DNA from: an uncultured Mucispirillum sp. | Lineage (GTDB): Bacteria > Chrysiogenota > Deferribacteres > Deferribacterales > Mucispirillaceae | DNA: 64,000 bases | Assembly: GCA_944326705.1 (NCBI GenBank) | Contig: CALVEY010000010.1 | Coordinates: forward strand, 1 to 64,000 | Direction of reading: 5' to 3' | Shown here: positions 1 to 64,000 of the stretch, piece by piece | Numbering within the stretch: position 1 is the first letter of the stretch | Layout of the letters: the number at the start of each line of letters is the position of its first letter | Notes under the pieces: model-generated | The model's input: the letters and a program-made list of their open reading frames with translations, nothing else | The model's database searches: none | What the model was told of the DNA's origin: nothing | Translations under genes and position numbers: made by a program

Positions 1-140
1 GCAAACGAAGGAACTATCATAGATATTATATAAAAATTTATTATATTATAATTATATATCTTTTTTATATTCTTCGCCACGCTCATAATAGACATTGTGT
101 GCGTTACAGCAATTGATTTAATATCACATATTTATATATT
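1..140. repeat. Dispersed repeat family A, copy 1 (cut by window edge)
   Basis: This stretch resembles 2930-3055: both have an AAACGAAG-AACTATCAT start, an AT-rich middle and a TTCTTCGC...GCTCA-AATAGACA core, then similar AT-rich sequence. The copy runs into the last codons of the exported FG-GAP-like gene, whose stop is at 132. The same core occurs four times in the 14.9-15.8 kb array. No coding potential is evident. Its function is unknown; the short core hairpin and its position at a gene 3' end would suit a 3' UTR or terminator-like role. Confidence 0.6.
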
Positions 141-1733
141 ACTGTCTATTACATATAAATATGATTTGCTTAATCCATTTTTATTTTTAGATACGATATA
201 TGCTAAATGGCTTCCGTCACTTGTTACATCAATTTCTGCTACTGCTGTGCCTGAAAGATTTTTTTCCCACACTGGCACCATTTTATCTGTAAAGAAATAT
301 GAGCCGATTTTAGCAGCTTTATACTTGCCTATAACATTCATTTTTACAAGTTTATTTGAATAAAGCATAATAGAGCCGTCTGGCATTTGTATTATTCTCT
401 GATATACAGGCACTATAATACTTTGTTCATCATAAACGAAAAAGCCTGCACTATCCCCTGTTGCTGCAACATTTACACCAGTATTAAGTTTTTCAGAATA
501 TTCCAGATAGTTTGGAGTGTTGCCACAGTCTAATTCTTTATATATTTTAATATTTTCTCCATCACTTAAACTTAATTCGCCATGCCTGTTAAAAAACATT
601 ATTTCATCATCTCTATTTTCGCTGCCCTTTATTAAACCAAACCCATATATAGCTGCACCATAGCTGCGGCTGTAAGGGGTTGAAAATGAATATTTATTTT
701 CATCTTTTTTATATTCAACACCATATATCATACCAGTCATAGCACCTTCTGTATAACTCTGGCATATAATATTTTTTTTACCAGCCACATAATAAGTGCG
801 GAAAAAGTATGGTATATCTTTCTGCAGTATTTTAAATTCGCCGTTATCATATTCAAATATATATGATGCAGGCTGATTTTTCTTAGTCACTGCTGAAATA
901 AATAATTCATCTTTTCCATTATTATTTAAATCTACTGCTTCAATATTCACTATATTTTCAGCAATAGAGTTGATAGATGTTTTTTCTACAAGCACATCTT
1001 CTTTTATTTCATAAACTATTACTGATGACCTTTCATTAATTGCAACTAAATATCCATTTTCCTTACCTGTAAAATAGCCTATAGCCATACCATAAGCAGA
1101 TGTTTCTATTTTATATGGTTTTAATGCATCTACATTTTTTGCAGTTGTAATTATTTTAACACCTTTTACAGCTATCTCATCAGAAAATATTTCATTTCCT
1201 TTATAAGTAAGGCTGCATTTTGCAGTATTATCACCTTGTTTTTCTCTGCCGCATACTATGCTGTAATCAGATGAATCACTTTCTACTAATGCTCCCTGTT
1301 TAAATAAAGCATATCTTAGCTGTGCTGTTTCACTTTCTTCTAAAAGGTTTGTTTTAATGCTTACAGGTACAGGATAAATATGAGATATTTGGTTGCCTTT
1401 GCCTATCCCTTTATTTTCTTTTATGCTGCATATACTGTATTTTTCTTCTACTCTATTTATTATGATTTTACCTGTTTCAACTTTTTTTCTGCCTAATGAT
1501 TTACCAGTTACTGGGTGTAAAAGTTCCTGGCCGTCTTTTGTAGTGATAAACTCCATGCCTTTAACTACATTAGCATTTTTACCTAAATCAATAGTTACAT
1601 CTTTGCCGCTGGATACAACATAACCATTTAAGCCCTGAGCCCAGCTGTCTAGCCGCGCAGCAAAGCTGTCAAAAGTTTCTTTTGCATATAATATATTTGG
1701 AATAAGGATAAGTATTAAAATTAATTTTTTCAT
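132..1733 (-). CDS. Exported protein with FG-GAP/VCBS-like repeats
   Basis: A 533-residue protein with a clear Sec signal peptide (MKKLILILILIPNILYA, cleavage probably near residue 17). Residues about 25-110 look like the C-terminal domain of flagellar assembly protein T: DLG, then VKGMEF, then HPVTGKSLG, then a GKIII strand. The rest is beta-rich with a calcium-loop-like motif (DLNNNGKDELF, around residue 275) typical of FG-GAP/VCBS propeller repeats. The product is probably periplasmic or surface-exposed. I do not recognise a specific function. It lies 10 bp downstream of thiS on the same strand but has no evident link to thiamine synthesis. The 3' end overlaps a dispersed repeat. Confidence 0.8.
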   Translation of the reverse strand: MKKLILILILIPNILYAKETFDSFAARLDSWAQGLNGYVVSSGKDVTIDLGKNANVVKGMEFITTKDGQELLHPVTGKSLGRKKVETGKIIINRVEEKYSICSIKENKGIGKGNQISHIYPVPVSIKTNLLEESETAQLRYALFKQGALVESDSSDYSIVCGREKQGDNTAKCSLTYKGNEIFSDEIAVKGVKIITTAKNVDALKPYKIETSAYGMAIGYFTGKENGYLVAINERSSVIVYEIKEDVLVEKTSINSIAENIVNIEAVDLNNNGKDELFISAVTKKNQPASYIFEYDNGEFKILQKDIPYFFRTYYVAGKKNIICQSYTEGAMTGMIYGVEYKKDENKYSFSTPYSRSYGAAIYGFGLIKGSENRDDEIMFFNRHGELSLSDGENIKIYKELDCGNTPNYLEYSEKLNTGVNVAATGDSAGFFVYDEQSIIVPVYQRIIQMPDGSIMLYSNKLVKMNVIGKYKAAKIGSYFFTDKMVPVWEKNLSGTAVAEIDVTSDGSHLAYIVSKNKNGLSKSYLYVIDSNI

Positions 1734-1743
1734 ATAACCACCA

Positions 1744-1944
1744 TTAACCGCCGCCTACAAATTTTATAAGCTCTATTACTGAATTATTTTCTATAACTGT
1801 TTTATTAAATTTTTCCTTTGTGATAACATTCCCATTAACTTCTGCTATAATATTCTGTGATGAAATATTAAGCTGATTAATAATATTTTCAAGGGTTATA
1901 TTATCATTAAAATCATATAATTTTCCATTAACTTTTATCTGCAT
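1744..1944 (-). CDS. thiS: Sulfur carrier protein ThiS
   Basis: A 66-residue ubiquitin-fold protein starting MQIKVNGK and ending in the Gly-Gly tail (FVGGG) that is adenylated and thiocarboxylated during thiazole synthesis. The length is typical of ThiS. The start codon overlaps the thiF stop by one base (TAATG), indicating translational coupling. In the cell it delivers sulfur to thiazole synthase ThiG, which is not in this window. The MoaD family has the same fold and tail, but the small size and the ThiF partner favour ThiS. Confidence 0.9.
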   Translation of the reverse strand: MQIKVNGKLYDFNDNITLENIINQLNISSQNIIAEVNGNVITKEKFNKTVIENNSVIELIKFVGGG

Positions 1945-2744
1945 TATTTACCCTTTAATAAATACCTTATGGCTTCATTTGCCTGTATGTTTGCAGCTGC
2001 TGCTGTGCGCGGAGCATAAAGCCCCTGATGAAAGCCTGCTTCACTTTCAAAGTCACCTATCATTATACAGTTACTGCCTAAAGATTTCTTTGTAAACTTA
2101 TCTGTATTATAATATCCTGCAACACCTGATGCACCTATTATATAGCTGTCACGCATATTGTTTACACATTTTTCTATCATCATCATTTTAGATGTTACAT
2201 TATCAAAACATTCAAGTATTACTTGAAAACCTGCAAGTTCATCTAATATATTTTCTTCATCTAAATATATATTTGATGTTTCTATATTAATGTAAGGTGA
2301 TATTTTACATATTATTTCCTTTAAAGCATCAGTTTTATACATTCCAATATGCTCTATAAAATAAGCCTGCCTGTTTATATTTGATGGCTCAACAATATCA
2401 AAATCAATAAGCTTTATTCTTCCAAGTCCTGCTCTTGCAAGACTTATAGCAGCATTACTTCCAAGCCCGCCAAGACCGCATATTACAGCCGATGAATTTT
2501 TTAATATATTATATTCTTTTAAACCCTGCCTGCTGATAAGCTGATATTCTAAATATTCTTTATCAGGTATACTTCCTTTTTTTATTAAAGTAACCACATC
2601 ATTATTATTTATAATATAAGATATAGAAACAGGAAAAGAGTTTACTATAAATATATCTGCATTAATATTTAATTGATTGATTAAGTTTTTTATAGATAAA
2701 GAATTTTCTATTAATAATTCTCTGCCGTTTACTGTAATTTTCAT
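1944..2744 (-). CDS. thiF: ThiF-family adenylyltransferase with N-terminal ThiS-like domain
   Basis: A 266-residue E1-like enzyme. Residues 1-60 form a ThiS-like beta-grasp domain without a Gly-Gly tail. From about residue 85 there is a Rossmann ATP-binding motif (CGLGGLGSN), then DFDIVEPSNINRQ, the conserved Asp and Arg region of ThiF/MoeB. It should adenylate the ThiS C-terminus. A fused N-terminal ThiS-like domain is a known architecture (ThiF family 2). No CxxC zinc pairs of the MoeB/ThiF type are visible, which also fits that short subgroup. It is the first gene of a thiF-thiS pair with one-base overlap. Confidence 0.85.
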   Translation of the reverse strand: MKITVNGRELLIENSLSIKNLINQLNINADIFIVNSFPVSISYIINNNDVVTLIKKGSIPDKEYLEYQLISRQGLKEYNILKNSSAVICGLGGLGSNAAISLARAGLGRIKLIDFDIVEPSNINRQAYFIEHIGMYKTDALKEIICKISPYINIETSNIYLDEENILDELAGFQVILECFDNVTSKMMMIEKCVNNMRDSYIIGASGVAGYYNTDKFTKKSLGSNCIMIGDFESEAGFHQGLYAPRTAAAANIQANEAIRYLLKGK

Positions 2745-2910
2745 TTGATGAGTATATTATGTAAAAATGTAAAAGTCAAGAAATCAAGGGAAATATAGGT
2801 ATAAAATAAATGTAATATTATTATGTAGTATCTTAAAAGATTTATATTATGTTCTTTTAGCATGCAGTTATTAATAATTTAAGTTATCTAAGACTGTCTG
2901 CTCTATCTCT

Positions 2911-3055
2911 TACTAAGTTTGCAGTACAAACGAAGTAACTATCATACTTTATTTAAAAATATAACAATATCATTATATATTATTCTTTAGATTCTTCGCT
3001 TTCGCTCAGAATAGACATTTTTAGGTGTTATAGTAATTTATTTAACATCATATAT
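2911..3055. repeat. Dispersed repeat family A, copy 2
   Basis: This copy lies in the 443-bp gap between thiF and the porin terminator. It begins ACTAAGTTTGCAGTA, has CGAAGTAACTATC, an AT-rich middle, and the core AGATTCTTCGCT...CGCTCAGAATAGACA near 2992-3018. It matches 1-140 along most of its length. It matches the 15-kb array at its two ends (ACTAAGTCTGCAGTAAAGTAACTAT and the core). On the minus strand the core reads GAGCGAAAGCGAAGAA and can fold into a short hairpin with a GAAA loop. The rest of the gap (2745-2910, 3056-3130) is AT-rich with nothing I can assign. Confidence 0.65.
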
Positions 3056-3130
3056 TATTAATTAATTTGATTTTTACATGCTGCTTATAAATATTAAGTG
3101 ATTTATTAAATGTACTGCATTAAATACAAA

Positions 3131-3156
3131 AAAAGCCGCTTTATAAAAGCGGCTTT
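3131..3156 (-). terminator. Rho-independent terminator of the porin gene
   Basis: A perfect inverted repeat (AAAGCCGCTTT / AAAGCGGCTTT) lies 32 bp past the porin stop. In the minus direction it is followed by a T-run (3124-3134). Confidence 0.9.
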
Positions 3157-3187
3157 ATATATCTTATTTCACTAAACTAATCTTAGA

Positions 3188-4396
3188 TTAGAAAGTAAAT
3201 CTAGCCTGCATAACGAACAGAACTGCATTTGAGCTTAAATCGCCTTGGCTTGTGCCAAAGTAGCTGATTTGTGGAATAAGTGAGAAGTTTTTGCTTACTG
3301 CATAAGGGATTTGAACATAAGCACCATAGCTGTTTATGTTTTTAAAACCAGATACTTCGTTCATAGTAAGCTGATAACCACCACCTAAGATTGCTGAAAA
3401 TGCTTCTGTTACTTTGTAACCTAATTCAAGACCTACATTAACGCGAGAAGTATTATAAACAGTTCCTTCTGAATCAACAGATGTAATAGTACCTACTGAA
3501 GTGTGACCAAAAGCGCCGCCGTTGTATACTGTTTTAGCTTCGCCATAAAATTCTTCGTTCATACCATATCTAGCTTGGATTGCTAACCAAAGTTTGCCGT
3601 CCATAAAAGTTGGCTTAACACCTGCTACGATACCGAAAGCATGAATTGTAGTCCAGCGTGTATCTGGGTTAGTTAAAGGTCCTTGAAGTCTACCATTTAA
3701 TGCACTATAAGTAGCACCGATTTTAGCCATTAAATTTGCACCTTTATAAGTGTATGCAATAGCTAAACGAGGAATGTATTCACCACCATCAGCAAATATA
3801 TTTGAATAAATTGGCCTGTTATTTGCATCAATACCTGATTGATATACACCACCAACATTTCCTTTATTTGCAGACATATCGTTTTCAATAATTGCAATGT
3901 CTAAACCCATAACTCTATAAGCCATTTGGAAACGCCTGTTAGAAGTAGAGTTACCACCAAAACCGTTTAAGCCGCCATCTGTATCCATGATATCAGAAGA
4001 AAAACCGCTCATAGATGTTGGAGTATCAGTTTTACCAGCAACAAATGTTCCTGCATTACCGAAAGTGTAAGAACCCCAAACTTGACGGAGACCAACGCCT
4101 ACTTTGCTTTGACCAAAAGTTAAAGTATTTTCGTTAGCACCAAGTTCTACTTGACCTGCAAAGTTACCAATTTTAAATTTAGTTCCTATACGAGAGTTAC
4201 CTTGTAAGCCATAAAGAAAATCATCAGTTGCACTTGTGTCTATACTATCATCCATAGTACTATGACCATAACCTACATAGCCACGAGCTGTACCGTAGAT
4301 TTCAACAGAAGTGTCTTCGCCATTATTATAAACTTCAATAGCGAAAGCAGGAACTGCCATTAAAACAGCAGCTAAAGTTAATAAAACTTTTTTCAT
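3188..4396 (-). CDS. Outer-membrane porin
   Basis: A 402-residue protein with a Sec signal peptide (MKKVLLTLAAVLMAVPAFA, cleavage about residue 19). The mature part is rich in Gly and aromatic residues with alternating beta strands, and ends in a terminal Phe (QARFTF), the usual BAM recognition signature. It resembles general porins of about 16 strands, and I cannot name a substrate. A strong GAGGAGG ribosome-binding site precedes the start, there is a recognisable sigma-70 promoter, and a terminator follows. It is therefore a single-gene, probably highly expressed unit. It is unrelated in sequence to the barrel proteins at 50.8 and 60.2 kb. Confidence 0.85.
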   Translation of the reverse strand: MKKVLLTLAAVLMAVPAFAIEVYNNGEDTSVEIYGTARGYVGYGHSTMDDSIDTSATDDFLYGLQGNSRIGTKFKIGNFAGQVELGANENTLTFGQSKVGVGLRQVWGSYTFGNAGTFVAGKTDTPTSMSGFSSDIMDTDGGLNGFGGNSTSNRRFQMAYRVMGLDIAIIENDMSANKGNVGGVYQSGIDANNRPIYSNIFADGGEYIPRLAIAYTYKGANLMAKIGATYSALNGRLQGPLTNPDTRWTTIHAFGIVAGVKPTFMDGKLWLAIQARYGMNEEFYGEAKTVYNGGAFGHTSVGTITSVDSEGTVYNTSRVNVGLELGYKVTEAFSAILGGGYQLTMNEVSGFKNINSYGAYVQIPYAVSKNFSLIPQISYFGTSQGDLSSNAVLFVMQARFTF

Positions 4397-4427
4397 ATTT
4401 CTTAATCCTCCTCGATTAATTTATCTA

Positions 4428-4456
4428 AATATAATATCATTTTATGTAAAAGTAAA
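4428..4456 (-). promoter_or_regulatory. Putative sigma-70 promoter of the porin gene
   Basis: On the minus strand TTTACT (4451-4456) and TATATT (4428-4433) are separated by 17 bp, about 32 bp upstream of the porin ATG. The region is very AT-rich, so this is a reasonable but unproven call. The sequence from 4457 to the M23 terminator at 4683 is AT-rich, with nothing further I can support. Confidence 0.5.
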
Positions 4457-4682
4457 GAGCTTTATTGTAAAAAATGTAAAAATTTATTGACATATCAAAG
4501 AATTAAAACAAAAAGGAAAAAAATTATATAAAAAAATTACATACATATATTCTTTGTTTATATTATTTTTAATCGTAATAATATTACATTGTTATGAAAT
4601 AAGAAAACAGAATGTATTTTGAAAATTTATTTATATTATATCTAAAATCAGTATTTAAAAAATAAGCCTGAATATACAAAAA

Positions 4683-4711
4683 AACGCCTTATGCTGCATA
4701 CATAAGGCGTT
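4683..4711 (-). terminator. Terminator of the M23 peptidase gene
   Basis: An inverted repeat (AACGCCTTATG / CATAAGGCGTT) with a 7-nt loop lies 8 bp beyond the peptidase stop. On the minus strand it is followed by a T-run. Confidence 0.9.
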
Positions 4712-4718
4712 ATAATTA

Positions 4719-5657
4719 TTATATTCCAGTTTCATTTTCATCAATAATAAATTTTTGTGGGTTTACAGGTATACCGTTTACAAGCACTTCATAGTGAACA
4801 TGCGGCCCTGTGCTTCTACCTGTAGAACCAACTTTGGCTATCACATCACCTTTTTCAACTTTATCACCAACTTTTACAGTTAATGAGCTATTGTGGCCGT
4901 ATCTTGTCATGTAACCATAGCCGTGGTCAATAGTAACAATTTTACCATAGCCTGCTTTTTCCCCAGCATATACAACTATGCCTTTTGCTGTAGAGCGGAC
5001 TGGAAGACCATATCTTGCAGCAATATCTAAGCCTTCATGGAAAACTCTTCTGCCAGAAAATGGGGAAGTTCTAAATCCAAATTTAGAAGATACCCAGCCT
5101 CTTACAGGCCATATTGTAGGTGTAGAAAGCATTACAAGACGCTGTTCTTCTAAAAAGTCTACAAGTTTTGCAAGGCTAACTTCCCTTTTATTAATTTCTA
5201 TACGCATTACATCTAATGTTTCATTTAAGCTGTCAAAAAATTCCTGCTCTCTTCTATCAGAGAAAGCGAAATATTCTCTTAATATATCAACTTCCTTACC
5301 GCCAACTGCCACTTGTTTTACAACGCGGCTGCCGTCCTGATAAGAAACAAGCTCTCTTACTTTATATTCAAGCTCATCTAATGCGCTCATTTTATTATTT
5401 AATTCATCAAGCTGATGAATGTAGTTAGCAAACTGAGCATTAAAAACAGCATTATTTGTGTCGTTGCCAACAGCTGCCTGCTGCATACGGCTTTCTTTAT
5501 AAAAATTGTAAGCAATGTAAGATGATACACCAGTAGAAGCTAAAAGGAAAAGTATGATAAAGCCTACAACCCAGAAAGGTCTTTTTGAAATAAATATAGT
5601 TTTGCTTTTACCATATTTTTCAGGGTCAAAAATCATTACTGTATATTTTTTTGCCAT
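4719..5657 (-). CDS. M23-family peptidoglycan metallopeptidase, membrane-anchored
   Basis: A 312-residue protein. Residues 1-26 are basic and cytoplasmic, followed by one membrane helix (about 28-52, WVVGFIILFLLASTGVSS). A coiled-coil stretch follows (about 75-175). The C-terminal LytM/M23 domain (about 185-300) has zinc ligands in HEGLD and in the HVHYEV motif, so it looks catalytically intact. The architecture matches septal or shape-linked DD-endopeptidases with a periplasmic coiled coil. It probably cleaves peptidoglycan crosslinks or activates amidases. It is a single-gene unit with its own terminator, 243 bp from proS. Confidence 0.88.
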   Translation of the reverse strand: MAKKYTVMIFDPEKYGKSKTIFISKRPFWVVGFIILFLLASTGVSSYIAYNFYKESRMQQAAVGNDTNNAVFNAQFANYIHQLDELNNKMSALDELEYKVRELVSYQDGSRVVKQVAVGGKEVDILREYFAFSDRREQEFFDSLNETLDVMRIEINKREVSLAKLVDFLEEQRLVMLSTPTIWPVRGWVSSKFGFRTSPFSGRRVFHEGLDIAARYGLPVRSTAKGIVVYAGEKAGYGKIVTIDHGYGYMTRYGHNSSLTVKVGDKVEKGDVIAKVGSTGRSTGPHVHYEVLVNGIPVNPQKFIIDENETGI

Positions 5658-5900
5658 TACATTCTCCCTAGTTTATCAGTCATTACTCACATTATCGCCA
5701 AAAAATACCATTTCTTTAAGCATAATTAATGACATATTTTACTTACATGCTCAATATATTATATAATATAATGATTAAACATCATATTACTTTTATTTAT
5801 GACAGATTTCTTTGCAATAATCAAGCAAAAATTCTTAAAATATATAAGATACTTATAATTTGTTTTTATACATTTGTAAGTTTTTTGTTAATATTTACAC

Positions 5901-7640
5901 TTATAAAACTTTTGTATCTAATATTTCTTTTATTTTTTCTGCCACACTGCCTTCGGCATCTATTAAAATAACTTCTTTTGTTCTGCGTATTAATACTTCC
6001 ACTTTGCCTTCAGCAAGAGCTTTTTTACCAACGCTTACACGCACAGGATAGCCGATTAAATCTGCATCGTTAAATTTAACACCTGCCCTTTCATTTCTGT
6101 CATCAATTAATACATCTACACCCATATTTAAAAGGCTTTCATATATATCATCAGCTTTTTTAATAACTTCTTCATCATTTGTATTAACAGGCACAACAAC
6201 TACTTCAAAAGGTGCAATAGCTTTAGACCATATAATACCTGATTCATCATAGTTCTGCTCTATTGCGCTGGCTGCTGTTCTGCCAATACCGATACCATAG
6301 CAGCCCATAACTATAGGAATATTTTTGCCGTTTTTATCAAGAGCTTTTGCGCCCATACTTTCTGAATATTTTGTGCCAAGCTTAAATATATGGCCTACTT
6401 CTATACCTCTTGTTTCTTCATATTCTGCACCGCACACTGGGCATTTATCCCCTGCTATTGCATTACGGATATCAAAGTAGCCTTCTATTTTTGCATCTCT
6501 TTCAAGATTTACATTTTTTATATGATAGCCTTCTTTATTTGCACCAATAACAATATTTGATACATATTTTAGTGCATTATCAACATATACTTTTAAAGGC
6601 ATATTCACAGGACCTAGAGAGCCAACTGCACATCCTACCATATCCTGCACTTCATAATGTTCTGCAAACTCTGCTGATTTTGCTTTTAATATATTTTTAA
6701 CTTTTGCAAGGTTTACTTCATGGTCGCCTCTAACCATGCAGGCAATAAATACTGTTTTTTCTTCTTTGCCATAAGCTACACCTTCGCATCTTATAATCAT
6801 AGTTTTTGGAACATGTTTAATATCAACGCCTAAAAATTCTGCAACTTCTACTGCTGTATGTTTATCTTGTGTTGCCACTTCTTCTTTTGGTTTAAGTTCT
6901 GCTGTTTCTTTTTCGCCGCTGTCTACTACAACTGCTTTTTCAATATTTGCACTGTAATCGCATTTTGTGCATGACATAATTGCATCTTCACCAGTATCTG
7001 CAAGCACCATAAATTCATGAGAAAATGAACCGCCAATAGAGCCTGTATCTGCATCAACTACTTTATGGCGAAGTCCGCAGGCATTAAATACTGCCCTATA
7101 AGCATCATACATTTTTTGATAGCTTATATCTGCACCAGCATCATCTATATCAAATGAGTAAGCATCTTTCATAATAAACTCTCTGCCGCGCATTAAACCA
7201 AACCTAGGGCGCACTTCATCGCGGAATTTTGTCTGTATCTGATATAATGTAACAGGCATTTGTTTATATGAATTAACCTGAGATTTAACAATATCTGTAA
7301 TTACTTCTTCATGGGTAGGTCCAAGGCAGAATTCTCTTTCCCCTCTGTCTTTAAAACGGAGAAGCTCTTTACCAAAATGGTTCCATCTGCCAGAAAGCTG
7401 CCAAAGTTCTGCAGGCTGCACAACGCTCATTAAAAGCTCAATAGCACCCGCTTTATTCATATTTTCTCTAACAATATTTTCTACTTTGCGGATAACTTTT
7501 AAGCCTAAAGGCAGGTAGTCATATATGCCTGCTGCAACTTTTTTTATCATACCAGCTCTTAACATAAGCTGGTGACTGATAACTTCTGCTTCTGATGGAA
7601 TTTCTCTCATAGTTTGTATAAAATATCTGCTTTGTCTCAT
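5901..7640 (-). CDS. proS: Prolyl-tRNA synthetase (bacterial type with editing insert)
   Basis: A 579-residue class II aminoacyl-tRNA synthetase. It charges tRNA-Pro in the cytoplasm. Motif 2 is seen at LGPTHEEVITDIV and motif 3 at GCYGIGIGRTAASAIEQ. Between them, about residues 230-385, lies a YbaK-like editing domain that deacylates Ala-tRNA-Pro. The C-terminal 110 residues form the anticodon-binding domain (VVVVPVN, then DVLIDDR). The length is normal for bacterial-type ProS. Start MRQSRYFIQTMRE is typical of the family. Confidence 0.97.
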   Translation of the reverse strand: MRQSRYFIQTMREIPSEAEVISHQLMLRAGMIKKVAAGIYDYLPLGLKVIRKVENIVRENMNKAGAIELLMSVVQPAELWQLSGRWNHFGKELLRFKDRGEREFCLGPTHEEVITDIVKSQVNSYKQMPVTLYQIQTKFRDEVRPRFGLMRGREFIMKDAYSFDIDDAGADISYQKMYDAYRAVFNACGLRHKVVDADTGSIGGSFSHEFMVLADTGEDAIMSCTKCDYSANIEKAVVVDSGEKETAELKPKEEVATQDKHTAVEVAEFLGVDIKHVPKTMIIRCEGVAYGKEEKTVFIACMVRGDHEVNLAKVKNILKAKSAEFAEHYEVQDMVGCAVGSLGPVNMPLKVYVDNALKYVSNIVIGANKEGYHIKNVNLERDAKIEGYFDIRNAIAGDKCPVCGAEYEETRGIEVGHIFKLGTKYSESMGAKALDKNGKNIPIVMGCYGIGIGRTAASAIEQNYDESGIIWSKAIAPFEVVVVPVNTNDEEVIKKADDIYESLLNMGVDVLIDDRNERAGVKFNDADLIGYPVRVSVGKKALAEGKVEVLIRRTKEVILIDAEGSVAEKIKEILDTKVL

Positions 7641-7713
7641 AACTTTTACCTTAAATTTAAATTTTAGTCTGTCATAGTATTATATAGTGAAAAAATTATC
7701 AATAAAAAAATAA

Positions 7714-8116
7714 CTGCTTCACCCCCATTTTTTGAAACTATGATTAAAAATGCTAATTTATAATAAACTTAGTAATTATTATTTATGTATTTGTAGTATA
7801 TTTTAGACTATATTACCGCCGCAAATCTCATAAATCAATCTTTTTGTTATTTTATTACTTATGCTCCAATTGTATAAACATTCTCAATTTTTTCTCCATT
7901 GCTGCAGCAACTCGCTTCGCTCAAACAATCTGTCAGCAAATCATTCCGAAAAAATTGTTCATATACAATTAAGTCCCAAAGGTAATAAAATAACAGGGGA
8001 ACATCATTTAAAAGCGGATATAATGTCATATTAATATATAATAATTTTTAAGTTCTATTTTTAATTCTAGTAAATATTTTATTTTCATTATTCTATAGTT
8101 AAATGGGGGTAAGCAG
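7714..8116. repeat. Palindromic MITE-like element, family B, copy 1
   Basis: A roughly 400-bp non-coding element between proS and the lpxC terminator. Ends: CTGCTTCACCCCCATTT at 7714 and AAATGGGGGTAAGCAG at 8101-8116, a terminal inverted repeat with one extra base. Both sides are flanked by AAAAATAA, a possible 8-bp target duplication, although the context is AT-rich. Nested inside are two further helices. TGTTATTTTATTACTT (7845-7860) pairs with AGGTAATAAAATAACA (7980-7995). 7867-7894 pairs with 7948-7973. The loop contains CTCGCTTCGCTCAAACAATC. A second copy lies at 35499-35870. No transposase is encoded, so mobilisation would be in trans. Confidence 0.7.
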
Positions 8117-8124
8117 AAAAATAA

Positions 8125-8160
8125 ACCTGCCTTTATTTTACCTGTATAAATTAAGGCAGG
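8125..8160 (-). terminator. Terminator of lpxC
   Basis: An inverted repeat (CCTGCCTTTAT / ATTAAGGCAGG) lies 33 bp past the lpxC stop, with a U-rich tail on the minus strand. Confidence 0.75.
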
Positions 8161-8192
8161 CTGATATTTTAAACTGATAATAAGCTAACTGA

Positions 8193-9131
8193 TTATGCAG
8201 GACTAACAGAAGGGGAAGCAGTAAATGGATTAAATGAAATATTTTCTGCTGTTCTTTCCTGCATATTTTCATATTTATCAATAACTTCTTCTATTACATA
8301 GCTGTTAGTAGCTTCAAGAAGTGTTCTTGCAAACACATTATTTACCTGATGGCCTGACTTACTGGCTTTAATTTTACCCTGAAGTCTGTAGCCTATTAAT
8401 GATAAATCGCCAAACATATCAAGTATTTTATGGCGGACAAATTCATTAGGTGCTCTTAAGCCTTCTGGGTTTAATACACCTTCTTTATCATCTATAACTA
8501 TTGCATTATCAAGAGAGCCGCCTTTTGCAAGCCCCATAGACCACAATGCCTCCACCTCTCTTTTAAAACCAAAAGTGCGGGCGATACCTATTTCTTTATG
8601 GAATGTATTTTCATTATAATCATAAGTAAAAACCTGCCTGCCTATTACAGGGTGTGGATAATCAAGTTCAAAAGTTATCTGAAAACCGTCATAAGGCTCA
8701 ATTTCCACAGTTTTTCCTTCATATTCTATAGATACAGGACGGGTTACTTTTAAAATTTTTCGTGGTGCTTTCTGCTCTTTTAAGCCGACTTTTTCTATAT
8801 GCTCCATAATCTCTTTTGCAGAGCCGTCTAATATAGGCACTTCTGTTCCAGAAACAGAAACATAAGCATTATCAAGCCCAAGCCCGTAAAATGCACCAGA
8901 AAAATGCTCTATTGTGCTGATAGGCAGACCGCCGCAGTCAATAGTTGTAGCAAGCTGAGTAGAAGAAACATTATAAGGAGTAATACGAGTATATTCACAG
9001 TGACGCACATCATCACGCCTAAACTGAATACCTGTATTTTCTGGAGCAGGGCTTACTACTGCTGTAAATTCTTTGCCGCTGTGAAGACCAATTCCTTTTA
9101 TAGTAAAAGCTTTTGATAGTGTTTTTTGCAT
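8193..9131 (-). CDS. lpxC: UDP-3-O-acyl-N-acetylglucosamine deacetylase LpxC
   Basis: A 312-residue zinc deacetylase catalysing the committed step of lipid A synthesis in the cytoplasm. Family marks are GIGLHSGK near residue 15, the zinc-ligand motif TIEHFSGAFYGLGLDN near 75, and the catalytic VRHKILDMFGDLSLIG near 235. I chose the ATG at 9131 (MQKTLSKAF) because AAGGGG sits 6-8 bases upstream; an in-frame GTG at 9140 lies inside that site. A sigma-54-like promoter is placed at a suitable distance upstream. It is not part of an lpx operon here. Confidence 0.96.
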   Translation of the reverse strand: MQKTLSKAFTIKGIGLHSGKEFTAVVSPAPENTGIQFRRDDVRHCEYTRITPYNVSSTQLATTIDCGGLPISTIEHFSGAFYGLGLDNAYVSVSGTEVPILDGSAKEIMEHIEKVGLKEQKAPRKILKVTRPVSIEYEGKTVEIEPYDGFQITFELDYPHPVIGRQVFTYDYNENTFHKEIGIARTFGFKREVEALWSMGLAKGGSLDNAIVIDDKEGVLNPEGLRAPNEFVRHKILDMFGDLSLIGYRLQGKIKASKSGHQVNNVFARTLLEATNSYVIEEVIDKYENMQERTAENISFNPFTASPSVSPA

Positions 9132-9167
9132 ATATTGCACCCCTTATTTTCTACATCATTAAATATA

Positions 9168-9183
9168 GCAAAATATGTGCCAG
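9168..9183 (-). promoter_or_regulatory. Sigma-54-like promoter upstream of lpxC
   Basis: The minus strand reads CTGGCACATATTTTGC, an exact GG-N10-GC match to the -24/-12 consensus (TGGCAC-N5-TTGC). It ends 37 bases upstream of the chosen lpxC ATG. The same geometry (39-41 bases) is seen for the two sigma-54-like sites at 28.6 and 35.9 kb. An enhancer-binding site was not identified. Confidence 0.55.
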
Positions 9184-9212
9184 TCATAAATTATTGATAT
9201 ATATAGATAAAC

Positions 9213-9250
9213 AAAAAGACTGGTGTATTTTTTAGAACACAACCAGCCTT
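9213..9250 (-). terminator. Probable terminator of the flavocytochrome gene
   Basis: An imperfect inverted repeat (GACTGGTGT / ACAACCAGCC) is followed on the minus strand by a T-run (CTTTTTGTTT). It lies about 50 bp past the stop at 9298. Confidence 0.6.
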
Positions 9251-9297
9251 TTTTGTTAAAAATAATAGACGAACTAATGTTTTACAGCTTCAATATA

Positions 9298-10617
9298 CTA
9301 ACGCATATCAAAACTGTCATAGTGAATATCTTTTTTACTTATGCCGCATGCTGCTGCACTTTTCTGCAGAGTTTCTCCAAAAGCTGCAGGTCCGCAGTAC
9401 CATAAAGATGTATCTTTAATATCTTTTATTTTTTCTTTTATTATATCAAAATTCAGCCTGCCCTCTTTTGATGTATTTCTGTAATGAAAACGCACTCCTG
9501 CTTTTTCACTTAAATCTGCAAGCTCAGGATATGGGTTTTCTCCCCTTGCACTGTAAAAGAAATCCACATTATCTACTTTTTGACCAAGAGATACAAGGTA
9601 TTCAAGCCTTGCTGCAAATGGAGTAATACCTATTCCACCAGCTGTCCATATCTGCTGAGCCTTAGTGTCATTAAATGTAAAACTGCCATAAGGACCTTCT
9701 ATTGTAATAATATCATCTTTTTTAATATTTTTAGGAAGCTCTCTTGTAAAATCTCCAAGCTCTTTTATTAAAAATTTAAGAGTATTATTTTCTTTATCAT
9801 AGCCTGCAATACTGAATGGGTGAGGCTCTTTATTGTGGCAGAATTTTAAAAATACATACTGACCTGCTCTATATTCAAAATGCTCTGCTGGTTTTAATAT
9901 TAATTCAAGAGTTCTATTTTTTTCATTATGCTCTGATTTTACCACTTCAGCAAATACTTTATGTCTGCAGCCTATTAACTGAAATAAATCTATAACAGCA
10001 GCAATCACACCAACAAAGATTACTGCAGATAAAATATAACTGCCTGCTGAGCCAAACCATGCACCTTTTATCTGGATTGTAAAAGAATGGTATGCAATAA
10101 CAAGAAAAAGAACTGGAATAATTTTATGGATATATCTAAATATATGGTATGGCATTTTTTTAATTAAAGCCACAATTAAAACTACCACAATTATATAAAA
10201 AGCATACTCAACTAAATCATTACCTATGCCGTATATTGATTTAGCAAATTCGCTTATAGTAGATGCACCTTTCACTTTTGGAGGCAGTTCAAAAAGTGCT
10301 TTGCATATATCTATAAACCAGCTTTCTATAAACCAGTGGATTACTGAAAACACAAATGCCCATATACCTGCCCATTTATGTATAACATAAGCTTTATCAA
10401 GCCCGCCTGTTAAATTATTAATAAAACTAAAACGAACAGAAAGCAGCATACACATTACCATATAAATAATGGCAATAGAACCTGTTAAATAAAGAAACTG
10501 CTCTTTCGCATTCCAAAATGCAAAATTTGAAATAAGATTATTAAAACTTGGAGATAATAAAAATATTAATACTCCTAATAATACCCCTGCTACACTCCAT
10601 TTTGCAGCCTTACTCAT
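9298..10617 (-). CDS. Ferric-reductase-like transmembrane flavocytochrome
   Basis: A 439-residue protein. The N-terminal 210 residues hold about six membrane helices with the histidines expected of a ferric-reductase b-heme domain (for example HKWAG, IHWF, YHSFT). Residues about 220-320 form an FAD-binding barrel (EYRAGQYVFLKF, then HPFSIAG). The last 110 residues form an NAD-binding module (WTAGGIGITPFAARLEYL, then WYCGPAAFGETL). It should pass electrons from NAD(P)H through FAD and heme across the inner membrane. The acceptor is unknown: ferric iron, a quinone or a periplasmic redox protein are all possible. It is a monocistronic unit. Confidence 0.85.
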   Translation of the reverse strand: MSKAAKWSVAGVLLGVLIFLLSPSFNNLISNFAFWNAKEQFLYLTGSIAIIYMVMCMLLSVRFSFINNLTGGLDKAYVIHKWAGIWAFVFSVIHWFIESWFIDICKALFELPPKVKGASTISEFAKSIYGIGNDLVEYAFYIIVVVLIVALIKKMPYHIFRYIHKIIPVLFLVIAYHSFTIQIKGAWFGSAGSYILSAVIFVGVIAAVIDLFQLIGCRHKVFAEVVKSEHNEKNRTLELILKPAEHFEYRAGQYVFLKFCHNKEPHPFSIAGYDKENNTLKFLIKELGDFTRELPKNIKKDDIITIEGPYGSFTFNDTKAQQIWTAGGIGITPFAARLEYLVSLGQKVDNVDFFYSARGENPYPELADLSEKAGVRFHYRNTSKEGRLNFDIIKEKIKDIKDTSLWYCGPAAFGETLQKSAAACGISKKDIHYDSFDMR

Positions 10618-10758
10618 ACTTCACCTCATATATTATTTATAACTTATAGTTATTTACACCCATTAAGACACAAAAATAATCTATAAGTTACAAACTTATA
10701 ATGAGATATGACAAGTCCGCAAATAAATAGTTCACTATCAATACGTTATTTATAAAAA

Positions 10759-10986
10759 CTAAATACTTGTAATTTTTGACAGTGTGCTTAAAACATCAGA
10801 GCACTTTTTACTGTATTCATCTGGAGAAGTTATTTCATCTCCAAGATTATCGCTGAGCTTATCCATTACTCCAAAATAAATATCACTGACTTCATCGCCA
10901 GTATATTCTTTATCAGAAACAGATATACCAATTGATGATAAAAAATTGATTTGGTTTGGGTTTAAAATGTCTAAAAGCTTATACAT
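10759..10986 (-). CDS. Small acidic hypothetical protein (75 aa)
   Basis: A 75-residue acidic protein beginning MYKLLDILNPNQINFL and ending LSTLSKITSI. No signal peptide or membrane helix is seen. A strong ribosome-binding site (GGTGGAGG, 6-7 bases from the ATG) supports expression. It stands alone between the flavocytochrome and nfo. I recognise no family; the composition suggests a small helical cytoplasmic protein. Confidence 0.65.
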   Translation of the reverse strand: MYKLLDILNPNQINFLSSIGISVSDKEYTGDEVSDIYFGVMDKLSDNLGDEITSPDEYSKKCSDVLSTLSKITSI

Positions 10987-11253
10987 ATCTTGCCTCCACC
11001 ATATAAAATATATCTACTACTTATAGTTTAATAAAAGTTTTTATCATTGACAAGTGTTTTTTTAAAAATTTAAATTTTAATCACCAGTTTATAAAAAAAT
11101 TTTATATTTATGGTTTCTACATATTTTTTTTAAAATATTTTCTTATTTTACTTGCTTTTAAATTATTTTCATATAAAATTACCAGATATACTTACAGCAA
11201 TCTTATAAAGATGTATTAAGTAAGATTATTTAAATACATTTATGGAGTATAAA

Positions 11254-12084
11254 ATGCTTAATATTGGATGTCATCTTTCATCATCAAAAGGTTTTAAGCA
11301 TATGGGTAAAGAAGCATTAAGTATTAATGCTAATACATTTCAATTTTTTAGTCGAAATCCGCGAGGCAGTAAGGCAAAAGCTGTTGACGAAAAAGATACT
11401 GCCGCCCTTAATGAAATCTTAAAAGAAAATAACTTTGCGCCTGTTTTAGCTCATGCACCTTATACATTAAACGCATGCTCTAACGATGCAGGGCTTAGAG
11501 AATTTGCAAAAAATACAATGGCAAGTGATTTGGAAATTATGGAATATATTCCAGGCAACCTTTATAATTTTCACCCGGGAAGCCATGTAGGGCAGGGAGT
11601 TGATACTGCCATTGATTTCATTACAGATATGCTTAACTCTATACTACAAGAAAAATATCAGACAACTGTGCTGCTTGAAACAATGTCTGGCAAAGGAAGC
11701 GAAGTAGGCTCTACTTTTGAGGAAATACGCACTATCATTGACAGGGTTGAATTAAACCATAAATTAGGCGTATGTCTTGATACATGCCACATTTTTTCTG
11801 CAGGATATGATATTGTTAATGATTTAGAAGGTGTTTTAGAAAAGTTTGATAAGGTTATAGGTCTTGAAAGGCTGAAAGCAGTTCATTTAAATGACTCAAT
11901 GATGCCTTATAACAGCCATAAAGACAGACATGAAAAAATTGGTAAAGGCACAATTGGACTTGATGCGATTATCAATTTTATTAACCACCCTAAACTTCGT
12001 CATCTGCCTTTTTATCTTGAAACTCCAAATGAGCTTGAAGGATATGCAGCAGAAATCAAACTGTTAAGGGAAAACTTTACTTAA
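11254..12084 (+). CDS. nfo: Endonuclease IV (AP endonuclease)
   Basis: A 276-residue TIM-barrel, tri-zinc enzyme that incises DNA 5' of abasic sites in base-excision repair. Metal-ligand motifs are visible: [37 protein letters not shown] and [12 protein letters not shown]. Length and order fit the family. The ATG at 11254 is preferred over an in-frame ATG at 11242, because GGAG lies 6 bases before it and overlaps the upstream ATG. Thirty bases separate it from the Rrf2 gene, so they may be cotranscribed. Confidence 0.95.
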
Positions 12085-12114
12085 AATACTTTATAAAAAG
12101 TTGAAGGGGGAATT

Positions 12115-12543
12115 ATGAAAATTACTACAAAATCAATCTATGCAATCAGAGCGCTGCATACTCTGAATATGCTGTCAGAAGACGGCAAACCTGTGGGGAT
12201 TGCCACTCTTTCTGAAAAACTGGGGCTGTCTAATAAATATTTAGAGCAGATTTTTTCAGGTCTTAAAAAAAGCAAGCTGGTTATTTCAACAGCTGGCAAA
12301 CTTGGCGGTTATAAACTTGCACGCCCTGCAGATAATATATCTATTCTTGATGTTATTACTGTTATGGACGGCGGACTTATTCCTGTGCACTGTGTTAATA
12401 ATAAAGACTGCACAGTATGTTCAGAATGTTCCATTAACGGCCTGTGGCATGAAATGAAAAACCATATGGAAGAATATTTAAGAAATATAAGCATCGCTTC
12501 TTTAAACGATAAAAAATACCCAGTTCTTGGCTGCCCTGATTAG
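12115..12543 (+). CDS. Rrf2-family transcriptional regulator
   Basis: A 142-residue protein with an N-terminal winged helix (MKITTKSIYAIRALH...LSEKLGLSNKYLEQIF, wing GKLGGYKLARP) characteristic of Rrf2/IscR proteins. A cysteine cluster follows (HCVNNKDCTVCSECSI, about residues 98-112) that could bind an Fe-S cluster or sense redox or NO. IscR has three Cys in a different spacing, so I do not assign IscR. A GGGGGAA ribosome-binding site precedes the start. It follows nfo closely, and a terminator comes after it. Confidence 0.88.
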   Translation: MKITTKSIYAIRALHTLNMLSEDGKPVGIATLSEKLGLSNKYLEQIFSGLKKSKLVISTAGKLGGYKLARPADNISILDVITVMDGGLIPVHCVNNKDCTVCSECSINGLWHEMKNHMEEYLRNISIASLNDKKYPVLGCPD

Positions 12544-12579
12544 TAATTTAATATATATAATATAAAATAGAAATATATG

Positions 12580-12619
12580 CTGTCTTATAAAGGATTCCCC
12601 CTTATAAGACAGTTTTTTT
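12580..12619. terminator. Bidirectional terminator between Rrf2 and the 119-aa gene
   Basis: The inverted repeat CTGTCTTATAA / TTATAAGACAG has a T-run on the plus strand (12613-12619). It sits between two convergent genes and could serve both. Confidence 0.85.
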
Positions 12620-12625
12620 ATATAA

Positions 12626-12985
12626 TTATTTAAGTTTCAGCTTTTTGCCTGCAAGGCTTAATACTACAGCAGCTATGGAAAGAATTATCATAATTAATGG
12701 TATTATTTCCACACTGCCGCTTTCTATAAATGCATATACAGGCATAATCAGTGAAATAACGCCGCCTGCAGCTACTGCAATTTTCTGGTTAATAACTGCA
12801 CCAGCAATCACTATTATAAACCCTATTGGCGTAACAAGGCTTTCTAATGAAAGCATATTTTCAAGTATCAGTTTTAAAGTGTTAAAGTTTAAGTGCTTTG
12901 CAAGGGGAATAGATGAATAAATACTGTAAGCCCATAAAACAAGACCTGCTGCACCTAAAATGATAAATAACTGTTTTTGTTTCAT
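12626..12985 (-). CDS. Small integral membrane protein (119 aa), unknown
   Basis: A 119-residue hydrophobic protein with about four predicted helices (residues about 6-25, 50-68, 70-88 and 93-112) and a basic C-terminus (GKKLKLK). The start overlaps the end of the upstream MATE gene by four bases, so the two are probably translationally coupled. I recognise no family. An accessory role to the transporter is only an inference from coupling. Confidence 0.7.
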   Translation of the reverse strand: MKQKQLFIILGAAGLVLWAYSIYSSIPLAKHLNFNTLKLILENMLSLESLVTPIGFIIVIAGAVINQKIAVAAGGVISLIMPVYAFIESGSVEIIPLIMIILSIAAVVLSLAGKKLKLK

Positions 12986-14388
12986 AATGCTGCCTCCCTT
13001 AATTTTTCTGCATGTTTCTGCCTTGCTTTTTTTATTTCATATTTACGCATAAGCCTTTTTATAATATAAAAATAAGCTGCAAAAACTGGTATAAACGCAC
13101 CAACCCATGCAATAGGGCTTGCCCAGGATATACCTGCAAAGCCAATATATGCAGAAAGTATTATTGCAGCTACAGTCCGCATAATAAGCTCCATTACACC
13201 TGCAAATGTAGGAACAATACTATTTCCAAGCCCCTGCAGTGTGCTTCTGAAAACTAAAAGAAGTGCTAAAAATACATACATAGAGCAGTTAATAGTTAAA
13301 TATACTTTTGCAAGGTGGATTGTCTCTTCTATTTGTGCTGGGTCAGTTATATTTTTACCTAAAAATAATCTTACAGAAAAATCTGCTGCTAATAATATTA
13401 ATATACCACTTATTACAGCAAATGCAACAGAAACAATACTGCCCTGCCTTACCCCCTGCCTTATTCTTGGAATATCACCTGCCCCATAGTTTTGAGCAGT
13501 ATATGTTGCCATAGTAATGCCAAAAGATAAAAAGCACTGCACAGCAAGCACATCTATTCTTTGGGCAACAGTAAAAGCACCTACGGCTAATGCTCCAAGC
13601 CTGTTTAATGCCCACTGTAAAATAACTATACCGATAGCAATAATCGCCACCTGCACAGCCATTGGTATACCTACCCTTATATGCTCCCATAAGTCATGTT
13701 TAGTAACTTTCCAGTCGCTGCCCTTTGCTTTAAGCTCAGGCACATATCTTCTTATATATTCAAAACATAATAAACTTGCTGTTATTTGAGAGATAACTGT
13801 TGCAAAAGCTGCCCCTGCTACACCCATATTAAAAGAAAGTATAAAAAGATAATCTAATACTATATTTACAATGCAGGCAATAATTAAAAAATACAGCGGC
13901 CATTTTGAGTTGCCTATAGCTCTTAACATATTTGAAAAAAGATTAAAAAGAATAGCTGCACCTGTGCCCCAGAAGATTATAACTATATATTCATAAGCAT
14001 TATCATAAAGCTCAAGAGGCGTTTTTATTACATGCAAAAGCCAGCCGGCAAGGATTACACTTAAGAGTGTTAATATAATATTTATTATAAATGATAATAT
14101 AAATGATGCAGCTACACTTCTTCTAACCCCTGCCTCATCCTTATTGCCAAATTTTTGTGCTGTGATAATAGAAAAACCACCTGTAAGCCCTTGAGCAAAC
14201 CCTATAACAAAAAATACTAATGCACCAGTTACACCAACAGCAGCTAAGGCATTGAATCCTATTGTTCTGCCAACTATCATTGTATCTGCTGTATTATATA
14301 ACTGCTGAAAAAGGTTGCCTATTAATAATGGAATTGTAAAGTAAATAATTAATTTTAAGGGACTTCCTACTGTTAAATCTTTCTTCAT
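12982..14388 (-). CDS. MATE-family efflux transporter
   Basis: A 468-residue inner-membrane protein with about twelve helices. The MATE signature is at the N-terminus: LKLIIYFTIPLLIGN then LYNTADTMIVG, with GVTGALVFF. The second half repeats the pattern from about residue 240 (IRVGIPMAVQ then FTVAQRIDVLA). It probably exports cationic drugs or metabolites using Na+ or H+ gradient; the substrate cannot be told. It lies in a two-gene unit with the 119-aa membrane protein. Confidence 0.92.
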   Translation of the reverse strand: MKKDLTVGSPLKLIIYFTIPLLIGNLFQQLYNTADTMIVGRTIGFNALAAVGVTGALVFFVIGFAQGLTGGFSIITAQKFGNKDEAGVRRSVAASFILSFIINIILTLLSVILAGWLLHVIKTPLELYDNAYEYIVIIFWGTGAAILFNLFSNMLRAIGNSKWPLYFLIIACIVNIVLDYLFILSFNMGVAGAAFATVISQITASLLCFEYIRRYVPELKAKGSDWKVTKHDLWEHIRVGIPMAVQVAIIAIGIVILQWALNRLGALAVGAFTVAQRIDVLAVQCFLSFGITMATYTAQNYGAGDIPRIRQGVRQGSIVSVAFAVISGILILLAADFSVRLFLGKNITDPAQIEETIHLAKVYLTINCSMYVFLALLLVFRSTLQGLGNSIVPTFAGVMELIMRTVAAIILSAYIGFAGISWASPIAWVGAFIPVFAAYFYIIKRLMRKYEIKKARQKHAEKLREAAL

Positions 14389-14595
14389 ATATCACCCTGT
14401 AACAAAATATGATTTAATCAAACCTACATACACTACAAAAAAGAAATTTTATTGTAAAGAAGTATTTTTAAAAAAGTATAATTTATTATAGTGCATAATT
14501 TATTAAATATTTTATAGATTATTCTAAAAAAAGTTTATATAATATTTATGGGAAATCAGTTTATTTTAAAACTCTTATAGTTATAGGAGAATATT

Positions 14596-14889
14596 ATGGG
14601 TAGAAAAAAAGATATTACAGACAGCACAGAACATAAAAAAATTATAACAGTTACAGCAGTTACTGCATTAAATGACTATATGCTGAAAGTTACTTTTTCA
14701 AGCAAAGAAACTAAAATATTTGATTTTAAGCCTTATCTTTCTGCCCCAGCCTTTACTCACTTAAAAGACCATGGACTTTTTACTAAATGCTATATAAGCT
14801 GCGGATTTGTTACATGGGATGAAAATACAGATATATCCACTGATTTATTGTATTTTGAAGGGATAAAATTAGAAGATTACTATAAATAA
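14596..14889 (+). CDS. DUF2442-family protein
   Basis: A 97-residue protein with the DUF2442 pattern: a strand-rich N-terminus (VTAVTALNDYMLKVTFSS), FDFKPYL, a Leu/Phe middle, then FVTWDENTDISTDLLYFEG. Members are often near toxin-antitoxin genes, but no partner (DUF4160) is seen here. A good ribosome-binding site (AGGAG) precedes the ATG. The last 30 bases, encoding GIKLEDYYK and the stop, form the start of the first unit of a tandem array and recur downstream without the rest of the gene. Confidence 0.85.
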   Translation: MGRKKDITDSTEHKKIITVTAVTALNDYMLKVTFSSKETKIFDFKPYLSAPAFTHLKDHGLFTKCYISCGFVTWDENTDISTDLLYFEGIKLEDYYK

Positions 14890-15783
14890 AAATATGATAA
14901 ATATATGCGGCTTAAATTGTAATTTAAATACAGATTCTTCGCTCTGCTCAGAATAGACAGTATCTGCCTAATGCATTTATAAAATTTAACCTAAAATAAA
15001 CAGATTACATTTATCTTTGCTTACTCATTACATACTAAATAATATACACACTAAGTCTGCAGTAAAGTAACTATTTTTTATTACCATAAATATTTAAAAT
15101 TAAAAAAGGGATAAAATTAGAAGATTACTATAAATAAAATTATGATAAATATATGCAGTTTAAATTGTAATTTAAACACAGATTCTTCGCTCTGCTCAGA
15201 ATAGACAGTATCTGCCTAATGCATTTATAAAATTAAGCCTAAAATAAACAGATTACTTTTATCTTTGCTTACTCATTACATACTAAATAATATACACACT
15301 AAGTCTGCAGTAAAGTATCTATTTTTTATTACCAGAAATATTTAAAATTAAAAGATTACTATAAATAAAAATATGATAAATATATGCAGTTTAAATTGTA
15401 ATTTAAATACAGATTCTTCGCTCTGCTCAGAATAGACAGTATCTGACTAATACATTTATAAAATTTAACCTAAAATAAACAGATTACATTTATCTTTGCT
15501 TACTCATTACATACTGAGCCTGCAAAGTATATATATTTTATTACCAGAAATATTTAAAATTAAAAAAAGGGATAAAATTAGAAGATTATTATAAATAAAA
15601 TTATGATAAATATATGCAGCTTAAATTGTAATTTAAACACAGATTCTTCGCTCTGCTCAGAATAAACAGTGCATGCCTAATGCATTTATAAAATTTAACC
15701 TAAAATAAACAGATTACTTTTATCTTTGCTTATTCATTACATACTAAATAATATACACACTAAGTCTGCAGTAAAGTAACTAT
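14860..15783 (+). repeat. Four-unit tandem array seeded from the DUF2442 3' end, containing repeat family A
   Basis: Units start at about 14860, 15108, 15351 and 15569, with lengths of about 248, 243, 218 and 215 bp. Each starts with (GGGATAAAATTAGA)AGATTACTATAAATAAA, which encodes the DUF2442 C-terminus in unit 1. Then come ATGATAAATATATGCAG, the family A core (AGATTCTTCGCTCTGCTCAGAAT), AAATAAACAGATTAC and TCTGCAGTAAAGTA. Unit 3 lacks the first 12 bases and a segment near AATAATATACACACTA. Units differ by scattered substitutions, so the array is not very recent. This accounts for most of the gene-free stretch 14890-15882. Confidence 0.85.
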
Positions 15784-15849
15784 TACAATTAAAACATTAT
15801 AAGACAAAAAATATAAATAATAATACAGGAAAGGTTATTTTAGACATAA

Positions 15850-15875
15850 AAAAAGCCTTGCTTATGCAAGGCTTA
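15850..15875 (-). terminator. Terminator of tRNA-Asn
   Basis: The inverted repeat AAGCCTTG / CAAGGCTT with a short loop lies 8 bases past the tRNA 3' end. A T-run follows on the minus strand. Confidence 0.9.
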
Positions 15876-15882
15876 AAAGAAG

Positions 15883-15955
<73 letters not shown>

Positions 15956-16036
15956 ATGTCTGAAAGGTTACCCTCTCAATGTTTGAAGAGTAAACCATAT
16001 TTTATTTAAGTTGTCAACAACTTTTTTTAAAAAATT

Positions 16037-17062
16037 TTAAATTTCTTCTTCCGGGTCCATAAGTGTTAAATCTGCAATACATCCGCCCCAGCTTAAACCT
16101 ACACCAAAGCCCATTAATAAAGCTCTTCTGCCAAGGGGAATATCTAATGACTGCATTTTATTAATAGCTATAGGTATAGTTGCTGATGCAGTATTACCAG
16201 TATCTTCGCAGTCGTTAAAATATCTGCCGTCATCTGGTATTTTACATGCTTTCTGGATAGTCTGCAGCATAAATTTATTTGCCTGGTGGAAAATAAAGTT
16301 ATCTATATCATCAATAGAAAGCATATTTTTTTCTAAAATAGATTTAAGCATTGGCGGAACAACTGCTTGAGTAAACTGCACAACACCTTTACCGTCCATA
16401 TATACAGTTGCATCTGTCCTAACATTACCATACTGGTCTTCTATCTCTCTAAATGCTTCCTCTTTTGATGCATATTTCATACGCATCATACCATAGTTTA
16501 CAATGATTTTCATAAAATCTACGCCGTTTGTACCAAACTGGAATCCGCGAAGATATTCTGTTCTTGAATATGTAGAAGATACTAATGTGGCAGCAGCTGC
16601 ATCGCCAAAAAGTGGTTTAGTTCTCATATCTTTTGGGTGTATAAGCTTGCTTAATGTATCTGCTGTAAGCAGTAAAACATTATTTGCCTGACCTGATTCT
16701 ATTAATGCTTTAGATATAGATAATCCATAAATATAGCCTGTGCAGCCATGGTTGTAATCAAAGCACATACAGTTAGTTTTTAAACCTAACCTGCCATGAA
16801 TAATACATGATGTTGCAGGCATAATATGGTCTGGAGTTTCTGTGCATAATATAAGTGCATCAATATCTTCCTTATTTACATTATATTTTTCAAACATAAT
16901 TTTTGCTGCTTCTACAGCTAAGTCTGATGCACACTCATTAGGAAGTGCAATAGGGCGTCTTGATACCCCTATTTTGCTAGTGATACGGTTCTCTGGGTTA
17001 TTAAACTCAAAGTTATTTGGATAGTAAGATGTAATGTGCTTAATGTAAGCTCGTTTCGCCAT
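16037..17062 (-). CDS. 3-oxoacyl-ACP synthase III (FabH/KAS III-like)
   Basis: A 341-residue thiolase-fold condensing enzyme. The catalytic triad is visible: Cys107 in NHGCTGYIYGL, His in FHQANKFML (around 265) and Asn in DTGNTASATIP (around 293). The fold ends with GFGVGLSWGG. FabH starts fatty-acid chains from acyl-CoA and malonyl-ACP. The N-terminus and context (not in a fab cluster) leave open a specialised KAS III role, such as in a secondary lipid. A ribosome-binding site GAGG lies 9 bases upstream of the ATG. Confidence 0.85.
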   Translation of the reverse strand: MAKRAYIKHITSYYPNNFEFNNPENRITSKIGVSRRPIALPNECASDLAVEAAKIMFEKYNVNKEDIDALILCTETPDHIMPATSCIIHGRLGLKTNCMCFDYNHGCTGYIYGLSISKALIESGQANNVLLLTADTLSKLIHPKDMRTKPLFGDAAAATLVSSTYSRTEYLRGFQFGTNGVDFMKIIVNYGMMRMKYASKEEAFREIEDQYGNVRTDATVYMDGKGVVQFTQAVVPPMLKSILEKNMLSIDDIDNFIFHQANKFMLQTIQKACKIPDDGRYFNDCEDTGNTASATIPIAINKMQSLDIPLGRRALLMGFGVGLSWGGCIADLTLMDPEEEI

Positions 17063-17258
17063 AACAAAAAACCTCTTATAAAAAATAATGGCGTGGCGGA
17101 TAAAGACAAAATAAAATAAATTAGTTTTTTAAAAAATTGCGCCACAAATAAAAACAAAAATGATAACTTACGTTATCAAACCATAAACATAATATATTTA
17201 TATTGTTTTGACAAGGGGAAAATTGTAAAAGTCTACTATATACTACACAATGTCTATA

Positions 17259-17921
17259 TTATTTTTTTCCGCTTACTACTATAACAAATGGGGCTTTTAC
17301 TCCATCTAACTTTTCTAAAAGCTTATCAGGGTAATCATAATATGTAGCTTCATCAGCGCAGCCTAAATTTAATGATATACTTACTTTTCTTTTAAAAAAT
17401 GATATATCTTTTAATGTGGCAGAAAGTGCATAGGGCCGCTCCATAAATACATTAGTAATGCTGCTTTTTTCTATGTTTTCAAAAAACTTCCTGCGTTTTT
17501 CCTGTTCTCTTGGTGGAAAACCTGCAAAAAAGAATGTTTTCGCATTAATACCCGATACACTTATAGCTGAAGTTATAGAGCTTGGTCCTGGCAGGCTTTT
17601 TATTATAATGCCCCTGTCTCTGCACATACTTATAAACTTATAATCTGGGTCAGAAATACAAGGTGTGCCAGCATCAGAAAAAAATACAGAATATTCTGCC
17701 TGTAAAACAGCATTTAATACTTCATACCTTTGCTTGTCTTCTGTATGCTCGTTAATTAAGTAAAGCTCTGCACTGCTTGAAGCAGCATTTAGCAGCTTTA
17801 AAGACACTTTTCTTTCTTCACCCACTGCTACGCTGCATTGATTTATTATCTTTAATGTTTTTTCAGGGATATCTTTTATATTTTCGCTGATAGATACCCC
17901 TGCAACATATAAAACAGGCAC
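17259..17921 (-). CDS. RsmI-family SAM-dependent methyltransferase
   Basis: A 220-residue tetrapyrrole-methylase-fold protein. RsmI modifies 16S rRNA C1402 with a 2'-O-methyl group. Seen here: the SAM-binding SDAGTPCISDPDY, then SLPGPSSITSAISVSG, then FAGFPPREQEKRRKFF, all family marks. The N-terminus is short (MPVLYVAGVSIS) and lacks the usual GTPIGN start, and the C-terminal domain of full-length RsmI (about 280 residues) is absent. It may thus be a divergent member with another target. It begins 5 bases past the serS stop, so it is in the serS operon. Confidence 0.8.
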   Translation of the reverse strand: MPVLYVAGVSISENIKDIPEKTLKIINQCSVAVGEERKVSLKLLNAASSSAELYLINEHTEDKQRYEVLNAVLQAEYSVFFSDAGTPCISDPDYKFISMCRDRGIIIKSLPGPSSITSAISVSGINAKTFFFAGFPPREQEKRRKFFENIEKSSITNVFMERPYALSATLKDISFFKRKVSISLNLGCADEATYYDYPDKLLEKLDGVKAPFVIVVSGKK

Positions 17922-17926
17922 TAATA

Positions 17927-19198
17927 TTATCCTTTTTTAATAATATCAAGTCCGCCTAAATATGGACGAAGTGCTTCTGGGATTGTAACAGAGCCGTCTG
18001 CATTTTGATAGTTTTCAAGAACAGCTACAAGAGTTCTGCCTACTGCAAGACCTGAGCCGTTTAATGTATGAGCAAATTTCACTTTGCCGTCTGCATCTCT
18101 GTAACGGATATTAGCTCGCCTTGCCTGAAAGTCTTTAAAGTTAGAACATGAAGATATTTCTCTGTAACAGTTCTGACCTGGAAGCCATACTTCTAAATCA
18201 TAAGTTTTAGCACTTGAAAAGCCTAAATCACCAGAGCTTAATGCCATAACTCTGTAAGGCAGGTTTAATGCCTGCAGAACCATTTCTGCATCATGAGTTA
18301 AGCTTTCATGCTCTTCTACTGATTTATCCTGAGCGCATATTTTTACAAGCTCTACTTTATTAAACTGGTGGTTTCTAATAAGCCCTTTTGTATCTTTGCC
18401 GTAGCTTCCTGCCTCTCTTCTAAAACATGCTGTAAGCGATGTATTTTTTATTGGAAGCTGTTTTAAATCTAATATTTCATCTGAATATAAATTTGTAACA
18501 GGGATTTCTGCTGTTGAGATAAGATATAAGTTATCTCTTTCACATACATAAGCTTCTTCTGCAAATTTTGGAAGCTGACCTGTTCCTATCATAGATTTTG
18601 TATTAACAAGATAAGGCACACTCATTTCTACATAGCCTTTTTCTCTGTGCATATCAAGCATTAATGATGAAATAGCCCTGTCAAGCCTTGCTCCAAGCCC
18701 TGCTAAAACATTAAAGCGTGATTCTGCGATTTTTACACCTCTTTCAAAATCTATTATCCCTAAATCTGCGCCTATATCCCAGTGGTTTTTAGGTTCAAAA
18801 TCAAATTTTCTTGGCTCGCCCCATCTTCTTATTTCCACATTTTCTGTTTCATCTTTTCCTACTGGTGTTGTATCATCTATAAGGTTAGGAATATTTAAAA
18901 GCATACTGCGGATTTCTTCATCTATCTCTGCTAATTTACTGTCAAGCTCCTGCATTTTACCAGCATCTTTTTTTACCTGTTCCTGCAGTTCTGTTGTATC
19001 TTTACCTTCTCTTTTTAATATGCCTACCTGTTTTGATATAGCATTTCTATCTGCTTTTAATTTTTCTACTTCATTAATCACTGATTTTCTTAAAGCATCT
19101 TTTTGGATAAGGCTGTCAAAATCAAATGAGTAGTTTCTTGCTTTTGTTTTTTCTTTTACTTCTTCTAAATTACTGATGATAAATTTTAAATCTAACAT
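17927..19198 (-). CDS. serS: Seryl-tRNA synthetase
   Basis: A 423-residue class II synthetase. Residues 1-105 form the N-terminal antiparallel coiled-coil arm that binds the long variable arm of tRNA-Ser. Motif 2 is at FRREAGSYGKDTKG and motif 3 near GSGLAVGRTLVAVLENYQ. The ATG at 19198 (MLDLKFI) is preferred because AAAGGTG lies 6 bases upstream; the in-frame GTG at 19207 is part of that site. It follows bamD at 60 bases in a minus-strand gene run. Confidence 0.97.
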   Translation of the reverse strand: MLDLKFIISNLEEVKEKTKARNYSFDFDSLIQKDALRKSVINEVEKLKADRNAISKQVGILKREGKDTTELQEQVKKDAGKMQELDSKLAEIDEEIRSMLLNIPNLIDDTTPVGKDETENVEIRRWGEPRKFDFEPKNHWDIGADLGIIDFERGVKIAESRFNVLAGLGARLDRAISSLMLDMHREKGYVEMSVPYLVNTKSMIGTGQLPKFAEEAYVCERDNLYLISTAEIPVTNLYSDEILDLKQLPIKNTSLTACFRREAGSYGKDTKGLIRNHQFNKVELVKICAQDKSVEEHESLTHDAEMVLQALNLPYRVMALSSGDLGFSSAKTYDLEVWLPGQNCYREISSCSNFKDFQARRANIRYRDADGKVKFAHTLNGSGLAVGRTLVAVLENYQNADGSVTIPEALRPYLGGLDIIKKG

Positions 19199-19258
19199 GT
19201 TTTTCACCTTTATATTATCTTATTATTAATTCATTTCTTCTGGTGCTGCTGGAACAGG

Positions 19259-20203
19259 CTAATTATTATTATCTTCTATCTGCACTGGCTGCTCCTGTTT
19301 TTCCTGTTCTTGATTTTCCTGCACCTGTGTTTCTTCTGCTGTATTTTCCTGCATATTATCTTCTGCAGACGGCTCATTTACTGTATCTACCTGTTTTTCT
19401 TCTATGCTTTCATCAGCCTTTTCAATATTACCTTCTTCTAAAGCTTTTAAACGCTCTTTTTCTTTTTTCTCTTTATATTTATCTATTAATTTTTGTGTTT
19501 TTGCCACATATTCATTTTCTTTATCATCACTTATTAATTTTAAAAGATAATATTCTGCTTCATTCAGCTCATCTTTCTTTAAAAGCAGCTTTACAACTTT
19601 ATATACTGCTTTTCCATAATATATAGTATCGCTGTAATGGGTTACTACATATTTATATCTTAAAAATTCAGGCTCTGGCTTTAATATCCTTGCATAATAC
19701 TGAGCTATCTGCATTTCTTTTTTAGCAAGACGCTCTCTTAAAAGTTCTATCCTTATATCAACATCATATTCTTCTACTAAATCAGGATATTTTTTCTTAA
19801 CTTCTTCTAAATAAAATAATGCACGCTCTGTATTTGTCTGGTCCTGAGAAGCATAGCGGACTAAGTTAAAATATGCAAGCCCAACGCGGACAGTGGCAAG
19901 TTTGGCGCTTTCCCAGCCCTGATATACTTCTAAGTATACTTCATACACAGGTATTGCATCTATATATTTACCTGCTAAAAAGTAGCTGTCTGCAAGAGCA
20001 AGCTGAATAGTTGCTGCATATTCAGGCGATTCTGCACGCACAAGGGCCTGCTCATATCTTTCTGCAGCACGAGCATACTTACCCTCTGATGCTAAAGTAT
20101 CACCCATTTCTTCATAATATGTTGCAGGCTTATCAAGCTCCACTTCCTTTGCACAGCCATATAAAGCAAAAATGATAAGTAAAATATATAAAAATCTAGC
20201 CAT
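19259..20203 (-). CDS. bamD: BamD-like TPR lipoprotein
   Basis: A 314-residue lipoprotein. The signal has a lipobox (FALYGC) with the Cys about 15 residues from the start, so the mature protein is anchored in the outer membrane. Five or so TPR-like helical pairs cover residues about 25-235 (YYEEMGDTLASEGKYARAAERYEQAL, split here for length: first unit EGKYARAAERYEQAL, next AGKYIDAIPVYEVYL). BamD supports insertion of beta-barrels by BamA. The last 70 residues are Glu/Gln-rich and low in complexity, which is unusual for BamD. The ATG at 20203 is chosen over 20227 because the longer form would put eight residues before the signal. It overlaps rimO by 8 bases. Confidence 0.8.
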   Translation of the reverse strand: MARFLYILLIIFALYGCAKEVELDKPATYYEEMGDTLASEGKYARAAERYEQALVRAESPEYAATIQLALADSYFLAGKYIDAIPVYEVYLEVYQGWESAKLATVRVGLAYFNLVRYASQDQTNTERALFYLEEVKKKYPDLVEEYDVDIRIELLRERLAKKEMQIAQYYARILKPEPEFLRYKYVVTHYSDTIYYGKAVYKVVKLLLKKDELNEAEYYLLKLISDDKENEYVAKTQKLIDKYKEKKEKERLKALEEGNIEKADESIEEKQVDTVNEPSAEDNMQENTAEETQVQENQEQEKQEQPVQIEDNNN

Positions 20204-21509
20204 TATTATTCTCCACAAAAGTAACATATATATCTGGATATGCTATTTTATTAATTATACATGTATACGGTCCACTGCCTTTATCTGCAATGCCGTCTGT
20301 TACATAAAGTCTGCCGTCAGTATCTGGTGCCTGAAAAACAGCTCTGCCCTCTAAGATAAATTCAAAATCATCATTTACTTTATCAATAAAGCATATAAAC
20401 TCTTTCTTTTTATACTCTCTTAATCTGGCACTTGTTATTTTTTTCTGCAGGCTTTGCAGTTTTTTTATTCTTTCTTTTTTTGTTTTTTCATCAATATCAT
20501 CATTATAGTTATATGCAATAGAGCCTTCCTCTTTATAATATGGGAAAAATCCTGCATAATCAGGCTTTTTATCTTCTATAAACTTATAAAGCTCATTAAA
20601 ATCTTCTTCACTCTCACCAGGAAAGCCTACAATAAATGTAGTGCGTATAAATGCTTCAGGGCATAACTTTCTTATAGTATCAAATACATTATCTATAACC
20701 TGCCTTGTGGAAGCACGCCTCATTTTTGTAAGTATATTATCACTTGCATGCTGAACAGGCACTTCAAAATATTTAATAACATTTTTTGTTTCTGCTACAA
20801 ATTTAATAACTTCTTCAGATACACCTTCTGGGTTTAAATAAAGCATTCTAAAAAGCATATTATTAAACTTTGATGTCAGCTTTTTCATAAGTGGTATAAG
20901 TTTTTCTTCACCATATATATCCATACCATACTGAGTTGTATCCTGGCTTATTATAATAATCTCCTGCACACCCTGCGCCTGCAGCATTTCTATTTCCTGC
21001 TCAATATCTTCCATAGTTCTGCTTTTAAGCCTGCCGCGGATATTTGGTATCACACAGAATGCACAAGTATTATTACAGCCTTCACTGATTTTCACATAGG
21101 CATAATATGGAGCATTAGTTATTGCTCTTAGATTTTTACCCTCATGTTTTTCTATATTAAATTCTTTGCGTAAATAGTCTGCTGCCTCGCTTAATTTACC
21201 TACACCTGTAATAAAATCTATCTCTGGCATTTCTTTTAATATATCATCTTTATATCTTTCTACCATGCAGCCAGTAACTATTAATTTTGCTTTTTTGGAT
21301 ATAAGGTTTTCCATCTGCAGTATATTATCAATAGCTTCTTTAACTGCAGGCTCAATAAATCCACATGTATTAATAATAACAGCATCACATTTTGCAGGGT
21401 CAGTTTCTGCAATAAAGCCGTCATTAGAAAGCTCGCCTATTAAATATTCAAAATCTACCTGATTTTTCGCACAGCCTAAACTTACATAACTTATTTTTTT
21501 CTGCTTCAT
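20196..21509 (-). CDS. rimO: Ribosomal protein S12 methylthiotransferase RimO
   Basis: A 437-residue radical-SAM enzyme that methylthiolates an Asp in ribosomal protein S12. The N-terminal domain has the three auxiliary-cluster cysteines (SLGCAKNQVD, NTCGFIEPA, TGCMVERY). The radical-SAM motif is CNNTCAFCVIPNIRGRLKSR, with RimO-type IRGR context. A TRAM-like domain occupies the last 70 residues. It is distinguished from MiaB by the SLGCAKN start and the IPNIRG sequence. It begins 8 bases after ribF and overlaps bamD. Confidence 0.93.
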   Translation of the reverse strand: MKQKKISYVSLGCAKNQVDFEYLIGELSNDGFIAETDPAKCDAVIINTCGFIEPAVKEAIDNILQMENLISKKAKLIVTGCMVERYKDDILKEMPEIDFITGVGKLSEAADYLRKEFNIEKHEGKNLRAITNAPYYAYVKISEGCNNTCAFCVIPNIRGRLKSRTMEDIEQEIEMLQAQGVQEIIIISQDTTQYGMDIYGEEKLIPLMKKLTSKFNNMLFRMLYLNPEGVSEEVIKFVAETKNVIKYFEVPVQHASDNILTKMRRASTRQVIDNVFDTIRKLCPEAFIRTTFIVGFPGESEEDFNELYKFIEDKKPDYAGFFPYYKEEGSIAYNYNDDIDEKTKKERIKKLQSLQKKITSARLREYKKKEFICFIDKVNDDFEFILEGRAVFQAPDTDGRLYVTDGIADKGSGPYTCIINKIAYPDIYVTFVENNNG

Positions 21510-21517
21510 TTACATTC

Positions 21518-22459
21518 CTAATCTTTTTTTAAATTATCTATATTTTTAAAATATGCTTGTATTTCTTCCTTATCTTTACCCATTTGAGCAGTCAATTCAT
21601 CAAATGAATTAAATTTTATATCACTTCGTATATATTTATACAATATTATTTCTGCATATTCTCCATAAATTTCTTCATTAAAATCAAAAATATTTGCTTC
21701 CACCCTTAATTCAAGCCCATGATTTATAGTAGGTCTTTTGCCAATATAAGCCATAGCGTTGTATATACTGCCTTTTATTTTTACTTTTGCAGCATATACT
21801 CCAAAGGCAGGTATCATTTCATTTTCTGTTTTTAAGTTCATTGTAGGATAGCCAAAAGTTCTGCCCATTTTATCCCCATGGATAACTTCACCCTCTAAGC
21901 TGTATGGACATGATAAAAACCTGCCTGCTTCTTCCACCTGCCCCTGCTCTAATAAAGAGCGTATTCGTGAGCTTGATATATCGACACCATTTTCATCTTT
22001 CAATTTATGAGCAAACATACACTTAAAGCCGTATTTTTCACCAAGCTGAGCTAAAAGTGATGTATTGCCAGACTTACCGCTTCCAAACCTGTAATCTGCG
22101 CCTACAATAACAAGTGCAGCATTTAGTTTTTCCACAAGTATATCTTTTACAAACTGCTCAGGGCTTAATCCTGCAAGACTTTTATTAAATTCTGCAATTA
22201 CAAGATAATCTGTTTCCTGGTCTAAAAATTTTTCCATTCTTTTTTTAGGTGTAGAAATAAGCTTTATTGGTTTATTAAAAAACTTAAACGGGTGTGGCTC
22301 AAAGGTTAAAATAACACTTTTTAAACCACGACGAGCTGATTCTTCTTTTAATACTGATATTATAAGCCTGTGCCCTAAATGCAGACCGTCAAAATTGCCG
22401 ATACACACTGCACATCTATCTTTTATAGATAAATTTTCAAGACCGTAAATAACTTCCAT
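21518..22459 (-). CDS. ribF: Bifunctional riboflavin kinase / FAD synthetase
   Basis: A 313-residue enzyme making FMN and then FAD from riboflavin. The N-terminal nucleotidyltransferase domain carries GNFDGLHLGHRLII (residues about 22-35) and SSSRIRSLLEQG (around 165). The C-terminal kinase domain carries GRTFGYPTMNL and GVYAAKV. Length is normal. It is part of the compact minus-strand run, 7 bases after the 256-aa membrane protein. FAD is needed by the flavocytochrome at 9.3 kb, but any link is not specific. Confidence 0.95.
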   Translation of the reverse strand: MEVIYGLENLSIKDRCAVCIGNFDGLHLGHRLIISVLKEESARRGLKSVILTFEPHPFKFFNKPIKLISTPKKRMEKFLDQETDYLVIAEFNKSLAGLSPEQFVKDILVEKLNAALVIVGADYRFGSGKSGNTSLLAQLGEKYGFKCMFAHKLKDENGVDISSSRIRSLLEQGQVEEAGRFLSCPYSLEGEVIHGDKMGRTFGYPTMNLKTENEMIPAFGVYAAKVKIKGSIYNAMAYIGKRPTINHGLELRVEANIFDFNEEIYGEYAEIILYKYIRSDIKFNSFDELTAQMGKDKEEIQAYFKNIDNLKKD

Positions 22460-22466
22460 ATAAATC

Positions 22467-23237
22467 TTAATCCCTTTTACAGCATGATTTTACTACTTCT
22501 ACCATAATATCTTCTGCTTTATGAAAAGTCTGGTACATATTATCTGGTGCAGTATGAACATAGTAATCCCATACTAAAAACCATATACCGCCTGTTACAA
22601 AGCCTAAGATAGTATAAATAATAAAATCTTTTTTAATTCTTGGGTCTGTGCAGTAAATAACTGGATGGTCAAGAAGTTTAAGGGACATAAATATATGACT
22701 TATAGTATCATACATTTCACTTTCAAACTGCTGCACATCGTCCCATATTCTATTCATTTTATAAATATATATTAATATAACAACTGCAGTATCAATACCC
22801 CATATTACAAGTAATGCTGTTAATGTTACAGCAGATATATTTGATATACCAGTAAAAGCTATAAAAAGCACTACAAATAAAGTAAATATAATAACTGGTA
22901 TAAATGCTTTTATTACAAAAGGCATTATAGGTCTTACTTCCCTTTGAAACCTTGCAAGCCTGCCCTTTAATTCTGACATATATACTTCATAGTTATCAAG
23001 CCCTCTTTCATTTGATTCAAGCTCTATAAAATGGATTACCATATCAAAAAATTCATACTTTCTTCTGATATATTTATCAACTCTTAATATTCGCTTTATA
23101 AAAACATACACTAAAGCTATACCAAATGTAAGCCAGCTTAAAACAAAAGTAAGCAGAAACCAGTTTATAAGGGGCTTATCCACTTTCTGCCTTTCTAAAA
23201 TATTTTCCTGAAGCTGATTATATACCAGATTTACCAT
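22467..23237 (-). CDS. Membrane protein of unknown function (256 aa), paralog of the 317-aa gene
   Basis: A 256-residue protein with about four helices (about residues 25-47, 103-126, 137-158 and 208-226). A charged, probably cytoplasmic region lies between helix 1 and 2. The C-terminal region (TGGIWFLVWDYYVH...KAEDIMVEVV) aligns with that of the protein encoded at 23381-24334 (TGFFFIIWDYQMV...LVEDYFADLI), so the two are paralogs. The N-terminal half is shorter than in the paralog. I recognise no family and no catalytic motif. Confidence 0.72.
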   Translation of the reverse strand: MVNLVYNQLQENILERQKVDKPLINWFLLTFVLSWLTFGIALVYVFIKRILRVDKYIRRKYEFFDMVIHFIELESNERGLDNYEVYMSELKGRLARFQREVRPIMPFVIKAFIPVIIFTLFVVLFIAFTGISNISAVTLTALLVIWGIDTAVVILIYIYKMNRIWDDVQQFESEMYDTISHIFMSLKLLDHPVIYCTDPRIKKDFIIYTILGFVTGGIWFLVWDYYVHTAPDNMYQTFHKAEDIMVEVVKSCCKRD

Positions 23238-23267
23238 ACATATGACCTCTCAATATATATAATATAA

Positions 23268-23378
23268 TTAATATTCTAAAATTTCTAATAATTTATCTTC
23301 AACAGGATAAATCATTGTTAAATATTTTTTTGCAGCTGCACTGATATTATTTGCAAAATTATTTTCTGTATTATCCAT
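23268..23378 (-). CDS. 36-codon ORF, likely C-terminal remnant of a third paralog
   Basis: An open frame of 36 codons starts 3 bases downstream of the 317-aa gene's stop. Its end (KKYLTMIYPVEDKLLEILEY) resembles the end of the 317-aa protein (QKYLSKAYLVEDYFADLIRNEY, without the last residues: KYLSKAYLVEDYFADLI). This suggests a partial tandem duplication of that C-terminus, or a degraded third copy. No obvious ribosome-binding site is seen other than readthrough coupling. It may be translated or may be a relic. Confidence 0.4.
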   Translation of the reverse strand: MDNTENNFANNISAAAKKYLTMIYPVEDKLLEILEY

Positions 23379-23380
23379 AT

Positions 23381-24334
23381 TTAATACTCATTTCTAATTA
23401 AATCTGCAAAATAATCTTCCACAAGATATGCTTTTGATAAATATTTCTGCTTAGCCATAACCATTTGATAGTCCCATATTATAAAAAAGAAACCTGTTAC
23501 AATGCTTACTATAAAATAAAGAGCAAAAGGCTGTTTTAATGTTTTATCAACAGGATAGTTAACTGTTTTTTTATTTGCATCATTATCTGGAATTATCTGC
23601 TGCAAAGTATCTGTTACATTTTTTTCAAATAAACTTATTTCATACCATATCTCATTTTTACGCTTTAATGGGTTAATAATAAAAAACTTATATGCAAGTA
23701 TTGATAATATACCAGATATAACTATGATGATTATTATTGCCTGATAAGAATTATTAGGATAATATTTTTCCAGACTTTTTGTTATAAATAGACCAATAAA
23801 AAAAGTAATACAAACCATAAAAAGTACAAAAAATAATATAATACCAGTAATTTCTTTTAATACAGTATGTATTTTATATTTTTTAGGGAATATTCTTATA
23901 TATTCATTTATTTTATCAGCACATTCTGCTGAAACAGTATATTTTTCTGATATTCTTTTATAAAGCAGTTCATAAAATTTTGTTTTTCTATCAACATAAG
24001 TATTAACCAGCTTATCTTTCATGTGCATATTCTGCAGCCAGATACCTGCATATATAATAAGAAATAAGATAGTAACAGTTAATACCATAAATTCACTGCC
24101 AATATATGCTTCTAATAATCCGATTGATGCAATAAACAATAAAGGCAGCATTGTAAGCATTATAAAATTTTTTGCCCATATTTTCTGAAGATTATCTATA
24201 GGGCATCTGTTAGTTATATTTTCTTCCAAAGTAACTTCTTTTTGATTATCAGACTTGTAACTGCTGGAATGAATTGTATACTGATGATTATATTCTGGCT
24301 TAAATAATTCCCTGTCTTTACTAAATATACCCAT
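23381..24334 (-). CDS. Membrane protein of unknown function (317 aa)
   Basis: A 317-residue protein with a hydrophilic N-terminus of about 50 residues and about five helices (about 54-70, 76-95, 165-190, 198-218 and 274-296). Two cytoplasmic-looking helical stretches follow helix 2 and helix 4. Its C-terminal part is paralogous to the 256-aa protein at 22467-23237. It starts 1 base after the cinA stop, so it lies in the same transcription unit. No domain is recognised. The duplication suggests the two may form a heteromer, which is inference. Confidence 0.72.
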   Translation of the reverse strand: MGIFSKDRELFKPEYNHQYTIHSSSYKSDNQKEVTLEENITNRCPIDNLQKIWAKNFIMLTMLPLLFIASIGLLEAYIGSEFMVLTVTILFLIIYAGIWLQNMHMKDKLVNTYVDRKTKFYELLYKRISEKYTVSAECADKINEYIRIFPKKYKIHTVLKEITGIILFFVLFMVCITFFIGLFITKSLEKYYPNNSYQAIIIIIVISGILSILAYKFFIINPLKRKNEIWYEISLFEKNVTDTLQQIIPDNDANKKTVNYPVDKTLKQPFALYFIVSIVTGFFFIIWDYQMVMAKQKYLSKAYLVEDYFADLIRNEY

Positions 24335-24335
24335 A

Positions 24336-25553
24336 CTAATTCTCTTTTATCATATTTAAAAGATAGTAAAGTGCTTTTTTTGCACTTCTCATTCTAACCT
24401 GATATCTATCGCCATTGAATATATTTTTATATACTTCTGTATTGTTTTTATGGGATACTCCAATATATACAAGCCCAACTGGTTTTGTATCAGTTGCCCC
24501 ACCTGGACCAGCAATACCTGTAATAGATACAGAGTAATCTGTTTTCATTAAATTTCTTACACCCTGAGCCATAAAAGATGCACATTCTTCACTGACAGCA
24601 CCGTAATCTTTTAATATATGTTCTGGAACATTTAACACATTCTGCTTAATAGAATTATCATAACTTACAACTGAGCCCATAAACACTTCTGATGCGCCGC
24701 TTATATTTGTAATATACTCTGATAATAAGCCGCCTGTGCAGCTTTCTGCAAAAGATACTGTCTGATTTTTTTCTTTTAATAAGTCTATGATTAATTTTGC
24801 TTCATCTGTGTAATTATCGCCTAAATAATTAGCTTTAAAATAAGATGAAAGCCTTTCTGAAATGTTTTTGATTTCCTGATTATTATTACCCCTTAATTTA
24901 ACTACAACTTTGCCGCTGCCTGCATTTATAATACATTCTGTTTCACAGCTTATTTTTAAATCTCTTATAACTGCATCTACATCTGATTCTGGGATAGCTA
25001 AAAAGTGCAAATCTTTATATATAATCTCTTTAAGAGAAAACTTTTCCTTTAAAACTGGCAGCACTTCATCTAAAAACATAGTTTTCATTTCAACAGGCAC
25101 ACCAGGCATACATATAATATCTGCCCTGTTTAAATGCATACCAAACCCTAAAGCTGTGCCTTTTTCATTATGATATAAACTGCAGCCTTTAGGCAGCATT
25201 GACTGATGTTTATGCTCATCTCTTACTGTCACGCCTGCTCTTTCAAGCCTTTCTTTCATATGCTTATATGCTTTTTCATTCAGACTGACTTCTACTCCGC
25301 ATGCTTCTGCTAAACATTCTGCTGTTATATCATCAAAAGTAGGTCCTAAACCGCCAGTTGTAAGTATTACATCAAATTCTTTTGAAAGTGATTGAAAAAG
25401 GGAAATTATTTCTTTTCTGTTATCTTTAACCATGCGTATCATATCTGGCGCAGCGCCGTAATGGGAAAGACTGCCTGCTATAAAAGCAGAGTTAGTATCA
25501 ACAACACTTCCATCTAAAAGCTCTGAGCCAATACTTAATATACATGAACGCAT
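24336..25553 (-). CDS. cinA: CinA-family nicotinamide-nucleotide amidohydrolase
   Basis: A 405-residue protein with an N-terminal MoaB/Mog-like domain (ILSIGSELLDG then TTGGLGPTFDD) and a C-terminal PncC amidase domain (SFAESCTGGLLSEYI then SVVSYDNSIK). It deamidates NMN in NAD recycling. The ATG at 25553 (MRSCILSIGSE) is preferred over 25568: a GGAG lies 7-8 bases upstream, the same layout as in nfo. It follows pgpA in the run hisB-hisH-hisA-pgpA-cinA. Confidence 0.92.
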   Translation of the reverse strand: MRSCILSIGSELLDGSVVDTNSAFIAGSLSHYGAAPDMIRMVKDNRKEIISLFQSLSKEFDVILTTGGLGPTFDDITAECLAEACGVEVSLNEKAYKHMKERLERAGVTVRDEHKHQSMLPKGCSLYHNEKGTALGFGMHLNRADIICMPGVPVEMKTMFLDEVLPVLKEKFSLKEIIYKDLHFLAIPESDVDAVIRDLKISCETECIINAGSGKVVVKLRGNNNQEIKNISERLSSYFKANYLGDNYTDEAKLIIDLLKEKNQTVSFAESCTGGLLSEYITNISGASEVFMGSVVSYDNSIKQNVLNVPEHILKDYGAVSEECASFMAQGVRNLMKTDYSVSITGIAGPGGATDTKPVGLVYIGVSHKNNTEVYKNIFNGDRYQVRMRSAKKALYYLLNMIKEN

Positions 25554-25567
25554 ATATTTATACTCCA

Positions 25568-26044
25568 TTATAATGCAATATTATAATATTCTAAGATTTT
25601 TATTACAATAAACCAGACTGCAACTGCATATACTCCTGCTGCAATATCATCAAGCATTATACCCCAGCCGTTTTTTATTCTGTCAAAAAAGCTTACTGGA
25701 AAAGGTTTTAATATATCAAAAAATCTAAATAATATAAACCCTGCTAATATATATACAGGCTTAAATGGGAAAATAATGTAGAAAAGTAACAAGCCTGCCA
25801 CTTCATCTATTACAACACAGCCTGGGTCTTCTATACCAGAAATTAAAGAATATCTGCCAGAAACATATACACCTAAGAAAAATATAAATGCAAATACTGC
25901 AAACTTCCCATATACTGGTAAAAATGTGCATAAAAACCCTGCAGGAATTGCCACAAGACTTCCAAAAGTGCCAGGCATAAATGGAATTTTGCCCATATAA
26001 AAGCCTGTTGCAAGCATATCAATTAATAATGGAATTTTTTTCAT
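25568..26044 (-). CDS. pgpA: Phosphatidylglycerophosphatase A
   Basis: A 158-residue membrane enzyme converting phosphatidylglycerophosphate to phosphatidylglycerol. Family marks: a start region with TGFYMGKIPFMPGTFGSL, and DEVAGLLLFYIIFPFKP in the middle, then LDDIAAGVYA near the end. Four or so helices are visible. Length is normal. It lies 6 bases after hisA, and its stop overlaps an upstream ATG of cinA. Confidence 0.92.
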   Translation of the reverse strand: MKKIPLLIDMLATGFYMGKIPFMPGTFGSLVAIPAGFLCTFLPVYGKFAVFAFIFFLGVYVSGRYSLISGIEDPGCVVIDEVAGLLLFYIIFPFKPVYILAGFILFRFFDILKPFPVSFFDRIKNGWGIMLDDIAAGVYAVAVWFIVIKILEYYNIAL

Positions 26045-26050
26045 ATCAGG

Positions 26051-26770
26051 CTACCTTTGGTTAAACACTTCTTCCAGATTGATTTTATTTTCATATATTG
26101 CTTTGCCTACAATACAGCCTTTTATATTTTTATGGTCCATACTTCTTAACAGCTTTATATCATCTATACCAGATACTCCACCTGAAGCAATTACTGGAAA
26201 TATTGAGTTATCTGCCACTTTTTTAATCTGCTCCAGATTAATACCTGCAAGCATACCGTCTTTTTCTATATCTGTAAAAATAACACTGTCAATTTTACAG
26301 CCTTCATATCTTTTTATTACATCTAAAACTGATAATGAGCTTTCTTCATACCAGCCCTCTGTTGCTGCCATCATATTTTTTGCATCAATTCCTAAAATTA
26401 TTTTATTAGGATATTTTTCTGCAGCAGCCTTAACAAAATCAGGGGCTTTAACAGCAACAGTGCCAAGTATAGCATAGCTTATACCCATATCCATATAAGC
26501 ATCAAGGCGTGCCATATCTCTAATACCGCCGCCTACTTCTATCTGGAGTTTTGATTTTTCTACTACTTCTTTTATTATATTAAAGTTTTGGTTTTCACCA
26601 GTTCTTGCACCGTTTAAGTCTACAATATGCAGTCTTTCAACACCAAGCTCTGCAAACATTAATGCAATATCTCTAGGGTCATGGCCGTATTCTGTTGCAT
26701 CTTCCATAACACCTTTTTTAAGCCTGACAACTTTTTCATCAAGCAAATCAATAGCTGGTATAATAATCAT
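26051..26770 (-). CDS. hisA: Phosphoribosylformimino-AICAR ribotide isomerase HisA
   Basis: A 239-residue TIM-barrel enzyme, fourth step of histidine synthesis. It carries PAIDLLDEKVVRLKKG with the catalytic Asp at about residue 8, the phosphate-binding VGGGIRD, and ASGGVSGIDD. A second catalytic Asp is in FTDIEKDGM. The length fits. It is cotranscribed with hisH and hisB; hisF and the other his genes are not in this window. Confidence 0.96.
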   Translation of the reverse strand: MIIIPAIDLLDEKVVRLKKGVMEDATEYGHDPRDIALMFAELGVERLHIVDLNGARTGENQNFNIIKEVVEKSKLQIEVGGGIRDMARLDAYMDMGISYAILGTVAVKAPDFVKAAAEKYPNKIILGIDAKNMMAATEGWYEESSLSVLDVIKRYEGCKIDSVIFTDIEKDGMLAGINLEQIKKVADNSIFPVIASGGVSGIDDIKLLRSMDHKNIKGCIVGKAIYENKINLEEVFNQR

Positions 26771-26788
26771 CTTTATAACCTCATCACA

Positions 26789-27403
26789 CTATAAATTACA
26801 AAAGTTTTCCAGCAGTTTAAGCCCTGCCTGCTGGCTTTTTTCTGGGTGGAACTGCACACCTGTTATATTTTCATAAGTAACAGCAGATACAAAATCTATA
26901 CCGTAGTCAGTTTTGCCCTGCACATTCTTTTCATCTGCACATTCTCCATAAAACGAATGAACAAAATAAAAGTAAGAATCCTGCTTAATATTTTTAAATA
27001 CTGGGTGATTTTCTTTAAAATGAACGCTGTTCCAGCCAGTATGGGGTATTTTCATACCTTTATTTATAAGCTCATCAGGAAATCTTTTTACTACACCTTT
27101 TATATATCCAAGCCCAACATGTACACCAAATTCATAGCTTTTTTCAAAAAGAGCCTGCATACCTATACATATTCCTAAAAATGGATTGCCTTTCTGGATA
27201 AATTCATCAACTGCTGAAATAAGCCCCTGTTTTTTCATTCCTGCTATACAGTCGCCAAAAGCACCATTACCGGGAAAGACAATGTGGCTTGCTTTTCTGA
27301 CTATCTCTGCATCAGATGTGATTTCTGCTTTAAATCCAACATATTCTATGGATTTTTGAACGCTGCGAAGATTACCGCCGCCAAAATCTATTATTGTAAT
27401 CAT
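26789..27403 (-). CDS. hisH: Imidazole glycerol phosphate synthase, glutaminase subunit HisH
   Basis: A 204-residue class I glutamine amidotransferase. It supplies ammonia to HisF. Catalytic Cys is in LGICIGMQALF (about residue 79), and His and Glu are in GVQFHPEKSQ. The oxyanion strand region FPGNGAFG is present. It begins one base after hisB stops and ends 18 bases before hisA. Confidence 0.96.
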   Translation of the reverse strand: MITIIDFGGGNLRSVQKSIEYVGFKAEITSDAEIVRKASHIVFPGNGAFGDCIAGMKKQGLISAVDEFIQKGNPFLGICIGMQALFEKSYEFGVHVGLGYIKGVVKRFPDELINKGMKIPHTGWNSVHFKENHPVFKNIKQDSYFYFVHSFYGECADEKNVQGKTDYGIDFVSAVTYENITGVQFHPEKSQQAGLKLLENFCNL

Positions 27404-27404
27404 A

Positions 27405-27986
27405 TTATTCTATTATTCCTTTTGTAGACATTAGTCTATCGTTTTCTACTGTTAATGCTTCACGTAATGCTCTTGCAAATGATTTAAATGCTGCTTCTGA
27501 TACATGGTGAGAGTTGCCACCTTTATGCATAATAATATGCAGGTTAATTTTTGCATTATTAACAAAGGCTCTGAAAAATTCTTCTACTAATTCCATATCA
27601 AAATCGCCACATTTTTGTGTTGTAAACTCTAAACCATATGAGAAATAAGGCCTTCCGCCAAAATCTATAACACATTCTACTAATGCCTCATCCATTGGCA
27701 CTTTAAAAAAGCCGTATCGTTTTATGCCTTTTTTATCTCCTGCTGCATTATAAAAAGCCTGCCCTAAAAGTATACCTGTATCTTCTACTGTATGGTGAAA
27801 ATCTATATGGGTATCACCACTTGCTTTTAATTCAAGACCAAATGAGCCATGGTGAGCAAAAAGTTCAAGCATATGGTCAAAAAAACCTATGCCTGTTGAT
27901 ATGCTGTAATCATATTTTTCTAAGTCTAAAGATATATCTATCTGAGTTTCTTTTGTGTTTCGGCTGCCCTTAAACTGTCTTGCCAT
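27405..27986 (-). CDS. hisB: Imidazoleglycerol-phosphate dehydratase HisB
   Basis: A 193-residue manganese enzyme of histidine synthesis. The duplicated fold shows the metal-ligand motifs FFDHMLELFAHHG, DFHHTVEDTGILLG and NSHHVSEAAFKSFAR. It is the monofunctional form without the HisB phosphatase domain. First gene of the his block and probably of the long minus-strand run. Upstream 27987-28246 is AT-rich with nothing I can firmly assign. Confidence 0.96.
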   Translation of the reverse strand: MARQFKGSRNTKETQIDISLDLEKYDYSISTGIGFFDHMLELFAHHGSFGLELKASGDTHIDFHHTVEDTGILLGQAFYNAAGDKKGIKRYGFFKVPMDEALVECVIDFGGRPYFSYGLEFTTQKCGDFDMELVEEFFRAFVNNAKINLHIIMHKGGNSHHVSEAAFKSFARALREALTVENDRLMSTKGIIE

Positions 27987-28246
27987 TTAATCACCTGTTT
28001 ATATTTTCTTGTATTGTATAATATATAGTAAAAAAAATAAAGCATTTTTCTAAATCTTTTATTTTTATAGCATTTTATTATTTTATCTTAACTTAATCAG
28101 TCTTATTTTATTAACTATATGTATACTTTTATTATCTTATCAAATATAATTTATTTTACATTTTATGTTAACATTATTTTTATTCTAATATAGTATACAG
28201 ACATATGATAGAAGAGTATTAATATCTTTTCACTAGGAGTTTTTTT

Positions 28247-28591
28247 ATGAAATATAATCTTATTGTAAGTGGAAATGCATACAAACAGCTGACTTATAGT
28301 GAAATAATTTTATATATCAGAAAACTTATATTAAATAAGGTATTGATAAATTTATAAATACAGGTGGCATTAAAATTCAAACCCTTAATTTTTCATGTAT
28401 CAAAGGGCTGTGCAGCTTTAGCGGTGCCTGCTGTGTATGATTTTTCTGTATTTAAAAATATTATAGAGTCTACTAAAAAAATGCGATACCGCAATAAAGC
28501 TCACCTTCCTTTTAAACTGGATATGTATAAAAGACGGTTTAAAAATAATATAAACGCCCAGAAAAAGCTTCTTATTTCTTCAAGCTTTTAA
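28247..28591 (+). pseudogene. Small plus-strand locus with in-frame stop, possibly decayed
   Basis: A good ribosome-binding site (AGGAG) precedes an ATG at 28247. The frame runs 36 codons and stops at 28355-28357. The same frame then stays open from a GTG at 28364 to 28591 (75 codons, basic, ending KKLLISSSF). Read together this looks like one gene broken by a stop, or a gene with frameshifts: the +1 frame between about 28340 and 28440 also reads plausibly. Alternatively two tiny genes. No family is recognised. Confidence 0.3.
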
Positions 28592-28601
28592 TTTCTATAT
28601 T

Positions 28602-28617
28602 TGGCACGCTTTTTGAT
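28602..28617 (+). promoter_or_regulatory. Sigma-54-like promoter of the 114-aa gene
   Basis: TTGGCACGCTTTTTGAT matches the -24 element exactly (TGGCACG) and the -12 element partly (TTGA in place of TTGC). It lies 41 bases upstream of the ATG at 28656, the same geometry as the perfect site at 35903. Confidence 0.5.
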
Positions 28618-28655
28618 AGTAAATTATTACAATATTACTTTTAAGGAGTGTAGAT

Positions 28656-29000
28656 ATGGTTACTCAAAATATAAGCGGAAGTTATCAAAATAATTTATAT
28701 GCTGCGGGGATAGATAAAAATACTAATATTATTGCACAAGCCCCATCAAATGACGAGTATGCAGTTGAAAAAGAAACTACTTCTGGTAATAATACTGATA
28801 TATTATCACTTTCTACTTTTCAAGCACCAAAAACACTTTCCACACCAACAAAAATTTATGTGGATAATGTAATAAATAATGCACTAGATAATATTGCCCG
28901 TGGTAATAATATAGAAGATAATAAAAGAATTATCAGGTTTTTCAGCAACCTTATAAAAGAAAATCCTGAAAATATTTTAAGGAAAGCTTATAATTTATAG
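28656..29000 (+). CDS. Hypothetical protein, 114 aa, sigma-54-type promoter
   Basis: A 114-residue hydrophilic protein. The N-terminal 60 residues are Asn/Ser/Thr-rich and probably disordered; the C-terminal 50 are helical (YVDNVINNALDNIARG then RIIRFFSNLIKENP). No signal peptide is seen. A strong ribosome-binding site (AAGGAG) is present. The style of the N-terminus and the promoter type resemble the 273-aa protein at 35956. Sigma-54 often drives flagellar genes, so an export or flagellum-linked role is possible but not shown. Confidence 0.6.
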   Translation: MVTQNISGSYQNNLYAAGIDKNTNIIAQAPSNDEYAVEKETTSGNNTDILSLSTFQAPKTLSTPTKIYVDNVINNALDNIARGNNIEDNKRIIRFFSNLIKENPENILRKAYNL

Positions 29001-29119
29001 GTATATTTTTTATTTGAAGATATAAAAGACATAAAATGACTTTATCAATATTATAAAAACAATTTTATCTGCTTATACATTGAATATAATTTACAGCTAA
29101 ACTCTAGTAGATATAAAAA

Positions 29120-29153
29120 AGTGCTGGACTAAGCACTTACACAGTCCAGCACT
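29120..29153 (-). terminator. Terminator overlapping the response-regulator 3' end
   Basis: The perfect 11-bp inverted repeat AGTGCTGGACT / AGTCCAGCACT is followed on the minus strand by TTTTTTATATC. The stem includes the last codons and stop (29129-29131) of the response regulator. Confidence 0.88.
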
Positions 29154-29494
29154 ATATCAAATAAATCGTTTTTTCTAATAGGTTTAAGCAGTCTGCCATT
29201 TGCTTCTGGTACCTGGTGACTGTCATCATTAAATGCAGAAACAACCACAATAGGCGTATTACCTAATGCTCTAATCTGACGAGCAAGTTCCATACCGTCC
29301 ATAACAGGCATCTGTAAATCAGTGATTACAATATCAGGGTGTTCAGCTTTGTAAATAGCTATAGCTTCAAGACCGTTTACAGCTACAAACACTTGTTTAA
29401 ACCGCCTTTTAAGAAGCATAACAACAGATTCTCTCATCATTTCTTCATCTTCAACATAGAGAACTGTTATTTCTTTTAACTTTTCGTAATCCAC
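29129..29494 (-). CDS. Single-domain response regulator (CheY-like)
   Basis: A 121-residue stand-alone receiver domain. Acidic pair in YVEDEEMMRE (residues about 14-18), phospho-acceptor Asp in VITDLQMPVMDG (about 57), Ser in VVVSAF and Lys in RLLKPIR complete the active site. There is no output domain, so it works by protein interaction or phosphotransfer. No kinase is adjacent. It has its own terminator, and sits 37 bases after the rhodanese gene on the same strand. Confidence 0.9.
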   Translation of the reverse strand: MDYEKLKEITVLYVEDEEMMRESVVMLLKRRFKQVFVAVNGLEAIAIYKAEHPDIVITDLQMPVMDGMELARQIRALGNTPIVVVSAFNDDSHQVPEANGRLLKPIRKNDLFDIVLDCVSA

Positions 29495-29531
29495 ATTTCC
29501 CTCTAAAAAATAACCAAAAATTATGCTTTAT

Positions 29532-29927
29532 CTACTCCGTTACTGGCTTGCCAGCACTTTGCCATGCTAAAAAACCGCCTTTCATATTAGTAACATCAGT
29601 ATAACCAAGGTCTTCTAATATTTGTGCAGAATAAAGGCTTCTCATACCTGAACGGCAGTAAAGGATATATGGTTTATTTTTATCTTTAAGCTGTGATTCA
29701 ATTTTTTCTTCAAAATCATCATTATAATAGTCAAAATTAAGAGCGCCTTTAATATGACCTGCATCATATTCTTCTTTAGTTCTAACATCAATTACAGTGT
29801 ATTTTCCTGACTTGATAAGTTCATCTACTTTTGCAACATCTTCATTTTTGATTTCTGCAAAAGCAAAAGCAGGAATAAGTAATGCAATTACCATAAATAG
29901 TTTGAAAAATAATGATTTTCCTTTCAT
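29532..29927 (-). CDS. Exported rhodanese-like protein
   Basis: A 131-residue protein with a Sec signal (about residues 1-24, ending AFAFAE) and one rhodanese domain. The active-site loop is YCRSGMRS with the catalytic Cys; the fold shows VIDVRTKEEYDAGHIKGALN and GGFLAWQSAGKPV. It probably binds or transfers sulfane sulfur in the periplasm. It may be linked to sulfur-compound respiration, but no such gene is adjacent. Confidence 0.9.
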   Translation of the reverse strand: MKGKSLFFKLFMVIALLIPAFAFAEIKNEDVAKVDELIKSGKYTVIDVRTKEEYDAGHIKGALNFDYYNDDFEEKIESQLKDKNKPYILYCRSGMRSLYSAQILEDLGYTDVTNMKGGFLAWQSAGKPVTE

Positions 29928-29988
29928 AAATCACCTCATCTTTTTGTATTAAATTTATAGTATTACATTATTAAAATATTTTCAAGGA

Positions 29989-30570
29989 TTATATTTGATT
30001 TTTTAATATTAATTTTACACCGTCAAGCAGTGTATCTGCCACCATGTCAGGCTTTACTTCCCACTTATGAGATTTATTAATTAAGTCCCCTTTTCCGTAA
30101 CCTGTTTTCACCATTATTGTTTTACAGCCTGACTTATATCCAGCCATAATATCAGAATGTTTATCCCCTATAAAATACATTCTGCTTTTATCTATCTGTA
30201 AATCTTTTAATGCCATATCAATAAGCCCAGTTTCTGGCTTTCTGCAGGAACATACTGCTTTATATTTTTCCACCTTTGCATTTGGGTCATGGGGGCAGAA
30301 ATATATGGCATCAATTAAAGCTCCCTGTTTTTTTAAATCCTGCACCATTTTATTATGTATTTCCGACAGAGTCTCCTCTGTAAAAAAACCTCTTGCAAGA
30401 CCTGACTGGTTAGTTATTACAACAACTAAAAAGCCATTTATATTTAACATTCTAATTGCCTGAGCAGCATAAGGATACATAACAAAATTATCAATATCAT
30501 TAATATACCCTGCATCATAATTTATGGTGCCGTCTCTATCTAAAAATACAACAGGTTTTAATTCTGCCAT
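29989..30570 (-). CDS. gmhB: D-glycero-D-manno-heptose-1,7-bisphosphate 7-phosphatase
   Basis: A 193-residue HAD phosphatase of the LPS heptose pathway. HAD motif I is FLDRDGTINYD, motif II ITNQSGLARG, and motif IV region FIGDKHSDIMAG. The zinc loop is visible: a CPHDP segment followed by CSCRKPETG. It begins one base before the upstream acyltransferase stop (overlap), in a gene set with waaA and two acyltransferases, all serving LPS synthesis. Confidence 0.93.
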   Translation of the reverse strand: MAELKPVVFLDRDGTINYDAGYINDIDNFVMYPYAAQAIRMLNINGFLVVVITNQSGLARGFFTEETLSEIHNKMVQDLKKQGALIDAIYFCPHDPNAKVEKYKAVCSCRKPETGLIDMALKDLQIDKSRMYFIGDKHSDIMAGYKSGCKTIMVKTGYGKGDLINKSHKWEVKPDMVADTLLDGVKLILKNQI

Positions 30571-31469
30571 TATCTGCTCTCCTTATAAACATGGTCGCTC
30601 ATTGTGCCGTCTTCTAACTCTACCCTTTTAAAACGCCTGTGGATTAAATACCACTGCTCAGGATACTGTTTAAAAACTTCTTCATAAACTTTATTTATAT
30701 CTTCTGCAATTTTTATAATTCTTTCTTTTGGTTTTAAATTTTTATCTGGATAGACAGGTCCTTTTAAAATAACTTTTGTATCAAATCCATCATAAAGACC
30801 AAAGAAAAATACTATCGGATAATTTTTTCTGGCACAAAGTGCTGGAATACCTGCAATAACAGGCACTTTATAGCCACAAAAATCTACATTTATACAGTCT
30901 TTTGCTGTAGCTGTATGGTCAATATATACTCCAGGGATACAGCCTTCATTTATATATGAAGAAAGTTTTTCCATAGCACCTCTGTGAGTTACATATTTTA
31001 CTCTTTCAAATGTTCTAAGCTCATCTAATATTTTATCAAGAGCTGCATTTTTTGTGGAACGGCCTATTGTTATAACCTGAGTATCCAAAGCCTGTGGCAC
31101 AATAGTTGCAAGCAGGCTCCATGTGCCAAAATGTCCCCCAACAAATACAAACTTATTATCTTCATTTTTTACTTTATCATATATCTGCCTGCCCTCTATT
31201 GTTACATGGTTTTTAATATAATCATCACCAATCCTGTGAGCATAAAATATGTCAAGATAAGCCATAAATGTATAATCAAATGATTTTCTTGCTGTTTTAT
31301 ATGGGTCTTTTGCACCTAAGATTTTTGCATTTGTTACTGCTACATGACGCCTGTCTTTTGATAAGTACCACAAACAAAAAGCCATAAATTTTGCCATACC
31401 ATGCAGCACTTTTCTTGGTGTATGGTTTAAAAGTATTACTAATGGTTTTAGTATATAATAAAGTATCAT
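30570..31469 (-). CDS. LpxL/HtrB-like lipid A acyltransferase
   Basis: A 299-residue LABLAT-type protein with an N-terminal membrane segment and GRSTKNAALDKIL, PGVYIDHTA and a C-terminal EQWYLIHRRFK tail typical of lauroyl/myristoyl transferases. It should add a secondary acyl chain to lipid A. The catalytic HX4(D/E) motif reads GGHFGTWSLL: the acidic residue of the usual HFGNWE is a Ser here. That is unusual and may shift activity or mean a different catalytic arrangement. It lies between waaA and gmhB, two bases from waaA. Confidence 0.82.
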   Translation of the reverse strand: MILYYILKPLVILLNHTPRKVLHGMAKFMAFCLWYLSKDRRHVAVTNAKILGAKDPYKTARKSFDYTFMAYLDIFYAHRIGDDYIKNHVTIEGRQIYDKVKNEDNKFVFVGGHFGTWSLLATIVPQALDTQVITIGRSTKNAALDKILDELRTFERVKYVTHRGAMEKLSSYINEGCIPGVYIDHTATAKDCINVDFCGYKVPVIAGIPALCARKNYPIVFFFGLYDGFDTKVILKGPVYPDKNLKPKERIIKIAEDINKVYEEVFKQYPEQWYLIHRRFKRVELEDGTMSDHVYKESR

Positions 31470-31470
31470 T

Positions 31471-32706
31471 TTAACTTCCTTTTTTAATTACTGCATTAAT
31501 TGTATCTGTTATTGTAGATACTGTATCCTGGTTAATTTTATCTATTCTATTAAAAAAATCAATAAAATTATTATTTTTTTCAAGTCCAAGCATAAATTGT
31601 AATGCATCTTCCTTATTATTTATAACTTTAACTAATCCAAACTCTTTTGCCTCATCAAATATTTCTTTAAAAGAAAACATAAATTTACCAACAGCCACTG
31701 TTTTTTCAAACTGTAATGCTTCATATATATTATGACCGCCAATCTCTTTTAAAGAACCGCCTATAAATATTTTATCTGCTAAAATATAAAGCCCCTCTAA
31801 AAGTCCAAAAGCATCAATAATCATTACCTGTTTTGAAAAATCATTTTCAGAATAAAGTGATACACTGTATCCATGTTTTTCAATTATTTCTTTTACTTCT
31901 TCACTTCTTTCTATATGGCGCGGCACAAAAATCAGTTTATCAAATCCTTCCATGCTGCCATTAAACCATGATAATATTATTTCTTCTTCTCCCTTATGGG
32001 TGGAAGCAGCTAAGAAAAATTTTATATTTTCAAGCTCTTTTATAGTTTTTACATTATCTTTTGATTTTCTTTCCTGAAACTTAATATTGCCTGCTGTTAT
32101 TATTTTACTGCTTTTACCTAAAATGTTTGTAAATCTTTCTTCATCAAGCTCGCTTTTAGTCATAATGGCACTAAATCTTTTAAGCACGCTTTTAAAAATA
32201 AATTTAAATCTTTTATATGTTTTATAAGTTTTATCTGATATTCTGCCGTTTATAAGAAATACTGGTATCTGGTTTGATGCTGTAAAAATAAGATTTGGCC
32301 ATAATTCTGTATCAACTATCACTAACACAGATACATTCATATATGATATTATCATACTTACTGCTCTTGAATTTTCAATAGGAAGCAGAAATGCTTTATC
32401 GGCTTTTATATAATCTACTGCAATCTGTCTTCCTGTTGCCGTCATTGTAGATATAATAATACTTATATCTTTATTATCCTGCCTTAAAGTATCAACAATT
32501 TTCTTTATACTTCTTACTTCGCCTACACTGGCACAGTGAAACCATACAGATTTTACAGGCTTAAAGTCATCAATACGGATAAAGCCAAACCTTTCCCAAT
32601 AATGCTGATGTTTATTTTTCCTGCGAAGAACAAAATAACCAGCAACACTTAATACTGGCGTTAGAATAATAAGTATAAAATTATATATAAAAAGCAAAAT
32701 ACGCAT
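31471..32706 (-). CDS. waaA: 3-deoxy-D-manno-octulosonic acid transferase WaaA
   Basis: A 411-residue GT-B glycosyltransferase that adds Kdo to lipid IVA. An N-terminal membrane anchor (about residues 5-25) is followed by FHCASVGEVRS with the conserved Glu, DTELWPNLI, and in the second half FVPRHIERSEEV and FIGGSLKEIGGHNIYEAL, the nucleotide-binding region. Mono- or bifunctionality cannot be read. It follows the DUF374 gene by 14 bases. Confidence 0.94.
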   Translation of the reverse strand: MRILLFIYNFILIILTPVLSVAGYFVLRRKNKHQHYWERFGFIRIDDFKPVKSVWFHCASVGEVRSIKKIVDTLRQDNKDISIIISTMTATGRQIAVDYIKADKAFLLPIENSRAVSMIISYMNVSVLVIVDTELWPNLIFTASNQIPVFLINGRISDKTYKTYKRFKFIFKSVLKRFSAIMTKSELDEERFTNILGKSSKIITAGNIKFQERKSKDNVKTIKELENIKFFLAASTHKGEEEIILSWFNGSMEGFDKLIFVPRHIERSEEVKEIIEKHGYSVSLYSENDFSKQVMIIDAFGLLEGLYILADKIFIGGSLKEIGGHNIYEALQFEKTVAVGKFMFSFKEIFDEAKEFGLVKVINNKEDALQFMLGLEKNNNFIDFFNRIDKINQDTVSTITDTINAVIKKGS

Positions 32707-32720
32707 ATTGCACCATATTC

Positions 32721-33365
32721 TTATAAAAATTCGCTGTATACTTCACTTGTTCTCTGCATCATAAATTTCTGCAGCCTTGCAGTATCTTCTTTTAATGCTT
32801 TTTCATCTTTATCTTCGCTAACATAAAAAGCATCAGAATACCATACCTCCACCTTTGCAAAAGGCTTAGGAAAAATAAATTTATCCCAGCTGTTAAATCT
32901 TATAAAGCTGTCAGTTTTTAATGTAACTGCATATATTTCATTATCAAGACATTTTGCAATAAACACGGCTCCGCTTTTTACTTCATGGCGCGGACCTTTT
33001 GGACCATCAACTGTAATAGCTGCAGGAATATTATGTGCTTTGCATAATTTTACAAGTTTCATAGCAGCCTTTATACCACCGCGGGTAGATGAACCTCTTG
33101 CAAGCTTATATCCCCACTTTTCAAGTATATAAGCGATTAAATCACCATCTTTTGAATCAGATGCTATAGTTGCTATACTGTCTTTATAATGGCTGAATGA
33201 CAGTGGAAGTAAAGAGTCATGCCATAATACAAGCACAGGGCGCTTCCCCTCTTTTCTGCTTTTATCATAAGCTTCTTTATTAATATTTTTTATTCTCCAT
33301 GTTTTTAAAATTGCAGTGCCTAAATAATATGTAACTGCATAACCTATTCTACGACTTAATTTCAT
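32721..33365 (-). CDS. DUF374-family lysophospholipid acyltransferase-like protein
   Basis: A 214-residue protein with the family marks VLWHDSLLPL (HX4-type motif), ARGSSTRGG and VDGPKGPRHEVKSG. DUF374 proteins often sit beside waaA and probably act on lipid A or Kdo-lipid. First gene of the minus-strand LPS run DUF374-waaA-lpxL-gmhB, divergent from hslV. Confidence 0.88.
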   Translation of the reverse strand: MKLSRRIGYAVTYYLGTAILKTWRIKNINKEAYDKSRKEGKRPVLVLWHDSLLPLSFSHYKDSIATIASDSKDGDLIAYILEKWGYKLARGSSTRGGIKAAMKLVKLCKAHNIPAAITVDGPKGPRHEVKSGAVFIAKCLDNEIYAVTLKTDSFIRFNSWDKFIFPKPFAKVEVWYSDAFYVSEDKDEKALKEDTARLQKFMMQRTSEVYSEFL

Positions 33366-33460
33366 ACTATACCTTAAAAATTATTCATACTATTTTATTA
33401 TAATATTTTTAATAAATAAAGTAAATTTGTAAAAAATATTCAAAAAAATAATATAACAGT

Positions 33461-33489
33461 TTGACATATTACTTGCACTTTTTTATTAT
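33461..33489 (+). promoter_or_regulatory. Sigma-70 promoter of hslVU
   Basis: TTGACA (33461-33466), a 17-bp spacer and TATTAT (33484-33489), 47 bases upstream of the hslV ATG. The -35 is a perfect match. No CIRCE or heat-shock-specific motif is seen. Confidence 0.75.
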
Positions 33490-33535
33490 ATTGTTAAATT
33501 TACTGATAAATCATACAAATTATTTTGAGGTTAGA

Positions 33536-34081
33536 ATGGAGCATAATAATAATTCAATACAGGCAACAACAGTTGTTGCAATCAGAAAAGGCGAACATGT
33601 TGCCATGGCAGCAGATGGCCAGGTTACTTTTGGCAATATGGTTATGAAAGATAATGCCAGAAAAGTCCGCCGTTTAGCTGGCGGCAAAGTTCTCTGCGGA
33701 TTTGCAGGCTCAGCAGCTGATGCTTTCACATTAATGGATAGATTTGAAGCAAAATTAAACAGCTATAATTTTAATCTTGAACGCTCTGCAGTAGAGCTTG
33801 CAAAAGACTGGCGAAATGACAGATACCTTCGCAAACTTGAAGCTATGATGATAGTTGCAGATAAAACAGGAATGTATGTGGTTTCAGGAAACGGCGATGT
33901 TATAGACCCAGATGACGGGGTTACTGCTATCGGCTCAGGCGGTCCTTATGCACTTGCAGCAGGCAGAGCATTAGTAGAAAACACTGAACTTTCCGTTAGA
34001 GAGATAGCTGAAAAAGCTATAAATATAGCAGGCGGAATATGTATATATACTAATAAAAATATTATTATAGAAGAAATATAA
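33536..34081 (+). CDS. hslV: ATP-dependent protease proteolytic subunit HslV
   Basis: A 181-residue N-terminal nucleophile peptidase that forms the HslUV protease core. The mature N-terminal Thr is in [10 protein letters not shown], so the first ten residues ([10 protein letters not shown]) would be a propeptide, slightly longer than usual. [10 protein letters not shown] and [22 protein letters not shown] are family marks. The ATG at 33536 has GAGG upstream; an open frame extends further but has no role. It is followed by hslU after 15 bases. Confidence 0.96.
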
Positions 34082-34096
34082 ACTAAGGAGAAGTAA

Positions 34097-35437
34097 ATGG
34101 CAGAAGAGCTTACACCAAAGACCATTGTAGATGAGCTTGATAAATATATAGTTGGGCAGAAAAATGCTAAAAAAGCAGTAGCAGTTGCTTTAAGAAACAG
34201 ATGGAGAAGGCTGCAGCTTCCTGCAAAAATACAGGAAGATATTACACCTAAAAATATTATTATGATAGGCTCAACAGGGGTTGGTAAAACTGAAATAGCA
34301 AGAAGACTTGCACGCCTTACTAAATCACCATTTTTAAAAGTAGAAGCCAGCAAATATACAGAAGTAGGCTATGTGGGCAGAGATGTAGAATCTATGATTA
34401 GAGATTTAGTTGAAATTGGTGTAAATATGGTGCGTTCTGAGCAGAAAGAACTGCATATTGAAAAAGCTAAATCTTTAGTAGAAGAAAGAATTTTAGATAT
34501 TTTACTGCCGCCTAAACCTTTAACATATTCTATGGATGGACATGAAAGCACAGGTAAAGAATCAAGAGATAAAATGAAAGAAAAGTTAGCCTCCGGCGAG
34601 CTTGATGACAGGTTTATAGAAATAGATGTTGATGAACCTACACCACATATTGAAGTGCTTACAAATGCAGGTTTTCAAGATATGGGCGTTGATTTAAACG
34701 ATATGATGAAAAATATGTTCCCAAATAAAAAGAAAAAACGCAAAATGAAAATAAGCGAAGCAAGGGGCATATTAGAAGTGCAGGAATTAAACAGACTTAT
34801 TGATATGGACGATGTAAAAAGCACTGCATTAAAAAGAGTTGAGCAGTCTGGCATAGTTTTCCTTGATGAAATAGATAAAATATGTTCATCAAGCACAGGA
34901 AATTCAAGAGGCGGCGATGTTTCAAGAGAAGGTGTGCAGAGAGATTTACTTCCTATTGTAGAAGGTTCAACAGTTAATACAAAATACGGTATAGTAAAAA
35001 CTGACCATATATTATTTATTGCTGCAGGTGCTTTCTCTATGGCTAAACCGTCAGATTTAATACCTGAGCTGCAGGGGCGTTTCCCTATCAGAGTAGAGCT
35101 TGATGCACTTACTAAGGAAGATTTCCTGCGTATTTTAAAAGAGCCGGAAAATGCTATTACAAAACAGTATGCAGCACTTTTAAAAGCAGATAATGTTACT
35201 ATTACTTACACAGATGATGGTATAGATGCTATTGCAGATATTGCCTGCACAGTAAATGCTTCTAATGAAAATATAGGTGCAAGAAGACTTCATACTATTA
35301 TGGAAAAATTATTAGAAGATATTGCTTTTGATGCTCCAGAAAATGCAAGCGGTGAAATAGTTATTAATGCAGAGTATGTACAGTCTAAACTAAAAGAAAT
35401 AAGCACAAACTTAGATTTAAGCAGATATATTTTATAA
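34097..35437 (+). CDS. hslU: ATP-dependent protease ATPase subunit HslU
   Basis: A 446-residue AAA+ unfoldase. Walker A at [14 protein letters not shown] (residues about 57-70), Walker B at VFLDEIDKI (about 255), and the I-domain between. Sensor 2 region [18 protein letters not shown] near 400. The C-terminal tail LDLSRYIL inserts into HslV. Length normal. Ends in a good terminator. Confidence 0.97.
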
Positions 35438-35444
35438 TACATTT

Positions 35445-35474
35445 AAGCGGGTTAATATTTTATCCCGCTTTTTT
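35445..35474 (+). terminator. Terminator of hslVU
   Basis: AAGCGGG / CCCGCTT with an AT-rich loop, followed by a T-run at 35469-35474, 8 bases past the hslU stop. Confidence 0.9.
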
Positions 35475-35498
35475 ACTGTATAATAATAAATATACATT

Positions 35499-35870
35499 GG
35501 GGATACCCCATTTTTTATATTCATGTATTTATACTATTTAAGAAAATAATAATTTTATATATAAATATATTTTAAACTATCTTACCGCCGCAAACTCATA
35601 TATCAATCTTTTTGTTATTTTATTACTTATGCTCCAATTCCTTAAGCATTCGCTGTTTTTTCTCATGTAGCAACTGCAACTCGCTTCGCTCAAACAATCA
35701 GCTTGCTTGTTGTTCCAAAAAAACAGTTCATAAGAAATTTAGTCACAAAAATAATAAAATAATTCGTGAACATCTCTTAAAAGTAAATATTAAAGCTATG
35801 AATATTTAAAAGCTTATTGTTAAACTTATTAAATATTTTATCTTTATTATTATATATTTATAAATATTTT
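35499..35870. repeat. Palindromic MITE-like element, family B, copy 2 (diverged)
   Basis: This stretch aligns with 7714-8116 over most of its length. Left end GGGGATACCCCATTTTTT; core TTACCGCCGCAAA, then ATCAATCTTTTTGTTATTTT, then the loop CTCGCTTCGCTCAAACAATC; right end AT-rich with no recognisable terminal repeat. The helices are kept with changed sequence: CTGTTTTTT (35653-35661 area) pairs with AAAAAACAG (35717-35725 area) where copy 1 has CAATTTTTT/AAAAAATTG. Non-coding; any open frames here are chance. Confidence 0.65.
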
Positions 35871-35902
35871 TTTAAAAAAATAGTAAAGTAAACAACAAAA
35901 TG

Positions 35903-35918
35903 TTGGCACATTAATTGC
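35903..35918 (+). promoter_or_regulatory. Sigma-54 promoter of the 273-aa gene
   Basis: TTGGCACATTAATTGC is an exact match to the -24/-12 consensus (GG-N10-GC), placed 38 bases upstream of the ATG at 35956, with AGGAGG between. The best sigma-54 candidate in the window. Confidence 0.75.
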
Positions 35919-35955
35919 TTATTTTAAAATTATACAATGTATTAGGAGGTATATT

Positions 35956-36777
35956 ATGGAAATAAATTCTTTAAATTCATTATATGCATTATATTCAGTA
36001 AATAGTGTGGAAAAAAGTTCCACTAAAATAGTATCTCAAAATGAAAGTCAATTTTCTAATATGGATAAAGTAAATATATCAGAAGAAGCTTTAAAGCTTT
36101 CTCAAACATCTAATAATGCAGAAGAAGTCAAATCATCAAATGAGATTTTAAAATCAGATAAAGCTTCTGATTATACAGAAGAAGAAATGCTTGTATTATT
36201 AAATGGCAGAATAAATGGAGATTTACCACATAAGGATGATGTATTACCTGAAAATAAGGCATTATTGCAAAAGTTAGAAAGTATGCAAGAAGATTTGCTA
36301 TATAAATATCCTAATATAGATGATGTATATGCTAATGGATATAATGAAATAGCTACAATGAGAGCTTTTGTAGCCCATGCTGGGCAATATGTAAAAGTAA
36401 CAATGGAAGATGCTGTAAAATTTATGCAGACAGAGCAGAAATCGCAAGAAATGTGTTATACTGATGCTACTGCAAATATGAGTTATGAAGAAGGATTAAA
36501 TTATATTAAATCAACAGATTCTCTAACAGATATTCTTTTATTAAATGCTAGAATGTGGGCAGATGATAGTTTAAGTGAAGAATATAAAAATAATATGTAT
36601 CAGCAGTTGTTAGATAGATATCAGCAGATATTAGATAAATTTATGGATACAAATAAATCATCAGCAGGCACCGCCCGCATACATTTAGACCCAGAAGAAT
36701 CAGCAAGATATTATAGAAACCATAATAAACCACTTAATATAGAGACAGCAAAACAAATAGCAGACAGAATATTATAA
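35956..36777 (+). CDS. Hypothetical protein, 273 aa, sigma-54-dependent
   Basis: A 273-residue hydrophilic protein without signal peptide. N-terminal 85 residues are Ser/Asn-rich and include MDKVNISEEALKLSQ, a motif style seen in flagellar or secreted proteins with disordered N-termini. The remainder is helical (YNEIATMRAFVAHAG then NNMYQQLLDRYQQILDKF). Strong ribosome-binding site AGGAGG. Single-gene unit between a repeat and a long inverted repeat. A flagellum-linked or secreted role is inference from promoter type. Confidence 0.7.
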   Translation: MEINSLNSLYALYSVNSVEKSSTKIVSQNESQFSNMDKVNISEEALKLSQTSNNAEEVKSSNEILKSDKASDYTEEEMLVLLNGRINGDLPHKDDVLPENKALLQKLESMQEDLLYKYPNIDDVYANGYNEIATMRAFVAHAGQYVKVTMEDAVKFMQTEQKSQEMCYTDATANMSYEEGLNYIKSTDSLTDILLLNARMWADDSLSEEYKNNMYQQLLDRYQQILDKFMDTNKSSAGTARIHLDPEESARYYRNHNKPLNIETAKQIADRIL

Positions 36778-36792
36778 GTAACTTTATAAAAA

Positions 36793-36828
36793 ATAACCTA
36801 GATTGATATTATTATCAATCTAGGTTAT
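36793..36828. terminator. Perfect 16-bp inverted repeat after the 273-aa gene
   Basis: ATAACCTAGATTGATA / TATCAATCTAGGTTAT with a 4-nt loop, 15 bases past the stop. A T-run follows only 14 bases later, so it is a stable 3' hairpin and possible terminator. The stretch 36829-37078 otherwise holds a repeat fragment and AT-rich sequence. Confidence 0.6.
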
Positions 36829-36869
36829 ATAATATTATTATCTGTTTTTTATTTTGCTTAATATTTGGT

Positions 36870-36922
36870 GGTATCCCATTTTTTATATTAATGATTTGTA
36901 GATATTTATATTATTTTAAAAA
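36870..36922. repeat. Family B repeat, left-end fragment
   Basis: GGTATCCCATTTTTTATATTAATG and following bases match the left end of the 35499 copy (GGATACCCCATTTTTTATATTCATG), about 50 bp in all. The core palindromes are missing, so this is a relic or solo end. Confidence 0.45.
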
Positions 36923-37078
36923 AAGCCATAAGAACAGCACTGTCTTTTGTATCATAAAACCATAATGTGTCTTTTTTAGTTTTGTTAGCAAGTGTATATA
37001 CTATTATTTCCTAATAGCCCTGTATACAATATATATTTGAAATTTCAGCCTGAATATAAAATAATTTAAATATAAAAA

Positions 37079-37100
37079 AAGCTGAGCATAAGCTCAGCTT
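37079..37100 (-). terminator. Terminator of the first hemerythrin-MCP gene
   Basis: AAGCTGAG / CTCAGCTT with 5-nt loop, T-run on the minus strand, 22 bases past the stop. Confidence 0.9.
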
Positions 37101-37122
37101 AAAATAATTATTTATATTAATT

Positions 37123-38664
37123 TTATACTGGTTTTGCACCTTTTGATTCAAGATATGCACCAAGTTTTGTATCTACTTTCATAATATGATTTGAAAGCCA
37201 GTCTTTTAAAAATTCAAGCACATTTACTCCCATAATATCTTCACCAGAGTCATATCTGTCTTCAAGTTTTTTGATTTCTGCAATGAAATCTTTATGAAGT
37301 TTCATGTGGCTTTCTTTTTCTGGATAGTTATACTCTGCCATCATTTTGTTTTCAAACCCAAAATGCCATACAGTATAATCAACTAAGTCTTTTAATACTT
37401 GACCAAGTTTTTCTCTTGATGAGCCTGATGAAAGTGAGTTATATACTGCATTAATTAAATCAATCCATCTAATGTGCTGTTCATCAATTGCATTATAGCC
37501 TACTGATAATGCAGAAGTAAATGTCATAAACTGACCTTCCCCTGCAGAATAGCCTTTTGAGCTTTCTTTCATTTCAGCAGCAATATTGTCAAGGTTGCTG
37601 CCAAGTTTCTGGCTTTCAAGTGTTCTATTTAATGCAACACCGTTTTCTTCGTATACTTTTTCAATAGATTTTGTAATATTGCCTATGCCTTCATACTGGT
37701 CATTCATAGCTTTTACAATATTTTTTGTAATATCAAGCATACCGTTAGTTTCATCACGAATATCTATAACTATTGCACCAGTATCCATAGTAATGCCTAT
37801 GGCTTCTTTTACCTGGTCAGCATTTATATTAACCTGTGTTGATATATCAGATGTTCTTGAATGGAGCTTATCAACAACTTTTTCTATTTCTGCAGTAAAT
37901 GATGTAGTTTTTTCTGCAAGTTTTCTCACTTCATCTGCAACTACTGCAAACCCTCTGCCTGATTCCCCTGCTCTTGCTGCTTCAATAGCTGCATTTAATG
38001 CTAAAAGGTTTGTCTGGTCTGCAATATCTGTAATATTACCAATACTTTGCTTAATATCATTAGAATAAATTACAAAATCGCCCATTGTGGCAACAATAGA
38101 ATTAACAGTTTCCTGTATCTGCTGCATTTTTAATATATTTGTTTCCATAGCTGTGCCTGCCTGGCTTGTTTTTGCAAGACAAAGCTCTGCAGCTTTTTGA
38201 GAGTCATCACATATTGCTTTTACATGTTCTGCTGTGTTTTGTAAATCATGAACTTCTTCACTTACAGTTCCTAAGCTTTGGTTTACAGTCATCACATTAT
38301 CATGCAGATTTGTCTGCACTGATGTTAAATCCCCAGCAGCTGATGCAACCCGCACCTGCGCATTTCTAAAATTTGCTCCTAATGCACAGAGTTTATCACT
38401 TAATTCATGGATATGTTTACCAATATTCAAAAAACGGCCTGTTGTCTGTGGCGGCTGAGTTGGACATGTTACCAGTGCTATATCAATATAGTCGTTTAAC
38501 ACTTTCATTTGTTTATAGAAAATCGCATCTTTTGCTACATTTATAGCAACAGATAAAATAAATATCACAACAGCTCCTAGTCCTGTATGAATATCTGTAA
38601 CTAATGTTAATATTATAGTTATTATCAATGCAATAACTGTATAAATAATACTTAGCGTTTTCAT
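37123..38664 (-). CDS. Methyl-accepting chemotaxis protein with C-terminal bacteriohemerythrin
   Basis: A 513-residue receptor. Two close N-terminal helices (residues about 3-47) leave almost no periplasmic loop, so sensing is probably cytoplasmic. The signalling domain contains the conserved hairpin tip ([20 protein letters not shown], residues about 215-234). Residues about 375-510 form a hemerythrin domain with iron ligands in [21 protein letters not shown] and NHIMKVD. It likely senses oxygen or NO for taxis. ATG at 38664 is chosen because AAGGAG precedes it by 7-8 bases. It follows nikR by 28 bases. Confidence 0.9.
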
Positions 38665-38692
38665 CCTACAACTCCTTATAACGCACAAAAAA

Positions 38693-39097
38693 TTATGATA
38701 TGGCTGTGGCACTAATTGATGCCAGTTTTATACCTTTTAATGCCTTTATTTTATAATAAAGTGATTTGACAAGACTGCTTTCGCCACGAATGGCAAGTAT
38801 TTCAAGACATGTATCATGGTCTAAATGGATATGCTGCATAGAGATTATTAAATCATGGCTTTCATGCTGCACTTCTAAAAGTTTAGACACTAAATCTTTA
38901 TTGTGGTGGCTGTATAAGAAAGTGACAGCCCCTGCAAGCACTCCTTCTGCATTAATAATATCTGCTTCAACATACTCTTTGATTAAATCTGATATTGCTT
39001 TTGAGCGTGTTTCATAAGACTGAGCTTTAATCTGCTTATCAAAAAGCTCAAGCAAATCTTTATCAAGAGATACCCCAAACCTGGTTAATGCTGACAT
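38693..39097 (-). CDS. nikR: NikR-type nickel-responsive regulator
   Basis: A 134-residue ribbon-helix-helix repressor with C-terminal ACT-like metal domain. The N-terminus ([20 protein letters not shown]) binds DNA. High-affinity nickel ligands appear as QHESHD, then [14 protein letters not shown] (His, His and Cys pattern of NikR). ATG at 39097 is preferred over an upstream GTG. It lies between two chemoreceptors. Nickel genes nearby: only larC, at 46.8 kb. Targets probably include nickel uptake elsewhere. Confidence 0.88.
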
Positions 39098-39209
39098 TTT
39101 TTTTCTCACTTATACTTTTAAATCAGTTTAACAGATTACTCTTATTTTTCTTTATAATCAAGATTTTTTTACCTCTCCTACTTAAACAATCCACATTTAA
39201 ATTAGTTCA

Positions 39210-40769
39210 TTATTTTTCTGCAACAGGCACAGCTTTTATCTGTTTTAAATATCTTCCTAATATTAAATCTGTTTTAAGGATATGATTTATGAGCCATTTT
39301 TTAAGAAATTCTAAAATATTTATTATAGAAATTTCTTCATTATTATCAAGTTTGCTGCATATAGAGCTGACTTCATTTAGTATATCATCATGCTGCACTT
39401 TATGGTCAAGATATCCTTGAAAATCATATTTTTCCATCATTCTATTTTCAAAATCAAAATGCCATATAGTATAATCAACTAAATCTTTTAAAACCATTTT
39501 AACAGAAGCATTATCTGACTTATTAATGTAAGCCTGATAAATTTTATTAAATAGATCAATCCATTTTTTATGCTGATTATCAAGCGGTTCATAGTCTACT
39601 GATAAAGCCTTGGTAAAAGTAAGATAATTATCAATATTGACTGTGCTTGAAGTATATTCATTTGTAATATTTTTTAATTCAAGAGCAATATCACTCAAAT
39701 TATTTCCAAGAATTAAACTTTCACTTGTTCTTACAAGTGCAGTATTATTTTCCTCATATATTTCTGAAACTGCCTGATTAACTGCCCCTATACCTTCATA
39801 CTGTGCATGGATATTTTCAACAATAGTTTTTGTTACATCAAGCATATTATTTGTTTCTGTGCGAATATCTGCAACAAGTATGCCCATTTCTTCTGTTACA
39901 TGAATAGTTTCTTTTACCTGTTCCGCATTAACATTTACCTGTGATGATATTTCAAAAGTTCTGGAATGAAGTCTATCAACTACTTTTTCTATTTCTGCAG
40001 TAAATGATGTAGTTTTTTCTGCCAGTTTTCTTACTTCATCTGCAACTACTGCAAACCCCCTGCCTGATTCACCTGCTCTTGCTGCTTCAATGGCTGCATT
40101 TAATGCTAAAAGATTTGTCTGGTCTGCAATATCTTCAATACCTTGAATACTGTTTTTTATCTCACTAGAATATGATACAAAATCGTTCATACTTATAACC
40201 ATCAAATCAACAGTATGCTCTATCTGCCTCATTTTTATCATATTATTATCCATAGCTTTTGTGCACTGGTTTGTTTTATCAAGGCATAATTCTGCAGCAG
40301 TTGTTGAATCTTCACACATAACATTCACCTGCTCTGCAGATTTCTGCAAATCTTCCATCTGACCAGCTACATTGTTAAGTTTATCATTAACTACTTTTAC
40401 ATTATTATTTAATAACAACTGAACATTTGAAATTTCAAATGCTATAGATGATATATGCACATAGCTTGAACTAAATCTAGAATAAAGCTCCGATAATTTT
40501 TCATTAAATTCATGTATTTTATTAGAAAGTGGAGAAAATCTTTTTTTAACAGCTGCAGGACTATCCTGACTTGTATTTAATGCGGATTCCACATAATCGT
40601 TAATACCTTTTATAGAAGAGGCAAATGATATATCAGAATAAAGCATAATGAAAAAAGCAAATATACTTACTGCAAAAGCTCCAGCTCCTGCAGCTCCCCC
40701 TGCAAATATCAGCAGCAAAATAGATACACACATAGATACTGCTAAAAAAAATACTGTCGTTCTTCGCAT
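39210..40769 (-). CDS. Methyl-accepting chemotaxis protein with C-terminal bacteriohemerythrin (paralog)
   Basis: A 519-residue paralog of the receptor at 37123. Helices at residues about 5-50, then a coiled-coil signalling region with the same tip sequence, and a hemerythrin domain at about 380-510 ([32 protein letters not shown] ligands). The signalling tip is nearly identical in the two proteins, whereas the membrane and linker parts diverge. Upstream of nikR by 112 bases on the same strand; no terminator is seen between. Confidence 0.9.
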
Positions 40770-40951
40770 AACTAATCACCATTTTAAATTTACTCTATAT
40801 TTTGTTATATATAATAGTACTTTATTTATATATTTTCAACCTATTTTATCCTTTTTAAAAAAAATTGTGTAAATTACATATAAAAACTTGATTTTATAGA
40901 ACAAAAAATATACTATAATATCTTTAATTATATAAAACAACAGGAGCAGCA

Positions 40952-43543
40952 ATGTTTAAAGATTTAATAGAAAAGCTATTTACACCAAGCCCAGATAAAA
41001 TATTTAAAAAATTACAGCCATTAATTAATAACATTAACAGCCATGGTGAAAAGCTGAAATCTCTTGATAATGATACACTTTTTAATCAAACTGTTATTTT
41101 CAGAAAACGACTTGCAGAAGGGGAAAGTTTAAATGATATTCTTCCAGAAGCATTTGCAACAGTTAGAGAAGTTAGTGACAGAATACTTAAAATGCGCCAT
41201 TTTGATGTGCAGCTTATGGGTGGTTATGTTCTCCATTCTGGTAAAATATCTGAAATGAAAACTGGTGAAGGTAAAACATTAGTTGCAACACTTCCGATGT
41301 ATTTAAATGCTATTGAAGGAAAAGGCGCTCACCTTGTTACTGTAAACGACTATCTTGCACGCCGTGACGCTTCCTGGATGGCTCCAATATATTTAGCTCT
41401 CGGGCTTTCTGTTGGTATTATCCAAAGTGATGCATCTAAACAGGTAGTCTGGGACGATAAAGAAAATTTTACTGTTAAACTTATAGATATTTCAAGAAAA
41501 CAGGCTTATGCCTGCGATATTACTTACGGCACAAATAATGAGTTTGGCTTTGACTATTTAAGGGATAATATGAAATATGATTTATCTGAATATGTGCAGA
41601 GAGAACTCCATTACGCTATTGTGGACGAAGTAGACTCTATTTTAATAGATGAAGCAAGAACTCCGCTTATTATTTCAGGCCCTACAAATAATACTACTGA
41701 CAGCTATTATGCAGTTAATAATGTGGTAAAACTTTTAAAACCAGAAGTCCATTATACTGTTGATGAAAAAAGAAAATCTGCTGATTTAACAGATGAAGGT
41801 ATTAACTTTGTAGAAGCAGGCTTAAAAGTAGGCAACCTTTACGATATTCAGAATGTAGATACTCTCCACTTTGTAAATAATGCATTAAGAGCCCATGCTG
41901 TATATAAACTTGATGTAGACTATGTTGTGCAGAATGGGGAAGTTATTATTGTAGATGAATTTACAGGCAGGCTTATGCCAGGCAGAAGATATTCTGACGG
42001 ACTTCATCAGGCATTAGAAGCAAAAGAAGGGGTGCAGGTGCAGAATGAAAACCAGACTTATGCATCTATCACTTTCCAAAACTATTTTAGAATGTATGAA
42101 AAACTTTCAGGTATGACAGGTACTGCATTAACAGAAGCTAATGAGTTTAAAAGCATTTACGGCTTAGAAGTTGTGCCTGTTCCTACTCACAGGAAAGTAA
42201 ACAGAATAGACAGACCTGATGTAATTTACAGAACTGCTCAGGAAAAATATGAAGCTATCGTTAAAGTTATAGAAGAGCTTCATAAAAAAGGTCAGCCTGT
42301 TCTTGTGGGTACTATATCTATTGAAAAAAGTGAGCTGCTTTCTCACATGCTGCAAAAAGCAAAAATTAAACATGAAGTATTAAATGCTAAAAACCACGAA
42401 AGAGAAGCAGAAATTGTTGCTCATGCTGGTGAAGTTGGTGCTGTAACTATTGCTACAAATATGGCAGGCCGTGGAACAGATATTAAACTTGGCGAAGGTG
42501 TGCAGGAATTAGGCGGTTTATTTATATTAGGCACAGAAAGACATGAATCTCGCCGTATTGATAACCAGCTGCGAGGCAGGTCAGGCAGGCAGGGCGATAA
42601 TGGTGAAAGTAGATTTTATCTCAGTACAGAAGATGACTTATTAAGAAAATTTGGTGCAGAAAAACTTTCTAAAATAATGAGCACTCTTGGTTTAAAACAT
42701 GGGGAAGAAATAGAATCTTCTCTTATTACAAGAACTATAGAAAGTGCACAGAAAAAAGTAGAAGCTTTCCATTTTGAAATGCGTAAACATTTACTTGAAT
42801 ATGATAATGTGGCAAACGCTCAAAGAAAAGTTATTTACAGCCTTAGAAGCCAGATTTTGCAGGGCTCTGATATTGATAAAATTATTAGAGAGTATGCAAG
42901 TGATGTTATAAGCGCACTGCTTGAAGACTTTATTACTCCACAAAATCCAAACTATGAAGAAGCAGAAAAAATATTTGAAAGAATATTTGGATTAAAAGCA
43001 GATTTATCTCAAGCTGATTCAAAACATTTAGATATTGCTAAAAATGAATTAATAAACCAATTTGAAGCAAAATTTCAAGAAAGAAAACAGGAATTTAAAG
43101 GCCATTTTGAAGATTTTTCAAAATATATCCTTATTAATACACTTGATAACAGGTGGAAACAGCATCTGCTGCAAATGGACCATCTTCGTGACAGTGTAGG
43201 CTTAAGGGGCTATGGTCAAAAAGACCCATTAATAGAATATAAAAGAGAAGCTTATGCACTTTTTATTGATATGATGGATAGAATAAACAGAGAAACTGTT
43301 GAGCTTATTATGAAAGTGCAGATACAAATGCAGACTCCAGAAGAAGCAGCTGCAGAAAATGCACGCAGACTTAAACAGTTACAGGCAGAAAAGGATAAAC
43401 AGCTAAAAGAAAAACGCTCACTTGAAAAAGAAACTCAGAAAAAAACAACTGTTAAAAGAAATGCACCTAAAATAGGAAGAAACGACCCTTGTCCTTGCGG
43501 CAGCGGCAAAAAATATAAAAACTGCCATGGTGCTCAAGGATAA
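40952..43543 (+). CDS. secA: Preprotein translocase ATPase SecA
   Basis: An 863-residue motor of Sec export. Walker [15 protein letters not shown] (residues about 108), DEAD-like [20 protein letters not shown] (split: [12 protein letters not shown] then RTPLIIS), and [12 protein letters not shown] in the second helicase domain. The C-terminal zinc motif [17 protein letters not shown] binds SecB or phospholipids. Length typical. Followed by lolA after 57 bases. Confidence 0.98.
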
Positions 43544-43600
43544 TTGCAGCTTAAAAGTTATTTCAGCACTAAAAGGTTAATGAATATAAACAGGTGGTAT

Positions 43601-44194
43601 ATGAAAAAATTATTAACTTTACTTTTTACATTAGTATGCTTTACTGCTTTTGCAGAAGATAAAGAAAAAACTGACTATATGCAGCTTTTATCTAATATTA
43701 AAAGTTTATCGGCAGAGTTTAAGCAGGTAAATAACTTAAAAGATTACGGCGAAGATATTTATACAGGCAAAGTATATATAAATATGAAAGAAAAAGCATT
43801 ATGGGATTATACTGAGCCTTATTCATCATGGTATCTTATTACAACAGAAACTATTGACCATTATGATGAAATAAATAACCAGCTTGTTAAAATGAAAGCA
43901 AAAGACTATAAAGAATATGCACTTTTGCAGGTATTAATGGATTTTTCTCAGCTCAGCAAAAGCTTTACTGCCAAACAGAAAGATAATACTTTATCTTTAA
44001 AACCAAAAAACGATGCAGGGCTTGCTTATATTAACATTGTTTTTAAAGACGGTGTAATATCTGAAATAAATAGTAAAGATAATGCTGGCAACTTAACTAC
44101 TATTACATTAAGCAAAGTAGAAATAGATAAAAAAATAAGCAGTTCATCTTTTAAAAAGAAACTGCCTAAAGATGTAAATGTATTTAATCAGTAA
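43601..44194 (+). CDS. lolA: LolA-like outer-membrane lipoprotein carrier
   Basis: A 197-residue periplasmic protein with a Sec signal (MKKLLTLLFTLVCFTAFA). Mature part shows LLSNIKSLSAEFKQV then DIYTGKVYINMKEKALWDY, the start of the LolA barrel, and the rest fits. It carries lipoproteins from LolCDE to the outer membrane. ATG at 43601 is chosen because it begins the signal peptide; an open frame extends 19 codons upstream with no support. It sits between secA and the transferase gene. Confidence 0.85.
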   Translation: MKKLLTLLFTLVCFTAFAEDKEKTDYMQLLSNIKSLSAEFKQVNNLKDYGEDIYTGKVYINMKEKALWDYTEPYSSWYLITTETIDHYDEINNQLVKMKAKDYKEYALLQVLMDFSQLSKSFTAKQKDNTLSLKPKNDAGLAYINIVFKDGVISEINSKDNAGNLTTITLSKVEIDKKISSSSFKKKLPKDVNVFNQ

Positions 44195-44211
44195 AAAGGA
44201 GTAATGTGCAA

Positions 44212-45869
44212 ATGCTAACCAAAATTAAACATAACATTATAAATATTGATAAGCATATTTTTATTAGGAATTTTTTATTTGTACTAGCTGTTACTGTTAT
44301 TTACAGTTTATCCGTAAATATTCCTCTAATTAAAATGAATTATCCAGAAAAATATTTTATACTTGCTTTATTTATGTCAATTACTCGTGATTTTATTATT
44401 TGGTTTATTGTATTTTTAAACAGATGGGTTTTTGCTGTATTTACTATTTTTACTTTTGTTGCTGGCTTTGGTCTTAAATATGTAAATGAATATTTGAATA
44501 TGGGGCTAAATATTGGTACATTTGAAGTAATATTTTCTACAAATCTAGTAGAAGCCAAAGGAGTAATGAATGATACATTAATAAATTATTTCACAGTTGG
44601 ATTATTAATTGCCGTTATAATTGTATCATTAAGATTTATATTAATAACTGATAAACATAAAGTTAATTGGGGGGGGGATTTCTACTTTTACTTACAGCAT
44701 TAATCTTCCTGTTTTTAGGAAAACTACCTGAAAATTATATGAAAAAAGTCAAATACGGCTCATCTGAAAAAGATATTGTAAACACAGGCAGAGGTTTTGA
44801 TATCATGCCTGAAAAAATCTATGAAAATTTTTATCATCTTTTCAAAAATAAAATTGAAATGAAATATATGATATACAAAAGAAATAGTCTTGAGATAAAT
44901 GATGTAGTTTATAATGAGAAAGAAGGCCAAATAATTATTTTTGTGCTAACAGATGCACTTAGACCTGACCATATGTCTTTATATGGATATGAAAGAGAAA
45001 CAACACCATATATGAAACAGGCTGGTTTTATTCCTTTTAATGATATGTATGCATGTGAAACATCTACAACCCGCTCTGTTCCATGTCTTTTAACAAGTAT
45101 GAAAAGGGGAGAAAATTTCCTTACATATTTAGAAAAACCATCAATATTTACAATCTTTAAAAAGGCTGGATTTTATACAGCATTTATTTCTGCACAAAGT
45201 TCTATTTCTACATCAGATACAGGGCAGACTATTATTGCAGATGATGCTGATTATAGTTTTTTTAATATCAATTTTGATGTGCAGTATGATACTGAACTAT
45301 TGCCATATTTTGATAATATTTTAAATAACAGCAATCCAAATAAATTAATAGCTATTCAGCTAAATGGAAGTCATTGGGATTATAATACAAGGTTTAAATT
45401 AGAAGACGCAGAATGGAAACCATTATGTGAAAATTTTGCACTTGACTGTCCTGTTGAAAACTTAGTTAATTCTTACGATAATACAATACTTACTACAGAT
45501 ACACTTGTAAAAAATATTGTTGAAAGAGTAAAGGATAAAAATGCAGTAATTTATTTTTCATCTGACCATGGACAGTTCCTTGGAGAAGGCGGACTTCGTA
45601 TGCATGCACAAGGAAGATTAAATTTTAAAGAAACAGGTGTTGTTCCTTTTGCCGTATGGGTTTCAGATAAGGCAAAAAAACATATAAATATTGATACTAT
45701 ACTTCATAATAAAGATAAAATTACAACACATGATATAATATTTCATTCTATTTCATCATGTGCAGGTATAAAATCAAGTGTTATAGATAAAAATTTAAGC
45801 ATATGTTCTGAAAGTTTAATAGAAGCACCTAATGAATTTAAAAATTATATTAGTAAAAAAGCAGAATAA
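44212..45869 (+). CDS. Phosphoethanolamine transferase (EptA-like), split by a G9 tract
   Basis: Two frames make one gene. The first (165 codons to a stop at 44703) carries the start of a five-helix membrane domain. The second, from the G tract to 45869, carries the last helix and a sulfatase-fold periplasmic domain: DALRPDHMSLYGYE with metal Asp, catalytic Thr in CETSTTRSVPC, and SSDHGQFLGEGG. Ten (or seven) Gs at 44669-44677 would join them as WGGGF. With nine the enzyme is off. It would decorate lipid A or another surface glycan with phosphoethanolamine. Start is ATG 44212 or GTG 44206. It follows lolA by 11-17 bases. Confidence 0.85.
44669..44677 (+). repeat. G9 tract in the phosphoethanolamine transferase gene
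   Basis: Nine Gs within the codons for the last membrane helix. The nine-base state leaves upstream and downstream parts in different frames; ten Gs restore them. A contingency-type tract. Confidence 0.9.
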
Positions 45870-45931
45870 TTGTTTACACATAGAATATTAAAGGCTGTAT
45901 ATTTATTATATATTTTATAAAACAGTATTAT

Positions 45932-46765
45932 CTAATAATCTAGAATTAAAATTCCTGTATTATCTTGCTTTAATATATACAGCCTGATAAATATAGAACG
46001 CAGAATCATTTGAAGAGAACCACCACTATACCAGTAGTTTTTATGCATATTAGGAAATATACTGTTAACAAAACTAAAATATTTTACATTACAGCTTATA
46101 AAGTCTACTGGATATTTTTCTACAATATCAATTATATTTTTTATTATTAAATTATTTTTTTCTTTATCTTCGTAAAATACTGGTTCAAAATAATATGATG
46201 TAATAAAACCTTTTTTTGAAAAAATTTGCAGTAATGCAGGATAAGGGCTTTCTATAATTAAAGATGATTTATTTATATTATACTTACTTGTATGCTTTAT
46301 TAATGTGTCTAAAATACCTAAGTAATTTTCACTATTCATATTTTTAAAATCTAACCAAAGATACTTTAAATCAGATTTCCCCCCCCCAGTAATAAGTCCA
46401 TTTAAATTTTTAAATATTTCATCTAAATATAAATAGTTATTTTTATTAATATCTATATTAATATTATCGTGTGAAATTATAAATTTATTATCATAAAATA
46501 CAACATCAGTTTCAAAACATTTGTATTTATTAAAATATTTTTTTAATTTTTCTATACTATAAACTGCATGTATTGAAATAAAAGGCTTCGAAAAATTATT
46601 TTTTATATGAGATGAACTTTCTATACTACTGGATTTATTATATAATGATACATTAGAATATGAATTTAGTGATAAATAACCAATTATATTCTCTATAACA
46701 CCCCATAATGTTATGCTAATCAGCAAAAAAACAACAATATTTTTTATATACTTTTCTATATCCAT
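45932..46765 (-). CDS. GDPD-like membrane-anchored protein with a G9 tract
   Basis: A 277-residue protein with an N-terminal helix (about 10-28). From residue 60: ISIHAVYS, FETDVVFYDNKFIISHD, then YLYLDEIF and YLWLDFKN, which follow the order of glycerophosphodiester phosphodiesterases (His, Glu-x-Asp, His-Asp, then Glu/Asp-x-Lys). Exact substrate unknown. The tract of nine Gs at 46379-46387 encodes three Gly in TGGGKSD and the frame is open at present, so this gene is on. Its end is 62 bases from that of the transferase, tail to tail. LarC lies 3 bases upstream. Confidence 0.7.
   Translation of the reverse strand: MDIEKYIKNIVVFLLISITLWGVIENIIGYLSLNSYSNVSLYNKSSSIESSSHIKNNFSKPFISIHAVYSIEKLKKYFNKYKCFETDVVFYDNKFIISHDNINIDINKNNYLYLDEIFKNLNGLITGGGKSDLKYLWLDFKNMNSENYLGILDTLIKHTSKYNINKSSLIIESPYPALLQIFSKKGFITSYYFEPVFYEDKEKNNLIIKNIIDIVEKYPVDFISCNVKYFSFVNSIFPNMHKNYWYSGGSLQMILRSIFIRLYILKQDNTGILILDY
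46379..46387 (-). repeat. G9 tract in the GDPD-like gene
   Basis: Nine Cs on the plus strand, read as nine Gs in the gene. The tract is in frame with both halves of the product. Loss or gain of one base would truncate the protein near residue 130. Confidence 0.9.
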
Positions 46766-46768
46766 ATT

Positions 46769-47911
46769 TTATCCTAAAACTTTATTCATTATTTCAAGTG
46801 GTGTAAGGTTTAATTTTTCTGCTGCCTTTTTACAGTCTTCCCACTCTGGAGAAAGCCTGACTATATCTTTATATTTTATGCGCTTAAGCTTGATTTTTTC
46901 GCCCATAAAGTCTTTTTCTATAAAATCTCTTTCAGCAGTTACTCTATTTACTTTTTCTACACGCATACCTATTGTGCTTGAATATTTTAATAAAGTATAT
47001 ACTATTTCATCTTTATCCTGCTCTGCACACATTATATTTACCACATATAAAGGTCTGTTTTTCTTGCCAAAAGCAGGGATAAAGCATACATCCTTTGCAC
47101 CTTTTTCCATAAGCTTTTCATGTAGATAGCCTAAAAGCTCACCTGTCATATCATCTATATTTGTGGTAATATTTATTATACTTTCATTATATGTATTTTC
47201 TAAAATAATGGTGCGCATAAAGTTTGCCATATTTTTAAACTCTTTCTGACCTGTTGCAAAGCTGTCTTTAATAACCTTTCCTGCAAATGTGTTTGTATAT
47301 TCTGATACATATGTTTTAAGCAAAGCTGCACCAGTTGGTGTTATCATTTCCCCTTCTGTATCTACTCTTTTTAAAGGTATATCTTCTAATATTTTAAGAG
47401 TTGCAGGGGCTGGAAGCGGCATTATGCCATGGGCTGCATTAATATAACCATAACCAGTTACAGGAATATTTGATATTACTCTATCAATATTTAATTCATT
47501 TAAACACCAGGCTGCACCAAAAACATCAATAATAGTATCCACAGCACCTATTTCATGAAAATGAACTTCTTCTATACCTATTCCATGCACTTTGCTTTCT
47601 GCTTCAGCTATTATTTCAAAAGTTTTTACTGCATTTTCTTTTACCTTATCATCACATTCTGCAGAATATATCATCTTTTTAATATCTTCTAAATGCCTGA
47701 AAGGCTCGCCCTCTATATCACATTTTATAATAAGTCTGTTGCAGGCTACAGCATTTCGCCATACTGTTTCAAGCTCTAATTCTACAGGCTTATTAAGCAT
47801 TTTTGAAAGTATTTCTGATAATTTATTAATATCTGCTCCAAGCCCTGCTAAAGATGTAAGCATAATATCACCAGAAATACCAGTAGTCATATCTAAATAT
47901 AATTCACGCAT
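46769..47911 (-). CDS. larC: LarC-family nickel insertion protein
   Basis: A 380-residue member of the LarC/DUF111 family, which makes the nickel-pincer cofactor by CTP-dependent insertion. Family marks: YLDMTTGISGDIMLTSLAG start, HFHEIGAVDTIIDVFGAAW, and PTGAALLKTY; second half NIDDMTGELLGYL. No LarA or LarB in this window. In other bacteria the usual frameshift splits larC; here it is one frame. It lies two bases after nth. Confidence 0.88.
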   Translation of the reverse strand: MRELYLDMTTGISGDIMLTSLAGLGADINKLSEILSKMLNKPVELELETVWRNAVACNRLIIKCDIEGEPFRHLEDIKKMIYSAECDDKVKENAVKTFEIIAEAESKVHGIGIEEVHFHEIGAVDTIIDVFGAAWCLNELNIDRVISNIPVTGYGYINAAHGIMPLPAPATLKILEDIPLKRVDTEGEMITPTGAALLKTYVSEYTNTFAGKVIKDSFATGQKEFKNMANFMRTIILENTYNESIINITTNIDDMTGELLGYLHEKLMEKGAKDVCFIPAFGKKNRPLYVVNIMCAEQDKDEIVYTLLKYSSTIGMRVEKVNRVTAERDFIEKDFMGEKIKLKRIKYKDIVRLSPEWEDCKKAAEKLNLTPLEIMNKVLG

Positions 47912-47912
47912 A

Positions 47913-48551
47913 TTATTTTACCAGTTTATTTCCTGTCGGGCAGTAGGCAAATATTTTACATTCATTACAGTTTGGTTTTTTAGCCATGCAGAAATATCTG
48001 CCAAAAAGTACAAGCTGATGTGAAAGCTCTGTCCACCTTTCTTTTGGGAATATTTTCATTAAATCCTGCTCTATTTTTTCAGGGTCAGAGTTTTTTGTAA
48101 GCCCGTATCTATTAGATATTCTTTTTACATGGGTATCTACAACCATACCAGGCACTTTAAAAGCATTGCCAAGCACCACATTTGCTGTTTTTCTGCCAAC
48201 ACCAGGAAGTTTTACAAGGCTTTCCATATTATCTGGCACATTTCCATTATGCTCTTTTACAAGAGCGCAAGCCATACTTTTAATATTTTTAGCCTTGTTT
48301 TTATAAAACCCAGTAGAATGTATTAATTCTTCTATTTTTTCTATTGGGGCTTCTGACATACTTTCTGCATCAGGATATTCTGCAAATAATGCAGGTGTTA
48401 CTTTATTTACCTGCTTATCTGTGCACTGGGCAGAAAGTATTGTAGCCACTAAAAGCTGAAAAGGGTTATTATATATAAGTTCGCAGTGGGCTTCTGGAAA
48501 AAGCTCTTTTAAATATTCCATAAATGGAGCTAAATCTTTTTTACCGCCCAT
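47913..48551 (-). CDS. nth: Endonuclease III
   Basis: A 212-residue DNA glycosylase-lyase that removes oxidised pyrimidines. Helix-hairpin-helix LPGVGRKTANVVLG with the catalytic Lys, catalytic Asp in VDTHVKRISNR, and a 4Fe-4S C-terminus (CMAKKPNCNECKIFAYC) with spacing C-x6-C-x2-C-x5-C. Normal length. One base after the ubiD stop; operon ubiD-nth-larC. Confidence 0.96.
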   Translation of the reverse strand: MGGKKDLAPFMEYLKELFPEAHCELIYNNPFQLLVATILSAQCTDKQVNKVTPALFAEYPDAESMSEAPIEKIEELIHSTGFYKNKAKNIKSMACALVKEHNGNVPDNMESLVKLPGVGRKTANVVLGNAFKVPGMVVDTHVKRISNRYGLTKNSDPEKIEQDLMKIFPKERWTELSHQLVLFGRYFCMAKKPNCNECKIFAYCPTGNKLVK

Positions 48552-48552
48552 T

Positions 48553-50001
48553 TTACAGTCCGTATTCTTTCCAGCGTTTTGTTACAAGTTCTTTTATATC
48601 ATCACTCATAACAATATCTTCTGGCCATTCACGCATATGACCTTCGCCAGGCAGCTTTTTAGTTGCATCTATGCCTATTTTATTACCCCAAAAAGCATAA
48701 GGTGATGAATGGTCTAATGTATCAACAGGACCTTTTACTATACATGTATCTCTTTCCCAGTCCACATTGTTACCCATTCTCCATAATACTTCATTAGTAT
48801 TTTTAACATCTACATCTTTATCAACTACAACTATCATTTTAGTAAACATCATCTGCCCAGTGCCCCATACATAGTGCATAATCTTATGTGCCTGCATAGG
48901 ATATTTTTTATCAATAGATAAAAACATAATGTTATGAAATACACCTTCAAGAGGCATATACATATCAACTATTTCTGGAACCTGTTTTTTAAGAATAGGC
49001 AGGAATATTCTGCCAGTTGCAACACCCATATAGCAGTCTTCCATAGGCGGTTTGCCTACTATTGTAGTTGGGTATATTGCATCTTTTCTATGAGTAATAC
49101 ATGTTATATGAAATACAGGGAAATCATCAGCTAAAGAGTAATAGCCTGTATGGTCACCAAAAGGACCTTCCCTGCGAAGTTCATCAGTTAATACATAACC
49201 TTCTAAAACTATTTCACTATTTGCAGGCACTTCTAAATCTACAGTTTCGCATTTTATCATCTCAACAGCCTGTTTTCTAATAAAGCCAGCAAAAAGCATT
49301 TCATCAATACCATCTGGCACAGGAGCAGTGGCAGAAAATGTAACAACAGGGTCAGGACCAAGAGCAACAGCAACTTCTAATTTTTCAAGCCCCATTCTAC
49401 GAGCTTTCCTAAAATGGTCTGCTCCCCCATGGTGGATATGCCAGTGCATACCTGTTGTTTTGCCGTCATATACCTGCATACGATACATACCACAGTTTCT
49501 AGTTCCTGTTTCTGGGTCTTTTGTAAATACGCAAGGCATAGTTATAAATCTGCCTGCATCATGGGGCCAGCATTTAATTACTGGAAATTTAAATAAATCT
49601 ACATCGTCCCCTTTTAAAATCACTTCTTTACATGGTCCTTTTTTAACAGTTTTAGGAAGAATATTGCTAAGCTCCATAATCATAGGCAGGCTTTTTAATT
49701 TATCCATAAAATTCTGGGGTGTATTTTTATCAACAAGGTTTATAATACGCTCGCCTAAATCATCTAAATCATCAACTTCTAAAGCCATACACATTCTTTT
49801 TATAGAGCCAAATATATTTATTACTATATCATGGTCTGAGCCTTCTACATTTTCAAAAAGTAAAGCTTCACCATAATTTTTTGATACTCTGTCAGTTATT
49901 TCTGCCACTTCTAATATAGGGTCAACTTTAGCAGAAACTCTTTTTAATTCGCCAGCCTTTTCTAAAGCCTTAATAAACTCTCTTAAATCGTTATAAGCCA
50001 T
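48553..50001 (-). CDS. UbiD-family decarboxylase
   Basis: A 482-residue prenylated-FMN decarboxylase. Marks: MAYNDLREFIKALEKAGEL start, GMYRMQVYDGKTTGMHWHIHHG, REGPFGDHTGYYS and PTTIVGKPPMEDCYMG. Members act in quinone synthesis or aromatic acid decarboxylation. No ubiX or other quinone genes are here, so a menaquinone (MqnL-type) role is inference. First gene of its operon. The 295-bp gap upstream (50002-50296) holds cytochrome 3'-flank hairpins. Confidence 0.88.
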   Translation of the reverse strand: MAYNDLREFIKALEKAGELKRVSAKVDPILEVAEITDRVSKNYGEALLFENVEGSDHDIVINIFGSIKRMCMALEVDDLDDLGERIINLVDKNTPQNFMDKLKSLPMIMELSNILPKTVKKGPCKEVILKGDDVDLFKFPVIKCWPHDAGRFITMPCVFTKDPETGTRNCGMYRMQVYDGKTTGMHWHIHHGGADHFRKARRMGLEKLEVAVALGPDPVVTFSATAPVPDGIDEMLFAGFIRKQAVEMIKCETVDLEVPANSEIVLEGYVLTDELRREGPFGDHTGYYSLADDFPVFHITCITHRKDAIYPTTIVGKPPMEDCYMGVATGRIFLPILKKQVPEIVDMYMPLEGVFHNIMFLSIDKKYPMQAHKIMHYVWGTGQMMFTKMIVVVDKDVDVKNTNEVLWRMGNNVDWERDTCIVKGPVDTLDHSSPYAFWGNKIGIDATKKLPGEGHMREWPEDIVMSDDIKELVTKRWKEYGL

Positions 50002-50121
50002 ATTTCACCAACTAATTTATTTGTTAGATAGGATAATTAATTTTAATAAATTATACAAGAGTTTTATATAATGTGGAAATAATTTCTATATATTTGAAAA
50101 GATATGTATAAATAAAAAATG

Positions 50122-50151
50122 TCCGCCCTGCCATACACTGCCAAAGCGGAC
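50122..50151 (-). terminator. Terminator of the first respiratory locus
   Basis: GTCCGC / GCGGAC with a loop; on the minus strand followed by ATTTTTTATTT. It lies about 145 bases past the cytochrome stop. Confidence 0.75.
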
Positions 50152-50160
50152 GAACAAATA

Positions 50161-50195
50161 TTTAATGTTAGATACCTTATGGGAAAAGATACCTA
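50161..50195 (-). repeat. 3'-flank motif, copy 1
   Basis: TTTAATGTTAGATACCTTATGGGAAAAGATACCTA (35 bases, split here: TTTAATGTTAGATACC then TTATGGGAAAAGATACCTA). Nearly the same sequence follows the second cytochrome gene at 59603-59637. It holds a direct repeat of AGATACCT. Its meaning is unknown; it could be an RNA-binding or processing element. Confidence 0.6.
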
Positions 50196-50234
50196 AAAAT
50201 AATTATTAAAATTGTATTAAGTATGCTTTATTAT

Positions 50235-50260
50235 GTCCGCTCTTGTGTAAAAGAGCGGAC
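50235..50260 (-). terminator. 3' hairpin after the first pentaheme gene
   Basis: GTCCGCTCTT / AAGAGCGGAC with a 6-nt loop. The second locus has a hairpin of different sequence at the same place (59673-59690), and both are bordered by GGACAATATTATTTAT. Confidence 0.7.
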
Positions 50261-50296
50261 AATATTATTTATTATAAGAGAAAAATATCTTATCTC

Positions 50297-50800
50297 TTAC
50301 TTCATAGTATGCAAAGCACCAGCTTTTGTCATTGGTCTTGTTTTATGACATACTATACAGTTTTTAGCTGGTGTATTGCTCCAGTTGCCTACAGGGATTA
50401 CACAGCTTGTGCCGCAGTGTGAGCCTGGGTCTGTTTGAACGCCTGATGCAAAGTTAGCTCTTGCATGGCTCATTGGATATGCTGTTTCATGACATGAATC
50501 ACAGAAATCCTGTTTGTGACATGTCTGACATGTTGTCCTGTTCCACCTTGCTTCTAAGCCGTGTGTTTTATTTACAAATGTTACTGTATGGCTTCTTGGT
50601 GCTGTATCTTCGTGACATGCTATACATTCACTTCTTTCTTCGTGGCACATTAAGCATTCACTCATATTAGTTTTTGCTGCCTGACCGTGCTGTTTTTCCC
50701 AGGTGCTATTATGAGTAGACGGCTTTGTGCTGTCTACTGCTAGTGTTACACTTGCTATAAGTAAAGAGAATAAGCCGATTATTAATAATTTCATTTTCAT
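50297..50800 (-). CDS. Periplasmic pentaheme cytochrome c, locus 1
   Basis: A 167-residue protein with a Sec signal (about residues 1-21, ending TLA) and five CxxCH heme motifs: CLMCH, CIACH, CQTCH, CDSCH, CIVCH. An extra pair of Cys lies in HCGTSC. Size and heme count are like the periplasmic electron carrier NrfB. The amino-acid sequence is identical to the copy at 59729. It probably passes electrons between the inner membrane and the molybdoenzyme or the outer membrane. Last gene of the locus, 12 bases after the barrel gene. Confidence 0.9.
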   Translation of the reverse strand: MKMKLLIIGLFSLLIASVTLAVDSTKPSTHNSTWEKQHGQAAKTNMSECLMCHEERSECIACHEDTAPRSHTVTFVNKTHGLEARWNRTTCQTCHKQDFCDSCHETAYPMSHARANFASGVQTDPGSHCGTSCVIPVGNWSNTPAKNCIVCHKTRPMTKAGALHTMK

Positions 50801-50812
50801 TACTTCTTCCCC

Positions 50813-52354
50813 CTACCAGATAAAGTTTGCCCAGATACTTACTGTATGAATATCTGGCTGTAAGTCTGCACTTTTAAAAAGGTCTGCATATTCATAAGTA
50901 TAATCAAGCTGTAATACACACCAGTCTACTGGACGATACATTGCGCCAATGTATGCCATTGTTGTGTTTTCGTTTCTTTCGCTTAAATTCAGCACTTCTT
51001 CTCCATACTGTGGGTATGATTTTATTGGGCTGTTTCTATACTGGTAATTCTGAACATTCACACCTACCCAGCCTTCTATTCTGTCTGTAAATACCTGAGT
51101 CATTCTAAAACCACCCATTACTTTAGAGTTGCTGTCCTGTCTTTTGTATTCTGCCACATCATACCAGTCTACTATTAAGCTTAAGTAGTTGTTTTTATGG
51201 ATTAAGCCTACTAAGTCTACATTACCAAATACTCTTTGGTAGTCTCTGTCTCCGTAAGCTTCGCTGAAGTTAAATCTTGTTTCCCAGCCTACTCCTACTA
51301 TTACATAATCAGTGATGCCTTGTGTCAGCATTACGCCACCCATTACATATTCACTTGAGCCGCCTAACATATCTTCATACATGGATACATATGGGTTGAT
51401 ATCACCTGTATTTTTATCATACTGGCCTGCAATGTATGCTGATACACCTGTGCGGCTTGCATCTATATTGGCATCTAAACCTGCTTCATAAAGCATGGCT
51501 TTACCTACTATTGCGCCTTCAAGATATATATTTGATGATATTATATCTGGAAAGTTTAAGTTCTGGTCTATTCTGCCTTTGGCAACATGTGTATTAAAAT
51601 CGCCGCCATCTTCATGCATAAAGTAGTTGTATTCTGCTCTGATTTTTGTACCGCTTACTGCTATTGGCACTTCTAATGCTGCACCTACTACAGATGTTTT
51701 TAAGTTGCTGTAATAGCTCACTGGAAGACCGCCGTATACATCAAGTTTAAAGTAGTCGCATGTATCAAAATGAAGGCTGCCCCCGTCTATTTTATACATA
51801 TCTAAGTTGTTTAAGTAGATTCTGCCTGCTGCTATATCTGTGTATGGCACTACTTTTTTAAACTCTACATTGGCTTGATATATTCTAAAGTTGCCGTCAT
51901 AGTGTCCGTTTAAGCGGGTATATTCATCATATTTTCTTGATGTATATAAACCGTCATAAAACTGATTATAACTGCTTCCCTGCTGGCTTGCTGATATGCC
52001 GTCCATTGTGCTGCCGCCAATACTTGGAAGGCTGTCATAAGCGCCTCGCATATTTAAGTTTACATTCACTGTCCCCTGGCCAAGTTTTGCATCACTTAAT
52101 CTAAGCCTAGCATATTGATATATTGACCAGTCTTCATCTTCGCCAAATTTCATTGTGGCTCTTGTTGTTAACCCTATTTTTAATATCCCTGAATCGCCAA
52201 AATCTAAGCCGTTTAAACTTGCTTTTATTCCGTTAGCGTTTACATGTTTACTCCATGAGTCTGGTGTAACATATGCATCGCCAACATAGGCAAAAGCTGG
52301 GAGCGCTAAAAACAGAGAAAAAACTGTTATAAGATTAATTAAACTTTTTCTCAT
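50813..52354 (-). CDS. Outer-membrane beta-barrel protein, locus 1
   Basis: A 513-residue protein with a Sec signal (MRKSLINLITVFSLFLALPAFA) and a beta-rich mature part that ends in a terminal Trp (WANFIW). No CxxC near the N-terminus, unlike MtrB-type barrels. Length suggests about 20-24 strands. After the signal it is identical or nearly so to the 60245 product. Probably a porin for a substrate or product, or a partner of the cytochrome. It begins 9 bases after the chaperone gene. Confidence 0.8.
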   Translation of the reverse strand: MRKSLINLITVFSLFLALPAFAYVGDAYVTPDSWSKHVNANGIKASLNGLDFGDSGILKIGLTTRATMKFGEDEDWSIYQYARLRLSDAKLGQGTVNVNLNMRGAYDSLPSIGGSTMDGISASQQGSSYNQFYDGLYTSRKYDEYTRLNGHYDGNFRIYQANVEFKKVVPYTDIAAGRIYLNNLDMYKIDGGSLHFDTCDYFKLDVYGGLPVSYYSNLKTSVVGAALEVPIAVSGTKIRAEYNYFMHEDGGDFNTHVAKGRIDQNLNFPDIISSNIYLEGAIVGKAMLYEAGLDANIDASRTGVSAYIAGQYDKNTGDINPYVSMYEDMLGGSSEYVMGGVMLTQGITDYVIVGVGWETRFNFSEAYGDRDYQRVFGNVDLVGLIHKNNYLSLIVDWYDVAEYKRQDSNSKVMGGFRMTQVFTDRIEGWVGVNVQNYQYRNSPIKSYPQYGEEVLNLSERNENTTMAYIGAMYRPVDWCVLQLDYTYEYADLFKSADLQPDIHTVSIWANFIW

Positions 52355-52363
52355 GTAATTATC

Positions 52364-53077
52364 CTAATTGTTTGTTTCCACCAGCATATTTTTAAGGTCA
52401 AGCAAAAATTTATGATTTTCACTAATATAACCTTCTGTAAAATCTGCCAGTTTATCATAAAAGACTTTCTTTATCGGAGAATTACGAATATTAGCAGTAA
52501 ATATTTTTAACCATTTTGAAAAATGTTCATCATGGATATAAAGCTGTTTATCTACTATATTTTTAAGTGACTGCAAATCTTTCTGCTCAATAAGGTCACC
52601 TGCCATATTATTATAAAGTGACATAATATATGTTTCAAAGCCGATATGGTCTTCAGGTTCATTATAAAGTTTTCTAGGGTTTATTTTTTCACTGCTGAAA
52701 AGTTTAAGCATATCATCCCTTGATTCCTGCATTTCAAGATTATTTTCAGATGTATATACTGATTCTGTCATAGGTATTGATGCAGAGCCTAAGCAGAATA
52801 ATGCTGTATATTCTCTTAATATTTCTGTATCATAACCTGTTAGTTTATTATTTTCTAAACAGTTTCTTTCATCTATAACTTTAACAATGCCTTTTATTCC
52901 TTTATTTAAAAGTTCATTATCATCACTTTCAAGCATGATGAAATATTCTTTTAAATCATTCAGCATTTGAAAATATGAGTCACTTACAGGCTCAAAATAT
53001 GAGCGTGAAAGAAATTTATAAACAACTTCACTGCCTTTAAATATTTCATATAAATTATTTAAATAATTTTCCGACAT
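52364..53077 (-). CDS. TorD/DmsD-like chaperone, locus 1
   Basis: A 237-residue all-helical protein with the family motif region: ALFCLGSASIPMTESVY, MQESRDDML, and EPEDHIGFETYIMSLY (the ExxDHL-type motif). Such proteins bind the Tat signal and help cofactor insertion in molybdoenzymes. It shares these motifs with the 61806 product but is clearly diverged. A hairpin separates it from the Fe-S gene. Confidence 0.85.
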   Translation of the reverse strand: MSENYLNNLYEIFKGSEVVYKFLSRSYFEPVSDSYFQMLNDLKEYFIMLESDDNELLNKGIKGIVKVIDERNCLENNKLTGYDTEILREYTALFCLGSASIPMTESVYTSENNLEMQESRDDMLKLFSSEKINPRKLYNEPEDHIGFETYIMSLYNNMAGDLIEQKDLQSLKNIVDKQLYIHDEHFSKWLKIFTANIRNSPIKKVFYDKLADFTEGYISENHKFLLDLKNMLVETNN

Positions 53078-53090
53078 TTAAATTCCCTTA

Positions 53091-53118
53091 AAAGCCAGAT
53101 ACTTTCATATCTGGCTTT
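53091..53118 (-). promoter_or_regulatory. Intercistronic hairpin between Fe-S and chaperone genes, locus 1
   Basis: AAAGCCAGATA / TATCTGGCTTT with a 6-nt loop in the 49-bp gap. On the minus strand the tail is TAAGGG, not a T-run, so it is more likely an mRNA stability or attenuation element. Locus 2 has a different hairpin at the same place. Confidence 0.6.
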
Positions 53119-53126
53119 ATTTATAA

Positions 53127-53777
53127 TTAGTTTGTTTTAGTAATAATGCGTAAGGACTGTCTTGGAATAATATAGAAAGATGGTCCTGTATCTTCATTAT
53201 CATTTTGGTAAGCATAAGGGAATTGTGTTTTGTTTACCTGCACTGCAGTAGGATAATCCCTTTTCAGCTTATCAATTGGACCCCAGTGAATTGCTCTGCC
53301 TACACAGCTTGCAACACATACTGGTTCTTGACCGTCATTTACTCTATCTACACACATATTACATTTTTGTGCAGGGTGAGCAATCTGCCAGCCGCCTTGT
53401 TTTTCTGGTTCTTGGTGGTCATCAGCTATGCCGATAGCGCCGAATGGGCATGCAGTAACGCATGCTAATACACCAAGGCATTTTTCTCTATCAATAGATA
53501 CTATACCAGTATTTGGGTCTTTTGATATTGCATTGCTTGAGCATGCTTTTATACATGCTGGTCTGTCGCAGTGGTTGCAGCTCATAACTAAATTTTCAAC
53601 AGTTTCTAATGCTGATGTTTTGCTTACTACATCATAACCTTCATTAGTTTTTTCATGACCTTTATGTGTTCTCCAGCGAACTAACCCTGGTTTTACCTGA
53701 TTCCAGTCTTTACATGATACAGTGCAGGCGTTGCAGCCCATACATCTTGATTGGTCAAATACAAATCCGTATTGCAT
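53127..53777 (-). CDS. DmsB-like Fe-S electron-transfer subunit, locus 1
   Basis: A 216-residue ferredoxin with four cluster motifs: CMGCNACTVSC, CNHCDRPACIKAC, CLGVLACVTACP, and CNMCVDR with CVASC. The third motif lacks its second Cys (Val), so that site likely holds a 3Fe-4S cluster, as in NarH-type subunits. Electrons pass from here to the catalytic subunit. No signal peptide, so export would be by the Tat partner. Starts 10 bases after the catalytic gene. Confidence 0.9.
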   Translation of the reverse strand: MQYGFVFDQSRCMGCNACTVSCKDWNQVKPGLVRWRTHKGHEKTNEGYDVVSKTSALETVENLVMSCNHCDRPACIKACSSNAISKDPNTGIVSIDREKCLGVLACVTACPFGAIGIADDHQEPEKQGGWQIAHPAQKCNMCVDRVNDGQEPVCVASCVGRAIHWGPIDKLKRDYPTAVQVNKTQFPYAYQNDNEDTGPSFYIIPRQSLRIITKTN

Positions 53778-53787
53778 AATTATCCTC

Positions 53788-56700
53788 CTAAGCTTTCTCT
53801 ACAAATACTACAATTGACATTTGAGCATTACCATGGTCACAGCGTGTTGGTGTAGATGCACAAAGTGTATTTGAACAGCCGCCATCATCTATGCCATTTG
53901 CATCTGGGTCATACCAGCCGCCCTGTGGAAGTAATGTTACACCTTTACTTATTCTATTAGATAATTTTGCTACAGCGTGAACTGCACCGATAGGGTTCCA
54001 CACTTTTACAAGGTCACCATCATGAATATCTTTTCCTAATGCATCTGCTGGGTTCATCCATATTGCTTCATATCCGCAGCCTGCCTGCCCTACAGGAGTA
54101 AGCCTTTTTAATGTAAGAGCAGTATTGTATGGTGGATTAACATCTGGATATTCTGGAAGAACATCTGCAAATATATCTGTATCTGTAGCAGGTTGTCCGC
54201 CTATTGCAAATTTACCAAGTTCTCTTACAAGTGGACTGTCATTAAATGTAGAGTGAGAACGATATCTGATATGTGTACCAAGATTAAATAATGGTTTGTT
54301 ATTGCTGTCTGCAAATAAATCCTTACCATAAGCTTGTTTAAAGTAGTCTCTGTAATCAAAGAATACTGGTATATTATAAACAATTGGGTCGCCTTGTTCA
54401 TCAGTATTTTTGTTACCTCTTTCTTCTGCTGGAAGATAGCCATGGAATTTTTCATTTCTGTGAGTATATTCCCAAACCATAACATCAGATAAAACATGGA
54501 AACGGTATGACATTTTAGGGTCATTAGTATCAACAATATAATGTTTATAGTCGTTACTTGTGCCTGTTCTGCATAATTCACCATTAAATGTAGTAATCAC
54601 ACCAGTTGTTCCACCTGCATGCTGAATAAATGGAGTAGTCATATCTGTGTTTTTATAGTTATTAAATGCAGTTAATATAGAATTTTCTGATAAAGATGCT
54701 GCATCATTCATAGAAACTGGTTTACCAAGAATATAACCATCTTTTTGATAGTTTTCAAAAGTGCCCCAGCGAGTTTTTGCATCAGCATTATTATTAAATG
54801 CTTGTTCAATTAATGAGTTTGGAGTATCATTTCTTGAAGCAAATTCGCTGTTTAAGCCTGCATAATAACCGCCGTCTATTTCAACTAAATATTTTGCTAA
54901 TAATTTATTCATTTCAAAAGTTGATTTAGATTCACCAGGGCCGTCAATTACTTTTGGCATATAGATTTGTTTAGAAGCACCAGCACCACCGATAATATCA
55001 GTCATTTCCCAGTTAGCTGTACCAGGGAGTGCATAGTCAGCCCAGCGCATAGTTGGTGAAAAGTTTGTATCAAGAGCTATATAGCAAAAGCCGTCTGCAT
55101 TTGATGGGTCTTCTGGATAGAATGGAAGACATTCAAGCATTTCCGCAGTATCATTTGAATTCATATGCTGGTTGATTACTGCGTTACCTGCAGCAGTATA
55201 TACAAACCTGATACCAGAATATAATGGTTTATCGCCATTCATTTCTACTACATAGTAGCCATCTGCACCTACTTCATAACGTTCTGCAGAAGTATGGCCG
55301 CCATTAATATAATCTAATATAGAGCTGTTAGCAAATGTGCTGCTTGATTTATGTTTTACAAATGATTTAATATTTGCATCCCCTGCATAAGCATAACCAG
55401 ATTTAAATTCATTCATATCCATATCTGGCACATATTTACCAGTATATCCGTTTGCTTTTAATTCATCTGCAAATGCAAATTTTACACCAGCATGCCACAT
55501 AGTGCATGATGGAAGTTTTGGAACAGTATTTGAATAGTTTGATTTATCACTATTTGCTGTTTTAACTGAAAGGTTAGGAATATCTGTGCCGTATTCAGCA
55601 TTATATGCTGCTGTTTGGTAAAAACCTGCTCCATCTACACCCCAGCCTTTAGAAATAATAGAGAGGTTTTGAAGTGCAAATAAGTAGTTTACACCTTCTG
55701 CATTTCTTTGCCAGCCGTTACTGCAGTGGTGGAGAACACCTTGACCAGCTTTTACTTTATCGCATATATCTTTTGCCATTTCTCTGATAGTAGCAGCAGG
55801 AACACCGCATATACCTTCTGCCCATTCTGGAGTTTTTGCCTCTCTTAATGTTTGTTTATAGTAGTAAGAAGCACCCTCACCTACAGTGCTGTCCTGACCA
55901 AGCATACATTTACCGCCTCTTGCAGTTTGGCTTGATTTTGCAAATTCTGCAGAGTTATAGTTTACTTTACCATTGATTGCTGTGCCATAAACTGCTTTAG
56001 CTTTAGATAAACGGTCATCCTGTCCCATAATATAGTCAGCATAAGAATAGCCTGGTTTTACTGCATTAACTTTTGTATATCCAGATTGTTCTTTAAGGCT
56101 GATATTACCTGTTGCTTTATCTATCCAATATTCTGGAGAAGCAAAGAAACCATAAACCATAGTATCAAGATAATCTACATCTAAATATGGGTCTGCTTTT
56201 ATAGAACCATCTGTATTAAATGTATTATCTATCATGTCATATATAATTGCTGAAATAAGAGCAACATCTGTTAATGGATTAAGCTGAACCCAGTCAGTTG
56301 CAAGAGTAATACCAGTATCTTCTAATGTTGGGCTCATATGCCATACTCTGCCGCCTTTATTTCTAATAGTCTGCGCACTAAGTATTGCAGAATAAGCATA
56401 AGGGTTAGAAGATGAAAGAAGATGCGAACCCCATAAAAATAAGCTGCCTGTATTTCTTTGCATTAATTGAGTTGTGTTTTTATTACCTTTTGCACCAGTA
56501 TAAGTTGTGCCAAAATATGAGCTTGAATGGGCACTGTAGTTATAACCTTGGTGCAGATAACCACCACTTAAAGGACCAACAGCTGCAGCAAATACAGATG
56601 ATGCACCATTACCACCACCGCGTTGGAATGGTCCCTGCTGACCACTTGACATGTGGTTATATATTGCTTCTGGGCCATATTTTTGTAAAATTGCATTATA

Positions 56701-57206
56701 ACGCTGAGCAATTTCTTTCATAGCCTGTTCCCATGTAATGCGAACAAAACCTGTTAAGTCACCACGTTTTTTAGTTTGTTTTAATGGATATTTCATCCTG
56801 CTTGGAGAATAAAGACGGCCAACATAACTTCTACACCTAGAGCATGCACGGCTTTGAGGGTTACTTACTTCATTTTCAAATGTTTTATCATAAGCACGTT
56901 CGTCAGTAAGTATACGAACTATTTTACCATTTTTTTTAACTGCACGAGTTACACAACGACCACCACAGTTATGACCAGCAGTTCCTGCCCATACTTCAGC
57001 AACACCGCTGTTTATATCGTTTACGATATTTTCTTGTTCACCAGAAGAGGTACCGACCCCCCCCCGTAGATAATTTCTGAACCGCTATCTTTTGAACAGC
57101 CATACATAGCAGCCATTGCACCAAGAGCTGCTGTGCCTTTTAAAAAGGAACGTCTTGAAACTGAGCTTTCTTCTAATGATTTTAAAACATTAGTTTCTTT
57201 TCCCAT
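53788..57206 (-). CDS. DMSO-reductase-family molybdoenzyme, locus 1, frameshifted at a G9 tract
   Basis: One gene in two frames. Start MGKETNVLKSL at 57206 (GGAGG upstream), Tat signal SRRSFLKGTAALGAM, then YGGG at the tract and a stop at 57021. The rest, read in the next frame from GTSSGEQ, carries the 4Fe-4S motif HNCGGRC, then RACSRCRSY with YSPSRMKYPLK, and a full molybdopterin domain to 53788. Ten (or seven) Gs give a 1139-residue enzyme. The RxC-RxR and KYP context is DmsA-like. The substrate is unknown. Followed by Fe-S, chaperone, barrel and cytochrome genes. Could be a sequencing error, but two other genes have the same kind of tract. Confidence 0.85.
57057..57065 (-). repeat. G9 tract in the molybdoenzyme gene
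   Basis: Nine Gs on the coding strand directly after the Tat signal. With nine the downstream frame is lost; ten would read YGGGVGTSS and continue. Confidence 0.9.
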
Positions 57207-57291
57207 ATTTTTCGCCTCCAATAATAATATATTTTTATAACTATAAAATTTTTTTTATTTAGTCAATATCTAAAAACACATAATTTATACA

Positions 57292-57310
57292 AATTTGACA
57301 CACTTTCAAA
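57292..57310 (-). promoter_or_regulatory. Possible regulator site upstream of locus 1
   Basis: Minus strand TTTTTGAAAGTGTGTCAAATTT has the dyad TTGA-N7-TCAA, similar to but one base longer than a Crp/Fnr-type site. A TTGACT hexamer lies downstream and could be a -35. Weak evidence. Confidence 0.25.
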
Positions 57311-57458
57311 AAATGTTAAAGTTTTAATTATCCTTTATATAGCAGTATTTTAAGATATAATTTATCTGATTTAGTAGATTAATTTATGGAAAATTATATA
57401 TTTCATAATAATATAACTAATATTATATTATTAAACCAGCTTTTTAAATAAAGCGGGC

Positions 57459-57680
57459 TTATAAATAATTAATGGTAGATACCTTTTTTATAACTACATA
57501 GCCATCTGCCTGTAAAAGCTCCAGTGCCTCATATACAGTATTTTTACTAACATTGTATTTAACTGCAAAAGTTCTGCCACCAGGAAGTTTATCTCCTTTT
57601 AAGATTTTATTATCAATAATATACTTATAAATCTTTTTAGCAATTTCTATATGCTTTAATACAATATTATTTTCAGGCAT
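57459..57680 (-). CDS. GntR-type winged-helix protein, truncated (73 aa)
   Basis: A 73-residue protein that is only a GntR DNA-binding domain: IAKKIYKYIIDNKILKGDKLPG, then FAVKYNVSKNTVYEALELLQ and GYVVIKK. GntR proteins then have GSGTF and an effector domain; here the sequence turns to VSTINYL and stops. The last codons coincide with the AATGGTAGATACC motif of the cytochrome 3' flanks. Probably a truncated gene, or a small free DNA-binding protein. Confidence 0.65.
   Translation of the reverse strand: MPENNIVLKHIEIAKKIYKYIIDNKILKGDKLPGGRTFAVKYNVSKNTVYEALELLQADGYVVIKKVSTINYL
57469..57485 (-). repeat. 3'-flank motif, partial copy
   Basis: TTAATGGTAGATACCTT matches the first half of the motif at 50161 and 59603. 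It lies inside the 3' end of the truncated GntR gene. Confidence 0.5.
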
Positions 57681-57700
57681 CTATATTTCCTATGTAATAA

Positions 57701-59398
57701 CTATGATTTTAATACTTCCAAATCTTTAAGTAAAAGCGGAAGCACTCCGTCATTTTCAGCTATTTTATTCATTACCTGCTCAAAATACTGTTTTTCAAGC
57801 CAGTCTTTATGAGTAAGCATTATAAGCATCATACAGCCTAAAAGATGAAAAAATACTATATCATCATTATATTTATCACTTTCTATATTATAACTAAAAT
57901 TTCTTTCTGCAATTTTTTTCATAATATATCTGCATAATGATTTTAAATTATTATCTTTTATAGTATCGCATAAGCTTACATCAGCATAATTTTCAAACTG
58001 CAGTTTATGAATAAAATCTATCATAGGTGCATAAAGCTCTTTCCCTTCACTGCGGCATAAAAGCTTTGATAAAATAAAGCGTGTAAGCTCTATCTGGATA
58101 TGGTTTTTATCACTGCCTTTCCATACATTTGGATAAGGATGATGAAAATATCTCATAGGAATATATTCTTTTTCAAACCTTTCGCCTACTTTTGTATCTG
58201 GATATGGGTTTAATACAAATAAGTTTGTCTGGATTATAACATTTCTACTTTCATATAGTGAAAAATATTTTATTTCATTCATAAGTTTTAATGAAGATTC
58301 TGCCGTTTCAACAGGTGATAAAATGTAACCAAGATATATCTCAAAAGGTTTATTTCTTTTCTCTAAAAATGCAATAAGACTTTTCAGCTTATCAAATTCT
58401 TCATCAAGCATCTGCTGACTGCGTAAAGTGCCTTTATATCTGCGGCCTAATAATTCATCTGCATATACTCTGTCCCTGCCAAAAAAAAGTGATGAAACAT
58501 TATACTTATCAATAATATTATACATTTCATCATTTATGTCCTCTGGGTCTGCAAATAAGGCGAAAGAGCAGTTTTTATCTATATTTTTAAAACTGTCTAA
58601 CATATTATATATTTCATTTTTTAGTGCAAATGGGGCAGAATCTGCCAAAGCAAACCGGATTTTTTTATTTAATTCTTTTTTGATAATATCTGAATATTCC
58701 ATGCAGTATTTAAGCTGCTCCTGCATGTATTCTTTTTTTGTTACTGCTGGGTGGATTACACAGTAATCACAGTGGTTTGGGCATACATCTTTTACTACAA
58801 GCCTTATTTCTGCATAATCGTCATTTACTTCTATTACTGGCTTCACTGCAGCATTTAATACACCATGTTTATTTATAATAATATTATTATTTATATCCCT
58901 GTAACATATACCAGCAGATGGAATACTCCCAGAAAGCTGTATAGTGTTATTATGCTTAATTACCTTAATACTGCCTGAAAAATAATTAATGCAAAAATCT
59001 ATAAAAGGTGTTGCACCGCCTCTAAAAACTATATCAAAAATATTATTTTCTAATGCATACTCAGCTTCTTTTGCTGATGAAAAATGCGGACCACCAGCAG
59101 CAAGCACAGCATTTGGTTTTAATTTTCTGCATAACAGTGCCATATCTGATGCTATACCATATCCACTTGTCCAGCAGGATATACCAATTATTTCTGCATC
59201 ATATTTTCTTAAAAAATTTTCAAGTTTTTTTTCATAGTTTAAAATATCGCAGTCTTCTTCTGTTTCTGGGAAAATATATATATTACTAAATCCAGCATCT
59301 TCAAGACAAGCCGATATTGTAGACACTGCAGGATTTACATCACCAGTATCAAAAAAAGATGATATTTCTTTTGCATTAATAAGTATGATAGATTTCAT
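57701..59398 (-). CDS. B12-binding-domain radical SAM protein
   Basis: A 565-residue protein. Residues about 1-150 look like a cobalamin-binding Rossmann domain (IIGISCWTSGYG, AGGPHFSSAKEA). The radical-SAM motif is CPNHCDYC (around residue 210). The remainder is TIM-barrel-like, then a helical tail. Function unknown; B12-radical SAM proteins methylate or rearrange diverse substrates. It lies between the two respiratory loci, 20 bases before the GntR fragment. A link to them is only positional. Confidence 0.8.
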   Translation of the reverse strand: MKSIILINAKEISSFFDTGDVNPAVSTISACLEDAGFSNIYIFPETEEDCDILNYEKKLENFLRKYDAEIIGISCWTSGYGIASDMALLCRKLKPNAVLAAGGPHFSSAKEAEYALENNIFDIVFRGGATPFIDFCINYFSGSIKVIKHNNTIQLSGSIPSAGICYRDINNNIIINKHGVLNAAVKPVIEVNDDYAEIRLVVKDVCPNHCDYCVIHPAVTKKEYMQEQLKYCMEYSDIIKKELNKKIRFALADSAPFALKNEIYNMLDSFKNIDKNCSFALFADPEDINDEMYNIIDKYNVSSLFFGRDRVYADELLGRRYKGTLRSQQMLDEEFDKLKSLIAFLEKRNKPFEIYLGYILSPVETAESSLKLMNEIKYFSLYESRNVIIQTNLFVLNPYPDTKVGERFEKEYIPMRYFHHPYPNVWKGSDKNHIQIELTRFILSKLLCRSEGKELYAPMIDFIHKLQFENYADVSLCDTIKDNNLKSLCRYIMKKIAERNFSYNIESDKYNDDIVFFHLLGCMMLIMLTHKDWLEKQYFEQVMNKIAENDGVLPLLLKDLEVLKS

Positions 59399-59572
59399 AT
59401 TTTTTACAATAAAGTTTAATTTTTAACAGCCTAATGCTTTTTTATACTCCATTGTAATGTAAAAATCTATATTAATAAAGTATTTTATTTTTAATAAAAT
59501 ATAGAATATTTTGTCTACGAATATATAACATAAAATTTTATACTCTATCCATCAAATTCAATACATAAAAAA

Positions 59573-59594
59573 ATCCGCCTAAAATAAGGCGGAT
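59573..59594 (-). terminator. Terminator of the second respiratory locus
   Basis: ATCCGCCT / AGGCGGAT with a 6-nt loop; on the minus strand followed by a T-run. The stretch 59399-59572 upstream of the radical-SAM gene is AT-rich with nothing I can assign. Confidence 0.9.
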
Positions 59595-59602
59595 GCAAAA
59601 TA

Positions 59603-59637
59603 TTTAATGGTAGATACCTTATGGGAAAAGATACCTA
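59603..59637 (-). repeat. 3'-flank motif, copy 2
   Basis: TTTAATGGTAGATACC then TTATGGGAAAAGATACCTA, one base different from copy 1 at 50161. It lies between two hairpins in the 3' region of the second locus. Confidence 0.6.
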
Positions 59638-59672
59638 GTCATAATTATTTATATATTTAATTTATTATATGC

Positions 59673-59690
59673 CCGCCCATATTTGGGCGG
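59673..59690 (-). terminator. 3' hairpin after the second pentaheme gene
   Basis: CCGCCCA / TGGGCGG with a 4-nt loop at the same position as 50235-50260 but with different stem sequence. Paired base changes in both arms indicate that the fold is kept. Confidence 0.7.
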
Positions 59691-59728
59691 ACAATATTAT
59701 TTATATAAGATAGCAGCTATCTTATATG

Positions 59729-60232
59729 TTACTTCATAGTATGCAGTGCACCAGCTTTTGTCATTGGTCTTGTTTTATGACATACTATACAGTTTTTTGC
59801 TGGTGTATTGCTCCAGTTGCCTACAGGGATTACACAGCTTGTGCCGCAGTGTGAGCCTGGGTCTGTTTGCACTCCTGATGCAAAGTTTGCTCTTGCGTGG
59901 CTCATTGGGTATGCTGTTTCATGACATGAATCACAGAAATCCTGTTTGTGACATGTCTGACATGTTGTCCTGTTCCACCTTGCTTCTAAGCCATGTGTTT
60001 TATTTACAAATGTTACTGTATGGCTTCTTGGCGCTGTATCTTCATGACAGGCTATACATTCACTTCTTTCTTCATGGCACATTAAGCATTCACTCATATT
60101 AGTTTTTGCTGCCTGACCATGCTGTTTTTCCCATGTGCTGTTGTGAGTGGACGGCTTTGTGCTGTCTACTGCTAGTGTTACACTAGCTATAAGTAAAGAG
60201 AATAAGCCGATTATTAATAATTTCATTTTCAT
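59729..60232 (-). CDS. Periplasmic pentaheme cytochrome c, locus 2
   Basis: A 167-residue protein identical in amino-acid sequence to the product at 50297. Same signal peptide and five CxxCH motifs. The DNA differs at scattered positions, seen for example as GCAGTGCACC against GCAAAGCACC near the 3' end; all are silent. This indicates strong selection on the protein. It is 12 bases after the barrel gene and ends the second locus. Confidence 0.9.
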   Translation of the reverse strand: MKMKLLIIGLFSLLIASVTLAVDSTKPSTHNSTWEKQHGQAAKTNMSECLMCHEERSECIACHEDTAPRSHTVTFVNKTHGLEARWNRTTCQTCHKQDFCDSCHETAYPMSHARANFASGVQTDPGSHCGTSCVIPVGNWSNTPAKNCIVCHKTRPMTKAGALHTMK

Positions 60233-60244
60233 AACTTCTTCCCC

Positions 60245-61783
60245 CTACCAGATAAAGTTTGCCCAGATACTTACTGTATGAATATCTGGCTGTAAGTCTG
60301 CACTTTTAAAAAGGTCTGCATATTCATAAGTATAATCAAGCTGTAATACACACCAGTCTACTGGACGATACATTGCGCCAATGTATGCCATTGTTGTGTT
60401 TTCGTTTCTTTCGCTTAAATTCAGCACTTCTTCTCCATACTGTGGGTATGATTTTATTGGGCTGTTTCTATACTGGTAATTCTGAACATTCACACCTACC
60501 CAGCCTTCTATTCTGTCTGTAAATACCTGAGTCATTCTAAAACCACCCATTACTTTAGAGTTGCTGTCCTGTCTTTTGTATTCTGCCACATCATACCAGT
60601 CTACTATTAAGCTTAAGTAGTTGTTTTTATGGATTAAGCCTACTAAGTCTACATTACCAAATACTCTTTGGTAGTCTCTGTCTCCGTAAGCTTCGCTGAA
60701 GTTAAATCTTGTTTCCCAGCCTACTCCTACTATTACATAATCAGTGATGCCTTGTGTCAGCATTACGCCACCCATTACATATTCACTTGAGCCGCCTAAC
60801 ATATCTTCATACATGGATACATATGGGTTGATATCACCTGTATTTTTATCATACTGGCCTGCAATGTATGCTGATACACCTGTGCGGCTTGCATCTATAT
60901 TGGCATCTAAACCTGCTTCATAAAGCATGGCTTTACCTACTATTGCGCCTTCAAGATATATATTTGATGATATTATATCTGGAAAGTTTAAGTTCTGGTC
61001 TATTCTGCCTTTGGCAACATGTGTATTAAAATCGCCGCCATCTTCATGCATAAAGTAGTTGTATTCTGCTCTGATTTTTGTACCGCTTACTGCTATTGGC
61101 ACTTCTAATGCTGCACCTACTACAGATGTTTTTAAGTTGCTGTAATAGCTCACTGGAAGACCGCCGTATACATCAAGTTTAAAGTAGTCGCATGTATCAA
61201 AATGAAGGCTGCCCCCGTCTATTTTATACATATCTAAGTTGTTTAAGTAGATTCTGCCTGCTGCTATATCTGTGTATGGCACTACTTTTTTAAACTCTAC
61301 ATTGGCTTGATATATTCTAAAGTTGCCGTCATAGTGTCCGTTTAAGCGGGTATATTCATCATATTTTCTTGATGTATATAAACCGTCATAAAACTGATTA
61401 TAACTGCTTCCCTGCTGGCTTGCTGATATGCCGTCCATTGTGCTGCCGCCAATACTTGGAAGGCTGTCATAAGCGCCTCGCATATTTAAGTTTACATTCA
61501 CTGTCCCCTGGCCAAGTTTTGCATCACTTAATCTAAGCCTTGCATACTGATAGATTGACCAGTCTTCATCTTCGCCAAATTTCATTGTGGCTCTTGTTGT
61601 TAACCCTATTTTTAATATCCCTGAATCACCAAAATCTAAGCCGTTTAAACTCGCTTTGATACCATTAGCATTTACATGCTTACTCCAACTGTCTGGTGTA
61701 ACATATGCATCACCAACATAAGCAAAAGCTGGGACTGCTAAAGCTAACAAACATGTTAATGTATATAACATCAGCCTTTTCAT
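60245..61783 (-). CDS. Outer-membrane beta-barrel protein, locus 2
   Basis: A 512-residue barrel with signal MKRLMLYTLTCLLALAVPAFA, different from the locus 1 signal, followed by a mature part that appears identical to that of locus 1. At the DNA level most of the two genes match without gaps (offset 9432); differences gather near the 5' end. Ends in Trp. Role as in locus 1. It starts 22 bases after the chaperone gene. Confidence 0.82.
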   Translation of the reverse strand: MKRLMLYTLTCLLALAVPAFAYVGDAYVTPDSWSKHVNANGIKASLNGLDFGDSGILKIGLTTRATMKFGEDEDWSIYQYARLRLSDAKLGQGTVNVNLNMRGAYDSLPSIGGSTMDGISASQQGSSYNQFYDGLYTSRKYDEYTRLNGHYDGNFRIYQANVEFKKVVPYTDIAAGRIYLNNLDMYKIDGGSLHFDTCDYFKLDVYGGLPVSYYSNLKTSVVGAALEVPIAVSGTKIRAEYNYFMHEDGGDFNTHVAKGRIDQNLNFPDIISSNIYLEGAIVGKAMLYEAGLDANIDASRTGVSAYIAGQYDKNTGDINPYVSMYEDMLGGSSEYVMGGVMLTQGITDYVIVGVGWETRFNFSEAYGDRDYQRVFGNVDLVGLIHKNNYLSLIVDWYDVAEYKRQDSNSKVMGGFRMTQVFTDRIEGWVGVNVQNYQYRNSPIKSYPQYGEEVLNLSERNENTTMAYIGAMYRPVDWCVLQLDYTYEYADLFKSADLQPDIHTVSIWANFIW

Positions 61784-61805
61784 AGGCCTAACTCCTTAAT
61801 ATTTT

Positions 61806-62486
61806 TTATAAAGTTTCTAAAAAAGCACTATCTTCTTCAATAAAGCCTAAAAGCAGGCAGGATAGTGGATAGTAAAGCCTGTCACCCTCTTTATACTTTT
61901 TAACGCTTGATAAAAAATAACCAAGCCAGTTTAAAAGATGGTCTTTTATAAAACTTTTTTGCAGGTTTATTAAACTTTCAGCCTGTGTATTATCGCCTTT
62001 TTCTATATTTTGATATGTTCCTTTTGAAAGGTATGACATAAACATAAGCTCATAAGATAAATGGTCCTGTGGCTCATTAGCAGTATGTTTCATATCAAAA
62101 TGGCACATTTTATATAAATTGCGGACTTCAAGTTCTGATTCCTGCATTGTTAAGTGCAGTGGAGAAACATATACAGATTCTGATATTGCTGCAGCATTAC
62201 CAAGGCAAAAAAGCCTGGAATATTCTCTGCTGTAACCTTCTAATAAGTTTTTCCTTGCTGTATCATCGCTGTTTTTATATTCGTTTACAACTTCTGATAA
62301 GCATGATACACCATATTTTATGTGCTGATTATCAGTATTTTCTGCCATTTCTTCATACATTGGCATTAAATCTATCAGCATTTGAATTTGTTTTGTTTCT
62401 ATAAGAGAAAGAAATAAGTCAGACATTGCAGCATAGGTTACTTCTCTCCCCTGCATTATACTTATTATTTCATCATTTAACTGCAT
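61806..62486 (-). CDS. TorD/DmsD-like chaperone, locus 2
   Basis: A 226-residue helical protein with RLFCLGNAAAISESVY, MQESELEVRNL and EPQDHLSYELMFMSYL, the same motif order as locus 1. Similarity to the 52364 product is moderate, so each chaperone is probably tuned to its own enzyme, while barrel and cytochrome are shared in sequence. Confidence 0.85.
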   Translation of the reverse strand: MQLNDEIISIMQGREVTYAAMSDLFLSLIETKQIQMLIDLMPMYEEMAENTDNQHIKYGVSCLSEVVNEYKNSDDTARKNLLEGYSREYSRLFCLGNAAAISESVYVSPLHLTMQESELEVRNLYKMCHFDMKHTANEPQDHLSYELMFMSYLSKGTYQNIEKGDNTQAESLINLQKSFIKDHLLNWLGYFLSSVKKYKEGDRLYYPLSCLLLGFIEEDSAFLETL

Positions 62487-62499
62487 TGCAACTCCATAA

Positions 62500-62526
62500 G
62501 CTCACCTGCCTTTATAAGCAGGTGAG
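62500..62526 (-). promoter_or_regulatory. Intercistronic hairpin between Fe-S and chaperone genes, locus 2
   Basis: CTCACCTGC / GCAGGTGAG with an 8-nt loop in the 61-bp gap, at the same position as the hairpin in locus 1 but without sequence similarity. Confidence 0.6.
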
Positions 62527-62547
62527 TATTTATTTTTCTGTAACAGC

Positions 62548-63177
62548 TTATATACGAGCTTTTGCTTTAAATATTACAGATGGATGTGTTTCTGATGGGT
62601 CTGCGTAGATTTTAGCACCATTTACATTGATTTCTACATAATCTACAGCATCAGGATATGTTGATTTTAACATATCTATTGGACCCCAGTCTAATGCTCT
62701 TTGTGGGCATGTTGCAACACAAGTAGGTTTTTCGCCTTTTTTGATTAAAGGTAAGCACATATCACATTTATTAGCTGGATGGTCTACCTGCCAATAAATA
62801 CCTTTTTGTGGTTCTTGTGTATAATCAGGATTATAGTTTGCACCAGTATCTGCTCTATCAATTGCTTTATATGGGCAAGCTGTAATACAAGAGCCAGCAC
62901 CTTGACATTTATTTCTGTCAACTACTACTGCGCCAAATACATCATCTTTGTATATTGCATTAAATGTGCATGCTGGTATGCAGGCAGGCTCTGCACAGTG
63001 GTTGCAGCTTAATGTTGTATTAATAACATTAGAATTAGGGAAAGTACCCTGTTCTTCTGCATAAAGTTTTCTTAAAGCTAATGGACCTGGTAAAATATCA
63101 TTTCTATCTTTACAAGCAACTACACAAGCATGGCAGCCAATGCAGCGAGTTTGGTCTATATAAAATCCGTATTGCAT
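62548..63177 (-). CDS. DmsB-like Fe-S electron-transfer subunit, locus 2
   Basis: A 209-residue ferredoxin with CIGCHACVVAC, CNHCAEPACIPAC, CQGAGSCITACP and CDMCLPL with CVATC. As in locus 1, the third motif lacks its second Cys (Ala here), consistent with a 3Fe-4S site. It lies 11 bases after the catalytic gene. Confidence 0.9.
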   Translation of the reverse strand: MQYGFYIDQTRCIGCHACVVACKDRNDILPGPLALRKLYAEEQGTFPNSNVINTTLSCNHCAEPACIPACTFNAIYKDDVFGAVVVDRNKCQGAGSCITACPYKAIDRADTGANYNPDYTQEPQKGIYWQVDHPANKCDMCLPLIKKGEKPTCVATCPQRALDWGPIDMLKSTYPDAVDYVEINVNGAKIYADPSETHPSVIFKAKARI

Positions 63178-63188
63178 ATTCTCATCTC

Positions 63189-64000
63189 CTATATAACTTT
63201 GATACCAACTTTAGTATCGTTTGATAATGTCATACCTTGGCATATTCTTGAAGGTCTTATGCTCATAAGAGTATTTGAACAGCCGCCTGTATCTATTTTG
63301 TGAGTAATATTTGTAACTGGTGTAGTAAATGTTTCATCAATTACAGAAGCCCATGCACCTTGACCAATCATAATTTCGTTATCATGGATAAGTTTAGAAA
63401 TTTGTGCATAAGCATAGATTGCACCACGGTCGTTATAAATAACTACTCTTGCACCTTTTTCTGGAATGCCTAAAGCAGAAGCAGTATTAGGGCTTACAAA
63501 TACTGGTTCGTAAACATTTTCATCGCATATAGCAGCATCTGCGCCATATACTTTATTTTGACCTCTGTCTAAACTGTAAAATGCTGGGTTACCATTGATG
63601 TCTTTTTTGTAAAGCTCATTTAAGTATGCATTTGAGTTTAATGTAGAGTGAGAACGATACTGCATGTGCCAGTTATGCAGACGATAAGTATAACCTTTTG
63701 CTTCAGTACCTAATGGGTCTGGGTGAGCATATCCTTCTTCTTTAGAAGCATGAACACCTTCAACAAGAGGTATATACATAGGAACTGGGTAAACATACAT
63801 ACCGTTAGTATGTGTAAAACCTTTTGTTTTAATAGAGCCATTTACAAGTTGAACTGTAGTATCATCATTATTAAAGCCTCTTGCTTCATAATATTCACAC
63901 ATACCTTGTGAATAAGCTTCTATTTTACCAGTAGGAGTATTTACTGGATATTGGAGTTTCCCACTTGAATTTGTTATTTGAGTTCCTGGTGCTTCTCTAA
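63189..64000 (-). CDS. DMSO-reductase-family molybdoenzyme, locus 2, C-terminal part
   Basis: An open frame from the window edge to 63189 (about 270 residues seen). It contains VNTPTGKIEAYSQ, YRSHSTLNSNAYLNE, ALGIPEKGARVVIYNDRGAIYAYAQ and GGCSNTL, the C-terminal molybdopterin dinucleotide-binding region. The order and GGCSNTL end match the locus 1 enzyme. The 5' part lies beyond the window, so the state of any Tat signal or tract is unknown. Confidence 0.88.
   Translation of the reverse strand, partial: REAPGTQITNSSGKLQYPVNTPTGKIEAYSQGMCEYYEARGFNNDDTTVQLVNGSIKTKGFTHTNGMYVYPVPMYIPLVEGVHASKEEGYAHPDPLGTEAKGYTYRLHNWHMQYRSHSTLNSNAYLNELYKKDINGNPAFYSLDRGQNKVYGADAAICDENVYEPVFVSPNTASALGIPEKGARVVIYNDRGAIYAYAQISKLIHDNEIMIGQGAWASVIDETFTTPVTNITHKIDTGGCSNTLMSIRPSRICQGMTLSNDTKVGIKVI

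Follow-up and report, generated by a model that had tools for sequence, protein, structure and literature searches.

Probable slipped-strand phase variation in a family of outer-membrane-linked respiratory reductases of Mucispirillum

Why should a respiratory gene of an uncultured species of Mucispirillum, a genus that lives in the animal gut, carry its export signal and its catalytic domain in different reading frames, parted by a run of nine G residues? The gene lies on the minus strand at 53788-57206 of the DNA stretch analyzed here (64,000 nucleotides, hereafter the window), which belongs to contig C10 of a 2.39-Mb, 79-contig assembly with a GC content of 32% (G000); its close relatives were found in records named Mucispirillum, Candidatus Mucispirillum faecigallinarum and uncultured Deferribacteraceae or Deferribacterales. 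A ribosome-binding site that can be read directly from the sequence (GGAGG, 57215-57219) precedes the ATG start codon at 57206-57204, which opens a leader (57066-57206) containing the twin-arginine motif SRRSFLKG, a lipobox-like MYGC and the linker SKDSGSEIIY. The G9 tract follows at 57057-57065 and, as assembled, is out of frame: the leader-frame product is MGKETNVLKSLEESSVSRRSFLKGTAALGAMAAMYGCSKDSGSEIIYGGGSVPLLVNKKIS*, terminating at 57023-57021, that is, an open reading frame of 61 codons (57021-57206) consisting of the leader and junk. The catalytic body (53788-57056) is open in the other frame, where no stop codon occurs from 57084 to 53788 (1098 codons, 1088 of them after the tract, HNCGGRC included); without the leader, the next in-frame ATG of the body is at 56796, beyond the HNCGGRC motif. 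One extra G in the tract joins the two frames. A previous sequence-only reading of this DNA had given the same position and frame relationship for the tract, about 1100 open codons with HNCGGRC in the next frame and a single added G as the joining change, all of which held when we re-read the minus strand and translated both frames.

The catalytic body matches PF00384 (66 bits) and PF01568 (57 bits), both above the Pfam cut-offs, and by sequence it matches the DMSO/selenate reductase family, DMSO/TMAO reductases being its closest solved structures in sequence comparison. Its best NCBIfam model, TIGR02166 (DmsA/YnfE), scores 302 bits against a cut-off of 777.7, so that by this model the protein is a relative of DmsA/YnfE and not a member of the subfamily. 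The Tat signal resides in the leader and is connected to the catalytic subunit only at in-frame tract lengths. The remaining genes of the predicted operon, all on the minus strand, encode a DmsB-like four-cluster iron-sulfur subunit (53127-53777; best NCBIfam model DMSO_dmsB, 140.6 bits, under the cut-off), a TorD/DmsD-type maturation chaperone (52364-53077; PF02613, with 48 bits for the TorD model), a putative outer-membrane beta-barrel of 513 amino acids with a signal peptide (50813-52354), recognized from its predicted structure and Foldseek, and an exported c-type cytochrome of 167 amino acids with five CxxCH motifs, assigned by motif reading (50297-50800). The barrel has no match in Pfam or NCBIfam; its AlphaFold model comprises about 22 strands at low confidence (pLDDT 57), and the Foldseek matches of this low-confidence model are outer-membrane porins and ushers. 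Assignment of the barrel to MtrB/DmsF gained no support, there being no such profile match in Pfam or NCBIfam and no MtrB among the best Foldseek matches of the low-confidence model.

A second operon of the same type lies on the same strand at higher coordinates. The window ends inside its tract-bearing catalytic gene, of which it holds the 3' part (63189-64000), and the G10 tract of that gene lies beyond the window, at C10:66252-66261, and is out of frame. The other members are a DmsB-like subunit (62548-63177; NCBIfam), a TorD-like chaperone (61806-62486; Pfam and NCBIfam), a second copy of the barrel (60245-61783; 97.3% DNA identity to the first) and a second five-heme cytochrome (59729-60232; protein identical to the first). 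The window thus contains two near-identical pairs of barrel and five-heme cytochrome genes, at 50297-52354 and 59729-61783. A single tRNA is the only known RNA element within the window, for which no plasmid relatives were found.

G/C runs of 9-10 are about a hundredfold more frequent in this genome than expected by chance, and runs of 6-8 are nearly absent. In the window, which was not selected for tracts, there are 359 runs of length 3, 89 of length 4, 14 of length 5, none of 6-8 and three of 9. A 331-kb set composed of the window and stretches picked for holding tracts contains 68 runs of length 5, two of 6, none of 7, one of 8, 32 of 9 and two of 10, against 0.007 runs of at least 9 predicted by geometric extrapolation. 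Genome-wide, pattern searches combined with the retrieved stretches give about 35 runs of 9-10, compared to about 0.3 (of at least 9) expected at this GC content. Against switching, the length spread is narrow: almost every tract is called as exactly 9. Counted as overlapping 9-mer hits, such runs number 16 to 55 per genome in Mucispirillum members that are at least 90% complete and 0 to 2 in most other families of the order, with intermediate values in two genomes (13 in G014 and 8 in G016). GGG accounts for 8% of the Gly codons in the window, so three consecutive GGG codons would rarely arise through codon choice alone. Loss of mismatch repair was considered as the cause of the tracts and discarded, given that this genome and nearly all of its relatives have mutS (mutS1) and mutL; with both genes present, switching may proceed at a lower rate than in epsilonproteobacteria, where the MutS/MutL mismatch repair system is missing.

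The reductases share this genome with many other tract-bearing genes. Coding tracts are found in genes for MBOAT acyltransferases, a GT9 glycosyltransferase, RgpF, a WxcM-like protein, a sulfatase-family transferase, a radical SAM protein and a type I restriction specificity subunit (HsdS). At least nine genes have C8-C9 or G9 between TTGACA-like and TATAAT-like boxes with spacers of 14-19, several of these promoter-spacer tracts being located upstream of predicted lipoprotein or outer-membrane protein (OMP) barrel genes. Judging from the predicted functions, these other tract-bearing genes are the usual repertoire of a phase-variable genome. Individual cases include seven loci (L018, L023, L024, L025, L028, L029 and L031) with promoter-spacer C8-C9 or G9 at lipoprotein or OMP genes, where the spacer is usually 15; a G9 on the plus strand at 44669-44677 that, as assembled, leaves the 481-nt upstream frame of a sulfatase-family (PF00884) transferase-like gene out of register with its 400-aa downstream frame; a G9 on the minus strand at 46379-46387 within a 278-codon open frame, in frame as assembled and without a Pfam match; and an in-frame G9 in the HsdS gene (L015:5433-5441, contig C8:53432), a candidate phase-variable methylation switch.

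The sequence-only reading had treated the window gene as a single case; the gene does have the tract, and it turns out to belong to a family that makes up 7 of the 13 PF00384 genes (molybdopterin oxidoreductases) of this genome, each with a tract within the first 200 bp, where 0.05 would be expected by chance (the paralogs are not independent). The seven are C10:57057 (G9), C10:66252 (G10), C12:34653 (G10), C16:27093 (G9), C22:27967 (G9), C79:4748 (G9) and the C33 copy (G8); those on C16 and C22 are in frame and the other five are out. A comparison of nine related genomes provided 39 tract-bearing copies from seven genomes, 13 in frame and 26 out of frame, whereas all 20 tract-less copies are in frame (Fisher p 2e-7). 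As assembled, each out-of-frame copy is one base off an in-frame length, the shift needed being +1 in most copies and -1 in five. Most of these genomes are metagenome assemblies, in which the lengths of G runs are consensus calls, and some contigs of G002 start inside the leader, which is then partial, with the frame still readable. In two ortholog groups, the state changes between species through a single base: the C79 group is G9 OFF in four genomes and G10 ON in G009, and the C33 group is G8 OFF in G000 and G9 ON in G006 and G008. The window gene and both its orthologs are all out of frame with G9; among these three species, dN/dS is 0.13-0.16 at dS of 0.31-0.59, which indicates that the body is in use often enough for selection to keep it. 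One out-of-frame copy of G009 (L080) has the altered twin-arginine motif SRHSFLKG and is perhaps a decaying member. The coexistence of in-frame and out-of-frame states in paralogs and orthologs from independent assemblies lends strong support to the slipped-strand control originally proposed for the window gene, and we consider it very probable that a whole family of outer-membrane-linked, probably surface-anchored respiratory reductases is phase-variable in this manner. Switching in living populations is probable as judged from genome sequences.

The distribution of the tract among operons and the relationships between paralogs bear on whether such switching is adaptive. In G000, a barrel gene is located downstream of all seven tract-bearing molybdoenzymes (on C79, the contig ends inside it) and of none of the six tract-less ones, and the five-heme cytochrome gene accompanies at least six of the seven and, again, none of the six. 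Within one genome, the paralog leaders are 93-99% identical at the DNA level over 141 nt, with unrelated sequences downstream: homology ends at the tract, immediately beyond which identity is down to about 0.2-0.5. The mean identity of leaders is 0.96 between paralogs of one genome compared to 0.93 between genomes, and for barrel genes the identities are 97-99% within a genome and 82-93% between genomes. This concerted evolution of the barrel genes appears to be a sign of gene conversion. Genus g2 (G010) has barrel-linked relatives without tracts, so that the pairing of enzyme and barrel may predate the switch.

These data allow the reading in which switching is real and non-adaptive, gene conversion spreading leader and tract together and the instability of the tract being tolerated as a side effect. 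The homogenization of leader and barrel/cytochrome genes between paralogs would be accounted for, as would the in-frame share of one third, which is the expectation for a random (neutral) frame. However, tracts are restricted to barrel-linked reductases and to other, mostly surface, functions, and although the tract is 3' of the Tat/lipobox leader in 38 of the 39 copies, the distant C12 copy has it before the twin-arginine motif, a different position that suggests independent gain. Of the rival explanations, this one fares best, and we still consider it unlikely. The C12 gene itself (L017:5654-5663, contig C12:34653, G10) is a distant molybdoenzyme in which a GTG directly behind the tract offers a possible alternative start codon.

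Another explanation would be that ribosomes undergo programmed frameshifting at the G run, or that transcription slips there, so that some full-length enzyme is supplied at any tract length. Long G runs can slip in transcription or translation, and the selection that persists on out-of-frame bodies would be compatible with such a process. However, a single programmed frameshift fits poorly with a set of copies in which some require +1 and others -1, a third of the copies need no shift, and the same kind of tract occurs in promoter spacers, where frame is irrelevant. This explanation seems very improbable as a replacement for slipped-strand switching, on top of which some leakiness of expression is conceivable.

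The main alternative named in the sequence-only reading was a sequencing or assembly error, in which case the real tract would be in frame and the gene permanently on. G homopolymers are indeed error-prone, most of the relatives are metagenome assemblies, and the leader repeats break contigs, those of G002 that begin inside the leader being an example. Nevertheless, the tract recurs in both frame states in independent assemblies, 39 copies being split 1:2 between in-frame and out-of-frame, including the single-contig genome G006 (one in, three out); tract-less paralogs are never out of frame; and the promoter tracts of the same genome cannot be frame errors. An error here is accordingly even harder to credit than frameshifting. 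A variant in which leaders are mis-joined in short-read assemblies was rejected because all leaders have one common frame, so that a mis-joined leader leaves the frame unchanged. That the window gene is a decaying pseudogene, as its out-of-frame state here and in both orthologs might indicate, is scarcely believable given its 1098 open codons, the intact operon partners and the dN/dS of 0.13-0.16 over three species at dS of 0.3-0.6.

Under slipped-strand switching, the G tract would gain or lose a G during replication. In-frame lengths (in most genes 9 or 10, as set by the flanks) would give a full Tat-exported, probably lipid-anchored DmsA-like reductase, and other lengths no more than a short peptide of some 60 residues. 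In the OFF state, a body made from the ATG at 56796 would lack both the Tat signal and HNCGGRC, so that no exported enzyme would be expected and the DmsB partner would remain unused. The Gly-Cys after the Tat motif is conserved in the reductase family, which suggests lipidation. The G run encodes Gly-Gly-Gly in a spacer that leads from the putatively lipidated Cys to the first ordered element; in the predicted structure of an in-frame family member, which has low overall confidence, residues 1-67, including the Gly linker, are unstructured and order begins at residue 69, which fits a tolerant linker. The tract-less relative L082 keeps the Gly-Gly-Gly as GGTGGTGGA, which indicates that the G run itself is not needed by the protein.

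The restriction of the tract to members of barrel operons suggests that these enzymes are surface-linked, with the caveat that the barrel model is of low confidence, that the lipobox (MYGC) is atypical and that homology to MtrB/DmsF was not found. Operons that share the proposed switch also encode a TorD-like chaperone, a barrel of the outer membrane and, in most cases, a five-heme cytochrome, which suggests that electrons cross the outer membrane to reach an enzyme at the cell surface. The benefit could lie in expressing alternative electron-acceptor pathways at random and, possibly, in escaping antibodies or phages. Bet-hedged anaerobic respiration is plausible. For a stronger version, we put the chances at about even: up to seven surface reductases per genome, each with its own G tract, would form a combinatorial random set, generating within a clone many cell types that differ in their acceptors, while the leader-plus-tract and barrel/cytochrome modules spread by gene conversion. 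If catalytic subunits of respiration are indeed switched as a family, individual cells of a host-associated bacterium with a link to gut inflammation would differ at random in their energy metabolism; a single genome sequence could not tell what such a strain respires, and annotation may label such genes as frameshifted pseudogenes. Among the questions that become testable are whether inflammation selects phase states and why outer-membrane-linked reductases switch and other molybdoenzymes do not.

Slipped-strand switching is textbook knowledge for coats, adhesins and restriction systems, its main known settings being surface coats and evasion of immunity. Its promoter-spacer variety with poly-C/G runs is known from Neisseria opc/porA. 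The Neisseria type is resembled by the C8-C9 and G9 tracts between -35-like and -10-like boxes of at least nine genes here, but these spacer tracts belong to promoters of lipoprotein and OMP genes at other sites of the genome, whereas the reductases use coding-frame tracts. The mechanism as such is already known (PMC8437040, PMC3234257, PMC2831843); for a phase-variable molybdoenzyme family, we found no earlier report, no paper in the literature searched (in which few subscription journals were included) pairing phase variation with either this enzyme family or Mucispirillum. The initial view that such control of a catalytic subunit would be unusual is tempered by the barrel association, which brings these enzymes closer to the known switching of surface genes.

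Campylobacter jejuni and Helicobacter similarly possess dozens of homopolymer tracts of about 9, many of them G/C, mostly coding and located in polysaccharide and surface genes (PMC8437040; PMC3234257), with 29 poly-G/C tracts in the AT-rich genome of C. jejuni NCTC11168 (PMC8437040). Mucispirillum differs in belonging to another phylum and in having mutS and mutL, and its largest recognizable class of tract-bearing genes consists of catalytic subunits of respiratory molybdoenzymes, none of which appears in Table 4 for H. bizzozeronii (PMC3234257). L082 has a naturally unslippable version of the linker, comparable to the phase-locked edits that experimenters introduced in C. jejuni (PMC8437040).

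In Shewanella, DmsEFAB is an extracellular DMSO/iodate reductase in which DmsEF hand electrons to surface DmsAB (PMC9732548). The likeness lies in a DmsAB-type enzyme encoded together with an outer-membrane barrel and a multiheme cytochrome; the operons described here differ in having a five-heme, 167-aa cytochrome and no decaheme protein of the DmsE/MtrA type, a 513-aa barrel without detectable homology to MtrB/DmsF, and a G tract along with many paralogs per genome. Nearer at hand, a DMSO-reductase-like system of M. schaedleri is up-regulated in inflammation, among the few induced in inflamed mice (PMC5285517, Loy et al. 2017). The main text of that genome paper mentions no phase variation, homopolymers or frameshifts (PMC5285517); the system belongs to the same genus and the same enzyme class as the tract-bearing reductases.
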